A program made the position numbers and the translations under genes. Source: Leptolyngbya sp. 'hensonii' (GTDB lineage Bacteria > Cyanobacteriota > Cyanobacteriia > GCF-001939115). From it: a stretch of DNA of 64,000 nt. Under the pieces are notes generated by a model that saw nothing but the letters and a program-made list of their open reading frames with translations, was not told where the DNA came from and searched no databases. Shown in pieces: positions 1 through 64,000 of this stretch. Numbering within the stretch: position 1 is the first letter of the stretch; each line of letters begins with the position of its first letter. The DNA lies in assembly GCF_001939115.1 (NCBI RefSeq), contig NZ_MQTZ01000011.1, positions 113,998 through 177,997 on the forward strand, in the 5' to 3' direction.

Positions 1-254
1 CTCGGGTGGGGGCGATCGAAAGGCAGGAGCAGCAAAATCCTCCTGCGGTGCATGTCAATCTGGATGTCACGCGAGGAGAAAGTTCAGACGCAACACTGGT
101 TATGATGCTGGGGCTCCAGGATGCTGTGGAATTAGGATTACAACTGGTGGCAATGGGAATCGAAGACAACCCAACTATTAGCATTGAAGACGTGCGAGAG
201 CGTCTGGTTCGGCTAGTTACAGAACTCGATCAAACTTTGCAGGTTTCTCACTAA
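1..254 (+). CDS. C-terminal part of a small hypothetical protein (cut by window edge)
   Basis: The frame is open to the left edge, so this may be the end of a longer gene; a GTG at position 6 is the first in-window start but has no visible ribosome binding site. The visible 82 or so residues are acidic and predicted mainly helical, with no membrane segment or cysteine. I do not recognise the family. A hairpin lies about 15 bases after the stop and may end its transcript. Confidence 0.5.
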   Translation, partial: RVGAIERQEQQNPPAVHVNLDVTRGESSDATLVMMLGLQDAVELGLQLVAMGIEDNPTISIEDVRERLVRLVTELDQTLQVSH

Positions 255-268
255 CCACGGCCCAATTC

Positions 269-301
269 AGATCTCCAACTTCTTCAAGAAGTTGGAGGTC
301 T
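269..301. repeat. Palindromic hairpin between convergent genes
   Basis: Two 16-base arms (269-284 and 286-301) pair with one G-T position, giving a near-perfect hairpin with arms reading AGATCTCCAACTTCTT. It lies between convergent genes ending at 254 and 325. There is no T-tract, so it is at best a weak bidirectional terminator. A related hairpin with AGACCTCC/GGAGGTCT ends occurs at 37092-37124, suggesting a dispersed palindromic repeat. Confidence 0.6.
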
Positions 302-324
302 GGCGATCATCACAATCACCCCTT

Positions 325-768
325 TTAAGTTTTCGGGTTAGGGCAATGGCCGCTTCCACACCCCCATACCAAATTTATGAAGAAATCAGGCAATTGCAGA
401 ACCTGGAAATAAACCAGAATCGTAATAATGATTGTGTAAATTGTGGAGCCACCCAATCCAATCAATAAGTCCCGTTTGATATTCCGCTTCTCTTCCGTTA
501 GGAATATCTCCATTGCACCAAGCTGCATCATTACAATGCCAAGGACATTTGAGAGCCAGTAACCGACGATCGTTCCAGGTAAAAACCAGTCTGGGTTGAT
601 CCATCCGACTGCATAGCCAAATACCAGGGAGATCGGCAGGTTAAAGAACAGATCATTCCACCAGGAAAGGGGAGATAGCATATAGCCAAGTCCCACCATG
701 GCTCCACCACGTAGTTTCCTGAGCCAGTTCAGCATCTTCTCAAGAGATGAAGTAAAGAAATGAAGCAT
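325..768 (-). CDS. Hypothetical integral membrane protein
   Basis: About 147 residues if translation starts at the ATG at 768; an in-frame ATG at 792 lies inside a hairpin and is less likely. Hydrophobic segments occur around residues 45-65 (LPISLVFGYAVGW), 72-90 and 112-132, with a short Cys-containing tail. I do not recognise the family and no catalytic motif is visible. It lies 50 bases downstream of the repeat-rich gene at 819-1625 on the same strand, so the two are probably co-transcribed. Confidence 0.6.
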   Translation of the reverse strand: MLHFFTSSLEKMLNWLRKLRGGAMVGLGYMLSPLSWWNDLFFNLPISLVFGYAVGWINPDWFLPGTIVGYWLSNVLGIVMMQLGAMEIFLTEEKRNIKRDLLIGLGGSTIYTIIITILVYFQVLQLPDFFINLVWGCGSGHCPNPKT

Positions 769-776
769 ATTGTCTG

Positions 777-804
777 CCCCTACTCCTTTCAAAGGGAGTA
801 GGGG
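777..804 (-). promoter_or_regulatory. Hairpin overlapping the likely ribosome binding site of the membrane protein gene
   Basis: On the minus strand CCCCTACTCC and GGAGTAGGGG form a 10-bp perfect stem with an 8-base loop. The 3' arm ends in AGGGG, which lies 8 bases before the ATG at 768 and is the only Shine-Dalgarno-like sequence there. Folding would hide it, so the hairpin could tune translation of the downstream gene, or it may simply be an intercistronic processing element. Confidence 0.45.
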
Positions 805-818
805 ATAGGACTGGAACT

Positions 819-1625
819 CTAGCTTTCAGCTTCGACTAGAACTGCAGTCGCTGTCTCTGAGGTGGTCTCCTCGACCAGAACTTCAGCCTCAGGAGCCACT
901 TCCTCGACCGCAGCCTCAGCGACTGGTTCGGGAGCAGTCTCTTCAACTGGAGCTTCCGCTTCAGGAACAGTCTCTTCAACTAGAGTTTCAGCGACTGGTT
1001 CGGGAGCGACCTCCTCGACCGGGGCTTCAGCCTCAGGAGTCACTTCCTCGACCGCAGCCTCAGCGACTGGTTCGGGAGCCACTTCCTCCACTGGAGCTTC
1101 CGCTTCAGGAACAGTCTCTTCAACTGGAGTTTCAGCGACTGGTTCGGGAGCGACCTCCTCGACCGGGGCTTCAGCCTCAGGAGTCACTTCCTCCACCGGA
1201 GCCTCAGCGACTGGTTCGGGAGCAGTCTCTTCAACTGGAGCTTCCGCTTCAGGAACAGTCTCTTCAACTGGAGTTTCAGCCACTGGCTCAGGAGCAGTCT
1301 CTTCAACTGGAGTTTCAGCCACTAGCTCGGGAGCGACCTCCTCAACCGGAATTTCAGCTACTGGTTCGGGAGTGACCTCTTCTACCACAGGGGGTTTAGC
1401 TTGGGTGGGTTTCGGACCCCGGAGGAAAGCCGGATTAACGGCCTGGGTGGGCTTTTCGTCTCGCGAATTGCCCTTCTTTCCGCCCTTCGCCGATCGATCC
1501 CCGTCCCTTTTAGAGGGCCGGGCCTCTCCAAAACCTCGATCGCCCGTTTCCCGCCGATTTTCCTGGGCACCGCTGGACTCGGCTGCATTTTGCCGTTCAG
1601 ACTTCTTAATTGGACGCTCTACCAT
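819..1625 (-). CDS. Val/Pro/Glu/Ala repeat protein with basic N-terminus
   Basis: A 268-residue low-complexity protein. Residues 1-75 are polar and basic (many Lys, Arg, Ser). From about residue 80 the chain consists of imperfect repeats of the type PVEETAPEPVAE and PVEEVTPEAEA, very acidic and proline-rich, so probably extended and unfolded. No signal peptide or membrane segment is visible. The DNA encoding the repeat has a higher-order 144-bp period (for example 997 and 1141 begin near-identical blocks), showing recent internal duplication. The opposite strand is also open through the repeat because of its composition, but that is a shadow. Function unknown; the charge asymmetry suggests a spacer or nucleic-acid-associated protein, which is inference only. 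Confidence 0.7.
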   Translation of the reverse strand: MVERPIKKSERQNAAESSGAQENRRETGDRGFGEARPSKRDGDRSAKGGKKGNSRDEKPTQAVNPAFLRGPKPTQAKPPVVEEVTPEPVAEIPVEEVAPELVAETPVEETAPEPVAETPVEETVPEAEAPVEETAPEPVAEAPVEEVTPEAEAPVEEVAPEPVAETPVEETVPEAEAPVEEVAPEPVAEAAVEEVTPEAEAPVEEVAPEPVAETLVEETVPEAEAPVEETAPEPVAEAAVEEVAPEAEVLVEETTSETATAVLVEAES

Positions 1626-1689
1626 AATTTATTTCCCGCGCTTATTTAGATCCTAACTTGCAATCAGCTCTAATGATAGATCTGATGCA

Positions 1690-2457
1690 TCACCAGGGCA
1701 GGAGACTGCCATCCCAGGAGAAAAACTGGCCACTGTTCTCCGGTTGCAAAGACTCAATGACAGCCAGGAGTTGGGTGACCGTCCGATCGACCGGAAAGAG
1801 CTTGTCAGGGGCTACCTGGCGCTGGAAGGGTTTGGATAGGCGAGTATCGGTGGTGCCGGGATGGAGGGTCACCACGATTGTCTGGGGGCTCTTGCGGGCA
1901 TATTCGATCGCGGCTGTCCGCATTAGCATATTGAGTGCTGCCTTCGAAGCCCGGTAGCCATACCATCCCCCCAGATGATTATCCCCAATGCTGCCCACTT
2001 TGGCGGAAATACTGGCAAACACAGTGCGATCGCTATGTTTCAGTAAGGGCAGCACCTGCTTGGCCAGCAAAACGGCCCCAATACTATTGACCTGGAAATA
2101 GCGCATCAGATGCTCAGACTGAATTTGCTGTAGGCTTTTTTCTGGCTGAATTGTGTCTGTGTGTAGGAAACCCACACAGTACAGCACCAGATGCAAGCGA
2201 TCGATCTGCTGGTGGATTTGAGCGATCCCATCAGCAATCTGGGCTTCTGCAGTCACATCCATCTGAAGCAGCCGAAGCCGATCGGGATGGGCGGCAGCAA
2301 GATCGGTCAAAACTGGTGATACCTCCTGGCGATAGGTGGCGTAGACCTGGCCAGTACGCGCCTGGCCTAACAGTTGCCGAACGAATCCGAGACCAATGCC
2401 CTGACTGCCCCCCACGATCAGTGCATTGATGGAGGGTATTTGTGCAAAAACAGTCAT
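1690..2457 (-). CDS. Short-chain dehydrogenase/reductase (SDR) family protein
   Basis: A 255-residue Rossmann-fold oxidoreductase of normal classical-SDR length. The N-terminus carries the dinucleotide-binding glycine motif (GGSQGIG, about residues 17-23). The active site is visible as a serine in ASISAKVGS followed by YRASK, giving the Ser/Tyr/Lys triad. It probably acts as a cytoplasmic NAD(P)H-dependent reductase; the substrate cannot be told from sequence. Its start codon overlaps the stop of the upstream Crp-family gene by 4 bases (ATGA), indicating translational coupling and a two-gene operon. Confidence 0.9.
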   Translation of the reverse strand: MTVFAQIPSINALIVGGSQGIGLGFVRQLLGQARTGQVYATYRQEVSPVLTDLAAAHPDRLRLLQMDVTAEAQIADGIAQIHQQIDRLHLVLYCVGFLHTDTIQPEKSLQQIQSEHLMRYFQVNSIGAVLLAKQVLPLLKHSDRTVFASISAKVGSIGDNHLGGWYGYRASKAALNMLMRTAAIEYARKSPQTIVVTLHPGTTDTRLSKPFQRQVAPDKLFPVDRTVTQLLAVIESLQPENSGQFFSWDGSLLPW

Positions 2458-3185
2458 TTCTTTTGCCCCAGGGAAATTAATCGATCGCGATCACAGAGGC
2501 GGATAGTTGTGCCATTGATTTCAATCATGCCATCCTGACTAAGCTTGTAAAAAGTGCGAGAAAGGGTTTCTGGAATGGTTCCTAAGAGAGCAGCGAGTTG
2601 TCCTTTAGGGAGATTCAATTCAACTACTTCAATATTGCCAAATTTATCACTCAAATTTAGCAAATAGTTGGCCAATCTTTCTGGCACTTCAGTAAAGGAA
2701 AGTGTGTCTACTAAATGGGCTAACTTCCGCATATGACGTGCAAAAGTTTTCAACATTGAAATTGCTAACAATGGGTTTTGTTGTAACACCATTAGAAATG
2801 CAGTTCCTGGAATGAACATCACTTCAGAGGCTTCGATCGCCGCCGCAGAAGCTGGAAAGTGTCCTCCATCCAAAGCCGGAACTTCAGCAAAGTGTTCATT
2901 CGTCTCAAAGATATGGAGAATTTGTTCTTTCCCTCCAGTAGCTACTTTGAACACTTTGATGCGACCGGATTTAATAATGAATAAACCAGTGCCTTCATCC
3001 CCTTCCAAAAACAGGGTTTCCCCCCTTTTATAGGTCTGGGGAATAGCAATATTGGCCAGGGCACTGAGCTGTTCCTCAACCAGATCTTGAAAAATAGGTG
3101 TTTGCTGCAGAAACTGTTTAATCTCTAAAATCCGTTCACTGACCGTCATAGGGGCTGATTTCAATACGCCTTCAGGGTTCACCAT
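2454..3185 (-). CDS. Crp/Fnr-family transcriptional regulator
   Basis: 243 residues with an N-terminal cyclic-nucleotide-binding-type beta barrel (about residues 28-140, including KRGETLFLEGDEGTGLF) and a C-terminal winged HTH (about 190-235, recognition helix IPETLSRTF). The only cysteine lies near the C-terminus, so it cannot carry an FNR-type iron-sulphur cluster. The barrel lacks the clear Arg-Ser cAMP pocket of CRP, so the effector is unknown; it is not a convincing NtcA. An ATG at 3149 (MTVSERIL) is an alternative start; neither site has a good ribosome binding site. It is coupled to the SDR gene downstream and may control it. Confidence 0.88.
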   Translation of the reverse strand: MVNPEGVLKSAPMTVSERILEIKQFLQQTPIFQDLVEEQLSALANIAIPQTYKRGETLFLEGDEGTGLFIIKSGRIKVFKVATGGKEQILHIFETNEHFAEVPALDGGHFPASAAAIEASEVMFIPGTAFLMVLQQNPLLAISMLKTFARHMRKLAHLVDTLSFTEVPERLANYLLNLSDKFGNIEVVELNLPKGQLAALLGTIPETLSRTFYKLSQDGMIEINGTTIRLCDRDRLISLGQKK

Positions 3186-3368
3186 AACGGTGAAATTGTA
3201 CAGCGAGAGTTCTTCTATGCTATGCGATCGTCCTCTAATCCTTACTATTCACTCTCCGAACCTCACCATTCACCCGCCATCCTTTAGCAGACCAGTACCC
3301 TTAGCATCAACACCGTATTCTCTGGCAAGGTAGCGATTCAATTCCTCGTCGCAACAACAAGCAACTTA

Positions 3369-3466
3369 TAAGTAGGTCGGCATAATTAAATCGAGGATAG
3401 GTGTAGGGGTGAAGGGGGCATGCCCCCAGACCCCCATTTTTATAATTAATCTCACCCGATTACTTA
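3369..3466. repeat. Miniature inverted-repeat element, family C, copy 1
   Basis: A 98-bp non-coding block beginning TAAGTAGGTCGGCA and ending CACCCGATTACTTA. The outermost six bases are perfect inverted repeats (TAAGTA/TACTTA). A second copy lies at 5704-5792 with the same ends and AATTAATCTCACCCG near the right end. It carries no gene. Its right end supplies the stop codon of the PIN-like remnant at 3464. No clear target duplication is seen. Confidence 0.7.
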
Positions 3467-3610
3467 AGGCTGGTTTTGAAGTAGGAACGACTCAACGAAA
3501 TCGGCATCCTTGGTAATGACAATGCGCTGGTCTTGGATCGAAAGCTGATTAATGAATGCATCAGGGGTCGCATTATGCTGCGGCAAATCTATGAAATACC
3601 GGGGATCTGC
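3464..3610 (-). pseudogene. DUF5615-type PIN-like (toxin) gene remnant
   Basis: The minus-strand frame reads IDLPQHNATPDAFINQLS and then IVITKDADFVESFLLQ, which closely matches my memory of the middle of DUF5615 PIN-like proteins (about 110 residues, usually paired with a DUF433 antitoxin). Upstream the frame no longer resembles the family and soon hits stops. Downstream the protein ends abruptly after LLQNQP at a TAA lying inside the inverted-repeat element at 3369-3466, where intact relatives continue for some 25 residues. I see no partner antitoxin gene. This is a dead fragment. Confidence 0.7.
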
Positions 3611-3719
3611 TTCTACTTTAACCTCGGAATAATCCCATCGAACAGATAATCTGTGCCCCTTCTCGCCGTTCCTCTGGGTTGATCACACACAGGGCATCAT
3701 GCTCCCGCAGAAACGTTAC

Positions 3720-3932
3720 CAGTTTTGCCATTATTACCCAAAGACCCTGATGATCAGATTATTTTCATCCCCCAAGATGCCCTCTTTTTAGTACCCTTTG
3801 CCATACCAGAATACTCATCGCGAAATGCCTCGCTATGGCCAGCCTCCCCTGCAACTCGGTGCCCTGCCAGGAGTGGTTACACAAATGCAGCAGGCCCGCA
3901 TTATTCACCTGGCCACCCATGCTATTTTTTGG
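3720..3932 (+). pseudogene. CHAT-domain (caspase-like) gene remnant
   Basis: One frame reads LLPKDPDDQIIFIPQDALFLVPF and a second, shifted by two bases, continues with PPLQLGALPG and QARIIHLATHAIF. These are successive conserved blocks of cyanobacterial CHAT domains, the last containing the His of the catalytic dyad. The linking residues are deleted and the frame is broken, the start and TPR part are absent, and the sequence stops at a miniature element that begins at 3933, just after LATHAIF. The catalytic cysteine region is missing. It is a non-functional fragment. Confidence 0.75.
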
Positions 3933-4089
3933 GGCTTTGCTGAATGCAAATATGAATTACCCTCATCCCCAACCCTTCTCCCGCAGGAGAAGGGAGCTAA
4001 AACTCTTGTTCCCTCTCCTTTGGGAGAGGGCTAGGGTGAGGGCTGCATAAGGCTCAAGCACGAAAATCATCCTTCTATTCAGCAACGCC
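3933..4089. repeat. Miniature inverted-repeat element, family A, copy 1
   Basis: A 157-bp non-coding element with inverted ends GGCTTTGCTGAAT (left) and ATTCAGCAACGCC (right). The interior carries nested palindromes (CCCTCTCC...GGGAGAGGG). It is almost identical to the copy at 29523-29667, differing mainly by a 12-base insertion. It interrupts the CHAT remnant. T-rich sequence on both sides (six Ts before, seven after) makes an exact target duplication hard to call. Confidence 0.8.
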
Positions 4090-4104
4090 TTTTTTTGCAA
4101 GCCC

Positions 4105-5484
4105 TTAGTAAAGTGGCACGCCCCGCTGATAGGCATCGACAAAGCTCTTGTAGTCGTTTTCTACCTGTGTGGCGTAGTCCATTGCAAAGCTCAGGATTTC
4201 CTGTTTGAATTGGCTCCGTTTGCCTGCAACCAAGTCAGTCACTTCCTTGTCAATACTGACAGGAACGATCGTTGCATCATAGTCCTTGTCGGCTAGGGCA
4301 TGGTTCGTTGCCAGAACTTTCCCCTGATCGGTAGCTGTATCCAGGAATTTGCTTTTGCTGGTCAACAGGGTGTAGTCGAAATCAACGGCAGAGGGGGATT
4401 TTTCCCGAATCATAAAAGGCATCCCATTCACCATGGTATACCCCAACAGGGCATCGGTATGGGTCAGCATCGCCTTCATAGTCATGGCCACCCGCCGTCC
4501 CTCATGGTTGTCGTAAGCAGAGGCAGGGAAGCGCCCCGGAGCTGCGATCGCCACGGCACTGGCAACTTCCTGTTTCATTTCTAGAATCCGATCGTCGTCC
4601 TTATCGGTGCTGGGACCTTCAATCAGTAAGAGGTATCGGTATCGCCCCAGGCTCCCTGTCCCAGACCCCAGTTTCAGCCGTATATCCTTCAGCTTGTAGT
4701 AACTGCCATTCTGGCGTTTATCCTTGGCAATAGAGGCGATGTAATCCCCCATGCTCTTGGCAAGGCTGGCGGAGGTTTGCTGCGGGACAGGCTGTAACGC
4801 TGCACTGGTCTGGAATACTCGGGCTCCTGTCTGATCGATCGTGGTGTACTTGTCCAGAAACTTCGATCGAGATTGTTTTTTTGACTTTTGAATGAAATCT
4901 TGAACCAGGCTGCTGGTGTTGTCCGCATCCAGGCGGTAGGACAATTCTTCCTGGGAGCCTTTGAAGTCTTCCATCTGATCCAGGTAGGCATCCAGGAACT
5001 GGGTTACCACCTCTTTGCGATCGTCCAGGCCCACCTTCTGCTCCTGGGCCAACAGGAGAATGCCCACAGCCATCCGGCGCAGATCCCAGACATAGGGGCC
5101 GAGGTAGCCTTCATCGAAATCCGTGGTATTAAAGACCTCGTGGCCCTGGCTATCTTGAAACGTGCCCATGTTTTGGGGGTGCAGGTCTCCTTGCAGCCAG
5201 GCGGAAGAGGTAGCCGAGTTCACGAAATTGGAGGCGGGCAGAGTTTTCATGTCTTGATAGAAAATGTGAGCCGTACCTCGATAGAAGGCGAACGGTGTGG
5301 CGGACATTTTCTCCATTTTGGTTGCCAGGTCGTCAGGGAGTTGGGAGGCGAAGGAATGGTTGAACCGATAGATTTCTGCTTCCACCCAGGCGGGGCGGGA
5401 AGACGCAGCACAGGCGGCACTGGCTTGCAGATTGACTAGCACTGCGGCCACGATCGCAAGCATGACAATGAGATATTTTTTCAT
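4105..5484 (-). CDS. DUF2252 family protein with signal peptide
   Basis: 459 residues from the ATG at 5484, chosen because AGGAGG lies five bases upstream; a longer frame to 5550 lacks this. Residues 1-24 form a secretion signal (KKYLIVMLAIVAAVLVNL then ASA). The DUF2252 core is recognisable by FYRGTAHIFYQD, GDLHPQNMGTF and NTTDFDEGYLGPYVWDLRR, blocks that recall aminoglycoside-kinase-like folds (GDLHPxN, DFD). Biochemical function of the family is not established to my knowledge. Export is unusual for a kinase-like fold, which needs ATP, so the periplasmic location is worth noting. Monocistronic, flanked by repeats. Confidence 0.85.
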   Translation of the reverse strand: MKKYLIVMLAIVAAVLVNLQASAACAASSRPAWVEAEIYRFNHSFASQLPDDLATKMEKMSATPFAFYRGTAHIFYQDMKTLPASNFVNSATSSAWLQGDLHPQNMGTFQDSQGHEVFNTTDFDEGYLGPYVWDLRRMAVGILLLAQEQKVGLDDRKEVVTQFLDAYLDQMEDFKGSQEELSYRLDADNTSSLVQDFIQKSKKQSRSKFLDKYTTIDQTGARVFQTSAALQPVPQQTSASLAKSMGDYIASIAKDKRQNGSYYKLKDIRLKLGSGTGSLGRYRYLLLIEGPSTDKDDDRILEMKQEVASAVAIAAPGRFPASAYDNHEGRRVAMTMKAMLTHTDALLGYTMVNGMPFMIREKSPSAVDFDYTLLTSKSKFLDTATDQGKVLATNHALADKDYDATIVPVSIDKEVTDLVAGKRSQFKQEILSFAMDYATQVENDYKSFVDAYQRGVPLY

Positions 5485-5703
5485 ACACCCTCCTGGAGGA
5501 ATATAGCTATGCACCACTGATTGTGGTTCGGCTGGGATGAAGTGGTTCAAGCTAGCCCAGCAATAAGGAAGTAGTCATATAGTGTTTTAAGTAGAAAATT
5601 AAATGCTGTCCGTAAGATAAACTGCGTAAGCCTGGGTAAAGGTTATCTCGCTTGCGACCAATTTTGGGAAACTGAGCAATCCGTTGAAAAGTTGAATTCA
5701 TAT
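5485..5703. other. Intergenic stretch before the repeat cluster
   Basis: No convincing coding frame or RNA gene. It must contain the promoter of the DUF2252 gene. It is followed by three different miniature elements within about 440 bases. Confidence 0.4.
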
Positions 5704-5792
5704 TAAGTAGGTCGGCACAATTAAATTAAGGATGAGAGTCGGGGTGAACGGGGCACGCCCCCTTCTTATAATTAATCTCACCCGATTACTTA
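5704..5792. repeat. Miniature inverted-repeat element, family C, copy 2
   Basis: An 89-bp element beginning TAAGTAGGTCGGCA and ending CACCCGATTACTTA, in the same orientation as the copy at 3369-3466. Both share a GGGGCAC/TGCCCCC-type palindromic centre. No gene and no obvious target duplication. Confidence 0.7.
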
Positions 5793-5858
5793 CTGATAAA
5801 TCTTTCTGCAGTGAAAGTAGCATACTCAGTAGATTACTTCCCATTAGGAGGATGTTTT

Positions 5859-5992
5859 GGCGTTGCTGAATCACGGTATGATTTGCCCGATCTGAACGTG
5901 AGCGAGACCCTCACACTCCCTATCAATGCACAACTCTAGTAGTATGAGCATCTTGCTCACGCTCCTGATTCATTCCTTCATTCAGCAACGCC
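5859..5992. repeat. Miniature inverted-repeat element, family A, divergent copy
   Basis: 134 bp bounded by perfect 13-base inverted ends GGCGTTGCTGAAT / ATTCAGCAACGCC. Its interior differs from the other two copies and contains its own inverted pair (GTGAGCGAGA / TCTTGCTCAC). The flanking octamers (GATGTTTT and TATCTTTA) are only weakly alike, so any target duplication has decayed. Confidence 0.75.
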
Positions 5993-6010
5993 TATCTTTA
6001 TAAATCAGCT

Positions 6011-6143
6011 CTTAGGAATGAGAATTAAGTAAAGTGTCAAACTCCTGATTGCCCTCACCCCCCTGCCCCCTCTCCCAAATTTGGGGGAGGGGGCAGGGGG
6101 GTGAGGGCTGAAGAAATCCAGGTTATTAATTCCCGTTCCTTAG
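6011..6143. repeat. Miniature inverted-repeat element, family B, copy 1
   Basis: The element (6016-6138) begins GAATGAGAATTAA and ends TTAATTCCCGTTC, and is flanked on both sides by CTTAG. The centre is a strong palindrome (CCCCCTGCCCCCTCTCCC and its complement). Related copies lie at 27545-27687, 36949-37090 and 40907-41049, each flanked by CTAAG or a near match. Confidence 0.8.
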
Positions 6144-6213
6144 GAGTTGAGCAGAAGTAGTTCTCAAATTGTTTATGCAACAAAGCCGAAAATGGTGCAA
6201 GATCTCAGATAAC

Positions 6214-6576
6214 CTATATCAGGAGAGCTGCAACAGCCTCTCGATCCATAAACTGACGATTAGAATCATCCCTTACCGAGGCTGTAATCCCGTGATGGGG
6301 GTGATTTTCCCTCCAATAGAACTCATTGGCACTCAAGTTAACCCAAACCTTGTATCCAGTTTCTGAAACAGTAAGAGCAAGAGCAACACTGGACTGTGCT
6401 ATTTCGCAGGCGTACTGGTAAGCTTCTAACCTCTGATCGACTGTAAATGTATAGGCTAAAAGATACAATCCATTGTTGAACCTCATTCCCTGCTGCACGC
6501 AATCCATTAATAGAAACTTAAACAGGTAAACTCGCTTTTCTGAAAGAGTGATAGGCAACATAGCATTAGGCACCAA
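6214..6576 (-). CDS. Small hypothetical protein, paralogue of the 19019-19333 product
   Basis: 120 residues, soluble, one cysteine-containing segment near the N-terminus. The central part (QQGMRFNNGLYLLAY to SETGYKVWVNLS) lines up with SGMRYRHLFFRLVHQ to TTGKQYKIWAELKS in the gene at 19019-19333: same spacing, shared GMR[FY], an aromatic-rich helix, and GxxYK[VI]W. The family is unknown to me and probably cyanobacterial. Translation could start at either of the first two methionines (6576 or 6561). It stands alone between repeats and a 400-base gap. Confidence 0.6.
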   Translation of the reverse strand: MVPNAMLPITLSEKRVYLFKFLLMDCVQQGMRFNNGLYLLAYTFTVDQRLEAYQYACEIAQSSVALALTVSETGYKVWVNLSANEFYWRENHPHHGITASVRDDSNRQFMDREAVAALLI

Positions 6577-6818
6577 AACATGGTTTATGGCATTCTTGGA
6601 TTAAGTTGAAAGGCTTTCTCCCAACTCAACTCAAGCAAGTGTGATAGCTGAACCATGAAATAACTGAGATGTACTGATAGTAAACCTCATTATCAATGTT
6701 ACGGACTAGAGCCTGGATGGACTTCCGCGCTTACCCTGGATTTTTAATGGTTAGAAGTTAATAATGATTTTGTAATCAGGATAGTGGATACTCCTTCACC
6801 TGAAGCAAGCCTCACAAT

Positions 6819-6852
6819 AAAAAAGGCTCCTAATTCGGGCTTTTCAGGCCTT
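6819..6852 (-). terminator. Possible rho-independent terminator
   Basis: Read on the minus strand, AAGGC and GCCTT close a hairpin followed directly by TTTTTT. It lies about 140 bases downstream of the stop at 6993 and could end that transcript. The stem is short, so confidence is moderate. Confidence 0.45.
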
Positions 6853-6911
6853 ATATTCCAATAAATCTGTAATATAAAATAACAAATTGACCAATTTTGT
6901 TCCAATGAGAT

Positions 6912-6950
6912 GAGGTACAAGGGAGTCTAACCTTATGTCCTCTGTACCTC
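6912..6950. other. Isolated symmetrical hairpin
   Basis: GAGGTACA (6912-6919) pairs with TGTACCTC (6943-6950), and inside it GGA pairs with TCC after symmetrical two-base mismatches. There is no T-tract. It lies in the 3' region of the gene ending at 6993 and could stabilise or process that mRNA. Confidence 0.45.
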
Positions 6951-6992
6951 ACCTGTCAGGAAATTGTCATGGCGCTGCAGAAGAAGGAGACA

Positions 6993-7562
6993 TTATTGTC
7001 CCTGAGTGCGCCGAGTTCCAGTTGTCCGACCTGTTGTTCGGTTGCGGGTGGTTTTGGCTGAAGTCTTCGAAGCAACTGTACGGCCTCGCCCCTGATTGAA
7101 ACTTTCTTCTGGTTTGATTTCTAGCTCCATGGGTTCTGGGGTCACCGGAGCAGCAGTCAATTCTTCCCGACCAGAACTAGCTGGAGATTCCGCCAAACCC
7201 GGCATCATCAGGGTACTTCTATCACTCTCTGACAAAGGCTTCTGCTTTTGTCTTCTTTGCCGTCTTGGCGTAATGCCATTTCTTTCGCTGGACTTGCTTC
7301 GCCTCAGTCCCAGGGGAACGTAACGTCTAAGGGACCAGGAACTCACAGAAACACTCAGTTTGCCTGAAAGCAGGGCAGCAACTTCAGTGTATGTATACCC
7401 TTTAGCCAACGCAGCCCGGATTGATGGAGCAATCTGATGAATGGCTTCTACGATCGGCAAATATTCTGTTTCCTTTTTGGGCAATTCTTTCAGGAAGGAT
7501 TCTGCCTGCTCCAAGGTGGAGCGATTAACGGATCTACTTCTAGAAGATGTATGTGGGGTCAT
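6993..7562 (-). CDS. Hypothetical DNA-binding-like protein with basic tail
   Basis: 189 residues from the ATG at 7562 (MTPHTSSRSRS); an upstream in-frame start at 7706 would add 48 residues that do not look like protein. Residues 20-80 are helical and resemble a resolvase or KfrA-type HTH: APSIRAALAKGYTYTEVAALLS followed by SWSLRRYVP. The middle is basic (RRQRRQKQK) and the tail is a Thr/Arg/Gly-rich low-complexity stretch. This pattern is common in small cyanobacterial proteins of plasmid or mobile origin, but I cannot name a family. A role in DNA binding is inference. Confidence 0.6.
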   Translation of the reverse strand: MTPHTSSRSRSVNRSTLEQAESFLKELPKKETEYLPIVEAIHQIAPSIRAALAKGYTYTEVAALLSGKLSVSVSSWSLRRYVPLGLRRSKSSERNGITPRRQRRQKQKPLSESDRSTLMMPGLAESPASSGREELTAAPVTPEPMELEIKPEESFNQGRGRTVASKTSAKTTRNRTTGRTTGTRRTQGQ

Positions 7563-8313
7563 GGCAAGAGGCTCATTAGAGGGAGGCAAAAGAGAATAGA
7601 TTGCAAAATACTGAATTGAAACAACGGTCGGAATTATGACTTGAATGGACCGTAATTTATAAATTTTGCAGTCAAAACCTGATGAATTAGCAGTTTTATA
7701 ACACAACCTTAGTTACTTATAACAAATCTGGAAGTAGAAATTGAATTGAATCCAGTTGCATTGGCAAAACTGTTGCTTCGAGCCCACAAAACACATACCA
7801 AGCAATAAGAGTAGAAGTTTTCTTTGCCATCTGTTGATGCAAAAATGTTGTTATTACTGATGAAAAATTTGTGGTTTCACGGAAGAGAGTAACAGGAGTT
7901 ATTTCAGTGTTGTACTGCCGTGTATTTACGGAATCCCTTTCAAATTTTCATGTTCGCCTGGCTTTAAGGATCGAAAATCAAATCAAGTGGAGATTCGGGG
8001 GCGTGAGTGCATCCGACTTATGTAGCCCGCCCTGCAGGAAGCAGCGTATGCCTAACCAGGAGCTGAAGTCTTTGGTCAACCACCCAACATTAGCTTTCTG
8101 ACCAAAGCTATAAAGCTACGACGACAAGACAAAAGTCCACCTAGGTGCACTTTTCAAACATAGGGGATTTTCACCATTTGAGATCGAGCAATATACCAAA
8201 GATTCAAGCTCGATTAACTGACAAAGCTCGATACTCGACCGTTACAGCAGTGCCAGGATTAAATGGATACCCTGAGTAGGGAGATCTCTGAAAGAATGTT
8301 TCTAATTTAGGAA
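7563..8313. other. Long intergenic region without a supported gene
   Basis: About 750 bases with no frame that looks coding. The only structure I see is a hairpin with TTTGGTCA (8071-8078) and TGACCAAA (8099-8106) arms and no T-tract. The sequence is AT-rich near 7620-7760, where the promoter of the gene at 6993-7562 should lie. Confidence 0.4.
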
Positions 8314-8402
8314 CGGAGAGGGAGGGATTCGAACCCTCGGAGACACATACATGCCTCAACAGATTAGCAATCTGCCGCTTTCGACCACTCAGCCACCTCT
8401 CC
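8314..8402 (-). tRNA. tRNA-Ser (anticodon GCU)
   Basis: The minus strand reads GGAGAGGTGGCTGAGTGG at the 5' end and ends GGTTCGAATCCCTCCCTCTCC plus a G discriminator. The 7-bp acceptor stem, D-arm, anticodon loop TTGCTAA (anticodon GCT), an extended variable arm and a GGTTCGAATCC T-arm are all present, and the 89-base length fits a class II tRNA-Ser. No CCA is encoded. It decodes AGC/AGU. Confidence 0.95.
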
Positions 8403-8677
8403 ATGGTCTGAGAGTAGATCATAGCAGATCTATGGGAAAGTTTCAGCAGTTCCATTCCAAAAAATTGATCCCAATTCAATTAGGTTTTCCTTGCTTCAGG
8501 TCTCCCCGTGGGTGAAGGGCATCTTCGTCCTCACAGTTATCCTTGATTTAAGGGTGCCGATCGACTTAATTTCAGGATAAATGTTTCGAAATGAACGTTG
8601 CTGCCGCTTTATATCCCACCCTTAAAGTGGATAGATTTCTAGGTGATTTCTAGGTGATTTCTAAAAGGAATAAGTCT

Positions 8678-9379
8678 ATGCGGTCTGCGATCGCCCTCGA
8701 AGCACTTAAGCAAACAGCCCGTGGTTTTGGGCTGACTGTCCTGGCGATCGGAGCAGGTCTGGCCATCAGTTGTTTGATCCCTCGGCGCTGGCATCAGCCT
8801 CCCCAAACTAACTGTGACTTCAAGATCTACGTTGCCAGTGACGGGTTTCATGTCAGTTTGATTGTCCCCGTAACCAATGAAGCTTTTGATTGGCAACAAC
8901 ACCTGCCCCTACAAGAAATTGGACGGCAGAACCGTAAAGATTACCGCTACCTGAGTTTTGGCTGGGGAGAGCGATTTTTCTTCATGGAAACACCATCTTG
9001 GGATAAGGTCAATCCTCTGCATGCTTTGAAGGCCCTGGTTCTGCTCAATCCTTCAGTCATGAATGTACAGGGTTATCCGGAAGTTCCCCAGACCTGGGGA
9101 AGTACGGTGGTCAAAACAATCCGTATCGATCGGGAACATTACCTCCAACTCAATCAATTTATCGAGGCGTCTTTTCAAACGGATGCTCAGGGCCGAAAAA
9201 TCAGGGCCAGAGTTCATGAAGGCAGTAGTTTCTATGAGGCTAACGGTAAATACTCATTATTGAGAACCTGCAATACCTGGGCGGCTGAGGGGCTGGATGC
9301 GGCTGCCCTGCAAACCCCCCTCTGGTCAGGTCTGGCCTGGCCTATCATGCTTCATCTGAAGAGTGAATGTAAGAATTAG
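8678..9379 (+). CDS. DUF2459 / TIGR02117 family protein
   Basis: 233 residues from the ATG at 8678, which has AAGGAAT about nine bases upstream; a GTG at 8654 is less likely. A single hydrophobic segment near residues 15-35 (GLTVLAIGAGLAISCLIP) anchors or exports the protein. The family is marked by YVASDGFHVSLIVPV, YLSFGWGERFFFMETP and, near the end, a conserved Cys region LLRTCNTWAAEGL. The conserved His, Cys and Asn recall a papain-like/NlpC arrangement, but that is my inference and the family has no established function. Neighbours give no operon context. Confidence 0.85.
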   Translation: MRSAIALEALKQTARGFGLTVLAIGAGLAISCLIPRRWHQPPQTNCDFKIYVASDGFHVSLIVPVTNEAFDWQQHLPLQEIGRQNRKDYRYLSFGWGERFFFMETPSWDKVNPLHALKALVLLNPSVMNVQGYPEVPQTWGSTVVKTIRIDREHYLQLNQFIEASFQTDAQGRKIRARVHEGSSFYEANGKYSLLRTCNTWAAEGLDAAALQTPLWSGLAWPIMLHLKSECKN

Positions 9380-9555
9380 GATAGGTGCAATCCATAGATA
9401 AGGAGATGAAGCCCCCCAAGGCTATCCATTATTAATTAAAAACCCAAAAAGCTTGGTGACAAGCGCTTTCGGTTTTGAATAGCGAATTTTGAATTGCCTG
9501 CAGGGGCAAGCTTGTTAAAATGGCTGAGAATTGACTCTGCTTTATTTGCGAGTGC

Positions 9556-10875
9556 ATGACAGCCAATCCTGAAGACTTTTCCCAGCCCAATCCATCTGCC
9601 CCGGAGGGGCCTCCCTCCAGTTTGCCCCCGACTGAGGGCAATCCTACTGGTAATGGGGTAGGACCCGGTGGAACAACTCCGCCTGAGTCTGGGCCATTGG
9701 CCCATCGATCGCCCAACATCCAACCGGTAACCCCAGTTCCAGCTAACCCTCAATCGGCTAATTCTGCCGATTCCCCTTTGAACAACCCGATCATGGTGAC
9801 GTTAACCGCCTTTGCCATTTTGGTCCTGGGCCTGATTACCGGGATCGACTGGTTGCAAATTGCTGGTACTATCATGACACTATTTACCTCGATTCGCCTT
9901 GGCTGGCCTGCATTTAAGCCGATTCTGCAGGAAATGGTTTCTGAGAAGGAACAGCCCCTGATCATTGCCGCGATCGGACTGATCTTGACCCTGATCGGTT
10001 TCCTGCAAATTGTGGGGGTGAACCAGGCCCTGATTGCCTGGCTCAGCCAACCTGATTGGGATGCCCTGGGGGCTTTGGGTGAGATCTTTGGGGCTCTGGG
10101 ACAGATTTTGATTGCAGTCCTGGCTGTTTATATTGCCTGGCGACAGTATGTGATCTCCAAAGATCTGACCATTCAGCAAAATACGATTACCCAGCAACAG
10201 ACCATCGATGCCTATTTCCAGGGCGTCTCCGATCTGGTCTTGGATGAGGAGGGCCTGTTGGAAGATTGGCCCCAGGAACGAGCGATCGCAGAGGGACGAA
10301 CTGCAGCGATTCTGGCCAGCGTCAATGCGGAGGGGAAAGCCAAAGTGATTCGGTTTTTGTCTCGGGCCAAGATGTTGACGCCTCTGCGCCGCGATCGGCG
10401 GCTGGGGCGGGCCATTCTGGATGGGATTGGTGGATATGAGGAAGATCGCCTTCATGGCGTGCGGGTGATTGATCTGGGGGTGATGCTGGCACGCTCCGAT
10501 CTCTCTGATACGGATTTGCGCTGGACAGATTTGAGTGAGGCTAACCTGGTCAAAGCCAATCTGGCCCGGTGCGACCTGGTGAAGGCGAACTTCAGTCGCA
10601 CCATCCTGTATGGGGCCAATCTGCAGAACACGGATCTGGAGGGGGTCCGCTTCTTCTATGGCCGGTTAGAAAAGGCCAGTCCCCGCAGTCGGACGGAACC
10701 CCCCGACTATACGACAGGGGTCCACACTGGGGCCGTGGTCGAGAATGCAGACTTCACGGATGCGGAAGATCTCGGTGATGAGCAACGCTACTATCTTTGT
10801 GCCTGGGGTGGCACTAAAACGAGAGGAACCATACCCGGCGGATGTCAGGGCATTCCCAATTTACTGGGCCGCTAG
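9556..10875 (+). CDS. Membrane-anchored pentapeptide-repeat protein
   Basis: 439 residues. Residues 1-75 are Pro/Asn/Gly-rich and disordered. Hydrophobic segments follow at about 77-97 ([16 protein letters not shown]), 134-155 ([19 protein letters not shown]) and 178-196 ([16 protein letters not shown]), then a charged helical region with many Gln (QQNTITQQQ). From about residue 310 there is a short run of A(D/N)LXX pentapeptides ([21 protein letters not shown]) ending near 365. The C-terminal 70 residues contain two cysteines. The layout is like other cyanobacterial membrane pentapeptide proteins of unknown role. The stop lies 67 bases before the likely start of the glycosyltransferase, so they may share a transcript. 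Confidence 0.8.
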
Positions 10876-10942
10876 ATCCAATCTGCAATTTTACTCCCCA
10901 CCTCCTGCGGATGAAATTTGTGACATAACGTTCCCAATCCCT

Positions 10943-11884
10943 ATGCAGTTTCGATACTCTCTGGTAATTCCCATCTTTAATGAAGAGGTGACGCTGAAAG
11001 AGCTATATCACCGGCTAAAGCCAGTTATGGATAATCTGGATGGGCCAGTGGAGCTGATTCTGGTGAATGATGGGAGTCACGATCGTTCCCTGGAACTGAT
11101 GCAGGAACTGCATCAGCAGGATGGACGAATCTGCTACCTGAGTCTGGCGCGCAATTTTGGTCATCAGATTGCGGTAACCGCCGGGCTGAATTTTGCTCGC
11201 GGTGAGATTATTGTCGTTCTGGATGGAGACTTGCAAGATCCACCGGAACTGATTCCCGCCATGGTTGAGAAATGGCGACAGGGCTATCAGGTGGTCTATG
11301 CTCAGCGAACTCAACGGCATCGAGAGGGGTGGTTCAAGCGTTTCACCGCCTATGTGTTCTACCGTCTGCTCAAACAACTGGCGGATATCGATATCCCCCT
11401 GGATACAGGGGACTTTTGTCTGATGGATCGATGCGTCGTGAAGGTGCTGAACACCATGTCTGAGCGTAACCGCTATATTCGGGGCCTGCGATCGTGGGTT
11501 GGGTTTCGGCAAACAGCCATTCTCTACGAACGGGATCCTCGCTTTGCCGGGGAAGTGAAATATACCTTTCGTAAATCCTGGACTCTGGCGATTAATGGTC
11601 TGGTTTCTTTCTCCATTGTGCCCCTCAAAATCTCCACTTACATCGGCTTGTTCTCAGCCCTGATGGCGATTCTAATGGCGATTCTGATTCTTTACTGGCG
11701 GATTGTAGCTCCCCAATCCAGCTTGGTTGGGTTTGCAACTATCTTCGTGGCCATTTTCTTTTTGGGAGCCGTGCAACTGGTCAGCATTGGCATTCTGGGA
11801 GAATATATCGGTCGCATCTATGAGGAAGTCAAGGGCAGACCCCTTTACACCCTGAGTGAAATAGCCGGATTTGAACAGGAATAA
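10943..11884 (+). CDS. GT2 family glycosyltransferase (GtrB/DPM1-like)
   Basis: 313 residues from the ATG at 10943; the frame extends upstream inside the preceding gene but family homology begins at [11 protein letters not shown]. The GT-A fold shows VNDGSHDRS (nucleotide-binding DXS region) and [15 protein letters not shown] (metal-binding DxD). Two C-terminal membrane segments (about 233-258 and 266-290) end with [16 protein letters not shown], typical of polyprenyl-phosphate hexosyltransferases. It probably transfers a sugar from a nucleotide donor to undecaprenyl phosphate at the cytoplasmic membrane. The stop codon directly abuts the stop of the convergent gene at 11885. Confidence 0.9.
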
Positions 11885-13435
11885 TTACTTATCCAGATAA
11901 TAAAATCCGCGAATAAAGTTTACAACCACGGTTACGGGGGGCAGGGAGATTTTGATGCCTGTTGTCTGGGATTCTGAAGTCTGGCTATCCGGTTCATCAC
12001 TCAGTTTCTGGCCAAAGTGCTTGCCAAAGCCAGAATTGCGGTAAAGACTCAGGGTCTGATCATTGGTATTCCTAAGGGTGACTTCGGTGGGGGCACTCAA
12101 AAACAACGATCGTTCGGTGGGCAATTGAATCCCACTCAAAGCCTGATTCAGTTGACTCAAGGCGGTTGTGAGATGATTCATCCGTTCTAATTCTCTGACA
12201 CTGAAATCTCGATTCCCCCTGGATTGAATGACCTTCATCAGACCGGCGATATTGCGCTGGATGGCGCTGGCGTCATCGAAGGGTAAGACGACTGCAAAGG
12301 CGGCCATCAGAATTTGTTCATCGCTCTCGACACTGATTGTCAAGGTCGTGCGACGACGTCCTACCTCTATGCTGGGTGGCTTTTTGATCTCGGTGCAAAT
12401 CTGGGAAATTCGCCGGTAAGCAGCGGCCAACAGCACATTAGCTTCATGATCGAGAATACTGTCTATGGCAATCTGGATGCTGGGGGGGGTCGCCCGAAAG
12501 AATTTTTTGTATTCATCTTCATAGAGGCGGTACAGTTGAGACCGATCGCCCTCCGGGCTCAGGTCTACCCATTCGCAGGTTAATCCCTCCGTTTTGACCC
12601 CAAACCTGGGTAAACCATAGACCTTTGCGCCAGTTAGGGTTGCACCAGTCAGATCGGCTCCAATCCAATCGGCTCCAATCAAATTTACCTGACTCATGTC
12701 GGCATAGATCAGACTGGCATTCAGTAGATTGGCATAGCTCAAATCTGCTTTGCTGAGATCGGCCCCACTTAATTTAGCTTCACTCAGGTCAGTTCCGCTG
12801 AGCAGAGAACCACTCAGGTTGGCCCAACGAAGATTAGCCCCACTCAGATTGGCTCCCCGCAGGTCTACCTGGTTCAAGATCGCCTGTTTTAGTTCTGCCC
12901 CACTTAGATCGACCCCCCGGAGGTCAGCCTTAGCCAGATCAGCGCCCTGCAAGTTTACCTGATCCAGATTGGCCTCGCTCAAATTTGCGCCCCGCAGGTC
13001 AGCATTGCTGAGATTCGCACCAGCCAGATTTGCCTGTCGCAGTTTAGCTTCCTTCAGGTTCGCTTCCGTTAAATTGGCCTGCCGCAGGTCTACCCCGCTC
13101 AACTCGGCCAGAACCAATTCTGCCCGCACCAGTGCTGCCTGAATCAGCACCGCTCCGTTTAAGTCAGCCCGGATCAGGTTTGCAACGTTCAGAATGGCTC
13201 CATTCAGATTCGCCTTACTCAGATTCGCACCGCTCAATCGGGCCACATTGAACTTGGCCCCACTCAGGTTCGCACCACTCAAATTGGCTCCGCTCAGATT
13301 CGCCACACTCAAATTGGCCAGGCTCAGGTTTGCCTGACTCAGGTTCACGCCACTCAAATTGGCTTCCGTCAAGTTAATACCGACAAAGTTCCGTTCTCCA
13401 GCAGCGTATCTTGCCACCAGTTGCTCAACATCCAT
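11885..13435 (-). CDS. Large pentapeptide-repeat protein with a C-terminal globular domain
   Basis: 516 residues. From about residue 15 to 285 the chain is an almost unbroken series of A(N/D)LSG-type pentapeptides (around 50), predicted to form a right-handed quadrilateral beta helix. The remaining 230 residues, starting after TGAKVYGLPRFGV, form a mixed alpha/beta domain with a charged helix (YRLYEDEYKKFF) and no motif I recognise. No signal peptide or membrane segment, so probably cytoplasmic. The codon-level repeats are diverged, unlike the recent repeats at 819-1625. Its stop is back-to-back with that of the glycosyltransferase, leaving no room for a terminator. Confidence 0.88.
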   Translation of the reverse strand: MDVEQLVARYAAGERNFVGINLTEANLSGVNLSQANLSLANLSVANLSGANLSGANLSGAKFNVARLSGANLSKANLNGAILNVANLIRADLNGAVLIQAALVRAELVLAELSGVDLRQANLTEANLKEAKLRQANLAGANLSNADLRGANLSEANLDQVNLQGADLAKADLRGVDLSGAELKQAILNQVDLRGANLSGANLRWANLSGSLLSGTDLSEAKLSGADLSKADLSYANLLNASLIYADMSQVNLIGADWIGADLTGATLTGAKVYGLPRFGVKTEGLTCEWVDLSPEGDRSQLYRLYEDEYKKFFRATPPSIQIAIDSILDHEANVLLAAAYRRISQICTEIKKPPSIEVGRRRTTLTISVESDEQILMAAFAVVLPFDDASAIQRNIAGLMKVIQSRGNRDFSVRELERMNHLTTALSQLNQALSGIQLPTERSLFLSAPTEVTLRNTNDQTLSLYRNSGFGKHFGQKLSDEPDSQTSESQTTGIKISLPPVTVVVNFIRGFYYLDK

Positions 13436-13634
13436 CAGGTTTCCTGATCAATCTCCAAAAATTTAGCCGTGTCATTCCAGTCCTGAGACTGGCAGATGCA
13501 AAACCTTTTGGCATTAGAATCAAAAACGAGCACCAGACCTACAATGTGCCCTATGGGAGGGCGTCCGGGAACAATCTTCACTCAAACTTTAGACCCTGAA
13601 ATTGTTGACAGTATAGCGAGTCACGACAAATTTA

Positions 13635-14477
13635 ATGATTATTGGCATTATTGGGTTAGGACTGATTGGTGGATCGCTGGCGATCGACCTACGATCCCAG
13701 GGCTATTCTGTTCTGGGGGTGAGTCGCCGCATGCAGACTTGTGAAACAGCCTTGCGTCTGGGTATTGTGAATGATGCCAGTACAGAGTTACGACTGCTGG
13801 CTCCAGCAAACCTGATTTTCATTTGCACCCCGATCTCAGATATCCAGGCTACCGTTATTCAACTGCTTCCCCATCTGGCTCCCACCACTGTACTGACCGA
13901 TGTGGGTTCCGTCAAAACGTCAATTGTGAAGGCCCTTGACCCCCTGTGGCCCAATTTTGTCGGCGGACATCCCATGGCAGGAACAGCAGAAAGCGGCATT
14001 GAAGCAGCCCAAGCCGATTTGTTCGTGAACCGGGCCTATGTGTTGACGCCCACTGCAAAGACTCCTCCAACTGCATTGGAAACCGTAGCCCATGTAGTTC
14101 GGTTACTGAGAGCCAAGGTTTTTTTCTGTCGTCCTGAGGAGCACGATCGGGCTGTGGCCTGGATCTCTCACCTGCCCGTGGTGGTCAGCGCCGGATTGAT
14201 TGCTGCCTGTCAGCATGAGGCTGACCCAACCATTCTGGAACTGGCCCAGCAACTGGCCAGTTCAGGTTTTCGCGATACCAGTCGGGTGGGAGGGGGCAAT
14301 CCTCAGTTAGGGGTGATGATGGCCCGGTTTAATCGGGAAGACGTGTTGCGATCGTTAGCGGCCTATCGCCAGCATCTGGATCAGCTCACCACCTGTATTG
14401 AACAGGAAAACTGGGCCACCCTGGAGGACCATCTGAGGCAAACCCAGCAGGCCCGCCCAAAATTCATTCACGAATGA
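13635..14477 (+). CDS. tyrA: Prephenate/arogenate dehydrogenase
   Basis: 280 residues, the usual length of cyanobacterial TyrA without ACT or chorismate mutase domains. The N-terminal Rossmann motif GLGLIGGSLA binds NAD(P). Further family blocks are IFICTPISD, TDVGSVKTSIV and GGHPMAGTAESG, the last containing the catalytic histidine. It catalyses the oxidative decarboxylation that leads to tyrosine; in cyanobacteria studied so far the preferred substrate is arogenate with NADP, which I cannot verify here. Single gene with its own upstream region of about 200 bases. Confidence 0.95.
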   Translation: MIIGIIGLGLIGGSLAIDLRSQGYSVLGVSRRMQTCETALRLGIVNDASTELRLLAPANLIFICTPISDIQATVIQLLPHLAPTTVLTDVGSVKTSIVKALDPLWPNFVGGHPMAGTAESGIEAAQADLFVNRAYVLTPTAKTPPTALETVAHVVRLLRAKVFFCRPEEHDRAVAWISHLPVVVSAGLIAACQHEADPTILELAQQLASSGFRDTSRVGGGNPQLGVMMARFNREDVLRSLAAYRQHLDQLTTCIEQENWATLEDHLRQTQQARPKFIHE

Positions 14478-14629
14478 TTTTGGAGTTGTTCTAAGGTCTA
14501 CCTGGTTGGGACTTCAACTTTTTCAACCTTAGCCAAACTTGTGGGTTGGATGGAGTATCAACGTAACCTTATGTAACGTTGGGTTTCGCTGTGCTCCACC
14601 CAACCTACCAACACTCCTAAGAGTATTAG

Positions 14630-15448
14630 TCATTCTTGAGCCTGCGACAAAGCAATATTCTTTAACTTAATAAACTCCCTTGCAAAGACTTCTGCATTTT
14701 CACGACCACTCTGAACTGCAATATCCTCTCTATTAAATTTAGCGTTATTAGTCCAGTTATAGGAGCCATGAATTACCGTTTTTAAGTCTATGACACAGAA
14801 TTTGTGATGCATAGTATTTTTTTTGTATTTTCCAAGCTTTCTAATTCTATAAGTTTCAAATTCATCCTCATAATTTAAGCCAGAATCCTTATTTATCTCA
14901 TCATCATTTATTATCAATTGAATATTAATACCTTGGTCGCTTTTTATTAATAGTTCATCAAATAAAACTCTATCTGTGAACCAAGCGACAGCAATCCAGA
15001 TTGTAAATTCAGCAGAATTTATCTGCTCAATTATTTTTTCCTGAATTTGTTTGAAGTGAGCATCTACTGAAACCTCATCTTCCCTTCCATCATTTATAAG
15101 TCTCTGTGATATTAGAAGGCACTCATCAAAAAGAGCTTTTTCTGAATTCTTAATATCTAAGAACTTAATGAGTTTTTGAGTTCTCCAATGTTCAAGCAGA
15201 GCTGATATAAGCTTTCCTACTATTTGATTAGATTCTTCTTTCCAAAAAGCTCTCAATCGATTTGATTTTGAGCTGCTTGGGAGATTGTATTTCTCTTCTA
15301 TATCCTTGTACTTTTCTTCTACATTAATACCTGTATTATCAAGAATAAAATCCTTAAATGTTCGATCTGAAAAATTAAGGACATATCCCTTTTTCATTTC
15401 GAAAATCACTTCGAGTTTAGTTTTTTCAGTACTTGACAGATCTGACAT
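14630..15448 (-). CDS. Phospholipase D-fold protein, candidate nuclease effector
   Basis: 272 residues. The C-terminal half is a PLD-like domain with one HKD motif (HHKFCVIDLKTVIHGSYNWT, HxKxxxxD followed by GSxNWT), preceded by IWIAVAWFTDRVLFDEL; a single motif implies a dimer, as in Nuc-type endonucleases. The N-terminal 110 residues (GYVLNFSDRTFKDFILDNTGI, SKSNRLRAFWKEE, VGKLISALLEHW) form a separate helical domain that I recall from other putative defence-associated proteins, though I cannot name it. The gene is clearly more AT-rich than its neighbours (many poly-T runs, AAA/ATT codons), suggesting transfer. No partner gene lies on either side. Confidence 0.8.
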   Translation of the reverse strand: MSDLSSTEKTKLEVIFEMKKGYVLNFSDRTFKDFILDNTGINVEEKYKDIEEKYNLPSSSKSNRLRAFWKEESNQIVGKLISALLEHWRTQKLIKFLDIKNSEKALFDECLLISQRLINDGREDEVSVDAHFKQIQEKIIEQINSAEFTIWIAVAWFTDRVLFDELLIKSDQGINIQLIINDDEINKDSGLNYEDEFETYRIRKLGKYKKNTMHHKFCVIDLKTVIHGSYNWTNNAKFNREDIAVQSGRENAEVFAREFIKLKNIALSQAQE

Positions 15449-15733
15449 CTTTATATTTCCCCATTTGTGTCAATCTAAATATTATAAAGTCAAGGTTTTG
15501 CTTGGTTGCGTAGGTTGGGTGAAGCGGAGCGGAACCCAACCTTGATAAGGTTTTTATTGGTTTTTTCGGGCACTCTACTTAATCTTAAAATTAAGCTTAT
15601 GAAAGCAATATCTGATTAGATTCATTTCCGTCAAGATCTAAATCCCATTTCAGATGCACAGTTTTATGTAAAAATTCTTGATTTTGGGGAGTTTCCTTCC
15701 ACCCTTTGAGTCAGTGGTAAAGACATCACCACC

Positions 15734-15970
15734 TTACGGATCAGAATCAGGATGGTAGTTTCCCCATCCCAAGAATTCGTATTGTTTCTGCCGTGCTGCT
15801 TCCCAGCTTTCAGCTTCAAAAGTTTGAATCAGTTCGGCTTCTACATCCAATAAAGCACGGGCCGTTTGATTGCTTGTAGGAAAGAAATCATAGCTGCCAT
15901 CCTTGCTGCGCCACAACTCGTAAGTTGTTTGTTGTGAAAGAGGTACCATACTGACTACCTGTAATTTCAT
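15734..15970 (-). CDS. Small hypothetical protein
   Basis: 78 residues, acidic, with a C-terminal segment ELIQTFEAESWEAARQKQYEFLGWGNY of a type I associate with short cyanobacterial proteins of unknown function. No membrane segment or metal motif. It is divergent from the next gene with only 20 bases between starts, so the two must share a compact or overlapping promoter region. No function can be assigned. Confidence 0.65.
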   Translation of the reverse strand: MKLQVVSMVPLSQQTTYELWRSKDGSYDFFPTSNQTARALLDVEAELIQTFEAESWEAARQKQYEFLGWGNYHPDSDP

Positions 15971-15990
15971 CTCAGATTCAGATTAAACCT

Positions 15991-16395
15991 ATGGGACAAC
16001 TTGAGCGGCTGATTATGATGGCGGAGGATGAGCTGACCCAGTACAGCACCGATGCCCGCAAGCAGGAAAAGCTCCGGCAGAAAATTGGCCTGTCCGTGTC
16101 GGCTGCCGAGCAGAAGCAGGTGAAGGAAGCCCTGCTGGCTGAGATGCCCACAGACCCGATCAGTCAACTGCTGGAGCAGCAACGCCAGACGGTGGCCCTC
16201 CCTTTTTGGGGTATTGCCGGATTGGGCCTGCTCCTGGGGATTTCTTTTTCTCAGCCGGTGGATTTTATCGCCACGATCGTTGGGGCTACGATCGCGTTTA
16301 GGGTCCAGAAACGGGGCTGGAACTTACAGGCCAGACGCCTGGTCCTCAAAACCCTGGAAGAGATTGAGGAACGAACCCGCAAGCCATCAGAATAA
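15991..16395 (+). CDS. Hypothetical protein with two membrane segments
   Basis: 134 residues. The first 65 are a charged amphipathic helix region (EDELTQYSTDARKQEKLRQKIG, EQKQVKEALLAEM). Hydrophobic segments follow at about 70-85 (LPFWGIAGLGLLLGISF) and 88-103 (VDFIATIVGATIAF), and the C-terminus is basic. This looks like a small cyanobacterial membrane protein with a cytoplasmic coiled coil. Family unknown. Divergent from the gene ending at 15970. Confidence 0.65.
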   Translation: MGQLERLIMMAEDELTQYSTDARKQEKLRQKIGLSVSAAEQKQVKEALLAEMPTDPISQLLEQQRQTVALPFWGIAGLGLLLGISFSQPVDFIATIVGATIAFRVQKRGWNLQARRLVLKTLEEIEERTRKPSE

Positions 16396-16906
16396 TCAGC
16401 CCAATCCCTCAAACAAGATTGCCACCCCGCAGCTAAATCCAGGTAGGAGGGGACTGATTAATTCATCCATCGGAAAATAAAATGCTGGGGGCAAAGGCAG
16501 CCTGTCCCAGCCCACTTTGTCGAGACCAGGCTCGTAGTTCAGCATAAATTGCACCAGCAATGGCCTGGTGTCTCCAATGAGCACTCAGATGTTGATGGTG
16601 TCACAAGTCTAGCCCTGAGTAACGAATAACTCTATTGTCCTTCAATTGAAATATCAACCTCAAGGATTCACCTGATTCACAATCTAACCACAGCCAGTTT
16701 TTCTGCATGCAAAAGAAAAATTGGCTCACTTGGTAGCGGAGAATACTTATTTGTGCCATTTCAGTTCTGAAATCAGCGGAAAATGAGCCCCCTCTGAGTT
16801 GTCCAATGTATTGATCTGTAACAGACGCTGGACTTTTTCTAGAGACACTTTAGAATCCCTGAACTATAATTGCCGCAAAGTATTTGAGGAGTTGGATAGT
16901 ATTGCT
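16396..16906. other. Intergenic region upstream of HU
   Basis: About 510 bases with no coding frame I can support. The last 100 bases probably hold the HU promoter and leader. AGGAG occurs 15 bases before the HU ATG, too far for a classic ribosome binding site. Confidence 0.4.
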
Positions 16907-17227
16907 ATGAATAAGGGCGAACTCGTTGATGCCATCGCAAGCAAAGCTGAAGTCACCAAGAAAGGGGCAGATGCAGTACTGACAGCCGTTTTGGAGACGA
17001 TCGTAGATGCCGTCTCCAGTGGGGACAAAGTCACTCTGGTGGGCTTTGGTACCTTTGAAGTCCGGACCCGCAAAGCCCGTGATGGTCGCAATCCCCGCAC
17101 GGGTGAAGTCCTGAAAATTCCTGAAACCAAAGTTCCAGCTTTCTCTGCTGGAAAGTTGTTCCGGGAAAAAGTGGCTCCCGTTGTTGAGGAAGTTGAAGAA
17201 AAAAGCACCAAGAAGAAGAAGAAATAG
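16907..17227 (+). CDS. hup: HU-family DNA-binding protein
   Basis: 106 residues starting at MNKGELVDAIA, the canonical HU N-terminus; the frame extends upstream but those residues do not match the family. The beta-arm region is GFGTFEVRTRKARDGRNPRTGE, with the conserved RNPxTG that wraps into the DNA minor groove. The tail after residue 92 is an extra acidic then lysine-rich extension (VEEVEEKSTKKKKK). It acts as a dimeric nucleoid protein that bends DNA. Single gene followed by a strong hairpin. Confidence 0.95.
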   Translation: MNKGELVDAIASKAEVTKKGADAVLTAVLETIVDAVSSGDKVTLVGFGTFEVRTRKARDGRNPRTGEVLKIPETKVPAFSAGKLFREKVAPVVEEVEEKSTKKKKK

Positions 17228-17271
17228 CTTTAACAGTTAACAGTTAACGTCTAGCAGTTAACTGTTAAAGC
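17227..17271. terminator. Perfect 15-bp inverted repeat after HU
   Basis: GCTTTAACAGTTAAC (17227-17241) is perfectly complementary to 17257-17271, with a 15-base loop that itself repeats GTTAAC. It begins at the last base of the HU stop codon and ends 10 bases before the stop of the convergent beta-glucosidase. No T-tract, but the stem is symmetrical and could end both transcripts or protect both 3' ends. Confidence 0.6.
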
Positions 17272-17281
17272 CAAATCAATA

Positions 17282-18655
17282 TCAAACGACTCGATTTTGC
17301 AGAATACACTCTGCATACCAGTTGAAGCTTTCCTTGGGAATGCGTTCCTGAGTGGCATAGTCTGTGTAGATGACGCCAAATCGGCGATCGTGTCCCCATG
17401 ACCATTCAAAGTTGTCCATCAAACTCCACAAAAAATAACCCTCAAGGGGGTAGTTTTCGCTGACAGCCCGATGGGCTGACTTGAGGTACTGTCTCAAATA
17501 CAGAATGCGATCGGTGTCTATCACCTCACGATTTGCATTTAGTTCGTCCTGGGCTGCACAGCCGTTTTCCGTCATCAGCACCGCTAGGTCCGGTCGATTC
17601 AGGGTTTCGCTGACATGGCGAATGCTCCAGTAGATCGCCTCTGGAACAATCTGAAGCCAGGGCATGTGGAGTCGGGGATAACCAGATGGAAAGGGAAGAG
17701 CCTCGTAACCGAGCGGGTTGTCGGCAGCACGAACATAGGTGCCTGTGTAAATGTTGAGGCCGATCGCATCCAGGGGTTGGCAGATGGTTTCCAGGTCCCC
17801 GGATTGGATATCAGGAGCATCTTGGGCCAGAGCCTCCAGCAGCATTGGACTATAAGCCCCGGTCAGAGCCGGGAAAATAATCCCCCCATTACTTCCACAG
17901 GTGTGAAAAGCCTGTTTCGCCGCCGCAATGTGTGGTGCTGATTCGTTGATGGGAACGGTTACGGTCGGATTATCCACCAAGGCGACAAAGCAGGGACCCG
18001 GAGAGGCGGCCCGAATTGCCTGACAACCCAGACCATGGGCCAGGAGCGCATGGTGAGAGGTCTGCCAGATCTCTTTTCTGCTGCTAACTTGAGTTCCGGG
18101 CGCATGGGGAGCTAGGTCGTCAACCGCATAGCCCAGATGGGTGAAGCAGGAGATTTCGTTCAGGGTGAACCAGTGGGTGATGCGATCGCCCAATCGCTGT
18201 ACAAAGGCCAGCACATAATCCCCATAATCTTTGGCAATTTCCCGGCTACGCCAGGAGCCATACAGGGTCTCTAAAGCCTGGGGACTATCCCAATGAAACA
18301 GGGTGCAATATGGGGTAATTCCCTGTTCTCGCAGGCAATCCACCAGACGCTTGTAAAAGTCTACCCCTGCTTCGTTGATTGCCCCCCGACCATCCGGAAA
18401 AATGCGGGACCAGGCAATACTGAATCGGTAGGCGCTGATGCCCAGGGCTGCCATTAATTTCACATCACTGGCATAGCGATGATAATGATCGCAGGCGATC
18501 GCGCCTGAAGTGCCATCCCGAATGCGATTGGGCATCTCGCTGAAGGTATCCCAGACACTGGGTTTTCGCCCTCCTTCTGCCACTGCTCCTTCAATCTGAT
18601 AGGCGGCTGTCGCAGTGCCCCAAATAAAGCCTTCTGGAAACTGGTAGCTGGTCAT
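17282..18655 (-). CDS. Family 1 glycoside hydrolase (beta-glucosidase)
   Basis: 457 residues, normal for GH1. It begins with the GH1 signature [15 protein letters not shown], has the acid/base glutamate in TLNEISCF (about residue 167) and the nucleophile in MTENGCA (about 360), and ends with [19 protein letters not shown]. It hydrolyses beta-glucosides by a retaining mechanism; cytoplasmic, with no signal peptide. The start codon overlaps the stop of the upstream DUF167 gene by 4 bases, so the two are translationally coupled although they have no known functional link. Confidence 0.95.
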
Positions 18656-18885
18656 GATCGGTCATCCACATCAATCTCCACTAGCTTATTCCGAGAAGAC
18701 AGGCCCGTCTGAATTCTGACCCCTGACTTTGGCACCTGAAACTTCTGAGCCAGAAGTTTGATTAGTTCTTCGTTTGCCTTGCCGTCTACTGGTGGAGATT
18801 TCAAATGAATGGTGAGACTACCATCCACTTCTTCAATGATTTTCTGTGCTTTTGAATTGGGCTTAACCTTAACCTGACGTTTCAT
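18652..18885 (-). CDS. DUF167 (YggU) family protein
   Basis: 77 residues, the normal size of this family. Diagnostic segments are [29 protein letters not shown] and [13 protein letters not shown]. The fold is known from structures of YggU-type proteins, but the cellular role is not established. First gene of a coupled pair with the beta-glucosidase. Confidence 0.9.
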
Positions 18886-19018
18886 AGCAACATTGCAGAT
18901 GACGAGAGGACATGCTTTGCTAACTCTACGCCCTTGCAGCTTATGCTCGATTTGATTTCGTTTTTATTCCCCAGAACAGGTCTGAGAAAAAAGCTAATCC
19001 AGACATAAAGATTGAAAT

Positions 19019-19333
19019 CTATCCATGGATAGATTTCAACTCCGCCCAGATCTTGTACTGCTTTCCTGTGGTGGTGATCACAACTTGTTCCCCAGGAAGA
19101 GCAACTTGCCAGGCCAGCTCAAATGCATGATGTCTTTGATTGTTGTCAAACTGATGCACTAACCGGAAAAATAAGTGACGATATCTCATGCCTGACTGGA
19201 TTTGGCCATCCATCCAGAATTTAAACTGGGAAACCAGATGCTCGTTGATGAGCAATGTCTCTGTATCCTGGGCCAGCGCCTGCACAGGGGTCTGCCTTAC
19301 TGTTCTCAACTCTGAGATCGCTAATCCTGCCAT
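19019..19333 (-). CDS. Small hypothetical protein, paralogue of the 6214-6576 product
   Basis: 104 residues, soluble. It shares with the gene at 6214-6576 a core running from GMRYRHLFFRLVHQ through a HAFELAWQVA helix to TTTGKQYKIWAEL. This one has a different N-terminus (ELRTVRQTPVQALAQDTETLL). The conserved KIW/KVW strand and aromatic helix suggest a small alpha/beta fold. I do not know the family. Located alone upstream of the divergent response regulator. Confidence 0.6.
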   Translation of the reverse strand: MAGLAISELRTVRQTPVQALAQDTETLLINEHLVSQFKFWMDGQIQSGMRYRHLFFRLVHQFDNNQRHHAFELAWQVALPGEQVVITTTGKQYKIWAELKSIHG

Positions 19334-19515
19334 CTACCTGTCCTACCTGTCTTGAAGTAACGCCTACAGGAATCGCACTGTTCAGTTTTGTGTTCCCTGA
19401 TGAAAAGAATTGTAAAAATAAAAGGTGGAAAAATCGGGGAGAAACCTAGAGGCTATATCACAGGCTACTTATCCTCACAGTATTGTTCATCCATCCAAAG
19501 CCTTAACCAGACCTC

Positions 19516-22362
19516 ATGAGAATTCTTCTAGTTGAAGACGATCGCGTGATTCTAGATCTGCTCACAGCCACGCTGGCTAAGCAGAACTATATTGTGGATG
19601 TCGCTATGGATGGAGAAGTGGGTTGGGAACTGGCTGAGAGCATGACCTATGATCTGCTGCTCCTGGATGTCATGTTGCCGAAGCTGGATGGGATTAGTTT
19701 TTGCCGTCGCCTGCGGCAAAAGAAAAATGAGGTACTGGTCATGTTGCTGACAGCCCGCGACACGACCACCGACAAAATGTTGGGCCTAGATAGTGGGGCG
19801 GATGACTATGTGGTCAAGCCTTTTAATGCCCAGGAACTGGCTGCTCGAATTCGAGCCTTACTGCGTCGGCGGAGCGCAACCCCTGCTACAGTGCTGACCT
19901 GTGGACAACTTCGCCTCGATACCACGACCCGCGATGTTACCTACAATGGGAAACCTTTGCGTTTCAGCCGCAAAGAGTATTTGCTCCTGGAATTGTTGCT
20001 GCAGAACCAGCAGCAAGTTTTCAGTCGCAGTACTATTGTTGATCGGCTCTGGTCTCTGGGAGAAGAACCTCCCGATGAAGACACCATCAAGTCGCATGTT
20101 AAAAATATTCGTCGGCAACTGCGGGCTGTTGGGGCGATCGACCTGATTGAGACGCTCTATGGCCAAGGCTATCGAATTAACCCGGCCTATTTGACTGAAG
20201 TTAACCCGCCCCAGGAGGTAACCCCTGCCCAGGAACACACTGTCAATCTGGTTATCTCAGAGATCTGGGAGCGGACCAAAGGGGTTAGCTTTGAGCGGGT
20301 CAGGCTCTTGGAACAGGCTGCTCAGAGCTTGAAATCCGGTGCTTTAGAACCAACCCAGCGGCAAAAAGCAATTCAGGCCGCCCATAAACTGATTGGGTCT
20401 CTGGGCACCTTTGGGTTTGAAGCCGGTTCTGTGTTGGCTCAACAAATTGAGGCCATATTGCAGTCTGAGGCTGAACCAGAGAGTATTGTGGATCAGGTCG
20501 AGTCTCTGGTTCAAGCTCTGAGACAGGCATTAGGGACATCTGAAGGCATGCCCGATCAGAGAACTGGGATGGAAGCTCCCAGTCTGTCACCGGAGGAAAG
20601 TTTTCCCTTGCCCGTCTTCTCCCTTGCCCCCAGACCGATCACGGAGGAACTCAATGGTCAATCGGTGGGATCCCATTCTGTTGAAGCAGATCAGCCTCTG
20701 CTGCTGATCATTGATCAGGATGTTGATCTGGCGGAACAACTGGTTGCCGAAGCACTGGCCTGGAAAATCCGCACAGCGATCGCCAGTACTCTGGACACAG
20801 CTCGAGAATACCTCCTGAGGCAGCATCCCCATATCGTCTTACTGGATGTTGCCCTGACTGGAAATTTAGAAGAAGGACGGGCCTTTCTAGCCAGGCTCAC
20901 CACAGATTACCCAGAGGTACGGGTCGTTGTGTTCTCCAACCACGATGGGTCCGCCGATCGCATCAGTATGGTCAATTCTGGGGCCCAGATATTTTTGCCC
21001 AAACCCATCGCCCCGACTGAAGTGCTGCAGGCTATCACCGAGGTCTTACAGCTCTCTGAACCGTTGGATGCTAAAGTCTTGGCTGTTGATGATGACCCCC
21101 AAATTCTGGCCCTGACTCGGTCTATTCTAGAACCACAGGGGCTGCAGGTCACCTGCCTGCAAGATGCAGGCCAATTTTGGGAAATACTCAAATCCACTCA
21201 ACCCGACCTGCTGATCCTGGATGTAGATATGCTGGTGTTTAGTGGTCTGGAGTTATGCCAGTCCGTCCGACAGGACTTTCAGTGGAACTGGTTGCCTGTT
21301 CTGTTTCTCTCTGTAAAGAACGATAGTGCAACCCTACGGCAACTCTTCAATGCCGGTGCGGATGATTACATTAGTAAGCCGATCGTTCCTGATGAACTCT
21401 TAAATCGGGTCTGCAATCGCCTTAAGCGCAGTCGCTTACTCCGCAATCAGGCCCAGACAGATGCCCTGACGGGCGTTGCCAACCGTCAGCAGGCCACCCA
21501 GGCCATGAACCAGCTTCTACGTTTGGCGGCCCATTCCCAGCAACCCGTCTGCCTGACGGTCCTGGATCTGGATTATTTTAAGCAGGTAAATGACCAGTAC
21601 GGGCACATCCAGGGCGATCGGGTGTTGCGTCAGTTTGGGCAATTCTTGAAACGCAAGTTTCGCCTGGGGGATGTGGTGGCTCGCTGGGGGGGGGAAGAAT
21701 TTGTCCTGGGACTGTATGGGATGACGCGCTCCGATGGCGTTGAGCGGGTCGCTGAAGTTCTGGAAGAGTGGCGATCGATCAGGGCAGAGACTTGCAATGA
21801 GGCATCCACGACATCCGATGAATGTTTGGGATTGGCAACCTTCAGTGCTGGCATAGCCCAGTACCCGATCGATGGCATTAATCTACAACTCCTCTATCGC
21901 TCTGCTGATGCAGCCCTCTATCGAGCTAAAATTGCTGGCAGAGATCGGGTGCTGGCGGCTGACTGGCAACCCCTCACGGTCACCTACCCGCTCCAGGCAG
22001 ATGTCTTGTTTGTCCATCCTCCGGATGAGTTTTCTAGTTCTATCCAGAGGGCTCTGGAAACCAGAGGATATCACGTCCACTATCTGGAAAGCTCAAAGGA
22101 AGCCGTTGCCTTGCTTAAGAGAAGAGACCCAAAGGTGACAACGCGAGTGCTACTCCTGGCGAGTTATCTGTCTGATATGGAAGGGCTGGAGGTATTGAAA
22201 CAACTGGGAAGCAGAATCGTGCGGCGGATTCGCACAATTCTGCTTTTAGATCAGGCAGAAACTGCAGAGAAAATTAGAGACCTGGGGGCCTATGACTATT
22301 TGTTGGTCCCTTGCAGCCCCCTAATTGTGATGCGATGTTTGAGACAGGCGATGAAAGCCTAG
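19516..22362 (+). CDS. Multi-domain response regulator: REC-OmpR-Hpt-REC-REC-GGDEF-REC-like
   Basis: 948 residues. Order: REC1 (1-118, phospho-acceptor D51); OmpR-type winged helix (about 128-226, SRKEYLLLELLLQ and SHVKNIRRQLR); Hpt (about 245-345, with AHKLIGSLGTF, His290); REC2 (about 393-510, LLDVAL); REC3 (about 516-635, ILDVDML, with the KP lysine); GGDEF (about 640-820, DALTGVANRQQA and RWGGEEF, a catalytically competent form); and a final REC-like domain (about 832-945) lacking a clear acceptor aspartate (LLASYLSDMEG). It joins DNA binding, phosphorelay and c-di-GMP synthesis in one chain. No histidine kinase is adjacent, so its input must come from elsewhere. Confidence 0.92.
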   Translation: MRILLVEDDRVILDLLTATLAKQNYIVDVAMDGEVGWELAESMTYDLLLLDVMLPKLDGISFCRRLRQKKNEVLVMLLTARDTTTDKMLGLDSGADDYVVKPFNAQELAARIRALLRRRSATPATVLTCGQLRLDTTTRDVTYNGKPLRFSRKEYLLLELLLQNQQQVFSRSTIVDRLWSLGEEPPDEDTIKSHVKNIRRQLRAVGAIDLIETLYGQGYRINPAYLTEVNPPQEVTPAQEHTVNLVISEIWERTKGVSFERVRLLEQAAQSLKSGALEPTQRQKAIQAAHKLIGSLGTFGFEAGSVLAQQIEAILQSEAEPESIVDQVESLVQALRQALGTSEGMPDQRTGMEAPSLSPEESFPLPVFSLAPRPITEELNGQSVGSHSVEADQPLLLIIDQDVDLAEQLVAEALAWKIRTAIASTLDTAREYLLRQHPHIVLLDVALTGNLEEGRAFLARLTTDYPEVRVVVFSNHDGSADRISMVNSGAQIFLPKPIAPTEVLQAITEVLQLSEPLDAKVLAVDDDPQILALTRSILEPQGLQVTCLQDAGQFWEILKSTQPDLLILDVDMLVFSGLELCQSVRQDFQWNWLPVLFLSVKNDSATLRQLFNAGADDYISKPIVPDELLNRVCNRLKRSRLLRNQAQTDALTGVANRQQATQAMNQLLRLAAHSQQPVCLTVLDLDYFKQVNDQYGHIQGDRVLRQFGQFLKRKFRLGDVVARWGGEEFVLGLYGMTRSDGVERVAEVLEEWRSIRAETCNEASTTSDECLGLATFSAGIAQYPIDGINLQLLYRSADAALYRAKIAGRDRVLAADWQPLTVTYPLQADVLFVHPPDEFSSSIQRALETRGYHVHYLESSKEAVALLKRRDPKVTTRVLLLASYLSDMEGLEVLKQLGSRIVRRIRTILLLDQAETAEKIRDLGAYDYLLVPCSPLIVMRCLRQAMKA

Positions 22363-22397
22363 GAACTAGAACGGCCAACCTAAAAATTTTAAAGAAT

Positions 22398-22781
22398 TTA
22401 CCAGCCTTTTTGGGCCTGAGCCTCCACATAGGAGGCCACATCTGCGATCTGGTCATCATTGAGCCGACCTCCAAAGGCAGGCATCGCATTCCTGCCATTT
22501 TTGATCTGGTACTGGATTGCAGCTAGATGATCTTGACCGTAATTCAGCAAATACTTTTCCAGAGCAGCCTGCTTCAAAGTCTTATCAGCCATGATGACGT
22601 TGTTTCCACCCATGTGGCAGGCTGAACAATTGGCACTAAAGATTTTCGCACCTGCAACCCGATCAGGAGTCAGGACATTAGCAGACACGGATGAAGCAAA
22701 ATTAAGGGTAAGTGTGGCAACTAACAGGAAGAAACAAACAAACTTTTTAAACACAATTTCTCTCTTAACGCTCACGGGCAT
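22398..22781 (-). CDS. petJ: Cytochrome c6
   Basis: 127 residues from the ATG at 22781; a GTG at 22754 (FKKFVCFFLLV...) with AGAGA upstream is an equally good or better start and would give a more typical signal peptide. The signal ends around SVSA/N. The haem is attached at CSACH, and the distal ligand is the Met in AMPAFGG. PetJ carries electrons in the thylakoid lumen from cytochrome b6f to photosystem I, replacing plastocyanin when copper is short. It lies directly downstream of petE on the same strand, an unusual tandem of the two alternatives. Confidence 0.95.
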   Translation of the reverse strand: MPVSVKREIVFKKFVCFFLLVATLTLNFASSVSANVLTPDRVAGAKIFSANCSACHMGGNNVIMADKTLKQAALEKYLLNYGQDHLAAIQYQIKNGRNAMPAFGGRLNDDQIADVASYVEAQAQKGW

Positions 22782-22796
22782 AAACCTGAATTTTTA

Positions 22797-22832
22797 TTCC
22801 CAGATGGTTCCAAAGGCTGGGCCATCTGGGAA
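22797..22832. promoter_or_regulatory. Hairpin in the petE-petJ intergenic region
   Basis: TTCCCAGATGG (22797-22807) is complementary to CCATCTGGGAA (22822-22832), an 11-bp perfect stem with a 14-base loop. On the minus (gene) strand it follows petE and precedes the petJ start. No T-run follows it in either direction, so it is more likely a processing, attenuation or stability element than a simple terminator. Confidence 0.55.
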
Positions 22833-22875
22833 CAGGAATCTGTAATCACAGAGAGATGGTTCAGACAAAACTATT

Positions 22876-23292
22876 TTATTCCACAACAATTTTGCCAACC
22901 ATTCCAGCACCCCGGTGAGGGGCACAAAAATAGTTGTATTCGCCAGCAGGCATGTCTGCAGCAAAGGTCACTTCTGTGGTTTCGCCGGAGTTCATCATTA
23001 ATTTTGCGTGGGACAGGCTACTCAGAAACTGAGCTGCATCTGCAGGCGCTTTCTTATCGTCGAAGATGATGTTGTGGGGAGGGAGTTTATTGTTCAGCCA
23101 TTGAACCGTGTCTCCTTTCTTAATGTTGAGGATAGGGGGTTCAAAAGCCAGCATGCCGTTGTCTGCGCCCATTTTAACGGTGTAGGTTGCAGCATTTGAA
23201 GGGGCTGTCAGCATCAGAAAAGAGACGACAGCGAGCAGGCCCACTAGCAAGCTAGACCTGACGTGATGCCAGATAGAGACTAAGAGGTTCAT
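22876..23292 (-). CDS. petE: Plastocyanin precursor
   Basis: 138 residues. Residues 1-35 are a lumenal signal (hydrophobic [20 protein letters not shown]). The mature copper protein keeps all four ligands: His in [10 protein letters not shown], then Cys, His and Met in [13 protein letters not shown]. It shuttles electrons between cytochrome b6f and photosystem I. petE and petJ are normally regulated oppositely by copper (BlaI/CopY-type PetR with the PetP protease in Synechocystis); no such regulator is in the window. The 94-base spacer to petJ contains a hairpin. Confidence 0.96.
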
Positions 23293-23480
23293 AACCTTCT
23301 CCAGGATTGGACTTCCACATGAAATTATAGGACAAATCCATTTCCGTAAATTTTTATATAATGCTTTACCTGGCCAGGAATTTAAGTTGACGCTTCAACC
23401 CCAGAAATTCTGTGGTGGATGGGGTGTATCATGGATATTTTGGGCAATTACTGTTTAGAGTGGTACGAGAGGAATGCTCC

Positions 23481-24764
23481 GTGACAGATACTAATTTAGA
23501 TCTCCTGAACAAAACAGATCCGGCTATAGCTGACCTGTTACAGCGAGAGCTGCAACGCCAACGGGATCACCTGGAGCTGATTGCCAGCGAAAACTTCACT
23601 TCCGCATCTGTCCTGGCAGCTCAAGGATCTGTTCTGACCAACAAATACGCGGAGGGATTGCCTCAAAAGCGTTACTACGGTGGTTGTGAGTTCATCGACA
23701 GTGTTGAGCAACTGGCGATCGATCGGGCCAAGCAACTCTTCAATGCGGCCCATGCCAATGTTCAACCCCATTCAGGGGCTCAGGCCAATTTTGCCGTATT
23801 CCTGGCCCTGCTCGAACCCGGAGACAGTATCATGGGGATGGATCTCTCCCATGGTGGCCACCTGACCCATGGATCCCCTGTCAATGTCTCTGGCAAATGG
23901 TTTAAGGTTCACCATTACGGGGTTAGTCGCGAGACCGAGCAACTGGACTACGATCAGGTTCGAGATCTGGCTTTAGAGCATCGGCCCAGGCTGATCATCT
24001 GCGGCTACTCCGCCTATTCCCGCATCATTGATTTTGAAAAATTTCGGGCGATCGCCGATGAGGTTGGGGCTTTCCTGCTAGCCGATATTGCTCACATTGC
24101 CGGTTTAGTGGCAACTGGGCATCACCCTAGCCCAATTCCCTTTTGTGATGTGGTCACCACAACCACCCACAAGACCCTGCGCGGCCCCAGAGGAGGCTTG
24201 ATCCTGACCCGTGATCCGGAATTGGGCAAGAAACTGGACAAAGCTGTTTTCCCTGGCACTCAGGGGGGGCCACTGGAGCATGTGATCGCAGGCAAGGCGG
24301 TTGCTTTTGGAGAGGCGCTGAAACCAGAGTTCAAGACCTATTCCGGGCAGGTGATTGCCAATGCCCGATCGATGGCCACTCAACTGCAACAACGGGGGTT
24401 CAAGCTGGTTTCTGATGGCACTGATAACCATCTCATCCTGGTTGATCTGCGTTGTATTGGCATGACGGGTAAGGTAGCTGATCAACTAGTGAGCCAGGTT
24501 AACATCACGGCCAATAAGAACACGGTTCCTTTTGATCCAGAATCTCCTTTTGTCACCAGTGGCTTACGTCTGGGTTCTCCAGCCATGACCACGCGGGGTA
24601 TGGGAGAAGCGGAGTTTACTGAGATTGGGGATATCATTGCAGATCGCTTGTTACATCCTGCAGATGATGCGATCGTTCAATCGTGTCAGCAACGGGTTGC
24701 AGCCCTGTGTTCCCAGTTCCCACTCTATCCCCATCTGGGATCCCTAGCACCGGCTCTGGTTTAA
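23481..24764 (+). CDS. glyA: Serine hydroxymethyltransferase
   Basis: 427 residues from the GTG at 23481, preceded by GAGAGGAAT; an upstream extension to 23412 does not match the family. The PLP lysine lies in [14 protein letters not shown]. Other family blocks are [25 protein letters not shown] and [18 protein letters not shown]. It interconverts serine and glycine with tetrahydrofolate and supplies one-carbon units; in cyanobacteria it also links to photorespiratory glycine. Cytoplasmic, single gene. Confidence 0.97.
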
Positions 24765-24827
24765 TTCACAAGAATTTGTTTAGATTTGTGTGGCATTCGT
24801 CAGAAACTTGTAGTAGACTCTGCCTGA

Positions 24828-25931
24828 ATGTATTTTTTGGCTTCTACTGGGTTTCAGATGCAGATGCCTCATCAGTTTTATCCCTATCATCTGGCTGCTT
24901 TTGTCATAGCAGCCCTGGTTGTTCTCGCAACCACACCTGCCATTGAGCGACTTGGCCACAAGGTCGGCTGCGTCGATCTTCCAGGGGAAAGAAAGGTGCA
25001 TAAGCGCCCGATGGTTCGCATGGGAGGGGTGGCCATCTTTGCCGGAACCCTGGTTGCCTTACTCCTAGTCTGGTGGACTGGTGGCTTCGGTATTTTGCCT
25101 GCAGACAAGTCGGATGAGGTTTGGGGTGTCACAGTTTGTGGGCTCGCCTTCTTCTTAATTGGGTTGGCTGATGATCTGTTCAGCCTCTCCGCTTTTTTCC
25201 GTCTCTTCATGCAAATTATCGTGGCCTGCGTCGCTTGGCAAATGGGGGTACAGATTGAGTTCCTCACCATTCCGGCTGTGGGTCTAGTGCCCCTACCCGA
25301 CCCAGTCAGTCTCCCAATTACCGTCCTCTGGTTGGTCGGTATTGCTAATGCCATCAACATGATTGACGGCCTGGATGGTCTAGCGGCTGGTGTTTCTGGG
25401 ATTGCTGCGGTGGTGATGATGATCACCAGTTTATTCATGCATCAACCCGCAGCTGCCCTCATTGCAGCCTGTCTGGCCGGGGCCTCGATCGGGTTTCTCC
25501 GCTATAACTTCAATCCAGCTCAAATCTTCATGGGAGATGGAGGAGCCTATTTCATGGGCTTTACCCTGGCTGGAATTGGGATTATCGGTCTAGTAAAAAG
25601 CGTTACCACTGCTGCGGTGCTTTTGCCTTACCTGATTCTGGCAGTGCCGATTCTGGATATCTCTGCCGTCGTGCTTGATCGACTGCGCCGGGGGAAATCT
25701 CCTTTCACCGCTGATAAACGTCATCTGCATCATCGGCTGCTGCAGGCTGGTCTTTCTCAGCGATTAATTGTTCTGTTTATTTATTCTTTGGCTTTGTGGG
25801 TGGGTAGTCTGGCCCTGATGTTCTCCGGTGTTCCCCAAGGCGTGGTTTACCTGGTAGGTGCGACCCTGTTCCTGACCTACACGACCTGGCAGGTGAAAAA
25901 GCATGCCCGCCCTCGCACCAGTGGTGAGTAG
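24828..25931 (+). CDS. MraY/WecA-family polyprenyl-phosphate N-acetylhexosamine-1-phosphate transferase
   Basis: 367 residues; ATG codons at 24858 and 24864 are alternative starts. About ten membrane helices. Family signatures are GGVAIF (residue about 70), the metal-binding ANAINMIDGLDGLAAG, and FMGDGGAYFMGF, with DKRHLHHRLLQAGLS in the cytoplasmic loop, typical of the WecA/TagO branch rather than MraY. It probably loads GlcNAc-1-phosphate or a related sugar onto undecaprenyl phosphate to start cell-surface polysaccharide synthesis. cinA begins 11 bases after its stop, so both may be in one transcript. Confidence 0.9.
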   Translation: MYFLASTGFQMQMPHQFYPYHLAAFVIAALVVLATTPAIERLGHKVGCVDLPGERKVHKRPMVRMGGVAIFAGTLVALLLVWWTGGFGILPADKSDEVWGVTVCGLAFFLIGLADDLFSLSAFFRLFMQIIVACVAWQMGVQIEFLTIPAVGLVPLPDPVSLPITVLWLVGIANAINMIDGLDGLAAGVSGIAAVVMMITSLFMHQPAAALIAACLAGASIGFLRYNFNPAQIFMGDGGAYFMGFTLAGIGIIGLVKSVTTAAVLLPYLILAVPILDISAVVLDRLRRGKSPFTADKRHLHHRLLQAGLSQRLIVLFIYSLALWVGSLALMFSGVPQGVVYLVGATLFLTYTTWQVKKHARPRTSGE

Positions 25932-25942
25932 GATATTAGAAT

Positions 25943-27199
25943 ATGGCAGAACCCGGAGCAGAGATCCTTTGTGTGGGTACGGAATTGCTACTGGGAGACA
26001 TTCAAAATACGAATGCCCGGTTTCTAGCTCAGCAGTTGGCTCAGTTGGGAATTCCCCACTACTTTCAAACGGTTGTCGGAGATAACCGGGAGCGACTGAA
26101 ACAGGCGATCGCGATCGCAGCGGAGCGCTCATCCCTGCTTCTCTTCACAGGAGGGCTTGGCCCCACACCAGATGACCTGACCACAGAAACCATTGCCGAA
26201 TCCTTTGGCGTTCCTTTAGTGGAGCGACCCGAAGTGGTGGATGATATTGCAGCAAAGTTTGCCCTGCGGGGGCGACAGATGTCTCCCAGCAATCGTAAAC
26301 AGGCTCTCCTACCACTGGGGGCTGATATCCTCCCCAATCCCTCTGGCACAGCACCAGGCATTATCTGGCAGCCCCAACCTGGCCTTATCCTGCTAACCTT
26401 TCCAGGTGTACCTTCAGAAATGCAGTTGATGTGGCAGGAAACGGCCATCCCCTTTTTACAACGTCAGGGATGGGGACGGGAAATTATTTACAGCCGTACT
26501 CTGCGTTTCTGGGGAATTGCCGAATCCACGCTGGCTGAAAAGGTAGCGTCCTTCTTAGATCAGCATAATCCTACCGTCGCGCCTTATGCTAACCACGGAG
26601 AGGTCAAATTGCGGATTTCGGCACGGGCGGCCTCAGAAGTAGCAGCCCGTGCCCTGATCGAACCTGTGGAGCAACAGCTTCGCCAGATTGCTGGGTTAGA
26701 TTGTTATGGTGCTGATGAGGATTCCCTGGCTTCAGTTGTGGGAGGATTGCTCCGGAGCAGCCAGACCACGCTTGGAGTGGCGGAGTCTTGTACTGGTGGT
26801 GGGCTGGGAGAACTCCTGACAGCCATACCGGGTAGTTCTGCTTATTTTCTGGGTGGAGTAATTGCCTATGACAACCAGGTTAAGGTGCGCTTACTGAATG
26901 TTGCAGCGGATCTATTGGCTCAACAGGGTGCCGTCAGTGGCATTGTGGCTGAACAGATGGCCCAGGGAATTCGATCTCAACTGGGTACAACCTGGGGTCT
27001 GAGCATTACCGGCATCGCGGGGCCTGATGGAGGTTCTGATGTTAAACCAGTTGGCCTGGTCTATGTGGGCCTGGCTGGCCCCTATGGCGTTGAGAGCTTT
27101 GAGCATCGTTTCGGCCTGGGCCGCAGTCGGGAATGGATTCGGCGAGCCAGTGCCTGCAGTGCTCTGGATCATTTGCGGCGGAAGTTATTATTCGCTTAG
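25943..27199 (+). CDS. cinA: CinA (competence/damage-inducible protein)
   Basis: 418 residues, full-length two-domain CinA. The N-terminal molybdopterin-binding-like domain shows EILCVGTELLLGDIQNTNA and FTGGLGPTPDDLTTE. The C-terminal domain, related to PncC nicotinamide-nucleotide amidases, has GVAESCTGGGLGELLTAIPGSS and TGIAGPDGGSDVKPVGLVY. Characterised CinA proteins hydrolyse NMN or ADP-ribose in pyridine nucleotide recycling. The last four bases overlap the end of the convergent gene at 27196. Confidence 0.95.
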   Translation: MAEPGAEILCVGTELLLGDIQNTNARFLAQQLAQLGIPHYFQTVVGDNRERLKQAIAIAAERSSLLLFTGGLGPTPDDLTTETIAESFGVPLVERPEVVDDIAAKFALRGRQMSPSNRKQALLPLGADILPNPSGTAPGIIWQPQPGLILLTFPGVPSEMQLMWQETAIPFLQRQGWGREIIYSRTLRFWGIAESTLAEKVASFLDQHNPTVAPYANHGEVKLRISARAASEVAARALIEPVEQQLRQIAGLDCYGADEDSLASVVGGLLRSSQTTLGVAESCTGGGLGELLTAIPGSSAYFLGGVIAYDNQVKVRLLNVAADLLAQQGAVSGIVAEQMAQGIRSQLGTTWGLSITGIAGPDGGSDVKPVGLVYVGLAGPYGVESFEHRFGLGRSREWIRRASACSALDHLRRKLLFA

Positions 27200-27402
27200 C
27201 GACGGAATGTGTCTTCCCAGCCTTCGTTGTAGGCAGGAGCGACCTTAGCGATCAGAATTTTCTGTAGTCTGGATTCCAGCTCAACCTGGGCGACAAATCG
27301 GTTAAATTCTTGGGCGACGTTCTTACGTTGCTCTAGGGTTAAGCGATCGTACCAGAGCCAGAATAGGTCTCTAGAGCTGATAGTGTCGGGAACCGTAGGC
27401 AT
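27196..27402 (-). CDS. Small hypothetical protein
   Basis: 68 residues from the ATG at 27402, chosen because GGAG lies six bases upstream (GGAGAAAGATATG). The product is rich in aromatic and charged residues (SRDLFWLWYDRLTLEQRKNVAQEFNRF) and predicted helical; no motif is recognised. Its 3' end overlaps the 3' end of cinA by four bases on the opposite strand. Probably a conserved cyanobacterial protein of unknown function. Confidence 0.65.
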   Translation of the reverse strand: MPTVPDTISSRDLFWLWYDRLTLEQRKNVAQEFNRFVAQVELESRLQKILIAKVAPAYNEGWEDTFRR

Positions 27403-27544
27403 ATCTTTCTCCGTTTCGGATCTCATCTTGGTGTCTATACTTTGGAGATTAGCCTGCAATAGTGAAAAACCAGTGAAAGCAAATGGTAGTTTCTGCTACT
27501 GTTCCAGCCTGACTGCCCTCGGAGAACTGCAGAGCAGGCACCAG

Positions 27545-27687
27545 TTAAGGATCGTGGATTTAATAACTCCGAAATTTTCAGCCCTCACCCCCAACCCCCA
27601 ACCCCTCCCCCTCTCCCGCTGGGAGAGGGGGCAGGGGGGTGAGGGCAATCAGGAGTTTATCGGTGTTATTTAATTCTCATTCCTAAG
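27545..27687. repeat. Miniature inverted-repeat element, family B, copy 2 (inverted)
   Basis: The element (27550-27682) reads GATCGTGGATTTAATAACTCCG at its left and GTTATTTAATTCTCATTC at its right, the reverse orientation of the copy at 40912-41044, to which it is nearly identical. It is flanked by TTAAG on the left and CTAAG on the right. The centre is a G+C-rich palindrome. Confidence 0.8.
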
Positions 27688-27755
27688 CTGAAAAATCATT
27701 TTGAATCGGGAGAACGGTATGCTTCTACTACCATGGATAAAGTCCGCTTCTAAGG

Positions 27756-29372
27756 TTGTCTAAATCTGTGCCTGATATTCCCTTTACTGCTGAGAAATTG
27801 CTGTTCCAGGTGGCGATGCCTAATCTGGATGCAACTCCAATTATCTTTGCCTTTCCTAACGAGTACAGTGTGGGGATTACCAGTCTGGGATATCAGGTCA
27901 TTTGGGCGATGCTGGCTCGTCGATCGGATCTCCAGGTCAGTCGATTATTCACCGATTGCCACGAACCCTTACCAGCTCAGCCTGCACTGGTGGGTTTTTC
28001 TCTATCCTGGGAACTGGATTATGTTCACGTTCTGAATCTACTGGAGCAACTGCAAATTCCCCTCTGGGCAGCAGAACGTACCGCTGTCCATCCCCTGGTC
28101 TTTGGGGGTGGTCCGGTGCTCACAGCCAATCCAGAGCCCTTTGCTGACTTTTTTGATGCCATCCTGCTGGGAGATGGGGAAAATCTGATTGGTGAGTTTA
28201 TCCATGCCGTTCAGGCGGGGCAGGGCACCGATCGCCGCACCCAACTGCAACAACTGGCCCAAGTACCAGGCGTTTATGTTCCTAGTCTGTATAAAGTCAC
28301 TTACCACAGTCCAGATGGACCGATTCAATCCATTTGTCCAGTGATCGATGTTGTACCAGCCCAGGTGGAGAAACAGACCTACCGGGGAAATGTGCTCTCA
28401 GTCTCTACCGTCGTAACCGAGAAGGCAGCCTGGGAAAATATTTATATGGTGGAAGTGGTTCGGAGTTGTCCAGAAATGTGTCGCTTCTGTCTGGCCAGTT
28501 ACCTGACCCTCCCCTTCCGCACGGCCAGTCTGGAAGAGTCTTTGATTCCAGCGATCGAGCAGGGCTTGACCGTCACCGATCGACTGGGTCTGTTGGGGGC
28601 TTCTGTGACCCAGCATCCAGAGTTCTCCGAGCTACTGGACTATCTGGATCAGCCTCAGTTTGATGCTGTGCGCCTCAGCATTGCCTCAGTTCGGACCAAT
28701 ACCCTGACGGAAAAACTGGCCCGGAGCCTCGTCCGACATGGCACTAAATCAGCCACGATCGCAGTTGAAAGTGGCTCTGAGCGACTCCGTCAGATCATCA
28801 ATAAAAAATTGCACCCTGACGAGATTCTTCGAGCAGCCATCAATGCCAAGGCCGGAGGGTTAAGCAATCTCAAGCTGTACGGCATGGTCGGTATACCGGG
28901 GGAAGATCCCAGCGATCTGGATCAGACAGTGACTCTGATCCAAGATTTGAAACGGGCAGCTCCAGGGCTACGCCTAACCCTAGGATGCAGCACTTTTGTT
29001 CCCAAAGCCCACACACCTTTTCAGTGGTTTGGCGTCAATCCCCAGGCAGAGAAACGGCTGCAGCGTCTACAAAAGCAACTTCGGCCTTTGGGGGTTGACT
29101 TTCGGCCAGAGAGCTATAACTGGTCTGTGATTCAGGCTTTACTCTCCAGGGGCGATCGGCGGATCTCCCGGCTATTGGAACGGACCCGCCACTATGGGGA
29201 TTCTTTGGGAAGTTATCGCCGTGCGGCCAAGGAACTACGGGGCCAGTTACCAGAGCTGGCATTCTATATTTACGAACCATGGCCCCAGGAACAGGTGCTG
29301 CCCTGGAGCCATTTACGAGGACCCTTATCCCAGGCCACCCTGGAAAAACATCTGGCTATAGCTATGGCTTAA
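27756..29372 (+). CDS. B12-binding-like radical SAM protein
   Basis: 538 residues from a TTG at 27756; a GTG at 27768 is an alternative, with AAGG 11 bases upstream. The first 190 residues resemble a degenerate cobalamin-binding Rossmann domain (SLGYQVIWAMLARR, GFSLSWELDYVHVLNLLEQ, VFGGGPVLTANPEPFADFFD). The radical SAM core has the cluster motif CPEMCRFC (Cys 238, 242 and 245), then TIAVESGSERLRQIINK and GMVGIPGEDPSDLDQTV. The C-terminal segment resembles the YgiQ/TIGR03960-like group. Reaction unknown; the N-terminal domain lacks the DxHxxG cobalamin motif. Monocistronic. Confidence 0.88.
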   Translation: MSKSVPDIPFTAEKLLFQVAMPNLDATPIIFAFPNEYSVGITSLGYQVIWAMLARRSDLQVSRLFTDCHEPLPAQPALVGFSLSWELDYVHVLNLLEQLQIPLWAAERTAVHPLVFGGGPVLTANPEPFADFFDAILLGDGENLIGEFIHAVQAGQGTDRRTQLQQLAQVPGVYVPSLYKVTYHSPDGPIQSICPVIDVVPAQVEKQTYRGNVLSVSTVVTEKAAWENIYMVEVVRSCPEMCRFCLASYLTLPFRTASLEESLIPAIEQGLTVTDRLGLLGASVTQHPEFSELLDYLDQPQFDAVRLSIASVRTNTLTEKLARSLVRHGTKSATIAVESGSERLRQIINKKLHPDEILRAAINAKAGGLSNLKLYGMVGIPGEDPSDLDQTVTLIQDLKRAAPGLRLTLGCSTFVPKAHTPFQWFGVNPQAEKRLQRLQKQLRPLGVDFRPESYNWSVIQALLSRGDRRISRLLERTRHYGDSLGSYRRAAKELRGQLPELAFYIYEPWPQEQVLPWSHLRGPLSQATLEKHLAIAMA

Positions 29373-29522
29373 GGCTACTACTGGTCAGTCAATGATTGAT
29401 TGACGGGGATAGTCGGTGTCATGCAGATTGGGTGGAGCATTAGCGAAACCCCCGCTTAGGGGCGCAGCCCCCAAACTCCCATGTTGCAAAATTTAGTATT
29501 TGCAACCCTAGGTTTTACTTTG

Positions 29523-29667
29523 GGTTTTGCTGAATGCAAATATGAATTACCCTCATCCCCAACCCTTCTCCCGCAGGAGAAGGGAGCTAAAACTCTTGTT
29601 CCCTCTCCTTTGGGAGAGGGCTGCATAAGGCTCAAGCACGAAAATCATACTTCTATTCAGCAACGCC
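29523..29667. repeat. Miniature inverted-repeat element, family A, copy 3, with 8-bp target duplication
   Basis: 145 bp with ends GGTTTTGCTGAAT and ATTCAGCAACGCC. The element is flanked on both sides by TTACTTTG (29515-29522 and 29668-29675), which is strong evidence of transposition into this site. The interior matches the copy at 3933-4089 except for a 12-base deletion. It sits in the 300-base gap between two convergent genes. Confidence 0.85.
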
Positions 29668-29677
29668 TTACTTTGCT

Positions 29678-30550
29678 CTACAGCAACACGCGATCGGGAT
29701 CAGGTCTGCCCGTTAGCAGGATATGTCGGGATGCAACCCATCCCCCTTGGGGTAATCTGACCCAATCCGGTTCCGTTTCGTCGATGGCTACTTTTACGAT
29801 CGTGCCTCGTTCTAAATGGCCAATCACCGAGTAGTTTGTACCAGGGCCGGAACGAATTCGTAGCCGACCACTCTGGGTGATAACCTGGGCCATCTGCCAT
29901 CTGCCTTCTGGCTGGGCGCGTCTGATTGGCGGATCTGATTCTGGCAAGGATTCGCCAAGGTCAGGGGACAAATTTTCTGGCTGTACTGGTGCAAATCCGG
30001 GTCTGCGATCGTAAGCTCCATCGAAAGATGCTGTATACCGCTCAGTTGAACGCTTTTCAATCAGAAATTCAGCACGTCCCGATAGGTTATCTCTCCCGCT
30101 CATCCCATTGCTGCAGGGTGCTGCGCCAGGGAAATCCCTCTCCCGGTTTAAAGGACAATCCTGATTGGATGGGAGATTGGAGGTTGGATGCTCAAGATTA
30201 CCCAATCCCAGGGCATGGGCTGTCTCGGAATTAATGTTGCCATCTTGGGGCAACCCCTGGACTCTCTGAAACCGCAGGACTGCTGCTTCTGTTTGGGGGC
30301 CGAAGATGCCATCAATCTCTCCTGGATTGAAGCCCAAATGAACCAGTGCCTGCTGAACTTGCCTCACGGTTGGGCTACGATCGCCATATCTCACAGTTGC
30401 TTTTGCCTGTGATAAGGGATTGAGCAAAACAGTCAGAGCCGCAGCAATCGCCCACACCCGATGCCTCTGGGAGGAAGTAGCAGGAATGTCAGGTGATAGG
30501 GATGAACTCTCATAAAGAATATGGGAGTGGATATAGGCCAGGGTTTCCAT
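29678..30550 (-). CDS. Peptidoglycan-binding and SH3 domain protein
   Basis: 290 residues, with GGAG 10 bases before the ATG. A hydrophobic segment at about 32-50 (VWAIAAALTVLLNPLSQAKA) is a late signal or anchor. A PG_binding_1 domain follows (about 55-112: DRSPTVRQVQQALVHLGFNPGEIDGIFGPQTEAAVLRFQ), then a disordered Pro/Ser-rich linker with two cysteines, and a bacterial SH3 domain at the C-terminus (about 218-282: GRLRIRSGPGTNYSVIGHLERGTIVKV). No catalytic hydrolase domain. It is likely a periplasmic wall-binding protein. The family-A element lies just beyond its stop. Confidence 0.88.
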   Translation of the reverse strand: METLAYIHSHILYESSSLSPDIPATSSQRHRVWAIAAALTVLLNPLSQAKATVRYGDRSPTVRQVQQALVHLGFNPGEIDGIFGPQTEAAVLRFQRVQGLPQDGNINSETAHALGLGNLEHPTSNLPSNQDCPLNRERDFPGAAPCSNGMSGRDNLSGRAEFLIEKRSTERYTASFDGAYDRRPGFAPVQPENLSPDLGESLPESDPPIRRAQPEGRWQMAQVITQSGRLRIRSGPGTNYSVIGHLERGTIVKVAIDETEPDWVRLPQGGWVASRHILLTGRPDPDRVLL

Positions 30551-30684
30551 CGAATGTGTTCTCCATAGAATGGATGCAAGATCAATGCAAAAAATTTACT
30601 TTTCATTTCACAGATTTTTCACAATTCATACCCTTACAGGATGATATAAATTGCAAAACAAATTGATGGAAATGAAGTTTTTAT

Positions 30685-31065
30685 TCAAAGCAACAAAAAT
30701 GATTTTGCAAGCATATTCAATGCAAACAGTAGAATGTCTGCAAAATCATAAATATTTCTGTTGTTCCTGAGTTCAACTTGTAACGCCTGCGGAAAGAGAT
30801 AACCGTCTTCCTCTGATACGAATTCCACAACTAGAGTCAAATTCCTACGATCGACTACGCGCACCGTGGTGCCCGGAGTTAAAACAGTATTTTGCCTACA
30901 GAGTGCTGGCCACAAAGAACTTTGGAATCTGATCCGTCCTGGAATACCTGGTTGGATTGTTTCGTCTACGATCGCCCTTTGCTCAAAAAAGTCACCCTGG
31001 TTCCCAGGGGAGAGGAGTGGCGAAAGATTGTCTGTCACTAGTAGGGCATGCTTAAAGCCTGTCAT
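30685..31065 (-). CDS. NfeD-like OB-fold protein
   Basis: 126 residues from the ATG at 31065, which has a perfect AGGAGG six bases upstream; a longer frame to 31152 lacks one. The segment GRIRFQSSLWPALC followed by LTPGTTVRVVDRRNLTLVVEF matches the soluble C-terminal OB-fold of NfeD-type proteins, which usually accompany a membrane protease or flotillin. Here the membrane part is missing and no stomatin or protease gene is nearby. The C-terminal tail (DILLFALNMLAKSFLLL) is hydrophobic and may be an anchor. Function uncertain. Confidence 0.7.
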   Translation of the reverse strand: MTGFKHALLVTDNLSPLLSPGNQGDFFEQRAIVDETIQPGIPGRIRFQSSLWPALCRQNTVLTPGTTVRVVDRRNLTLVVEFVSEEDGYLFPQALQVELRNNRNIYDFADILLFALNMLAKSFLLL

Positions 31066-31496
31066 GCCTGCCTCCTGTATTGATTGACCTTCAGATTGAA
31101 TCCGTCTCAACTTGCATGTCCATATCAGAACCATGAATATAAAATAGCGCATTTGTGACTAATGCCGCAAATGTGATTCATGGGTGTCACAAATATTTAA
31201 AATAGTGGTCGCTGGATGGGAACAGGGTGCAGGGCTCCACCCCTGTGCGCCCGAATTAGGCGCGCTGAACCACGAACCCTCCACCGCACCCTGCGCTCTA
31301 CCCCTGTGCGCCCGAATTAGGTGACGGCTACTAATCACCACGACTGTTGCCCTGTGCTCCAGGAAAGAAGACAGGCGCGCAGAGTGGCATTCCACTTTGG
31401 AAGGGTCTGGAGTCACTGGCTAGGCGGTGTTGAAGGGAGTGCTACTGCTCCCTGATTTTTTTGCAGCCGCTGTCTCTACAGCAAACTGTCAGTCAA
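31066..31496. other. Intergenic region with a direct repeat
   Basis: No supported gene. Two near-identical 27-base copies of GCTCCACCCCTGTGCGCCCG...TTAGG lie at 31234-31260 and 31295-31321, 61 bases apart. They are not a CRISPR (only two units) and I see no open frame through them. Confidence 0.5.
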
Positions 31497-33959
31497 TCAG
31501 GTTACCCGCTTTTCTATTTCTGCCCGAGGTAGGAGCAGGGTATCCTCAAGCTCTTGCCGGACACCCATTTCCACATAACAATGACTCCGCAGACATTCAA
31601 CCAATAATTTGTTGGCTTCATAGTACTGTTGCAACTGAGCTTGTTGGGTGTCACTAAACTGCCAGTCTCTACCTACATAGTTACGCTGTTTAATCACAAG
31701 ATGCCGGAATTGCTCAAGCCAGAGTTGGCCATTGTTCTGCCACCACCGCTTGAGTTTTCCTTGCTCCCGATCGCTCTCCGGCAGTTGTGCGCTGAGTTCT
31801 TGCAGCGATTGCTGAAATTCAGAAAGAATTTTGTATTCCTCCTTCCATATCCTTTCCCGATCGAGAGCCCGTTCGCGTTTTTCGTGAGACGTGAGGGCTC
31901 TAGGATAGTCGTATAGACTTGGAGTGAGATTGCCATCAAGATTAACGAGCCGACGATTGACCAGCTTAAGGATATTCTCAAGGGCGCGGGTGAGCGCCCG
32001 CGATCGGGTAAAGGTTGCCTGCTCCAGAGTGCAGTCTCGAGCTAGCTTGATGACACAAATGACATTGAAGTCCAATTCAAAATCAAAAATCAGGGTATGG
32101 GCCAGGTTGTTATCAATGGCACGACCCAAATCATAGGTATGAATCCGGGAGTTATCCAGGTTGATCGTAAAGACAAGGGCAAAGTAAAAAGCTCGAATGG
32201 CAGCAGGCTTATAGGACACTTCCGGAGAACGACGCTTGTAGTCATCCATTGGATAAAGGATATCAATTTTGTCGCAAATGTGACGAGATTCGTGATTAAC
32301 CCAAGTCAAAAAGTTCTGTAGGTGTTCATCCTTTGCCAATACTTGGTCAATCTGGTGTTTCATCAAGGTCAAAAGTTGACCTGCGTTCGATAGCATTTCG
32401 ATCGTCAACAAAAAGATTTCTCGCCAGCGCTGATTTGTTACATGAGGGACTAAAGCATTGGATAGGGTATCAATTGTTGAGTTGGAAACAATTCTCTTAG
32501 CTGTCAAATATTCCTGAAATGTTTGATGGGAGAAGGAGTAAATACCTTGCGCCCGCGTCACTAATAAGCCATGCTGGGCTTCAATCGACTGCAAAATTGC
32601 TTCACTATCATGTTTTAATCTTTCCGGATCATTATTAATATTAGAAAGATTGCAGATATAGTCTCTTATATGTTTTTCAAGGACTTTCTGTGGGAAGAAG
32701 TATTCATTCCGTTCGAACGTTACTAAAGCAATATGACTGAGCAGATCTTCCTTGCGATGAAGGGAGAGTTTTTTGTATGTTTGGTAGCGTTCAATATTAC
32801 GGGCGGCATCCCATTGCTTGAGCAAGACATCCAACCCCTGTTGATAAAGTTCCGACCGGTTAACAGGAAAATCTCCTGCATCTTGAAATACCAGACAGAG
32901 CAAAGTCAGTAGCAGAGGACAGGTTGCCAGCTCTTTGATCGGCTTATTCTTTCTCAGCTTTTGCATGAAAAGTTTCATTTTGGCTGGGTCTTTAACCTGA
33001 AACCACTTTTCAGAAAAGTTTTTGATTTGCAGTTCATCAAAATCAGCCACTTCAACTTCAGTAAACTGCTGGAAGTTATAGTCTGATGCGGCGATCCGGC
33101 AGGTCATAACAAAGGTACTTCTGTGAAATCGAGCCGCAAATCTGCGAATCTCCTCCAGCACCCAGTCCTGGGATGCTTCACTGACTTCGTCTAGCCCATC
33201 TAACAGAACTAGAGCCCGTCCTGCGCTTAAGATCTGTTCTGCGACTAACAGATCTTGAATCCCACAGTCCAGAAAATATTCTGTGATGTAAGTCAGGAGC
33301 GATCGTCGCCCTTCAAATGCGGCAAAATATCGGAGGGTAAGCAGGATTGGAACTTGATGTTCTTGCAACTGACCCAGGTTGCATTTCGTCGCGATCCAGT
33401 GCAGAAAAGTTGTCTTCCCGGCTCCTGGCTTGCCCCAAATCATCAGCTTGTCATAGCGCTCTAATACGGCTTCTCCCGACACCTGTTTTTCCTGAATACT
33501 GGCCAGCCCAATGCGATCGAAGTTCTCCAGATTCTGCAGCTCAGAAATCGATGCATACTTGCTTCGGGTCACTTTTTCCAGAATATTAACATTGATGTAA
33601 ATGCTCTCCAGGTTGATCGGCGTATTCATGCCCAGGACCTTGATACTGCCGCATTCCTTGTGAATACTCCCTCGTAGCCGTTCCCGCACCATCTGCACCA
33701 GACTGTCCAGATCAAAATTCTTGACTAATACAGCCGTTCCTGATTCCAGTTCGGCAACCTCTTCCCATTTGATACTGAGTTCACTGCAGATTGTCTTGAA
33801 GGTCTGCTTATCAACGGGCCGTCCTGCCAAAAAGTTGTGCAGTGTCTGACGGCTACATCCAACTCTTACTATCAGATCTTTTTGGGTTAATCCCTGGTTT
33901 TCAAAGGCTGCTCTAACCTGCTGAAGTCCTGTTACCGATGCTCTGAATGACCTTGCCAT
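31497..33959 (-). CDS. XRE-HTH NACHT NTPase
   Basis: 820 residues from the ATG at 33959 (a start at 33983 would add eight). An XRE-type HTH occupies residues 5-65 (LTQKDLIVRVGCSRQTLHNFLAGRPV). Residues 85-170 are the helical NACHT-associated region (CGSIKVLGMNTPINLESIY). The NACHT domain has Walker A GKPGAGKTT (176-184), Walker B LVLLDGLDEV (250-259) and a sensor MTCR. The winged helix follows (SFSHQTFQEYLTAKRI), then a helical C-terminal region with no WD or LRR repeats. Bacterial NACHT proteins of other types give anti-phage defence; here the HTH suggests DNA binding. It is a candidate STAND sensor, transcribed alone, 890 bases downstream of the HTH-TPR gene. Confidence 0.93.
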   Translation of the reverse strand: MARSFRASVTGLQQVRAAFENQGLTQKDLIVRVGCSRQTLHNFLAGRPVDKQTFKTICSELSIKWEEVAELESGTAVLVKNFDLDSLVQMVRERLRGSIHKECGSIKVLGMNTPINLESIYINVNILEKVTRSKYASISELQNLENFDRIGLASIQEKQVSGEAVLERYDKLMIWGKPGAGKTTFLHWIATKCNLGQLQEHQVPILLTLRYFAAFEGRRSLLTYITEYFLDCGIQDLLVAEQILSAGRALVLLDGLDEVSEASQDWVLEEIRRFAARFHRSTFVMTCRIAASDYNFQQFTEVEVADFDELQIKNFSEKWFQVKDPAKMKLFMQKLRKNKPIKELATCPLLLTLLCLVFQDAGDFPVNRSELYQQGLDVLLKQWDAARNIERYQTYKKLSLHRKEDLLSHIALVTFERNEYFFPQKVLEKHIRDYICNLSNINNDPERLKHDSEAILQSIEAQHGLLVTRAQGIYSFSHQTFQEYLTAKRIVSNSTIDTLSNALVPHVTNQRWREIFLLTIEMLSNAGQLLTLMKHQIDQVLAKDEHLQNFLTWVNHESRHICDKIDILYPMDDYKRRSPEVSYKPAAIRAFYFALVFTINLDNSRIHTYDLGRAIDNNLAHTLIFDFELDFNVICVIKLARDCTLEQATFTRSRALTRALENILKLVNRRLVNLDGNLTPSLYDYPRALTSHEKRERALDRERIWKEEYKILSEFQQSLQELSAQLPESDREQGKLKRWWQNNGQLWLEQFRHLVIKQRNYVGRDWQFSDTQQAQLQQYYEANKLLVECLRSHCYVEMGVRQELEDTLLLPRAEIEKRVT

Positions 33960-34850
33960 GCACCCACCGAAACTTTTATACAAGTCCTACTTAAGTTTTA
34001 CATAAGCCCGATCGTTGTCAGACCACAGTTTAGAATTTTTCATGGATAGTAGAAAAGTAAAGTTCAGCACATTTAGAACAAGCAAAGTTCAACAAGAGTA
34101 ACCGCTGCCATTGAAAAGTCTTCAACCCAAACTTTAATCAGGAGCTGACTTTGTCCGATTACGACTCCTAACCCACATCTCACTCTGGGCCTATCCCAGA
34201 CAAAATGAATGGGCGATCGTGCCATCCAGTCACAAGCAATGCAACGTAATTATTGGACTGAAATCCTGAGTTATTGATAGATAACTCAACCTCCAAGTAG
34301 CTCAGTGTAATTAAGTAGAAGACAGCTTCGGGGTGGAGGGGGCGATCTCCTTCTCCCTGCAGAGCTCCCCATCCCCTCCCTGTTTGGATATAGCGTTGCT
34401 ATGCCCCAATCCAGATAACTCAGTCTCAATCCATTTCGTAATCCCCATCCGTGATTTCCTGAAGCATGAATCGGCATGGAAGCGCAGTGGGGCCATCGCT
34501 TCTTTTCTACTGCAGTGACCAATTAGCCTCAACGGAGCAACTAATCATGATACGTCTTGTCCTCTGGGTAGGTCTCCTATCCAGAACCCTGGTGCCTGCC
34601 AGCTTTGATTTGACAAATTTTGACTCCAATTATGCCCTTCAGACTTACAGGTTGCAGATCGATCGAATACTGGTAAGCAGGCAGCAGTATAGCTGGATGC
34701 AAGCAGGTCCGATCGTTCCCCCTGCCGGAAAAAGTTTAAAGAAAGCGGGTCCGATCGTTCCTCCCGCTTAAATTGGGTACAGGGGTCTTCCATGCTGCTG
34801 AGCAGTATGGCAAGGCAGCCTCCTCCCTATGGATCAGAAGCACAATCCTC
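33960..34850. other. Long intergenic region upstream of the NACHT gene
   Basis: About 890 bases with no frame I can support as coding. It contains the NACHT promoter region, a C/T-rich stretch at 34325-34385, and two tandem hairpin units at 34703-34767. Short frames here lack family features. Confidence 0.4.
34703..34767. repeat. Two tandem hairpin units
   Basis: The units GCAGGTCCGATCGTTCCCCC...(34703-34735) and GCGGGTCCGATCGTTCCTCC...(34745-34767) share the loop TCCGATCGTTCC while the stems differ compensatorily: GCAGG/CCTGC in the first and GCGGG/CCCGC in the second. The compensatory change supports real structure. Function unknown. Confidence 0.55.
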
Positions 34851-35912
34851 CTATGGGGAAGACTTCAGGTGGGCATGGGCTTCCGATTGCCACAGATCCA
34901 ACTCGGGAAAGCGATAGGCCATGGAAAGATTGTCTCCAAGCTCACGACAATTTTTCCATGATGCGATCGCGGCCTGATAATTGCCTTGAGCAGTATGAAC
35001 TTTTGCCAGTAAGCAATGGGCGTCGGGCCGGTTACCGTCTAACTCAATCGCCTTGAGCAGATATTTTCCTGCTTCCAGGTAATTCCCTTTGTATAGATAT
35101 GCCCAACCAAGATTCTTGTGCAGCGCTGATCTCACAGCACGGTCTCCCAGGTGCGCTAAGCGAGGCAAAATTTGTTCTAAGCGAGGCAGAATCAGGTCAA
35201 TAGCTTGATCTTCCTCACCCTGAAGAATGTGTAACCGGGCCAGATTGTTGATCGCTGCATATACGGCATGTTCTTCATCCTCCGGGACATTGGTCTGGCT
35301 GGCCACAATTGTGTAATGCTGGCGGGCCTCTTCTTTATGACCCAGCTTTTCGTAGGCTGACCCTAAGTTGAAATGGGCACTGGGCAGTTCCGGATTAAAC
35401 TGAACCGCAAACTCCAAATAGAATGTTGCACTGCGAATGTCTCCATTCATATAGATCTGATGTCCCAGTTCATTCAGGACGTTCGCAAATTCTTTTTTCT
35501 GTTTTTGCGGAGAAGAATTTGCCAGCAATTGCTGTAACACAGTAGCAAGATCCTCCTTAGGTTGCTTCAGCACAAGCTGAATGAAACTGGCTTCGAAGAG
35601 ACCTTTATTTTCTGAATTGACTGATCTTGGCAGCAAATCAGGCTGAGATTGACTTTCATTTAAGAGTTCTGGTTTATGCTGGGCCACCAGGGTCACGATC
35701 TCAGTTCGTCTCGATCGTCGTTCTCCCGTACCGTCACCCCCCAGTTCAAAATCCTGGCCAATTCGTTCGATGTACTTCCTGACCGTAGACTCTCCTATCC
35801 CTAAAGCCTGAGCAATTTCTGCATCAGTTTCTCCTTTAAGCATCCGGAGCAACACATCCCTGCGCCGGGGGGGCAGATTCTTAAAAGCTTGCTCAAATTC
35901 TGGGCATTTCAT
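34851..35912 (-). CDS. HTH-TPR regulatory protein
   Basis: 353 residues. The first 60 residues are a LuxR/sigma-4-like HTH (LPPRRRDVLLRMLKGETDAEIAQALGIGESTVRKYIERI) followed by RRSRRTEIVTLVAQHKPELL, a module I recall at the N-terminus of cyanobacterial STAND, TPR and other signalling proteins. From about 150 to 345 there are TPR-type helix pairs (SAHFNLGSAYEKLGHKEEARQHY, LHKNLGWAYLYKGNYLEAGKYLLKAIEL, DAHCLLAKVHTAQGNYQAAIASW). It could be a DNA-binding scaffold. It is encoded upstream of the NACHT gene in the same direction, but an 890-base gap argues against a single simple operon. Confidence 0.85.
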   Translation of the reverse strand: MKCPEFEQAFKNLPPRRRDVLLRMLKGETDAEIAQALGIGESTVRKYIERIGQDFELGGDGTGERRSRRTEIVTLVAQHKPELLNESQSQPDLLPRSVNSENKGLFEASFIQLVLKQPKEDLATVLQQLLANSSPQKQKKEFANVLNELGHQIYMNGDIRSATFYLEFAVQFNPELPSAHFNLGSAYEKLGHKEEARQHYTIVASQTNVPEDEEHAVYAAINNLARLHILQGEEDQAIDLILPRLEQILPRLAHLGDRAVRSALHKNLGWAYLYKGNYLEAGKYLLKAIELDGNRPDAHCLLAKVHTAQGNYQAAIASWKNCRELGDNLSMAYRFPELDLWQSEAHAHLKSSP

Positions 35913-36239
35913 GTTCAGTCCTGAGGTTGACTTTCGATGGCTGATAATGTGCTATAGGTGTCTCTGACCTGATTGAGGGGTCCACAGGCCATGCTCCTAC
36001 AGGCCCAAGCAACTGTTGAGGAAAATTACCTCTATGATTTTGGCTGATGTTTTCTGATTTTTACACAGATGTGACTTTCCTGATTGTTCTTTACTGGATT
36101 AAGTAGGACTGTCAGGGATATACTTTTCACCATGCATCCACACTCATCCGCTCTGACCCTCAGAATTCCAAGCTCCAAGATCAAAACCCGAACGATCGTC
36201 CTTTGAAAAATCCCCTCCTGGAAGAAATGGCCCGCAGGG
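35913..36239. other. Intergenic region between methyltransferase and HTH-TPR genes
   Basis: 327 bases with no gene or RNA that I can support; presumed promoter region of the HTH-TPR gene. Confidence 0.35.
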
Positions 36240-36914
36240 TCAGGACTGGATTACCAGCATTTCATTTCCGCCTTTCTGGAGTTCATAAGCCACCTTGACC
36301 GTGGTGACGCTGTAACCCCTCTCCTCCAAAGCCCGCAGCACAAATTCCAAATGGGGCGATCGTTGCATCATCAGCGTCACCAGTGGGAAGATGCGAACTT
36401 CTCGACTCACCCGCAACATTGCCTGCACGGAATCGAGGTGAAATGCTGCGTCATAGTGATCTGAATACAAGAACAGAAAATGGGAGCATAGGGCCAGGTC
36501 AAAGCTCTGGTCAGGGAAGGGGAGTTCTGGTAAGGCAGCAACCTGATACCGACCAGCCTGTTGGCCCCGATCGTAGTCTGCGATAAAGGTCTGGATAGTT
36601 TGTATCCGGCTCTGGCGCAATGCCTCTGGGGAAGCATGATAACTCCAGACCCAATCCTCTGGGCTGGCTTTCACCTGGGCGATGATGTCATCGACAACTG
36701 CATGGAATTGCTGCAGGATTTCTGGCCCCTGAAATTGATAGATGGGGTCGATCGACGTGACATGGCCCCCCATAGTTGTGACTTCGGCATTAAAACTGGC
36801 AGGACCATCCCCAACTCCCAGAATGCGTTGCGTCAAATCGGTAGCCGAGAGATTGAACATTTTCTTGTATTCATCCAGCGATCGACCAAAAGGGACCACT
36901 TGCTCCAACTTCAT
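36240..36914 (-). CDS. SAM-dependent methyltransferase-like protein
   Basis: 224 residues from the ATG at 36914 (MKLEQVVPFG); ATG codons at 36920 and 36926 are also possible. The class I motif is LGVGDGPASFNAEVTTMGGHVTSIDPIY (glycine loop plus acidic residue at the end of strand 2), and FDLALCSHFLFLYSD is the motif IV strand. No substrate-specific domain is attached. It is a single-domain methyltransferase of unknown target, transcribed in the direction of the HTH-TPR gene. A family-B element lies just upstream. Confidence 0.8.
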   Translation of the reverse strand: MKLEQVVPFGRSLDEYKKMFNLSATDLTQRILGVGDGPASFNAEVTTMGGHVTSIDPIYQFQGPEILQQFHAVVDDIIAQVKASPEDWVWSYHASPEALRQSRIQTIQTFIADYDRGQQAGRYQVAALPELPFPDQSFDLALCSHFLFLYSDHYDAAFHLDSVQAMLRVSREVRIFPLVTLMMQRSPHLEFVLRALEERGYSVTTVKVAYELQKGGNEMLVIQS

Positions 36915-36948
36915 CGCCATAAGCACTTCAGAGAAACTTAGATTCTAT

Positions 36949-37090
36949 CTAAGGAATGAGAATTAAATAAAGTGTCAAACTCCTGATTGCCCTCACCCCC
37001 TTGCCCCCTCTCCCGGCGGGAGAGGGGGAGGGGTTGGGGGTTGGGGGTGAGGGCTGAAGAAATCCAGGTTATTTAATTCTCATTCCTAAG
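36949..37090. repeat. Miniature inverted-repeat element, family B, copy 3
   Basis: The element (36954-37085) starts GAATGAGAATTAAATAA and ends TTATTTAATTCTCATTC, a perfect 17-base terminal inverted repeat, with identical CTAAG direct repeats on each side. The G+C-rich palindromic centre matches the copies elsewhere. It is the best preserved of the family. Confidence 0.85.
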
Positions 37091-37091
37091 C

Positions 37092-37124
37092 AGACCTCCA
37101 ACCTGTTGAAAAAGTCGGAGGTCT
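37092..37124. repeat. Hairpin repeat related to 269-301
   Basis: AGACCTCC (37092-37099) pairs with GGAGGTCT (37117-37124) around an AAC...GT inner pair. It begins two bases after the family-B element. The same arm sequence recurs inverted just downstream (AGAGGTCCGACTTCTTCAACC). Confidence 0.5.
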
Positions 37125-37204
37125 GGGCAATCAGAGGTCCGACTTCTTCAACCCTCGACATTTTTTCGGGGAACAGGGAACATTGACCAGAATAACTCGT
37201 CATC

Positions 37205-37292
37205 ATCTTCGTGACTCAACTCTAGCCGAGTCATCAACAGGGAACACACGACTGGCCGACAGCAACCTTTTGGGAACTGTCGGTTTTTTCTG
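37205..37292 (+). ncRNA. Candidate small RNA with its own terminator
   Basis: TGACTC (37212-37217) and GAGTCA (37228-37233) form a hairpin, then comes a 20-base unpaired stretch, then CCGACAG (37256-37262) and CTGTCGG (37277-37283) followed by TTTTTT, a classic rho-independent terminator. No plus-strand gene lies upstream for more than 6 kb (the nearest genes are on the minus strand), so the terminator must serve an independent transcript. The two-hairpin layout resembles Yfr1, but the Yfr1 core ACTCCTCACAC is absent. The start is a guess; I see no strong promoter. Confidence 0.5.
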
Positions 37293-37580
37293 ATCCGTTG
37301 TCAAAACTATCTAAGCAGGAAACATCAATCAGGATTAATCCCCATCTATATTTTCAGTTTGAGTTAACTAAATTCCGTGATAATCACGACAAATAAGACT
37401 ATCGCTGAACAATTTGCAGCAATCTTACGGTAGGTTTTTGGGGGGTTCTTAACCTAACCTAGAAGTGCCGAAATTGTGGTGATTTGTAGCAATTAAGCTC
37501 GTTATAGACCTTTTTCCTGCCACATCGAACCGGATTGCCTTGTCGTAGCTTGCCTTTCGCATGTATAGTTCTACTTCAGT

Positions 37581-37636
37581 CAGGAACACCTATCGCACCG
37601 TAAACTCTACACTTGAGAGGTAGTTTACTGTTCCTG
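37581..37636 (+). promoter_or_regulatory. Structured leader upstream of the 37728 gene
   Basis: CAGGAACA (37581-37588) pairs with TGTTCCTG (37629-37636) and, inside it, GTAAACT (37600-37606) pairs with AGTTTAC (37622-37628), giving 15 base pairs with an 11-base one-sided bulge. It lies about 90 bases before the start of the gene at 37728 and could be a regulatory 5' leader or an operator-like inverted repeat. It does not match a riboswitch class I know. Confidence 0.5.
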
Positions 37637-37727
37637 AACGATTAACCCGCCATCAGGTCTTTGCAGCCTAACCTGGTTTTCCACGCTTTCAGAGTAGATT
37701 CATCCTGTTCTCACGTAGAGAATTGCC

Positions 37728-38129
37728 ATGCCTGCCTACGACGATTCTCCCCTGACCACTTCCACCATCCAAGACCCATTTTCGCTCTACTCTCAGCATA
37801 TTGCGGGAGCAGCCATCTTTGATTTGAATGGCTTGCCCAAAGAATATTTTACAACCCTTGAAAATGGCAATATGGGTTGGGTCCAAACTATTTTTCAGGC
37901 TCTGGGCTTAAGACTGCTCCTGACCTCATCCTTGCAATTGGAGGGGTTCCACCATGCAGTAATTCATGGTGAGGGATACAATGCTTTGGTGGTGAAGCAG
38001 AATAGCTTTTACTTGGCTTTACTGGTCCAGCAAACCTACCCTTCAATCATCACCGACTCTTTCATTGAGTGGCTACAGGGGTTTGAGCCTGATCTCCTGA
38101 AAAGTCATCCCCGCTTCCGGAGTATTTAG
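37728..38129 (+). CDS. Roadblock/LC7-like hypothetical protein
   Basis: 133 residues, no membrane segment. The sequence AGAAIFDLNGLPKEYFTT, then WVQTIFQALGLRLLLTSSLQLEGFHHAVIHGEGYNALVVKQ resembles the small Roadblock/LC7-type alpha/beta fold seen in cyanobacterial hypothetical proteins and GTPase regulators. The assignment is by pattern, not certain. The gene has a long upstream region (about 600 bases after the family-B element) holding a structured leader, which suggests regulated expression. The convergent neighbour begins eight bases after its stop. Confidence 0.65.
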   Translation: MPAYDDSPLTTSTIQDPFSLYSQHIAGAAIFDLNGLPKEYFTTLENGNMGWVQTIFQALGLRLLLTSSLQLEGFHHAVIHGEGYNALVVKQNSFYLALLVQQTYPSIITDSFIEWLQGFEPDLLKSHPRFRSI

Positions 38130-38136
38130 GCTGGAA

Positions 38137-38442
38137 TTACACTTCATCCCTGGGTTCACCGGTCAAACCGGGTGAGGATTCGTACAGGGCATCCAGTTGT
38201 TCACGGGCGTCTTCAACGGTCATCGATCGCATCACCAACAGCGGCTCGTTGATCACGTTGCCCGTATCATCCAAAAATTCAGGGTGGGGAACAGAGCGAG
38301 TTTTAACATGACGGGGACGAAAGCCATCGTTGGAATTATCGCGCTGCGACTCCAGACCGAGGGTGACAAGACTGCGAATTAAATTTGCGATCGCCAGCAA
38401 GGCAATGACCGTGAAAGCCAGAATATAAATTAGATGTAACAT
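38137..38442 (-). CDS. DUF2973 family protein
   Basis: 101 residues. An N-terminal membrane helix (LIYILAFTVIALLAIANLI) is followed by the family block TRSVPHPEFLDDTGNVINEPLLVMRSMTVEDAREQLDALY. The family is restricted to cyanobacteria, to my knowledge, and has no known function. It lies 21 bases downstream of the DUF2605 gene on the same strand; the two families are commonly neighbours, pointing to a shared role at the membrane. Confidence 0.9.
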   Translation of the reverse strand: MLHLIYILAFTVIALLAIANLIRSLVTLGLESQRDNSNDGFRPRHVKTRSVPHPEFLDDTGNVINEPLLVMRSMTVEDAREQLDALYESSPGLTGEPRDEV

Positions 38443-38463
38443 ACATGGTCCCCTTACATTTTT

Positions 38464-38784
38464 CTATTCGGGAGGGTCTTCTGAACGAAATCGGATGGCT
38501 ACTTGCCAGCATTCAGTCACCAGTTGATGCCAGGGGATTAAGACTCCAGTCTCTACCCCCACCTGACCTTCTGTTGCCTGCATCAGCATCTGAATAGTAT
38601 GAACTTCCTGCTGGGCCTGCTTAACCCGGGATAGTAAGTCGCGTTGCTTTTCAGAACCGAGAAACTGAATCTCATGGGCTTCCAGAAGCTTTTGAGATCG
38701 CTCGAACCAATACTGGAAATCCTCCAATAGCGGGACGAGAACTGCCTTGAGTAGATCTGACTCCGAAGAATGAAAATTAAGCAT
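38464..38784 (-). CDS. DUF2605 family protein
   Basis: 106 residues, soluble and helical (LLKAVLVPLLEDFQYWFERSQKLLE, LLSRVKQAQQEVHTIQMLM). Cyanobacteria-specific family without known function. First gene of a two-gene unit with the DUF2973 gene. Confidence 0.88.
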   Translation of the reverse strand: MLNFHSSESDLLKAVLVPLLEDFQYWFERSQKLLEAHEIQFLGSEKQRDLLSRVKQAQQEVHTIQMLMQATEGQVGVETGVLIPWHQLVTECWQVAIRFRSEDPPE

Positions 38785-38984
38785 CTATATAAGTAGGATC
38801 ATTAACATACTAATAATCTTAGCGTCATTTACTTTTTGTAATATTTCGTTAAGTAAGTTTTTGTCATTGATCATGAGTCATTTGATGGGTTGGGTACCCG
38901 TAAACTTATCACCAATGACCAATGACCAATGACTAGCCCGCAATCGCTACAATTGGAAGTCAGAATCTGTACTCTAAGTCATCC

Positions 38985-40784
38985 ATGTCAGCTCCAGAAT
39001 CATCTCCAGAAAAAATTTATCTGCCCCGGACCAGTGAATCTGAAACCCTGAAGAAGATTCGCCATACAACGTCCCATGTGATGGCGATGGCAGTGCAGAA
39101 GCTCTTTCCGAAGGCCCAGGTGACAATCGGTCCCTGGATTGAATCGGGCTTCTATTATGATTTCGACAGTCCCGAACCGTTTGCTGAAAAGGATCTGAAG
39201 GCGATCAAAAAGGAGATGACCAAGATCATCAACCGCAAGCTGCCGGTGATCCGGGAAGAGGTGACGCGGGAAGAGGCCGAGCGCCGGATTAAGGCGATCA
39301 ATGAGCCCTACAAACTGGAAATCCTGGCAGGTTTGCAGGAGCCGATCACGATCTACCATCTGGGGGACCAGTGGTGGGATCTGTGCGCTGGTCCCCATGT
39401 GGAAAATACGGCAGCGTTGAATCCGGATGCGATCGAACTGGAGAGCGTGGCCGGGGCTTATTGGCGGGGCGATGAAAATCGGGCTCAGCTCCAGCGCATC
39501 TATGGCACGGCCTGGGAAACCCCGGAGCAACTGGCGGAGTACAAGCGTCGGCGGGAGGAAGCCCTGCGCCGGGACCACCGAAAATTGGGCAAGGAGTTGG
39601 GGCTGTTCGTCTTCTCAGATCAGGTGGGGCCGGGGCTGCCGATGTGGACCCCCAAGGGCACGGTGTTGCGCTCCACCCTGGAGGAATTTTTGAAGAAGGA
39701 ACAGGTCGATCGGGGCTATCTGCCAGTTGTGACGCCCCATATTGGGCGCGTGGACCTGTTCAAGGCATCTGGTCACTGGCAGAAGTACAAAGATGACCTC
39801 TTCCCCATGATGGGCAAAAACGAGGATGAGGGCTTTGTGCTGAAGGCGATGAACTGCCCCTTCCATGTGCAGATTTACAAGTCGTCCCTGCGCTCCTATC
39901 GGGAGTTGCCCCTGCGACTGGCCGAGTTTGGCACGGTGTATCGCTATGAGCAGTCGGGGGAGCTGGGGGGGCTGACGCGGGTGCGAGGCTTTACCCAGGA
40001 TGATGCCCACCTGTTCGTCACCCCGGAGCAACTGGATGAGGAGTTCCTGCGGGTGGTGGATCTGATTCAGTCCGTACTGCGTTCCCTGCGCTTGGACAAG
40101 TCTTTCAAGGCCCGTCTCAGCTTCCGCGATCCAGAATCGGACAAGTACATTGGCTCTGATGACGCCTGGGAGAAATCTCAGGGAGCGATTCAGCGAGCGG
40201 TGGAAACCCTGGGAATGAACTACTTCATGGGCATCGGTGAGGCCGCTTTCTACGGTCCCAAACTGGATTTCATTATCCAGGATGCCCTGGAACGGGAGTG
40301 GCAACTGGGTACGGTGCAGGTAGATTACAACCTGCCGGAGCGGTTTGACCTGGAATATGTGGCAGCAGACGGTACTCGCCAGCGTCCGGTGATGATTCAC
40401 CGGGCTCCCTTCGGTTCTCTGGAGCGACTGATCGGCATCCTAATCGAGGAATATGCTGGGGACTTCCCCCTCTGGCTGGCTCCCGTACAGGTGCGTCTGT
40501 TGCCGGTGAGTGATGGGATGTTACCCTATGCCTATGAAGTGGCGGCCCAGATGCGGCTCTTGGGGATTCGGGCAGAGGTGGCGGACGGGAACGATCGCCT
40601 GGGCAAAATGATCCGTGAGGCCGAGAAGGAGAAGATTCCAGTAATGGCGATCGTGGGGGCAAAGGAAGTGGAATCCCAGTCCCTCAGTATCCGCACCCGT
40701 GCTTCTGGGGAGTTGGGGGCGCTTCCGGTACCGGAGGTGCTAGGGAAGTTGCAGCAGGCCCTGGCCGATCGAGAGGATTTTTGA
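38985..40784 (+). CDS. thrS: Threonyl-tRNA synthetase
   Basis: 599 residues. It lacks the N-terminal TGS domain, as usual in cyanobacteria, starting with the editing-like SAD region (RHTTSHVMAMAVQKLFP). Class II motifs are present: motif 2 GTVYRYEQSGELGGLTRVRGFTQDDAH and motif 3 MIHRAPFGSLERLIGIL. The zinc Cys is in MNCPFHVQIY. The anticodon-binding domain follows (APVQVRLLPVSDG to the end). It charges tRNA-Thr and edits mischarged Ser. Codon use is GC-richer than that of the surrounding accessory genes. Monocistronic. Confidence 0.97.
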   Translation: MSAPESSPEKIYLPRTSESETLKKIRHTTSHVMAMAVQKLFPKAQVTIGPWIESGFYYDFDSPEPFAEKDLKAIKKEMTKIINRKLPVIREEVTREEAERRIKAINEPYKLEILAGLQEPITIYHLGDQWWDLCAGPHVENTAALNPDAIELESVAGAYWRGDENRAQLQRIYGTAWETPEQLAEYKRRREEALRRDHRKLGKELGLFVFSDQVGPGLPMWTPKGTVLRSTLEEFLKKEQVDRGYLPVVTPHIGRVDLFKASGHWQKYKDDLFPMMGKNEDEGFVLKAMNCPFHVQIYKSSLRSYRELPLRLAEFGTVYRYEQSGELGGLTRVRGFTQDDAHLFVTPEQLDEEFLRVVDLIQSVLRSLRLDKSFKARLSFRDPESDKYIGSDDAWEKSQGAIQRAVETLGMNYFMGIGEAAFYGPKLDFIIQDALEREWQLGTVQVDYNLPERFDLEYVAADGTRQRPVMIHRAPFGSLERLIGILIEEYAGDFPLWLAPVQVRLLPVSDGMLPYAYEVAAQMRLLGIRAEVADGNDRLGKMIREAEKEKIPVMAIVGAKEVESQSLSIRTRASGELGALPVPEVLGKLQQALADREDF

Positions 40785-40906
40785 GATATCCACCCTGGCG
40801 CTAACCCACTCTGGCCCCTGTGGGCCATTGGCGCAGCGTATGGGATCATGCCCATCTCTCAAGCCAGTTAACGGGTTAGACAAAGGCTGAGCGTTGACCC
40901 AGTTGA

Positions 40907-41049
40907 CTAAGGAATGAGAATTAAATAACACCGATAAACTCCTGATTGCCCTCACCCCCCTGCCCCCTCTCCCGCTGGGAGAGGGGGAGGGGTTGGGGGT
41001 TGGGGGTGAGGGCTGAAAATTTCGGAGTTATTAAATCCACGATCCTAAG
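40907..41049. repeat. Miniature inverted-repeat element, family B, copy 4
   Basis: The element (40912-41044) begins GAATGAGAATTAAATAACACC and ends with GGAGTTATTAAATCCACGATC, flanked by CTAAG on both sides. It is nearly the exact reverse complement of the copy at 27550-27682. It lies 5 bases from a transposase-like remnant. Confidence 0.8.
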
Positions 41050-41053
41050 CTGC

Positions 41054-41197
41054 TCATTGCCCTCGCACTGCCGCCTCAATCTCTGTCAAGATTTTCACTT
41101 GCGCCGGGTTGGTTTCCTCCTCCAGCAGGGCGGCAAGGGCATGAGCACAAATGTGGGCTTGGATTTGGCCTTTTTTCTCGGCGTCTATTGGTGCCAT
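41054..41197 (-). pseudogene. N-terminal fragment of an ISKra4-type transposase (probable)
   Basis: A 47-residue frame, MAPIDAEKKGQIQAHI then AALLEEETNPAQVKILTEIEAAVRGQ, resembles from memory the first 45 residues of ISKra4-family transposases (ALLYEETDPxQLxxLEGIExxVREQ). It ends at a TGA five bases before the family-B element. The remaining several hundred residues of a transposase are absent. A true small protein cannot be excluded. Confidence 0.5.
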
Positions 41198-41256
41198 CGG
41201 GTAAAGGAGTCATCCTCCAAGTGTAGTGATAGCTTTCAATAAAATGGGCTGTCCCT

Positions 41257-42108
41257 TTAGCTGGATTGTCTGGCTTCAATCACCTGCTGAATTTTCGGAT
41301 CAACCGTCGATAAAAAGTCATAGCCAGTCAGTTGCTCCAGACGATCGACCGTCGTGTAATATGTCCGCCAGTTCCGATTGCGAATGCCTTCAATGTTCGG
41401 CATATCCACCGCCATCACCCTTGTATTGGGCGTAATCCCCCGCAGCCCCGTTCCTGGTTCATCCAGGACCACGACAATTTTCCAGAGTCTGGCCGGAACC
41501 ACGACTCGATTTTTGCCGATCGTGCTCCGCCGTCCTGCTGTGCCACTCACGATATACAGTTCCTGACCCCGCAGGGCCAGATAACGGCAATATTCCTCCA
41601 ACTCACGCCAGGGTCCCTGATTATTATCGGGAGTCTGGGGCACAATATTCGTCATCAGAAATGTGGCAGAGTTATCCTCCGGACTGGCCGTGCGATCGCC
41701 TGACGGAATCATGTGGCCCCGATCGTACTCCCCATCCCGATAGTCAACCGGGGTCACCTTCTCCCAACCACCCGGCAGATCTGGATCAGGCCGAAAATTG
41801 TTGCGTCGATCGGTACTCCCCAGCCAGGAGCGGTTCAGTTGCCAGCTCACCCAATTAGGAATCTTGCGCCGATCGCTGTAGGACAATGCGTACTGGGATC
41901 TGACGATCAGATAGTTGTTCCCATTACCCAGATCAGGGGTTGCCCCGCTGGGGTTCCCCAACAGCAGATGCACCGAGGTCGGCGTTTGCACCACCATCCC
42001 ACATCCCACCAACATTAGGGGCGCGATTAATCGCGCCCCATGGATTAACCACGCCCTATAGGTCAATCTCACTCTATGGATCAATCGTCCCAGATCACGT
42101 CCGATCAC
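41257..42108 (-). CDS. nucA: DNA/RNA non-specific endonuclease (NucA type), predicted lipoprotein
   Basis: 283 residues starting with a GTG at 42108. A hydrophobic stretch ends in the lipobox LMLVGC (Cys about residue 36), so the enzyme is probably an exported lipoprotein. The catalytic motif DRGHMIPSGDR (about 143-153) supplies the general-base His, and NIVPQTPDNNQGPW provides the Mg-binding Asn, both typical of the beta-beta-alpha metal nucleases such as Anabaena NucA. The start overlaps the stop of the NuiA-like gene by 4 bases. Coupling of the inhibitor ahead of the nuclease ensures protection of the cytoplasm. Confidence 0.93.
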   Translation of the reverse strand: MIGRDLGRLIHRVRLTYRAWLIHGARLIAPLMLVGCGMVVQTPTSVHLLLGNPSGATPDLGNGNNYLIVRSQYALSYSDRRKIPNWVSWQLNRSWLGSTDRRNNFRPDPDLPGGWEKVTPVDYRDGEYDRGHMIPSGDRTASPEDNSATFLMTNIVPQTPDNNQGPWRELEEYCRYLALRGQELYIVSGTAGRRSTIGKNRVVVPARLWKIVVVLDEPGTGLRGITPNTRVMAVDMPNIEGIRNRNWRTYYTTVDRLEQLTGYDFLSTVDPKIQQVIEARQSS

Positions 42109-42506
42109 GTTTCCACGATCCTCGTTGCAAGTCCTGCAATATCATTCGCGATCTGACCCAGGATGTAAACCTCGATCGTCACCCGCCCCACCCGATACAC
42201 CCGCACATCCTGCAAGAACACCTGTAGCACCCGCAACAACGCCTGATAACGCCGGACCACCTCCTGCCCCTCCTCGTCATGCCAGTCTTGAGGCTGAGCT
42301 GCGATCGCAAAAAAAGTTTCCAGGGTTTCCATCGTCACAGGCAAGTCGGGGGCATGCCCCGTTAGCCGCAAGAGGGACTGAAGAGACAGATCAGCCAGCA
42401 CCTGGTCCTGCCAGTGCAGAACCGTAAATGGATAATCTGTCTCACTCACATACCGCAAACCCTCAGAAGCTTTCTGGAGTTGCCGGATGACCTCAACTGG
42501 TTTCAT
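42105..42506 (-). CDS. nuiA: NuiA-like nuclease A inhibitor
   Basis: 133 residues, the length of Anabaena NuiA. From memory it aligns over the whole length: QLQKASEGLRYVSETDYPFTVLHW at the start, ETFFAIAAQPQDWHDEEGQEVV in the middle, and VYRVGRVTIEVYILGQI...LAGLATRIVET at the end. NuiA binds and blocks the NucA nuclease in the cytoplasm. The gene overlaps glgP at its start (ATGA) and nucA at its end (GTGA), so three frames are chained. Residue-level contacts cannot be checked here. Confidence 0.85.
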   Translation of the reverse strand: MKPVEVIRQLQKASEGLRYVSETDYPFTVLHWQDQVLADLSLQSLLRLTGHAPDLPVTMETLETFFAIAAQPQDWHDEEGQEVVRRYQALLRVLQVFLQDVRVYRVGRVTIEVYILGQIANDIAGLATRIVET

Positions 42507-45124
42507 TGAGCCCAGAGGATCAACCGCGTATCGTAAGGACTGGCGAGATACTCATGCTTGGGCAGCACCCGCAGGGAAAGCCCCTGGAGACCGCTGCTCA
42601 GATAAGTAATATTCGCGGTGTAGATACAGTGGCCCTGGGAGTCCTGCCCTTGGTAGTCCATCACCACCGAAATCCCATTCGCGATTTCGCCATCCGTATT
42701 GACAGTGCCCTGATAAAGCTCGACCTGGACATCATTGGGCGTCAACGTGCTCAAATTCAGGCAGGCTTTAACTGCAATGGTTTGATTCACCTGGATCTCC
42801 GCTGGAACAGCGGCTTCTACCGTCGCACTAGCATCCGCCCCAGAAACATCCACATCCTCAATCTTGATGTTGTACCAGTGCTCAAATAGTTTGGTGTGCC
42901 AGCGGGCCAACTCCTTCGCCGGAGCATAATTGTCGGCAATCATCGTGTGGTAGCGATCGCTGGCCGGGAAATAGCCTCGCATGGCATAATCCCGCACCAT
43001 CCGAGCGGTGTTGAACAGAGGGCAGTTTAGACGAATCGCCTGCTTCATCTTGGCCACCCAGCCCCGGGGAATCCCCTCTCCGTCCCGTTGATAAAACAGG
43101 GGAACCACTTCCTGTTCCAGTAAATCGTAGAGTGCGTTGGCCTCCACCTCATCCTGGTAATCCGGGTCGCTATAATCCTCTCCATGGCCGATCGCCCAGC
43201 CCGTGCGCACATAATCCGCTTCATCCCACCAACCATCCAGCACACTCAGATTGGGTAACCCATTCATGGCTGCCTTCATACCGCTGGTGCCAGAGGCTTC
43301 CCGAGGACGCCGGGGAGTGTTCAACCAGACATCGCATCCAGCAACCATCAAACGGGATACGTAGATGTCATAGTCCGGGATGAAAACTACATGGCGACTC
43401 ATGCCCTCTTCCCGAATGTAGTGGACAATTTGCCGGATCAGTTCTTTGCCGGGACTGTCCTTGGGGTGAGCCTTACCTGCAATCACAAACTGTACGGCTC
43501 GATCGCGGTTAAGCATGATCCGTTTAATCCGGTCCAGATCCCGGAGAAACAGGGTGGCTCGCTTGTAGGTGGCAAACCGTCGCGCAAATCCGATCGTCAG
43601 CACGGATGGGTCAAGGACATCCTGGGCATTGCCAATCTCCACTGGAGATGCTCCTCGTTCCCGCAGGCTCTTCTGCAAGCGATCGCGGACAAAGACCACC
43701 AGTTCCGAGCGACAGCGTTCGTGGTTGCGCCAGAGTTCCTCATTGGGAATGGACTCTACCCGTTCCCAGAGGGGATGATCGGTCGGGGCATCGGACCAGT
43801 TTGGTCCCAGATAGCGATCGTAGAGTTCTTGGGTAGACTTGGCGACACAACTGCGGGCATGGACCCCGTTGGTAATTGAGGTAATCGGCACCTCATCTAC
43901 AGGCACATGGGGCCAGAGATTCTTAAACATTGACTGGGAGACGATCCCATGCAGCCGACTAACCCCATTCACAAAAGTAGCCAATTTGATCGCCAGGATC
44001 GCCATACTGAATGGGGAAGCGAGATCTCCCGAATTCTCCCGACCCAAGGCCAAAAACTGTTCTCGGGAGAGGCCAAAAATCTGGGCGTAGTAGCCCAGGG
44101 AGTGCATCACCTTGTCAGCGGGGAAGAGGTCGATTCCGGCAGGAACAGGAGTGTGGGTGGTGAAAATCTGGCTGGCTTTGGCGACCTGTCGGGCTTCTAC
44201 AAAGGTCAGACCCTCGTCCTGAATCATCATGCGAATCCGTTCCAGGGCCAGGAAAGCGGAGTGTCCCTCGTTCATGTGATAAACCGTGGGAGTCAGGCCC
44301 AGGGCTTTCAGCATGCGTACGCCGCCAATTCCCAGCATCATTTCCTGGTCAATCCGCATATCAATATCCCCGCCATACAACTCATCGGTGATGTCGTGGT
44401 CGTAGGGGTTGTTGGGCTCTATATTCGTATCCAGTAGGTATAGGGGGACGGTCCCGACCTGGATCCGCCAGATGCGGGCATAGACTTTGCGACCGGGGTA
44501 ATCTACTGCAATCCGCAGTTCAGAGCCATCTGGATTCCGTTCCAGGTGCAATGGCATATTATAAAAGTCATTGATCGGATAGCGCTCTTGCTGCCAGCCA
44601 TCCGCATTCAGGTACTGGGCAAAATATCCTTCCTGATACAGCAGACCCACTCCCACCAGGGGTAACCCCAGGTCGCTGGCTGATTTCAAATGATCTCCGG
44701 CCAGCACCCCCAGGCCCCCAGAGTAAATGGGCAGGGAATCGGTCAGGCCAAACTCAGCCGAAAAATAGGCGTAGCAATTTTGTAGAGGCGGATTGCCTCC
44801 ATCCTGGCTCCTGGCTTTTGCTTCTCGCTGTCGCCGATACCAGGTTCGCTCTTGAATGTAGTCGTCCAACTGCTGGGCTGCCCGCTCCATGTGGGCAATG
44901 AATCCTTCATCTTCTGCTGCTTCGCGCAGTCGATCCTGGCTGATGGTTCCCAGCATCAGGGCTGGATTGTGACGGCTGGATTCCCACAGATCCCGATCCA
45001 GACGGCGGAACAGATCTTTAGCATCGAAGTCCCAATCCCAATGGATGTTGTAAGCCAGTTTCCTGAGCGGTTCCAGCCGAGTCGGCAGGGAGGGGGAGAC
45101 ATTGAAGGTACGAATAGGCCGCAT
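42503..45124 (-). CDS. glgP: Alpha-glucan phosphorylase (GlgP, DUF3417 type)
   Basis: 873 residues from the ATG at 45124 (MRPIRTFNVS); a TTG at 45142 is the alternative. The N-terminal DUF3417-type region (LRKLAYNIHWDWDFDAKDLFRRLD) precedes the phosphorylase core. Blocks include AYFSAEFGLTDSLPIYSGGLGVLAGDHLK and VYHMNEGHSAFLALERI, and the PLP lysine is in EASGTSGMKAAMNG. It releases glucose-1-phosphate from glycogen. It is the first gene of a chain with nuiA and nucA, joined by 4-base overlaps, an odd metabolic partner for a nuclease pair. Confidence 0.95.
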   Translation of the reverse strand: MRPIRTFNVSPSLPTRLEPLRKLAYNIHWDWDFDAKDLFRRLDRDLWESSRHNPALMLGTISQDRLREAAEDEGFIAHMERAAQQLDDYIQERTWYRRQREAKARSQDGGNPPLQNCYAYFSAEFGLTDSLPIYSGGLGVLAGDHLKSASDLGLPLVGVGLLYQEGYFAQYLNADGWQQERYPINDFYNMPLHLERNPDGSELRIAVDYPGRKVYARIWRIQVGTVPLYLLDTNIEPNNPYDHDITDELYGGDIDMRIDQEMMLGIGGVRMLKALGLTPTVYHMNEGHSAFLALERIRMMIQDEGLTFVEARQVAKASQIFTTHTPVPAGIDLFPADKVMHSLGYYAQIFGLSREQFLALGRENSGDLASPFSMAILAIKLATFVNGVSRLHGIVSQSMFKNLWPHVPVDEVPITSITNGVHARSCVAKSTQELYDRYLGPNWSDAPTDHPLWERVESIPNEELWRNHERCRSELVVFVRDRLQKSLRERGASPVEIGNAQDVLDPSVLTIGFARRFATYKRATLFLRDLDRIKRIMLNRDRAVQFVIAGKAHPKDSPGKELIRQIVHYIREEGMSRHVVFIPDYDIYVSRLMVAGCDVWLNTPRRPREASGTSGMKAAMNGLPNLSVLDGWWDEADYVRTGWAIGHGEDYSDPDYQDEVEANALYDLLEQEVVPLFYQRDGEGIPRGWVAKMKQAIRLNCPLFNTARMVRDYAMRGYFPASDRYHTMIADNYAPAKELARWHTKLFEHWYNIKIEDVDVSGADASATVEAAVPAEIQVNQTIAVKACLNLSTLTPNDVQVELYQGTVNTDGEIANGISVVMDYQGQDSQGHCIYTANITYLSSGLQGLSLRVLPKHEYLASPYDTRLILWAQ

Positions 45125-45306
45125 AAGTGATGGAGGCTCCAAGTCTGACTATGGTCATTCTCCCTCTGTTTTCTCAAAAGTCTGCTGCTTTTAACACTGT
45201 TATCAGTTATGGGTCGGGAGAGAGGTGTACTATTGCTGTTCGTACAGGGTGAGGAGAGACGATCCCTGGAGAGCGGTGTTTAAGGGAGCCGCGATCAATC
45301 GTGTCT

Positions 45307-46647
45307 TTACAGGGTTTCCAGGAGGGTGAGCAGTTCTCGCTCGAAGGCGACCTGGGCCCGGTTGGTTCGACCACCGACGTAGAGTTTGCCCTCTTCCTGG
45401 AGAGCCCAGATCTGGGAGTGGGAGGCGTAGCTCATCATGACTCCGAGCATTAGTAGTCCAAAGCCAGCGTAGACGATCGGGATCCCTGGATCGGCTTTAA
45501 TCTGGAGGCCGGTACTGCCCACGACTTCCAGCACGGCCAGGGTCACACCGTTGACTTCGGTGGACATACCACTGCGCACGGTGGAAACTAGCTTGCCACT
45601 GGTGTCATAAATCAGCAACATACCCTGTAAATCCTTAGCTAGAAGGGACAAACCACTACTCAAATCGGGTTTGGTGGGAATCCAGGTCCCCCAGAGGCGG
45701 CCCTTACCTTCTGTCTCCAGGGGAGCCATGGGCAGGTTGAAGACAGGACTATTGTTCACCTTGGCTCGAATCGCCGCGATCGCCCAATCAGCCTGATAGA
45801 GGGTCACACCCCGGTAGCGCAGGGGTTCGTTCACATGAATCGTCTTGTGCTTCACTTCCCGGCCCTGGCGATCCAGAACTGAGAGATCGGAGTAGAATTG
45901 GTCGATCGTGCCGCTGGGGGTGTAGTCGATCCAGAAGCGGTTGACGCGCACGGACCAATCTTTGGGAATCTGAGCAGCAGCCAGGGGACCGGCATCCAGT
46001 ACGTTCTTGATCTGGAAGGTGTCGCCACTGGGAACCATTTCCTGGGCAGAGAAACCGGTCATGGCTCCCCAAATGGATCCCAGCAAAATAATCAACATAC
46101 TGATGTGAACGACGATCGGGCCAATTCGTCCCATCAGCCCCTTGCGGGCATAGAGTTTGTCTTCTGCTTGAAAGATGCGGTATCGTCGTTGCTGCAGCAA
46201 GGGTACCAGTGACTCCCAGGTTTTCGCTTCCAGTTCTGTACTCAGGGCCAGTTTCTCAAACTGGCGAGGCTGATCATAGAACTTCCACTGGCGGGCTGCT
46301 TTCAGCGCTGGAATCTGGCGGGTGAAACTGCAGGCCGTTAGGCTACTGCCAAACAGGATCAGGATGGCGAGAAACCACCACGTCCGGTAGACATGATCCA
46401 GACCCAGGGTCAGCAACACTTTCCAGGTGAGGAAGCCAAACAGGGCGGGATGTTCTGGGTAATTGGCCTGGTAAAACTCTGAGGATTGGCCCTGCTCAAT
46501 CACCGTTCCGGCGATACTGAACAGGGCGATCGTCAGCAGCAGGACGATCGCCAGCCGCAGATCCGCTAGCAAGGGCAGTAATTCCCGCTGCAAGAAAGTG
46601 ACAAGACCTGGGTTGGAGTTAGATACGTCGGGCGATGCAGATGTCAT
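45307..46647 (-). CDS. ccs1: Cytochrome c biogenesis protein Ccs1 (ResB type)
   Basis: 446 residues. Three membrane helices near the N-terminus ([60 protein letters not shown]) and one at the C-terminus ([26 protein letters not shown]) frame a large lumenal domain. With CcsA it delivers haem and joins it to apocytochromes c (system II). It is three bases downstream of ccdA on the same strand, so the two form an operon; ccsA is not in the window. Confidence 0.94.
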
Positions 46648-46650
46648 CGA

Positions 46651-47403
46651 TTAGAACCCCCTTGCAGGCATGAATCGGAATAGGAGAGAAAATACACCAA
46701 AGCCTACCAGCAAGGCCCCACTGGCAGGGGTGATCCAGGTAGACCATTGGCGGAGTTCCAGTAATTTCTTGATGGAAGCTGTAAAGGTACCAGCCAGAAT
46801 CAGGGGTGCAACATATCCAGCCGTGTAGGACAGAAGCAAAATCCCGCCCAGGATCGCATCTCCAGTGGTTGAAATCCAAGCTAGCAGGGTGGCCAGCACA
46901 GGGGTACTGCAGGGGGAGGCCACGAGGCCAAAGGTCAGCCCTAATAGGTAAGACCGAACCCCAGCCGGTAAATTCTGGGACACTTCAATGCCATTCAGAG
47001 AGGGCAGGGGAATCGGTAAGGCTTCCAGCAAATTCAAGCCCATCAGAATGGCTACCACACTGACCACGATCGGCAACCCGATCCCGACCTGACCATAAAC
47101 TCGCCCCAGGACGGCGGCCCCAATGCCTAATCCGGCGAGGGTGGTGGCAAGACCCAGGGCAAACCAGGCAGATTGAATGGCGGCTCTCCATCGGGTCTGG
47201 GTTTGGTAGCCCCCAATATAGCCCACTGTAATTGGCAACATGGAGAGCATACAGGGCGTCAGGCTGGTCACCAACCCGGCAGCAAAAATAATACTGATAC
47301 TGAGAACTGTAAGGTGACCTAATTGATTGGCAACCAGTTGATTGGCGAGTTGCTGCAACTCATACAGTCGAGTTTCAAGGCTTTCAAGCATGTTGTCCAT
47401 CAA
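46651..47403 (-). CDS. ccdA: Cytochrome c biogenesis protein CcdA
   Basis: 250 residues with six membrane helices. The redox-active cysteines are in SLTPCMLSMLPITVGY and ASPCSTPVLATLLAW, each next to prolines as in the DsbD/CcdA family. It carries reducing equivalents across the thylakoid or plasma membrane to keep the CXXCH haem sites of apocytochromes, such as that in PetJ, reduced. First of a pair with ccs1; the ftsW-like gene lies 40 bases upstream on the same strand. Confidence 0.94.
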   Translation of the reverse strand: MMDNMLESLETRLYELQQLANQLVANQLGHLTVLSISIIFAAGLVTSLTPCMLSMLPITVGYIGGYQTQTRWRAAIQSAWFALGLATTLAGLGIGAAVLGRVYGQVGIGLPIVVSVVAILMGLNLLEALPIPLPSLNGIEVSQNLPAGVRSYLLGLTFGLVASPCSTPVLATLLAWISTTGDAILGGILLLSYTAGYVAPLILAGTFTASIKKLLELRQWSTWITPASGALLVGFGVFSLLFRFMPARGF

Positions 47404-47442
47404 CCGGGTAATGACTGCAGCCCGGGTAGTTTTTCCCTCATC

Positions 47443-48612
47443 TTATCGTCTGGACAGTCGCCGATCCATGATGGAGAGAACCTCTGCCTCGTTGCTTTCG
47501 CGGGCCACCCGCACCAGTAGTCCAGCACAAACCAGACTGGCAATCATCGAACTGCCCCCGTAGCTGAAGAGAGGAAAGGGCAACCCTGTGGTGGGGAGGG
47601 TTCCTGTGGCAACCCCAATGTTGAGCAGGGATTGGCCCACCATCAGGATCACGGTTCCGATCGCCACCAACCGATGGACAGGGCGGCGAGCTTTCAAAGC
47701 AACTTTCAGCCCGATCGTGGTATATCCCACCAAAAGGGTCAGAATGAACAGGCTGCCGATAAAGCCAAATTCTTCGGCAAAAATGGAAAAGATAAAATCT
47801 GTATCCGCGATCGGTAAGAAGGAGAGCTTTTGTTGGGAAAATCCATAGCCCACACCCCAGGGACCACCGGAGCCGATCGCCAGCAGGCTCTGAATCAACT
47901 GGTATCCATCCTGGGCCGGATCTGCCCAGGGGTTCAGGAAAGACATCACCCGCCGTCGCTGGTACTCCCGCAGACTGATGCTGGAAACGGCTAGGATAAT
48001 CCCCCCCAGGGCCGTACCAATCATATAGCGGTAGGGAAGACCCGCAGCCAGGGCAATCAACCAGATCACCATCCCACAGAGGGCAGCTGTACTCAGGTTA
48101 GGCTGCAATAGAATAGCTCCCAGTAACAAGCAGAAGATCCCCAGCCAGGTCAACCGATTCCGCCACGGTGTCCGCCCCCATTGCCCGAAGACCCGCGCAC
48201 TTTGCAACACCAGGAAAGGTTTGATCAGCTCTGAAGGCTGGATGGGAACCGGCCCCAGAGATAACCAGCGGGTTGCACCGTTGGCTGTTGCACCGATACC
48301 CGGAACAAAGGTGGCCAGAATCAGCCCCAATAGAAGCAGCAAAAACCAGTCGGCAATACCCAGGATGTAGCGCAGGGAAGAGTTCACGATCACATTGAAG
48401 CCCAACAACCCAATCACCACCCAGAAGAGTTGGCGTTTGAAGTAGTAGAGCCCATCCCCATGATCGGCGTCCCCGATCGGATAGGAAGCCGAATAGAGGA
48501 CGATCAGGCCAATTCCGAGCCAGAGAAACGTGAGCCACTTGAGCCAGCGAGCTTCTACGGCCCACTCCTCCGTTGAGGGATCGAAGAAGGGGATCAACCG
48601 ACGCAGTTCCAT
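47443..48612 (-). CDS. ftsW: SEDS-family cell division protein FtsW (or RodA paralogue)
   Basis: 389 residues from the ATG at 48612 (MELRRLIPFF); a longer frame to 48816 overlaps the upstream gene and is not supported. About ten membrane helices. SEDS signatures include LGPVPIQPSELIKPFLVLQSARVFG, LSFLPIADTDFIFSIFAEEFGFIGS and GLPFPLFSYGGSSMIASL. It polymerises lipid II glycan at the septum together with a class B PBP. FtsW is preferred over RodA because of the GVGYGFSQQKLSFLP region, but without the partner PBP the choice is uncertain. Confidence 0.88.
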   Translation of the reverse strand: MELRRLIPFFDPSTEEWAVEARWLKWLTFLWLGIGLIVLYSASYPIGDADHGDGLYYFKRQLFWVVIGLLGFNVIVNSSLRYILGIADWFLLLLLGLILATFVPGIGATANGATRWLSLGPVPIQPSELIKPFLVLQSARVFGQWGRTPWRNRLTWLGIFCLLLGAILLQPNLSTAALCGMVIWLIALAAGLPYRYMIGTALGGIILAVSSISLREYQRRRVMSFLNPWADPAQDGYQLIQSLLAIGSGGPWGVGYGFSQQKLSFLPIADTDFIFSIFAEEFGFIGSLFILTLLVGYTTIGLKVALKARRPVHRLVAIGTVILMVGQSLLNIGVATGTLPTTGLPFPLFSYGGSSMIASLVCAGLLVRVARESNEAEVLSIMDRRLSRR

Positions 48613-48748
48613 AGAATTCCATATCTGGTGCTGAATCCCTGCCAGTATAGCGGAACTCCGAAATTTTGCACCCCCATGGATAGGGTGCTTCATGCTTGAG
48701 TTCTCTCCATCCCTCCAGGGAGAGGTGGCCCGCAGGGCCGGGGTGGGT

Positions 48749-49624
48749 CTAGGAGGACACCGAAATAGGAGGAACTTCCAGAACGATCGGACCCAGAATT
48801 CCTTTCCGGAAGTCATTCAAGATCTGGGCAGCCGTTCGCTCCCGATCGCCCTGATATCGCTGCTTGGCCAGAGTTTCCAGGTATTCTTCCCCGCTCATCG
48901 TGGCGGCATCCAGACCATAGCGGGTCTCTAAAGGATTCTCGGTCATTAGGGCCGGATGATCTCGCCGGAGTCGATTCAACTCGTCTACCAGCGTCCAGGT
49001 AACCCGCTGATGATCATAGGCGGCTTCCCCGATATCATCACAAATCGCCAGCCTCAGCGCTGCCTGCTGATTGTTCAGGCGGGAGGGCAGAACACCGGGC
49101 GCATCCAGTAACTCAATCTGGTCTGAAATCCGCACCCAACGAAGTTGACGGGTGATTCCAGCCCGACGAGCACTCGCCACCACCCGCCGATTCAGCAACC
49201 GGTTAATCAGGGCCGACTTGCCCACATTAGGGAAGCCAATCACGACAGCCCGTACCGGTCGGGGCAGCATGCCCCGACCGTGCCGTCGCTGATTCACCTG
49301 ATCTCCCACGACCTGGGCTGCCTGAGCAACAGCATCGACACCCTTACCATGTTGGGCATCTGTAAAGTAGGGGGTCTCTCCCTGGCTCCGAAACCACCCC
49401 GTCCAGAGCTGACGGGCTGTTTCCGGAATCATATCCACCCGGTTCAGCACCAGAATTCGGGCCTTACTCCCCACCCATTGAGGCACCTGGGGATGATGGG
49501 TAGCTAAAGGAATCCGAGCGTCTCTCACTTCCAGAACCACATCCACCTTTTTGAGCTGCTCCATCAGGGCCCTTTCAGCTTTGGCGATGTGGCCGGGATA
49601 CCACTGGATCAGGGGGGAACTCAT
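48749..49624 (-). CDS. rbgA: Ribosome biogenesis GTPase RbgA/YlqF
   Basis: 291 residues. The GTPase motifs are circularly permuted, as expected: NRVDM (G4) comes first, then GFPNVGKSALINRL (G1) and DAPGVL (G3). YPGHIAKAERAL at the start and the C-terminal helical domain fit RbgA, which helps assemble the large ribosomal subunit. It starts 9 bases after the small gene at 49634. Confidence 0.95.
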   Translation of the reverse strand: MSSPLIQWYPGHIAKAERALMEQLKKVDVVLEVRDARIPLATHHPQVPQWVGSKARILVLNRVDMIPETARQLWTGWFRSQGETPYFTDAQHGKGVDAVAQAAQVVGDQVNQRRHGRGMLPRPVRAVVIGFPNVGKSALINRLLNRRVVASARRAGITRQLRWVRISDQIELLDAPGVLPSRLNNQQAALRLAICDDIGEAAYDHQRVTWTLVDELNRLRRDHPALMTENPLETRYGLDAATMSGEEYLETLAKQRYQGDRERTAAQILNDFRKGILGPIVLEVPPISVSS

Positions 49625-49633
49625 ATATTTTGA

Positions 49634-49867
49634 TTAAGCGGACTCGATCGAATTATCTTCTGCTTCAGAAGCTTTGTCAGACCGGGTAGCAAATTCAGAA
49701 TACTTTTCTAAATCCTGCACGGATTCTACAGGAGGCATCTCAATCCAGTTTCCTGTCTCATGAAGTTTGTCTACGTAAGCATAAAACGCTTCCTGATCCT
49801 CTCGATGAGCAAGAACGTAATGATGCAGTTCCTGCTGATTCATGGTTTGAAAGTTGGGTTGACTCAT
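49634..49867 (-). CDS. Small hypothetical protein (DUF6887-like)
   Basis: 77 residues, acidic. The start (NFQTMNQQELHHYVLAHREDQEAFYAYVDKLHE) closely resembles short cyanobacterial proteins I associate with DUF6887, often found beside a second small gene in toxin-antitoxin-like pairs. No such partner lies adjacent here; it is between usp and rbgA. Function unknown. Confidence 0.7.
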   Translation of the reverse strand: MSQPNFQTMNQQELHHYVLAHREDQEAFYAYVDKLHETGNWIEMPPVESVQDLEKYSEFATRSDKASEAEDNSIESA

Positions 49868-49878
49868 TCAAAGATTCT

Positions 49879-50292
49879 TTAAGGAACAATCAGGACAGGA
49901 CAGGGCGACAGGTTAATCACCCGATTTGTGACACTATCGCTGGCCCCTTCTTCGGTTAACCCCAATCCCCGGCAGCCCATCACGATCAGATCGGCGTTGA
50001 TTTCCTCTGCCACATCACAGATGGCAAAGGCAGGGGGCTTGGCACTTTCTTCTTCCAGAGTTTCGGCGCGGATGCCTTCCTGAGAGAACAGGGACTTGGC
50101 ACTTTGCAGCAACTCCGCGATCGCCTCCGGGGAAGACATCACCCCTCCACTGGCTTCAGCCGCCTGAGGCCTTTCCACAATGGAGAGAATAACCAGACGG
50201 CTATTAAACGTCTTCACGAGCTGGGCAACCGTCTCGGCGGCCTGACGCGATTCGGGACTCTTATCGATCGGAAACAGAACAGTCTTAAACAT
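49879..50292 (-). CDS. Universal stress protein (UspA family)
   Basis: 137 residues, the size of single-domain Usp. It begins FKTVLFPIDKSPESRQAAETV and ends with the ATP-binding-type loop MGCRGLGLTEEGASDSVTNRVI then CPVLIVP. Cytoplasmic, probably dimeric. The loop fits G-2X-G-9X-S only loosely, so ATP binding is uncertain. First gene of a possible four-gene minus-strand unit (usp, DUF6887-like, rbgA and ftsW) with small gaps for the first three. Confidence 0.9.
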   Translation of the reverse strand: MFKTVLFPIDKSPESRQAAETVAQLVKTFNSRLVILSIVERPQAAEASGGVMSSPEAIAELLQSAKSLFSQEGIRAETLEEESAKPPAFAICDVAEEINADLIVMGCRGLGLTEEGASDSVTNRVINLSPCPVLIVP

Positions 50293-50465
50293 GGCGCGCT
50301 TTTAGAGACACAAGCTTGGGTAGAATTAAAGGTTGGAAATACCAATGGTTAGCAAGTTCAAGTGAACTGGCGGCTGGCTCAAAAAACAATTTTGATGAGT
50401 ATAAATGCTTATCAAGAGTAGTAGGATGTCAATAAGTATAAAGACGCATTCAGGAGATATTAGCC

Positions 50466-51686
50466 GTGCCCAAGAAAACTGTAGCAGATCTGTCGGCGTC
50501 CGATTTATCCGGCAAGCGGGTATTGGTCAGAGTTGACTTTAACGTCCCTCTGGATGATCAGGGCAATATTACGGATGATACCCGCATCCGGGCAGCCCTA
50601 CCCACCATTAATGAGCTGGCGTCTAAAGGGGCGAAGGTGATTCTGTCCAGCCATTTTGGTCGCCCCAAGGGGGACGACTATGCCTCTCGCGTCTCGGATA
50701 AATTCCGGTTGACGCCAGTAGCGGCTCGTCTAGCAGAACTGCTGGGTAAGCCTGTGGTCAAAACGGATGACTGCATCGGCGACGACGTGGCTGCGAAAGT
50801 CGGGGCCATGCAGAATGGGGATGTGTTGCTCCTGGAGAATGTGCGCTTCCACCCCGGTGAAGAGAAGAATGACCCTGAATTCTCCAAGCAACTGGCTTCC
50901 GTCGCCGATCTGTACGTCAACGATGCCTTTGGTACGGCTCACCGAGCCCATTCCTCCACGGAAGGGGTGACTCAGTATCTGAGTCCTGCCGTGGCTGGCT
51001 TCCTGATTGAGAAAGAACTGAAGTACCTGCAGGCGGCGATCGAATCTCCTCAGCGTCCTCTGGCGGCTATCATCGGCGGTTCTAAGGTATCCAGCAAGAT
51101 TGGGGTGATCGAAACCCTGCTGGAGAAAGTGGACAAACTGCTGATTGGCGGCGGCATGATCTTCACCTTCTATAAGGCGCGGGGTCTGAACGTCGGGAAG
51201 TCCCTTGTAGAAGAAGACAAGCTGGAACTGGCTAAAACCCTGGAAGCCAAAGCGAAGGAAAAGGGTGTGGAACTGTTGCTGCCTACAGATGTGGTGGTGG
51301 CGGATGCTTTTGCGGCAGATGCCAAGGCCCAGACTGTTAGCATTGAGAATATTCCCGATGGTTGGATGGGACTGGATATCGGTCCCGATTCTGTGAAGGT
51401 GTTCCAGGCTGCTCTGACCCAGTGCAAGAGCGCGATCTGGAATGGCCCCATGGGGGTATTCGAGTTTGACCAGTTCGCTGTGGGCACGGAAGCGATCGCC
51501 CGTACCCTGGCTGATCTGACCAAGCAGGGCGTGACCACCATCATCGGCGGTGGCGACTCTGTGGCAGCCGTGGAAAAAGTCGGGGTGGCCGATCAGATGA
51601 GCCACATTTCCACCGGTGGTGGAGCCAGCCTGGAACTCCTGGAAGGCAAGGAACTGCCTGGTATCGCTGCTTTAGACGAGGCTTAA
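50466..51686 (+). CDS. pgk: Phosphoglycerate kinase
   Basis: 406 residues from a GTG at 50466, with AGGAG ten bases upstream. Family blocks: [21 protein letters not shown] and [12 protein letters not shown], and the nucleotide loop [12 protein letters not shown] near the end. It catalyses the 3-phosphoglycerate to 1,3-bisphosphoglycerate step of the Calvin cycle and glycolysis. Codon use is strongly GC-ending, as expected for a highly expressed gene. A terminator follows the stop. Confidence 0.97.
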
Positions 51687-51718
51687 GCCTGGATCGATTG
51701 AATCTACCCGTTGCAATG

Positions 51719-51752
51719 GGGTGCGTGAGTTGAAGGCTGACGCACCCTTTTA
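51719..51752 (+). terminator. Rho-independent-type terminator of pgk
   Basis: GGGTGCGT (51719-51726) pairs with ACGCACCC (51740-51747) around a 13-base loop and is followed by TTTTATAAT. It lies 33 bases after the pgk stop and next to the convergent thrB stop. Confidence 0.75.
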
Positions 51753-51755
51753 TAA

Positions 51756-52670
51756 TCAAAGGTGGGCACCCTGACGATCGATCTCCAGCACCGTCACTGC
51801 GGCCTGAATGCTCTGTTCCTTCCATGCGGTTGCGATCGCTGCCTGCACGGCGGTTGCTGTGGGAGCAGAGGCCAGGGCCAGCAGGGTTGGACCCGCTCCG
51901 CTGATCACCAGTCCATAGGCTCCGGCGGCCAGGGCTGCCGATCGCACTGCCCCATATCCCGGAATCAGGGTTTCCCGGTAGGGCTGGTGAATCCGGTCCT
52001 GCAGGGCAGCCGCCAACCAATCTTCCCGACCGGCTTCCAGTCCCCGCAGTAATAATCCCAAATGGGCGATGTTGAAGATGGCATCGGCTCGACTGTAGTT
52101 GGGGGGCAACACTTTGCGAGCTTCGGCAGTAGAGAGTTCAAAATCAGGGATGGCCAGCACCGGCACGATCGTGTCATGCCAGGGAATCTCGCAGGTCACC
52201 CAGCCCCTGTCCTGGCCGGATGCCGTTAACTGACACCCCCCCAGAAAAGCTGGGATCACATTATCGGGATGGCCTTCGATCACAATGGCCAGGTCCATCA
52301 ACTCCCGCTGGGTAAAGGGATGGCCCGCCAGGGTATTCGCACCCACCAGGCCCCCCACGATCGCCGTGGCCGAACTCCCCAATCCCCTCGCCAGGGGAAC
52401 TCCCAGATGAATGGTGATCTGAACGGGGGGTGCAGGTTGTTGCAGGTGCTCAAACAGGCGAGCAAAAGCCTGGTACGCCAGATTACTGGCATCGGTTTTG
52501 ACCCGATCGGCCTCCAGACCCGTGACCTCAATCTGAACGGCTGCTGTCAACCCCGACACTGCTGTAGAAAATGTAAACTGGTTGTAAAGGGTCAGAGCTG
52601 CTCCCAGGCAGTCAAAGCCAGGACCCAGGTTGGCAGTAGTAGCAGGGACTATAACAGAAACCGTTGGCAT
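51756..52670 (-). CDS. thrB: Homoserine kinase
   Basis: 304 residues from the ATG at 52670 (MPTVSVIVPATTANLGPGFD); an ATG nine codons upstream is less typical. The GHMP-kinase ATP loop is PLARGLGSSATAIVGG, and ISGAGPTLLALAS is the C-terminal motif. It phosphorylates homoserine on the way to threonine. Single gene, convergent with pgk. Confidence 0.95.
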   Translation of the reverse strand: MPTVSVIVPATTANLGPGFDCLGAALTLYNQFTFSTAVSGLTAAVQIEVTGLEADRVKTDASNLAYQAFARLFEHLQQPAPPVQITIHLGVPLARGLGSSATAIVGGLVGANTLAGHPFTQRELMDLAIVIEGHPDNVIPAFLGGCQLTASGQDRGWVTCEIPWHDTIVPVLAIPDFELSTAEARKVLPPNYSRADAIFNIAHLGLLLRGLEAGREDWLAAALQDRIHQPYRETLIPGYGAVRSAALAAGAYGLVISGAGPTLLALASAPTATAVQAAIATAWKEQSIQAAVTVLEIDRQGAHL

Positions 52671-52744
52671 GATCGGTGCAGAGAGGTAGAGGGGCACTGC
52701 CCACCGTACACCGATCGGTCTTCCAGTTCAACTGATTTCACGAC

Positions 52745-53779
52745 TCACGCTAGTTTCGAACGTACCTGACGGGTCAGAAGTTGAGTTTTTAGGCCGTAGG
52801 AGATGGCTTCCAGGGTGCGGGTCAGGCCCCCACTGTTGAGCATCTGAGGCACTTTGCCAGCCTTACTACAGGAGAGTTTGGCCTTCTCCGTTAGCTTATG
52901 ACTGGTGTAAGTCGTGATGATAAAGACCAGGTCAGCGCTGATCAGATGGCTCTCGGCCTGTTCCCACAAACTGGGTCCCGAATCTGCATTACACCAGACT
53001 AAAACGACATTCGAGCCTCTCAGCTTGCTTCTGACTGCGGCCTCTAAGCGTTCGTGCCCCCCATAGATGACTACTTTCCCTTCCAGTTCCAAATAGGGAT
53101 TGGGCTGTTTTTCACTCTTCCGATGGTGGGTTTGAGGCTTGATGTCATTGGTTCTACCCGTGCGAGAGCGATTCTCCATCGCTTTGGTATAGATGAAAAA
53201 CAGCGCCTGCTCATGGGAGTTATCAATTCGGGCCACCGGTCCTCGGGCACTGGTTCGATTGATCTGATCGACCAGCGCCTCAACAACCTCTTCCAGGGCT
53301 CCCATTTCTTTCAATTCATTCAGATAGCCCCTAACGGTAATTGCGGCATCCGTGGCATCAAAGAAGTCTTCCTGGTCTCGAATCATTTCCAACAAATCGG
53401 CCTTTAAACCCTGTCGCCATTGTTCCAGTTCCCTTGAAACCTGGCGGTTGAGAATTTGTTCTTCCTCCTGCAGCAGGCGGGCATCTACCACTTGGGCAGC
53501 CAGCAAATAGACATTGTCCAGTTGTTCCAGCAAGTAGGTTTGTTTTTCTTCCAGTTTCTTGCGGGTTAGGCTATCGGTTACGCTATTGCTTTCGAATTTT
53601 TCGAGGGTTTGTGTGACCTGATCGAGGAGCAGGGTCAACCGATCGCGAATTTCCTGGACGGCAACCTCTACTTCTTGTTCTCGTTGCTGCTGAAGTTGTT
53701 TTTCTGCTAACTCAACCTCAGCGGAAGAGATCAATTCAGTCACAGATTGCTCAAGGTCGTCCAGGATAGAAATATTCAT
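52745..53779 (-). CDS. Hypothetical protein with coiled-coil N-terminus and DUF2325-like C-terminus
   Basis: 344 residues from the ATG at 53779 (MNISILDDLEQ). The first 150 residues form long charged coiled coils (LAEKQLQQQREQEVEVAVQEIRDRL). The last 110 (GKVVIYGGHERLEAAVRSKLRGSNVVLVWC, ADLVFIITTYTSHKLTEKAK) resemble DUF2325, a Rossmann-like domain of unknown function. No membrane segment. No clear Shine-Dalgarno precedes the start. The gene is 47 bases downstream of the secreted-protein gene on the same strand. Function unknown. Confidence 0.75.
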   Translation of the reverse strand: MNISILDDLEQSVTELISSAEVELAEKQLQQQREQEVEVAVQEIRDRLTLLLDQVTQTLEKFESNSVTDSLTRKKLEEKQTYLLEQLDNVYLLAAQVVDARLLQEEEQILNRQVSRELEQWRQGLKADLLEMIRDQEDFFDATDAAITVRGYLNELKEMGALEEVVEALVDQINRTSARGPVARIDNSHEQALFFIYTKAMENRSRTGRTNDIKPQTHHRKSEKQPNPYLELEGKVVIYGGHERLEAAVRSKLRGSNVVLVWCNADSGPSLWEQAESHLISADLVFIITTYTSHKLTEKAKLSCSKAGKVPQMLNSGGLTRTLEAISYGLKTQLLTRQVRSKLA

Positions 53780-53825
53780 AAGGAGAAAAAAAGGCCATAA
53801 CTCTTTAATTATGGCACTTTCAGGC

Positions 53826-55118
53826 TCATTGCCTGATGCCGTCGTTCTCGATCGCGGCATACCCATCTGCCGGGAGTAACCCTAACCAGGGGTCGGAACT
53901 GGGGGTCAGAAAGAGCTGGCTATAGACCCGATCGTTTAAGGTTTCAACCTGATCTGTAGTCTGACCTTCGACAAACCACTGGTGAATCTGGTTATGGAGC
54001 AAATACTCGTTCCGCACCGTATCCAGGGCTATGACGGCTTCAAATTTGCTGAGAAGAGCTCCAAATGGATCGGCGGTGGAAGCTGGCACAGATTTTGTGG
54101 CAGCCAGGAGGGAGGGGTTCTTGCTTCGCATCAGATTGCGACTGCTGGTATCCAGGCGGGCATCATCCCGGTGCAATTCAGCCAGTTTGACCCAGGCTGC
54201 CTGATCCGTCACGGTCTCTAGCAGGGTGCGATTTCGGGCAGCCGCCAGGGAAATCCGCATCAGCAGAGGCATTTCCACGACCATTTTGCTGACAGCAACC
54301 CGACTGGCTTCTTCAGCAGTTGGGACTCCCTCAGGCAGGGGAGCCAGCTTGGGCACTGCCGTAATCCCTGCCTGTTTCAGATCTGCAGTCCAGGCTGTCT
54401 GGATGGCAGCCAACCGATCGCGGTGATACTGCTGCAGGAAGCTTTCCCGGTCAGCCCCTTGGCGACGGCCATATTCTTGCACAGCCTGTTCTGCCTGCTG
54501 TAACTGGCGCAGGAAGGCCTGGGGGCCATAAAGCCCTGGTAGAGCGTCGATCGGACGCCCCGCACTATCCAGGATGTAGTGAATGCTGTTACCAGTCAGG
54601 GTTCGTTCCAGTTTGCGGCCATCTCCAAAATCAATACTGACCTTGGGAACGGGCCGAACAGATTGCCAATGCAAAACAAACCGCTCCCGCAGCACCTGGG
54701 ACACCTGAGCATTCGGGTATAGAATGATGCGGAAAAAGCGACTGTTGGCACAACTGAGTTCCTCATCCAGGCGACCCAGTAAGCGTAGGGACAGAATCGG
54801 CTTCCCTTCTGCCTTCGCAATGGCCTTGGCCTGTTCCAGATCGGTATACCAGTAAAGCCGGGAAGCATGACAATCTCGCTGTTGACAGAGGCTATCCAGG
54901 GCTGCCCTTACTTCTGGCTGAGGCAATGTCCCTAGAGGCAGATTGAGCTGTTGGGCATAGGTTTGCAGAAAGGTCTGGAGGCCAGATGAACCCTGGGTCC
55001 GCAATGCTGCAATCTGGGCTGCTGCTGCTTCTGGGGTCTGGGCCTGGACAATTGGAGCGGCAGAACCAAGGGCCACGATCGTCAGAACTGCGGCAGAGCT
55101 GAAATACCCAAACCTCAT
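53826..55118 (-). CDS. Exported thioredoxin-fold-like hypothetical protein
   Basis: 430 residues from the ATG at 55118, with AGGAGG five bases upstream; a longer frame to 55148 is less likely. Signal peptide at 1-27 (AAVLTIVALGSAAPIVQAQ). Residues 80-180 (SRLYWYTDLEQAKAIAKAEGKPILSLRLLG, LYPNAQVSQVLRERFVLHWQS) look like a thioredoxin-like domain in which the CXXC is replaced. The remaining helical part ends with YSQLFLTPSSDPWLGL. Two cysteines near 90-95 could form a disulphide. Family unknown, role probably periplasmic. Confidence 0.75.
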   Translation of the reverse strand: MRFGYFSSAAVLTIVALGSAAPIVQAQTPEAAAAQIAALRTQGSSGLQTFLQTYAQQLNLPLGTLPQPEVRAALDSLCQQRDCHASRLYWYTDLEQAKAIAKAEGKPILSLRLLGRLDEELSCANSRFFRIILYPNAQVSQVLRERFVLHWQSVRPVPKVSIDFGDGRKLERTLTGNSIHYILDSAGRPIDALPGLYGPQAFLRQLQQAEQAVQEYGRRQGADRESFLQQYHRDRLAAIQTAWTADLKQAGITAVPKLAPLPEGVPTAEEASRVAVSKMVVEMPLLMRISLAAARNRTLLETVTDQAAWVKLAELHRDDARLDTSSRNLMRSKNPSLLAATKSVPASTADPFGALLSKFEAVIALDTVRNEYLLHNQIHQWFVEGQTTDQVETLNDRVYSQLFLTPSSDPWLGLLPADGYAAIENDGIRQ

Positions 55119-55270
55119 AAACCCTCCTGCAGGGAAATTTTTAGTCACTATAGCGAATCAAAAGCGAGGGAAGACTTTACGGCAACTTAAGTTATTTCTT
55201 CTCAGAGAATCTGCGGACAACCTGACCGGCTCTACAATGAATCCAGTTCTGTGACGTAAACCAACCCATA

Positions 55271-56050
55271 ATGTTGCCACGGGAAGATCTGCTGAAAGGC
55301 GTCGAGCATCGGGAAAGTATGGCCCAGGCGATTGATCAGGCGAATCGGGCGATCGCCACCTGGGAAGTTGTTCTGACTGATTTTCTTGCTCCTCCCGAAC
55401 TGGCTGAGGTCCAGCAACGTTTCCAGCGCCTGACAGATATTCAACTCCTGGCTTGGGGCGGCTATCCCCAGGCCGAGCGGCAGCGGTTGGCGATTGCTCG
55501 CGCTGAACTGCCCCTGGAAGAATCTCAGGTGGCCGTGGCCGTGCTGGACATTGCCGGTAACTTCCTCTTCGATACCGCTACCCATCGGGATTTTCTGGGG
55601 GCTATGCTGGGGACCGGAATTGTCCGAGACAAGGTGGGGGATCTCATCGTTTTGGGGGAACGGGGAGCCCAGGCGATCGTGGTGCCGGAACTGGTGGAAT
55701 TTCTGGAACTTCATCTGGTCCAGGTTCGATCGGTGCCAGTCCAGACTCGCCGCATTGATGCCAGTGCGCTAAAAGTTAGAGAACCCAAAAAGAAAGAGAT
55801 GACAACTGTGGAGGCTTCGATGCGGCTGGATGCGATCGCCTCTGCTGGATTTGGCATGTCTCGCAGCAAAATGGCTGATCTGATTACGTCTGGGGAGGTC
55901 CGAGTGAATTGGAAAGAGGTTGCCCAAAGTAGCCATCAGATCAAGTCAGGAGACTTGATTGCGGTTCGAGGGAAGGGTCGGGTGGAAGTTGGAGACGTTG
56001 CCATCACGAAAAAGGACCGCTATCGAATTCATTTGACTCGGTATGTTTAA
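55271..56050 (+). CDS. Photosystem II S4 domain protein
   Basis: 259 residues. The C-terminal S4 RNA-binding domain is clear (RLDAIASAGFGMSRSKMADLITSGEVRVNWKEV, about 183-250). The N-terminal 180 residues (DLLKGVEHRESMAQAIDQ, GTGIVRDKVGDLIVLG) match the YlmH-like architecture of the TIGR03069 family found in oxygenic phototrophs. The name comes from phylogenetic association; the molecular role is likely RNA or ribosome binding. Monocistronic. Confidence 0.92.
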   Translation: MLPREDLLKGVEHRESMAQAIDQANRAIATWEVVLTDFLAPPELAEVQQRFQRLTDIQLLAWGGYPQAERQRLAIARAELPLEESQVAVAVLDIAGNFLFDTATHRDFLGAMLGTGIVRDKVGDLIVLGERGAQAIVVPELVEFLELHLVQVRSVPVQTRRIDASALKVREPKKKEMTTVEASMRLDAIASAGFGMSRSKMADLITSGEVRVNWKEVAQSSHQIKSGDLIAVRGKGRVEVGDVAITKKDRYRIHLTRYV

Positions 56051-56424
56051 GTTCAGTATGTTTCGGGAGTTGACAGATTGTTAAGGTTCGAAAGATAACA
56101 TTAATTAGGTGAGCATTTCTATCTGATCTCCACACTGGATCAGGCATTACTATTGAGCAAGTGTTATCAGGGTAAATGACAGATTGAATGGTTGGTGAAG
56201 TGTTGGACTGCCGCAACAATCCAAAATTAGTGATATCAATTCAATAGAATTCAATGCAGAAACAGATGGGATGGCCAGAGCGGGTTAAGTGGCACAAATC
56301 TCAAGGGTAATCCTGGTGCTGTTGGTTTCTACCTTGTTCCATCCAACCCACAGTTATGGCCACCTTAGCAGGAATTCTTATTACTAGAAGCAGCACCAAT
56401 GTAGAATGAGGCAGGAAAATTTAC
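56051..56424. other. Intergenic region before the GGDEF-EAL gene
   Basis: About 370 bases. I see no gene, RNA or repeat that I can support; it presumably holds the promoter. Confidence 0.35.
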
Positions 56425-58974
56425 ATGACAGATCCAGATTCAAAGCCTTGTTCAAATTTTTTTTCTGGTCTTCTGATCAATTCCTTTTTACTGCTGACTT
56501 TTTTGACATTGTCTTCTCTTAAGCTGGATCTTCCGGGTCAATCTGCCGCAGGTCAGATTTCTAAGACTGATAAGCAGAAGAACCCAGGCCAGCAACCTGC
56601 CACAGGTCAGATTTCTAAGACTGATAAGCAGAAGAACCCAGGCCAGCAACCTGCCACAGGTCAGATTTCTGCACCGGATAAACCCAAAGAAAATAATCAG
56701 CAACCTGCCACAGGTCAGATTTCTGCACCGGATAAACAGGAGAAACCTAATCAGCAACATTTTTCTACAGTCATCTCGATATCAGTTGCCTCTCTAACTT
56801 TTGCAATTGCATTAGGAGGATTAGCGCTTTACTCTCGGGCCCGGGTAATCCGGCGATGGAAAGTAGCCGAGCGAGTGTTTCGGCGAACTGAAGCACTCAA
56901 CCAAGCGATTCTGAAAGCAATTCCTGATTTGATTATGCGGCTCGATCGGCAGGGGAATTACCTTGAGGTGATTCAGGCTGAGGGTTTCAATACGTTTTAT
57001 CCAAATTTAATCGGGAGAAATATCCGAACTGTGCTGCCTTCAGAAATGGCAGAACAGCGATTGCAACTCATTGAACGGGCCTTATCAACGGGAAAATCTC
57101 AGTCCTGCGACTATCAGATCTGGTTAGAGGGCCAATTGCATTACCAGGAAGCTCACATTACAGCCAATGGGGACAATGAGGTTCTGATCATTGTTCGAGA
57201 TATCACTGAGCAAAGAAATGCAGAAGCTGCTCTGCGGGAAAGTGAAGAGCGTTATGCTCTGGCTGCTCAAGGAGCCAATGATGGCTTGTGGGATTGGAAC
57301 CTGAGGTCTAAGGTTGCCTATTTTTCACCCCGATGGAAGGGCATGCTGGGCTGGATGGAAGAGGAGATTAGCAATAAGCCGGAAGAGTGGCTTAGCCGCA
57401 TTCATCCGGATGATGTCGATCGGGTGAATCGTGAACTCAAAGCCCATTTCGATAATATGACATCCCACTTTGAAAGTGAGCATCGAATATTGCATCGAGA
57501 TGGGAAGTACCGATGGGTGCTCAGCCGGGGCTTTGCAGTCCGAGATGAGGAGGGCCAGGTTTATCGGATTGCCGGGTCCCAAACGGATATTACTGAACGA
57601 AAAGTGGCGGAGCAACAGCTCATCCATGATGCGTTCCACGATACCCTGACTAATCTGCCCAATCGAGCCCTCTTCAAGGATCGGTTGCGTCAGATTATGG
57701 AACGAGCTCGCCGCCATCGAGACTACATCTTTGCCGTTCTGTTCCTGGATCTCGATCGGTTTAAAGTGATTAACGATAGTCTGGGACATCTGGTTGGGGA
57801 TCAACTACTCACTGAGATTGCAAGTCGATTGCGAGCCTGCCTGCGGACCACGGATACGGTGGCCCGTTTGGGAGGCGATGAATTTGCGATTCTTCTGGAA
57901 GAGATCTCCGTGGTCAGTGATGCCACAGATGTCGCAACCCGAATTCAGCAGGAATTATCCCGTCCCTTTGATCTGAATGGCCATGAGGTATTCACAACCG
58001 TCAGTATTGGGATTGCCCTGAATGCACCCGACTATGACCAACCAGAGGATTTACTACGGGATGCAGACACGGCTATGTATCGAGCAAAAGCCTTAGGCAA
58101 AGCTCGTTATCAGGTTTTCGATCAGGCCATGCATGTGAAGGCAGTCACCCAATTACAAGTGGAACGGGATCTGCGCTGGGCGATCGATCGCCAGGAGTTG
58201 AGCCTCCGCTATCAGCCGATCGTCTCTCTGGGTACAGGTGCGTTGCTGGGTTTTGAAGCGCTGATCCGCTGGCAACACCCGGAACAGGGGTTTCTTTCCC
58301 CGGATAAATTTATTCCTGTGGCAGAAGAAACTGGACTGATTATCCCGATCGGGTTCTGGGTTTTACGAGAAGCCTGTCGCCAAATGCGGATCTGGCAGAA
58401 AACGCTCAAGCCCAATCCACCTCTGGTTGTCAGCGTCAACCTCTCCAGTAAACAGATTGCCCATCCCAATTTTGTGGACAGTGTCCGAGCGATTTTGCAG
58501 GAGACTGGTCTGGAGGGCAAGTTTCTGAAATTGGAAATCACGGAGAGCGTCATCCTGGAAAATGCCGATGCGGCGATCGATATTTTGCAACAAATTCAAT
58601 CCCTGGGCATCCAGACTGCCATTGATGATTTTGGCACCGGTTACTCTTCCCTCAGTTATTTACACCGGCTTCCCATTGATACCCTCAAGATCGACCGCTC
58701 GTTCATTAACCGGGTTGACTCCGATGGAGACAAACTGGAACTGGTGAGAACGATCGTCACCCTGGCCTGGAATTTGGGGATGGATGTGGTTGCCGAAGGG
58801 GTCGAAACCAATATGCAGTTAGCTCAGCTCAAAGCCCTGAAATGTGAGTTTGCTCAGGGATATCTCTTTTCTGTGCCGCTGGATATTGGTGCCACAACGG
58901 CCTTTATCCAGCGAAGTATCGGTATGGAAGTCCAGACGTCTCAGAATGATGATGATGAGACCAGAATGTGGTAG
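56425..58974 (+). CDS. PAS-PAS-GGDEF-EAL c-di-GMP protein with repeat-rich outer loop
   Basis: 849 residues. A membrane segment at about 12-33 (LINSFLLLTFLTLSSLKL) and another at about 115-137 (ISISVASLTFAIALGGLALYS) frame a loop containing an 18-residue repeat four times (GQISKTDKQKNPGQQPAT and variants, DNA period 54 bp). Two PAS domains follow (about 155-280 and 285-395, with DITERK after the second). GGDEF (RLGGDEFAIL, near 480) and EAL (FEALIRWQHP near 609, DDFGTGYSSL, VVAEGVET) both keep catalytic residues, so synthesis and hydrolysis of c-di-GMP are possible. Input is unknown. Confidence 0.93.
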   Translation: MTDPDSKPCSNFFSGLLINSFLLLTFLTLSSLKLDLPGQSAAGQISKTDKQKNPGQQPATGQISKTDKQKNPGQQPATGQISAPDKPKENNQQPATGQISAPDKQEKPNQQHFSTVISISVASLTFAIALGGLALYSRARVIRRWKVAERVFRRTEALNQAILKAIPDLIMRLDRQGNYLEVIQAEGFNTFYPNLIGRNIRTVLPSEMAEQRLQLIERALSTGKSQSCDYQIWLEGQLHYQEAHITANGDNEVLIIVRDITEQRNAEAALRESEERYALAAQGANDGLWDWNLRSKVAYFSPRWKGMLGWMEEEISNKPEEWLSRIHPDDVDRVNRELKAHFDNMTSHFESEHRILHRDGKYRWVLSRGFAVRDEEGQVYRIAGSQTDITERKVAEQQLIHDAFHDTLTNLPNRALFKDRLRQIMERARRHRDYIFAVLFLDLDRFKVINDSLGHLVGDQLLTEIASRLRACLRTTDTVARLGGDEFAILLEEISVVSDATDVATRIQQELSRPFDLNGHEVFTTVSIGIALNAPDYDQPEDLLRDADTAMYRAKALGKARYQVFDQAMHVKAVTQLQVERDLRWAIDRQELSLRYQPIVSLGTGALLGFEALIRWQHPEQGFLSPDKFIPVAEETGLIIPIGFWVLREACRQMRIWQKTLKPNPPLVVSVNLSSKQIAHPNFVDSVRAILQETGLEGKFLKLEITESVILENADAAIDILQQIQSLGIQTAIDDFGTGYSSLSYLHRLPIDTLKIDRSFINRVDSDGDKLELVRTIVTLAWNLGMDVVAEGVETNMQLAQLKALKCEFAQGYLFSVPLDIGATTAFIQRSIGMEVQTSQNDDDETRMW

Positions 58975-59042
58975 CCCAAGCCATGCCAGCAGGCTGCTGA
59001 CCCGACTAGAATTAGAGAAAGTTAAACAGACGGGTAACTTCG

Positions 59043-59642
59043 ATGATTCCAACCGTAATTGAAACCTCAGGTCGGGGTGAACGTGCTTTTGATATCTACT
59101 CTCGTCTGTTACGGGAGCGCATTGTATTTTTAGGGCAGGCGATCGATGCGGAAGTGGCTAACTCTATCGTGGCCCAACTACTATTCCTGGAGGCCGAGGA
59201 TCCAGAACAGGATATCTACCTCTACATCAACTCTCCCGGTGGCTCGGTGACCGCAGGTATGGGTATTTTTGATACCATCAACCACATTCGACCAGATGTT
59301 TCAACCATTTGCATCGGATTGGCAGCCAGCATGGGGGCTTTTCTCCTGACCGCTGGGACCAAAGGCAAACGCCTCAGCCTGCCCCACTCTCGAATCATGA
59401 TTCACCAACCGTTGGGAGGGGCTCAGGGACAAGCCACGGATATCGAGATTCAGGCGAAGGAAATCCTGTATCACAAGCGCCGGATTAACGAAATTCTGTC
59501 GGAGAGAACTGGCCAACCGATCGATCGGATTGAACAGGATACTGAGCGGGATTTTTTCATGTCGGCAGCAGAGGCTGTAGAGTATGGCCTCATCGATCGG
59601 GTGTATAACCGTCGGCCTTCGGCTTCCCAACCGGTGAACTAG
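59043..59642 (+). CDS. clpP: ClpP serine protease subunit
   Basis: 199 residues. Catalytic Ser is in [11 protein letters not shown] (about residue 101) and His in [12 protein letters not shown] (about 126); the family's Asp follows. It forms the tetradecameric proteolytic core used by ClpC or ClpX. Cyanobacteria carry several clpP paralogues, so which one this is cannot be fixed; no clpX or clpR is adjacent. Confidence 0.95.
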
Positions 59643-59843
59643 ACACTGCTGGCAAGCATTTATACCTTCAGGAAAATTGGACCCCCCTATCTGTTCTCAG
59701 AAGTCAATTTCAATCCCCTCCCAGGAGCAGGGACTATTCATTTTCTAGAGACAATTTCCCTCCCTCGCGGTCAGGCTCTGCTGGGGTGGGTCCAACCTGA
59801 GTGGTGGCCCGCAGAACTGGAGAGCATCTGGGTCCATCTATCC

Positions 59844-60593
59844 TCAAGGTGAAGGCTGCGCCTGCAAATAGTGCAGAAAGTCCAGCAGTTCCTCATCCGT
59901 CAGGTGCTGGCGCGATCGCTTGCCGTAGGTGGCCTTCAGGTGCTGGCGACCCTGTTCATCACTCCAGCCCAGTCGCTTGATTTCAACGGTTGTTTGGGCA
60001 ATCACATCCGACATATCGATCGGGGGAGGGGAGTTACGCTGCTCAACCGGTGGCAACGCAGCACTTTCCACTACAGGGCCATCTGTTTTCGGATCCAACA
60101 TAGCGGGCTCACCCTCTGCCTCCTGATTGAGTGCAGGCCGTTCCAGAATCGGGACTGTTTTCGGACGCGACGGGGCTGGCTCTGCCTCCTGGGGCAAAGC
60201 AGTAGGGCTGATCGGCTCTGCCCAGGCATTGGTTTCTTGGGCAGGGCTGGGCAGAACTGCGGAGAGGGATAAGGAGGGAAGATTAGCAGGTCCAGCACCA
60301 GAGCCCGATCGGTCCACAGTAGTTGCCTGTAGCTCTGAGCCATAGGGGATCAGGGGTGCAATATCCAGCATTGCCATTGCCCGAATTCTGGCCCGATCTT
60401 CAGCAACTTCAACAGTATCAGCCCCGGCCAGACTGGTAACCAGCGTTGTTCCATCCACTTGCAGAGAAACACGTACCATACAGGTTCCATTGCAGACTTC
60501 CAGTAGCTCAGAAATCATGCTGCCAGTCGGATAACGAACTCGGAATTGAGCGAACAAAGAACTCTGGACAATTTTTGGTGTTCCAGCTAACAT
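59844..60593 (-). CDS. Conserved hypothetical protein
   Basis: 249 residues. The N-terminal 85 residues (FRVRYPTGSMISELLEVCNGTCMVRVSLQVDG, VEVAEDRARIRAMAMLDI) form a compact alpha/beta domain. The middle is a Pro/Ala/Glu-rich linker. The C-terminal 50 residues (IAQTTVEIKRLGWSDEQGRQHLKATYGKRSRQHLTDEELLDFLHYLQ) are helical and look conserved among cyanobacterial proteins. No membrane segment, no catalytic motif. Function unknown. Confidence 0.7.
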   Translation of the reverse strand: MLAGTPKIVQSSLFAQFRVRYPTGSMISELLEVCNGTCMVRVSLQVDGTTLVTSLAGADTVEVAEDRARIRAMAMLDIAPLIPYGSELQATTVDRSGSGAGPANLPSLSLSAVLPSPAQETNAWAEPISPTALPQEAEPAPSRPKTVPILERPALNQEAEGEPAMLDPKTDGPVVESAALPPVEQRNSPPPIDMSDVIAQTTVEIKRLGWSDEQGRQHLKATYGKRSRQHLTDEELLDFLHYLQAQPSP

Positions 60594-60701
60594 TTTCTAG
60601 ATTTTCAGATGAGAGTTAAGCTTGATTAAGAAACCATTGCTACTTAGCCTGATTGCTTCTAATCGCAATTGGCTAACGGGCAACCATTCAAACCAATAAT
60701 G

Positions 60702-61448
60702 TTAGATCAATTCTTAGATACTCCGATTCAATTTGGCTTCGACACCCTGGCCCTACTGGTTATCCTCATCGCCCTGGAAGCCGTCCTTTCGGCAGATAAT
60801 GCGATCGCCCTGGCAGCCCTTTGTCAGGGTCTGGAAGATGGAAAACAGCAACGTCAGGCCCTTAATTTGGGTTTGGCAGTGGCTTTCTTACTCAGGGTCC
60901 TGTTGATTTTAACGGCTTCCTGGGTGACCAAGTTCTGGCAGTTTGAGCTAATGGGGGCTGCATACCTCTTGTGGCTGGTGTTTCAATACTTTACCTCTGA
61001 ACAGGGCAAAGACCACGAACACCATGGTCCTCGCTTCAAGTCTTTGTGGCATGCGATCCCCGTGATTGCGGTCACAGACCTGGCGTTTTCCCTGGACAGC
61101 GTCACGACTGCGATCGCAGTCTCTCAAGACACCTGGCTGATTATTACGGGTGTTGTGATCGGTATTATTACCCTGAGATTCATGGCTGGGTTATTCATTC
61201 GTTGGCTGGATGAATTTGTCCATCTGGAGGATGCCGGGTATATCACCGTTGGTCTGGTTGGCTTTAGACTTCTATTGCGGGTCTTTGATTCTAAGCTGAT
61301 TCCCCCAGAGTGGTTAATGATTTCTCTGATTGCGATCTTATTTGTCTGGGGCTTCTCCAAGCGTAAAATCCTGGATGCCCCGATCGACAAAGGTCAACAA
61401 TCCTCCACAAGCCAACAATCCCCCGTAGCAGAAGACTCCAACCTTTAA
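60702..61448 (+). CDS. TerC-family integral membrane protein
   Basis: 248 residues from the ATG at 60702 (MLDQFLDTP); a TTG at 60669 is the alternative. Seven or so membrane helices. Signature acidic segments are LEAVLSADNAIALAAL and VTDLAFSLDSVTTAIAVS. Members such as Alx/YkoY export manganese or support protein secretion; the substrate here is not determined. I looked for a yybP-ykoY riboswitch in the 108 bases upstream and see none. Confidence 0.9.
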   Translation, partial: LDQFLDTPIQFGFDTLALLVILIALEAVLSADNAIALAALCQGLEDGKQQRQALNLGLAVAFLLRVLLILTASWVTKFWQFELMGAAYLLWLVFQYFTSEQGKDHEHHGPRFKSLWHAIPVIAVTDLAFSLDSVTTAIAVSQDTWLIITGVVIGIITLRFMAGLFIRWLDEFVHLEDAGYITVGLVGFRLLLRVFDSKLIPPEWLMISLIAILFVWGFSKRKILDAPIDKGQQSSTSQQSPVAEDSNL

Positions 61449-61760
61449 AGAACCTACCTCCAATGTGACGCATTTCTTGTCCTTAAAGATTATCCTCGGC
61501 CTGGTTCCGTAGAAATCGTTCAGTAGATTTACTTCGACTAGGTTCAGCTAGGACGCTACTTCATGATGCAATTACAGATGTTTGTTGGGGGTTGGATCTG
61601 ACATTATTACTCGGTATAGGCCTGTTGATCATCAACTGAAAAATTCTAATATCTCCTGAGTGCTGGCCAGTCAAAAGTTGCTGGAAGTGGAGCAGTCTGG
61701 GTCCTGGGATTTTATTCAGGTTGTTGGATAGGTTTTTATTCAGTTCAAAGGCATATTCTG
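61449..61760. other. Intergenic region
   Basis: 312 bases; no gene or structured element that I can support. Confidence 0.35.
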
Positions 61761-62000
61761 ATGCAGAACTTGAATCAGGGCACTTCTTTCTACAGTATCT
61801 ACCAGGGTAAGCGGGTGATCCAACTCAGAGCAGGCTGTGATGATTATCCCGAGCTCCGGATTATCAGCACGTCCCGCTCCTATGAGTCAGCCTATCACGT
61901 GGCTAAAGTGACAGCCGAGTTCAGGAATGTGCCGTTTGAAAATCTTGTTCCTCTGGAGTTGCTGGAACCGGAAACTGGCTTAAAAACTGGTTCTACGTAA
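61761..62000 (+). CDS. Small hypothetical protein
   Basis: 79 residues, soluble (YQGKRVIQLRAGCDDYPELRIISTSRSYESAYHVAKVTAEF). The repeated aromatic and charged pattern suggests a small alpha/beta fold. No family recognised. It lies upstream of a coupled pair leading to the hybrid kinase but is separated from it by 59 bases. Confidence 0.55.
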   Translation: MQNLNQGTSFYSIYQGKRVIQLRAGCDDYPELRIISTSRSYESAYHVAKVTAEFRNVPFENLVPLELLEPETGLKTGST

Positions 62001-62059
62001 TTTTTCAGCCCTTTCATCACGTCTGTAGGTTTTCTCAGGGGTGACAATTCTGATGAGAC

Positions 62060-62308
62060 TTGCCTGCTCTAGCAGGGTCAGAAAATCACCCCGAGACGCC
62101 TCAACTGTCAGCTCCTTTAAAGGTGTCCGTGGAGCAATTGGACCCAATCACGTCTCAGGGTAAAACAGCTACCACAGCTTTACGGAATTTTATAAATTAT
62201 TCTGCCCATTCCGGGCACTATAGCTTTATAGAAAATTTACAAATGGCGCTGGTAGCTCCATCCACAATTTCTGCACATTTAAAATCTATTCTTACAACAG
62301 GTAAGTGA
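62060..62308 (+). CDS. Possible small protein coupled to the hybrid kinase
   Basis: 82 residues from a TTG at 62060; later starts are possible. The C-terminal part ([35 protein letters not shown]) looks like a folded helix pair. The stop codon TGA shares its last A with the ATG of the next gene (TGATG), which supports translation. Family unknown; the first 20 residues may not be translated. Confidence 0.45.
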
Positions 62309-64000
62309 TGTATCAGGACGATGAGCAAACGGCCATGACTCCAAGTGTGGAATCCAGCGCGATCTTAATCGTGGACGACAATCCAACCAATTTAGAAGTC
62401 CTATCTGAAACACTGGCTCAGGAAGGATTCCAGATTGCCGTTGCCGTTGATGGAGAGAGTGCCCTGGAGCAGGTCAAGTATCATGTGCCTGAATTAGTCC
62501 TGTTAGATGTCATGATGCCTGGAATCGACGGATTTGAAACCTGTCGGCGTTTGAAGGCAGATCCGCGCTCTCGAGACATTCCAATCATCTTCATGACCGC
62601 GCTCTCGGATACAGAGAACAAACTCAAGGGGCTGTCCCTGGGGGCTGTAGATTACGTCACCAAGCCCTTCCAGGGCGAAGAAGTTCTGGCCCGAATTCGA
62701 ATTCACTTACAAATTCGTAACCTGACCCAGGTGCTGGCCGAGCAAAACAACGTGCTCAAGCATGAAGTTGAACAGCGGCAGAAGGCAGAAGACGCATTGT
62801 TACAACTGAACCAGAGTTTAGAGGAGCAGGTTGACAAGCGCACCTCAGAATTGAAAGAGGCTCTCCAGCAACTTCAGCAAGCCCAGATGGAAATGATGCA
62901 GCAAAATAGAGAGCTGGAGAAGCGCGTCGAACAACGGACCACAGAATTACGGGAAGCCAAAGAGGCTGCTGATGCAGCTAACCGGGCCAAGAGTGAGTTT
63001 CTTGCCAATATGAGCCATGAAGTTCGCACTCCCCTCAATGGCATTCTGGGCTACACCCAAATTATGCAAACCTCCAAAGATTTGCCTAGCAAAGTTCGTA
63101 AAGGTGTCAATGTCATCCATCAATGCGGCACCCATTTATTGACCCTGATTAACGATATCCTCGATATCTCTAAGATTGAAGCCCAAAGAATGGAGCTGTG
63201 CCCGATCGGCTTTCATCTGCCTTCTTTTCTGGAAGCTGTAGCTGAAATTTGCAGTATCCGGGCCAATCAAAAGAAAATTGCCTTTATTCATCAATTAGAT
63301 GCTTATTTGCCGGAAGGGATCTATGCCGATGAAAAGCGATTACGGCAAGTATTGATTAATTTGTTGGGCAATGCCGTTAAATTTACTGAGAAAGGAGGCG
63401 TAACTTTCAAGGTAGAGGTTGTGCAACGAGCAGACATTCTTACCCCTGATGCCTGCGACTGGATATTTCCCATGGATTCCAGAACTAAACTCAGGTTCAC
63501 GATCGAAGACACGGGCATTGGTATCCCTCCAGAGCGGCTCAGAACAATTTTCAAGCCTTTTGAGCAGGTTGGTGCGGGCAAACTTCATTCAGAAGGAACA
63601 GGTCTGGGGTTGGCTATCAGCCAGAGACTTTTGAACCTGATGCAGAGCCAGATTGAAGTCACCAGCACACCGGGAAAGGGAAGCACTTTCTGGTTTGAAG
63701 TCGAACTCCCAACGACCTCTTCCTGGCGATTGGTGCAGGAAGTAACCTCCCAGGGAACTATTGTTGGCTTTACCGATAAGCCTCGAACAATTCTGGTGGT
63801 CGATGACCGCTGGGAAAATCGTTCCGTCATTGTCAATCTGCTCCAGCCCTTAGGCTTCCAGGTCGTTGAAGCAGCCAATGGAGAAGAAGGGATTGCCAAA
63901 GTGTTGGAAGTACAGCCGGATTTGCTGATTGTTGATTTGGTGATGCCAGTGATGGATGGTTTTGAGATGGTGCGTGAACTGCGGCAATTACCGCAAGGAA
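62308..64000 (+). CDS. Hybrid histidine kinase (REC-coiled coil-HisKA-HATPase-REC), cut by window end
   Basis: The frame runs from the ATG at 62308 to the end without a stop, 564 codons seen. A REC domain is first (acceptor D67 in [11 protein letters not shown]), then a long coiled coil ([19 protein letters not shown]), HisKA with [12 protein letters not shown] (H237), the HATPase boxes ([38 protein letters not shown]) and a second REC starting at [13 protein letters not shown] with D in [11 protein letters not shown]. No membrane segment, so it is a soluble sensor, probably receiving a phosphoryl signal through the first REC. Further domains, such as Hpt, may lie beyond the window. Confidence 0.92.

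What the first reader, a model, noticed from the sequence alone, without database searches (positions are those of the whole stretch)
31497..36914. XRE-HTH NACHT NTPase next to an HTH-TPR protein and a methyltransferase
A STAND-type NACHT ATPase with its own DNA-binding domain and no repeat sensor sits in a run of same-strand genes with an HTH-TPR protein of a type found with cyanobacterial signalling ATPases. Bacterial NACHT proteins are known in phage defence (Kibby and colleagues' bNACHT work), but HTH-fused forms are mostly uncharacterised. The C-terminal 350 residues carry no domain I can name. Co-function of the three genes is inference, and the 890-base gap weakens it.
Basis: partly seen in the sequence, partly recalled or inferred. 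Interest (0 to 1): 0.6.

Follow-up and report, generated by a model that had tools for sequence, protein, structure and literature searches.

The report
Cyanobacterial NLR-like protein with hypervariable segment
The gene is a solo, DNA-binding relative of animal and plant immune receptors, widespread in cyanobacteria, and the part of it that would be expected to recognise invaders is, in its close relatives, written in a rapidly changing six-base repeat, which may be a simple way for bacteria to vary an immune sensor.

Summary
The proposed link to the HTH-TPR and methyltransferase genes fails: neither is near any of 43 homologous loci.

What is notable lies between the helical part and NCH2. 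Aligning 99 cyanobacterial homologues shows a conserved core and NCH2 around a segment of 0 to about 160 residues. In 21-23 members this segment is an [A/D/S/N][L/R/I/F] dipeptide tract coded by hexanucleotide repeats (CKCGMC-type). All tract genes with a place in the core tree lie in the half that holds the window gene; the other well-supported clade (50 rows) has none. In matched pairs with 80-97% identical cores, segments are 26% identical with a median 44-residue length difference, against 84% and 0 in that other clade. Successive units of the purest tracts differ only by amino-acid-changing bases (131 replacement, 0 silent in three genes). The window gene keeps the two-residue alternation (z=5.4), but its DNA repeat has decayed.

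Best reading: an NLR-like conflict sensor with an exchangeable N-terminus (a sister carries a Thoeris-type TIR) and a repeat-diversified sensing segment. Function is inferred, not shown.

The parts
31497..33959 (-). HTH-NACHT-NCH2 gene, 820 aa from ATG (ORF extends to TTG at 33983)
33744..33893 (-). N-terminal Cro/cI-type HTH (residues 23-72), at the effector/adaptor position; other members have a sigma70_r4-type HTH or a TIR here
   Evidence: Pfam; helices with pLDDT 69-86
32997..33446 (-). NACHT domain (residues 172-321), Walker A 176-184 GKPGAGKTT, Walker B 252-258 LLDGLDE
   Evidence: Pfam; conserved columns; best structural matches NLRC4/NOD2/NLRP3
31824..32186 (-). hypervariable segment (residues 592-712): decayed dipeptide tract between the conserved helical part and NCH2; proposed sensing segment
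31527..31817 (-). NCH2, NACHT C-terminal helical domain 2 (residues 715-811)
   Evidence: Pfam
34851..35912 (-). neighbour: HTH-TPR gene (353 aa); not part of a conserved unit with the NACHT gene
36240..36914 (-). neighbour: weak SAM methyltransferase-like gene; not part of a conserved unit

Best explanation
The gene encodes a stand-alone, NLR-like STAND NTPase used as an intracellular conflict sensor, most likely against phages or other mobile elements. At rest the NACHT-helical core holds it inactive. Contact of an invader (or invader-altered host) molecule with the C-terminal part, the variable segment 592-712 resting on NCH2, releases the core, which oligomerises with ATP. The N-terminal HTH, which occupies the effector position, then acts through DNA (clustering on or regulating DNA, or recruiting a partner); sister proteins put a TIR or a different HTH at that place. 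The variable segment is built and rebuilt by gain, loss and reshuffling of in-frame hexanucleotide units coding [A/D/S/N][L/R/I/F] dipeptides, probably a helical element, so the sensor can change without a frameshift. The window copy is an older, point-diverged version that keeps the two-residue pattern but has lost the DNA repeat. Shown here: domain order, conservation, hypervariability of the segment, its repeat coding in sisters, domain swap, patchy multi-copy and plasmid distribution, solo gene context. Inferred: sensing by this segment, ATP-driven oligomerisation, defence, and what the HTH does.
For: Architecture with NACHT and NCH2 in 19 of 19 scanned homologues. Conserved core and NCH2 with a variable middle. 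Hexamer tracts with 6-nt autocorrelation up to 0.82-0.84 against about 0.25 in the rest of the gene. Matched pairs: with cores 80-97% identical, tract genes (6 pairs) have median segment identity 0.26 and length difference 44 aa, while the no-tract clade (57 pairs) has 0.84 and 0; orthologues L047/L049 are 90% identical in core DNA without gaps while the tract differs by 63 nt of gaps. All tract members with a place in the core tree fall in the 47-row half that holds the window gene, 0 of 50 in the other starred clade. Replacement-only differences between units (48:0, 35:0, 48:0; 961:77 over 15 tracts). Even the tractless Tolypothrix PCC 7601/7910 pair, about 99% identical over the first 1,200 nt, is least similar in this segment, about 90%. 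The window segment has strong dipeptide alternation (z=5.4; 0 of 2000 shuffles) found nowhere else in the protein. TIR-for-HTH swap with a ThsB-type TIR (2.6e-52). 0-8 copies per genome, full-length copies on plasmids, no recurrent neighbour. The low-confidence model still matches NLRC4, NOD2 and NLRP3 best.
Against: No function has been tested and no characterised close homologue was found (no PDB sequence match; only weak PADLOC and NCBIfam similarities). The window sits among housekeeping-type genes (CinA-like protein, ThrRS, glycogen phosphorylase), not in a defence island. Structure prediction of the C-terminal half failed (pLDDT under 50), so contact between segment and ligand is pure inference. 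Variability alone could mean relaxed constraint on a linker. The window gene has no close relative in the collections, so its own variability was not measured. One tract pair (L060/L063) is not hypervariable.
Confidence: 0.55

Rival explanations
1. STAND transcription regulator of ordinary physiology (works like MalT or other STAND activators): the HTH binds a promoter, NACHT is the switch, the C-terminus senses a metabolite or host signal.
For: Genuine Cro/cI HTH, in some sisters a sigma70_r4-type HTH; location among housekeeping genes.
Against: Copy number 0-8, patchy presence and plasmid copies, TIR in place of HTH in a sister, no conserved neighbour that could be a target, and a very fast-changing segment fit conflict better than housekeeping sensing.
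Confidence: 0.2
2. The variable segment is only a low-complexity linker whose hexanucleotide repeats expand and contract neutrally; it has no recognition role.
For: Repeats slip by nature; some members lack nearly the whole segment (L009-L011); other hexamer repeats exist in unrelated ORFs of cyanobacterial genomes.
Against: Neutral decay should leave silent differences at roughly a quarter of changes (my estimate from the codons involved); three tracts have 131 replacement and 0 silent differences between successive units. Other hexamer repeats found were near-pure two-residue runs in unrelated genes, whereas all five LALD-type tracts in 386 genomes were in this NACHT family. The window keeps the two-residue pattern after its DNA repeat has gone.
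Confidence: 0.2
3. Diversity-generating retroelement target: the tract is a variable region written by error-prone reverse transcription, as in NACHT-CLec sensors of multicellular bacteria (PMC10907252).
For: DGR-diversified NACHT/STAND sensors are described; most tract codons end in C, as in DGR variable regions; a NACHT-FGE protein in G019 (L321) also carries a tract.
Against: No reverse transcriptase match near the tract genes in the genomes tested (the only one on a shared contig is over 400 kb away), no A-rich template-like copy; changes include whole-unit indels and, in the purest tract, are transversions at second codon positions.
Confidence: 0.03
4. Three-gene system: HTH-NACHT, HTH-TPR and methyltransferase act together.
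For: Same strand, adjacent in this window.
Against: 0 of 43 homologous loci have either partner nearby (one weak TPR-only match); HTH-TPR relatives lie elsewhere; 891-base gap.
Confidence: 0.02

Closest known systems
Bacterial NACHT (bNACHT) anti-phage proteins, e.g. bNACHT25/32 (clade 6, NCH1) and bNACHT02/12 (clade 14, SNaCT); PMC12169576
   Same: NACHT core, N-terminal effector position, C-terminal domain, single-gene systems
   Different: HTH instead of nuclease effector, NCH2 instead of NCH1 or SNaCT, and a repeat-coded hypervariable segment before the C-terminal domain; phage defence untested
DGR-diversified NACHT/STAND-CLec sensors of multicellular bacteria; PMC10907252
   Same: NLR-like protein with a diversified C-terminal sensing part
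   Different: No CLec domain, RT or template here; diversity comes from in-frame hexanucleotide units
Eukaryotic NLRs (NLRC4, NOD2, NLRP3); fungal NLRs with highly similar internal repeats (PMC12222747)
   Same: NACHT fold family; fungal NLRs also vary through repeats in the sensor
   Different: Repeat units of tens of residues (LRR, WD40, TPR) rather than two-residue units; no DNA-binding N-terminus
STAND transcription activators (MalT type; from general knowledge)
   Same: HTH plus STAND switch plus C-terminal sensing part
   Different: HTH N-terminal and Cro/cI-type rather than C-terminal LuxR-type; NACHT rather than the MalT-type clade

Membership tests
NACHT STAND NTPase | NACHT domain over the Pfam cut-off with intact Walker A and B | tested here: met
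   PF05729 58.6 bits (cut-off 26.7); GKPGAGKTT and LLDGLDE conserved
NACHT STAND NTPase | ATP-driven oligomerisation | not testable with these tools
   needs biochemistry
Anti-phage bNACHT system | tripartite order: N-terminal effector, NACHT, C-terminal sensing part | tested here: inconclusive
   order met, but the N-terminal domain is an HTH of unknown output; a sister has a TIR
Anti-phage bNACHT system | protects against phage when expressed | not testable with these tools
   needs plaque assays
Anti-phage bNACHT system | match to a characterised defence model over its cut-off | tested here: not met
   PADLOC and NCBIfam give only weak ATPase-level similarity
NCH2-type NACHT proteins | NCH2 domain at the C-terminus | tested here: met
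   PF22727 1.1e-34 in the window; 19 of 19 homologues scanned
DGR target | linked reverse transcriptase and template repeat | tested here: not met
Hexamer-tract branch of the family | overt DNA hexanucleotide tract in the segment | tested here: not met
   window 6-nt identity 0.33 (z=2.8), below overt tracts at 0.45 or more
Hexamer-tract branch of the family | two-residue alternation in the segment and position in the same half of the core tree | tested here: met
   z=5.4; 47-row starred set

The most novel reading that the evidence does not exclude
Cyanobacterial NLR-like proteins diversify their sensing segment by turnover of in-frame hexanucleotide units, a DGR-independent way of making variable immune receptors, and the same kind of [A/D][L/R] tract, also fast-changing, is used by an uncharacterised family of proteins on viral contigs, possibly as the opposing side of a conflict.
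Probability: 0.35. Interest if true: 0.88.

Novelty: new variant of a known kind. Interest (0 to 1): 0.68.

Why it matters
Bacterial NLR relatives are known to sense phages, but how their sensing parts keep up with changing phages is largely open; DGR hypermutation is one proposed mechanism. A sensor segment rewritten by six-base units would be a simpler route, easy to see in strain-level sequencing and easy to test by segment swaps, and cultured strains carry members (for example WP_015186318.1 of Allocoleopsis franciscana PCC 7113 with a tract, WP_011153595.1 on pSYSM of Synechocystis PCC 6803 without one). I found no paper describing these tracts in the held library, which is not proof of absence.

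Tried and rejected
Co-occurrence with HTH-TPR or methyltransferase: rejected. DGR: no RT or template. Named phages: no relative of the NACHT protein. Viral contigs: only distant NACHT relatives. RNA families and promoter/terminator scans around the genes: nothing above chance. PDB by sequence: none. A viral-contig scan with the bare hexamer pattern returned many GC-rich chance runs as well as real tract proteins. Fold search with the viral tract protein model: no match. No defence-island enrichment test with a control was run.
Full report
Observation. The minus-strand ORF 31497-33983 is intact; the ATG at 33959 gives 820 residues that align with most homologues from the first residues on. Pfam finds a Cro/cI HTH (residues 23-72), NACHT (172-321) and NCH2 (715-811), the last at 1.1e-34. 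The HTH-TPR gene and the methyltransferase-like gene are also there. So the description is right, except that the C-terminus does have a known domain.

The three genes are not a unit. I fetched 40 loci of homologues from whole genomes with up to 8 kb on each side (some contigs are shorter) and 3 named loci. None holds the methyltransferase, and none holds the HTH-TPR protein; one has a weak match to the TPR part only. In the same 59 genomes HTH-TPR relatives occur in 10, almost always on other contigs; apart from the window's own contig the one shared contig (G024) has them 53 kb apart. Clustering all neighbours shows nothing recurrent besides generic signalling proteins and same-genus synteny. 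The NACHT gene is a solo gene.

The family. Homologues occur in 32 of 59 genomes at 1e-20, with 0 to 8 matches per genome, in 53 of 386 cyanobacterial genomes at 1e-120, and on plasmids (95 records, 32 with most of the protein; all 30 best rows cyanobacterial); none in 50,697 phage records. The window's own genome has a second, 38% identical copy and eight NACHT matches over the Pfam cut-off. The N-terminus is exchangeable: Cro/cI HTH in many, a sigma70_r4-like HTH in L060, and in L048 a TIR that matches the Thoeris ThsB model at 2.6e-52. This fusion is the best hint of a defence role.

The variable segment. Column conservation is high to residue 560 and again over NCH2, and falls between them. 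In many relatives this stretch reads as [A/D/S/N][L/R/I/F] dipeptides. In DNA it is a hexanucleotide tract: in L047 nearly all units are C[T/G]CG[A/C]C, and 6-nt autocorrelation is 0.82 against 0.25 in the rest of the gene. In 99 unique members, 17 have autocorrelation of at least 0.45 and 21 have z of at least 3 against codon shuffles; I labelled 23 as tract genes, adding very short tracts by eye. Each gene has its own unit set: ALDL/ALDR in L047, SLSLDLDLSRTL in L268, LDSALTSA in Allocoleopsis PCC 7113, SRSLSLSR in Nostoc C057.

It is hypervariable. Among pairs with cores 80-97% identical, six tract pairs have a median segment identity of 0.26 and a median length difference of 44 residues, while 57 pairs of the no-tract clade have 0.84 and 0. 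The pairs are not independent and the tract pairs are few; L060/L063 is an exception at 0.88. Orthologues L047 and L049 are 90.3% identical over core DNA without a gap, 87% over NCH2, and differ by 63 nt of gaps in the tract. L058/L061 have 65 against 157 residues there. Scytonema-type relatives L009-L011 lack the segment and most of NCH2. In a tractless pair on Tolypothrix plasmids the first 1,200 nt are about 99% identical and the segment about 90%.

Selection hint. Comparing each codon with the one two before it, L047 has 48 differences, all at second positions and all replacements; L268 has 35 and L050 48, none silent; over 15 tracts there are 961 replacement and 77 silent. From the codons involved I would expect roughly a quarter silent under random change. 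Unit copying erases silent differences, so variety in residues appears to be kept or favoured. Adjacent units are not independent events, so no p-value is given.

The window member. It has no overt tract: 6-nt identity 0.33, z=2.8. Its highest-scoring stretch in the gene is exactly this segment, but about 3% of ORF stretches elsewhere in the window score as high, so this DNA signal alone is weak. At protein level the alternation is strong: lag-2 autocorrelation 0.39, lag-1 -0.32, 0 of 2000 shuffles as high, absent from every other part of the protein (z=5.4). Some untracted members of both halves also show moderate alternation. In the core tree the window lies in a starred set of 47 rows that includes all 21 tract rows in the tree; the other starred clade of 50 has none (quick method, SH-aLRT only). 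I read it as a point-diverged derivative of the tract form, though the reverse order is possible.

Specificity. An eight-unit pattern in 386 genomes hit 16 genomes. All five tracts of the mixed LALD kind lie in this NACHT family; the rest are near-pure GAGA, VDVD, VAVA, IAIA, LDLD or similar runs in unrelated ORFs or frames. A different NACHT protein with an FGE-like domain (L321) also has a tract.

Structure. The window model is poor (mean pLDDT 51), with HTH and NACHT fair and the C-terminal half unusable; its best PDB matches are NLRC4, NOD2 and NLRP3, as expected of a NACHT core. For a tract protein from a viral contig (L187, 12 sequences, mean pLDDT 81.5) the tract is modelled as a long helical hairpin with low confidence at the turn. 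The rarity of Pro and Gly in NACHT tracts fits helix.

Mechanism and rivals. NLR-like proteins sense with the part after the NACHT-helical core; the segment sits there, is the fastest-changing part, and is varied without breaking the frame. Hence the reading of a repeat-diversified sensor in a solo conflict NTPase. A housekeeping STAND regulator and a neutral linker are the serious rivals; a DGR is not supported by RT or template searches. Novelty: the protein class is known, and NCH2 is named in Pfam; the hexanucleotide-coded variable segment is, as far as the held literature shows, not described.

Noticed in passing
L124 2892-3692, L137 5156-6007, L187 4669-5571, L196 4368-5141, L209 643-1383, L210, L229, L236, L238 (IMG/VR contigs): A family of proteins on viral contigs (conserved N-terminal 'GSH...G.C..EA.A..AGE..SD.P.C' region, no Pfam or clear PHROG match) carries the same kind of [A/D][L/R] hexamer tract; it is unrelated to NACHT by tblastn.
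   Followed up: partly
L210:6664-7392 and L210:7777-8436: Two tandem copies of that viral gene with identical upstream flank (about 330 nt) and one difference downstream, but very different hexamer tracts, with gaps mostly in multiples of six; an assembly artefact is possible.
   Followed up: partly
L048:8040-10739 (G019): TIR-NACHT-tract-NCH2 protein with a ThsB-type TIR; a second large ORF 3290-7441 next to it has a TIR-like N-terminus by eye.
   Followed up: partly
L321:402-3242 (G019:C1): NACHT protein with FGE-sulfatase-like (CLec) match followed by a VRDLDRDRDL-type tract, a different NACHT branch with the same kind of tract.
   Followed up: partly
L363 (Nostoc sp. MS1 pNSMS105): A homologue that looks broken into several annotated ORFs on a plasmid.
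   Followed up: no
window 34685-34770: The gap between NACHT and HTH-TPR holds a short near-repeat (GGAACGATCGGACC-type, twice); no RNA family or terminator signal above chance.
   Followed up: partly
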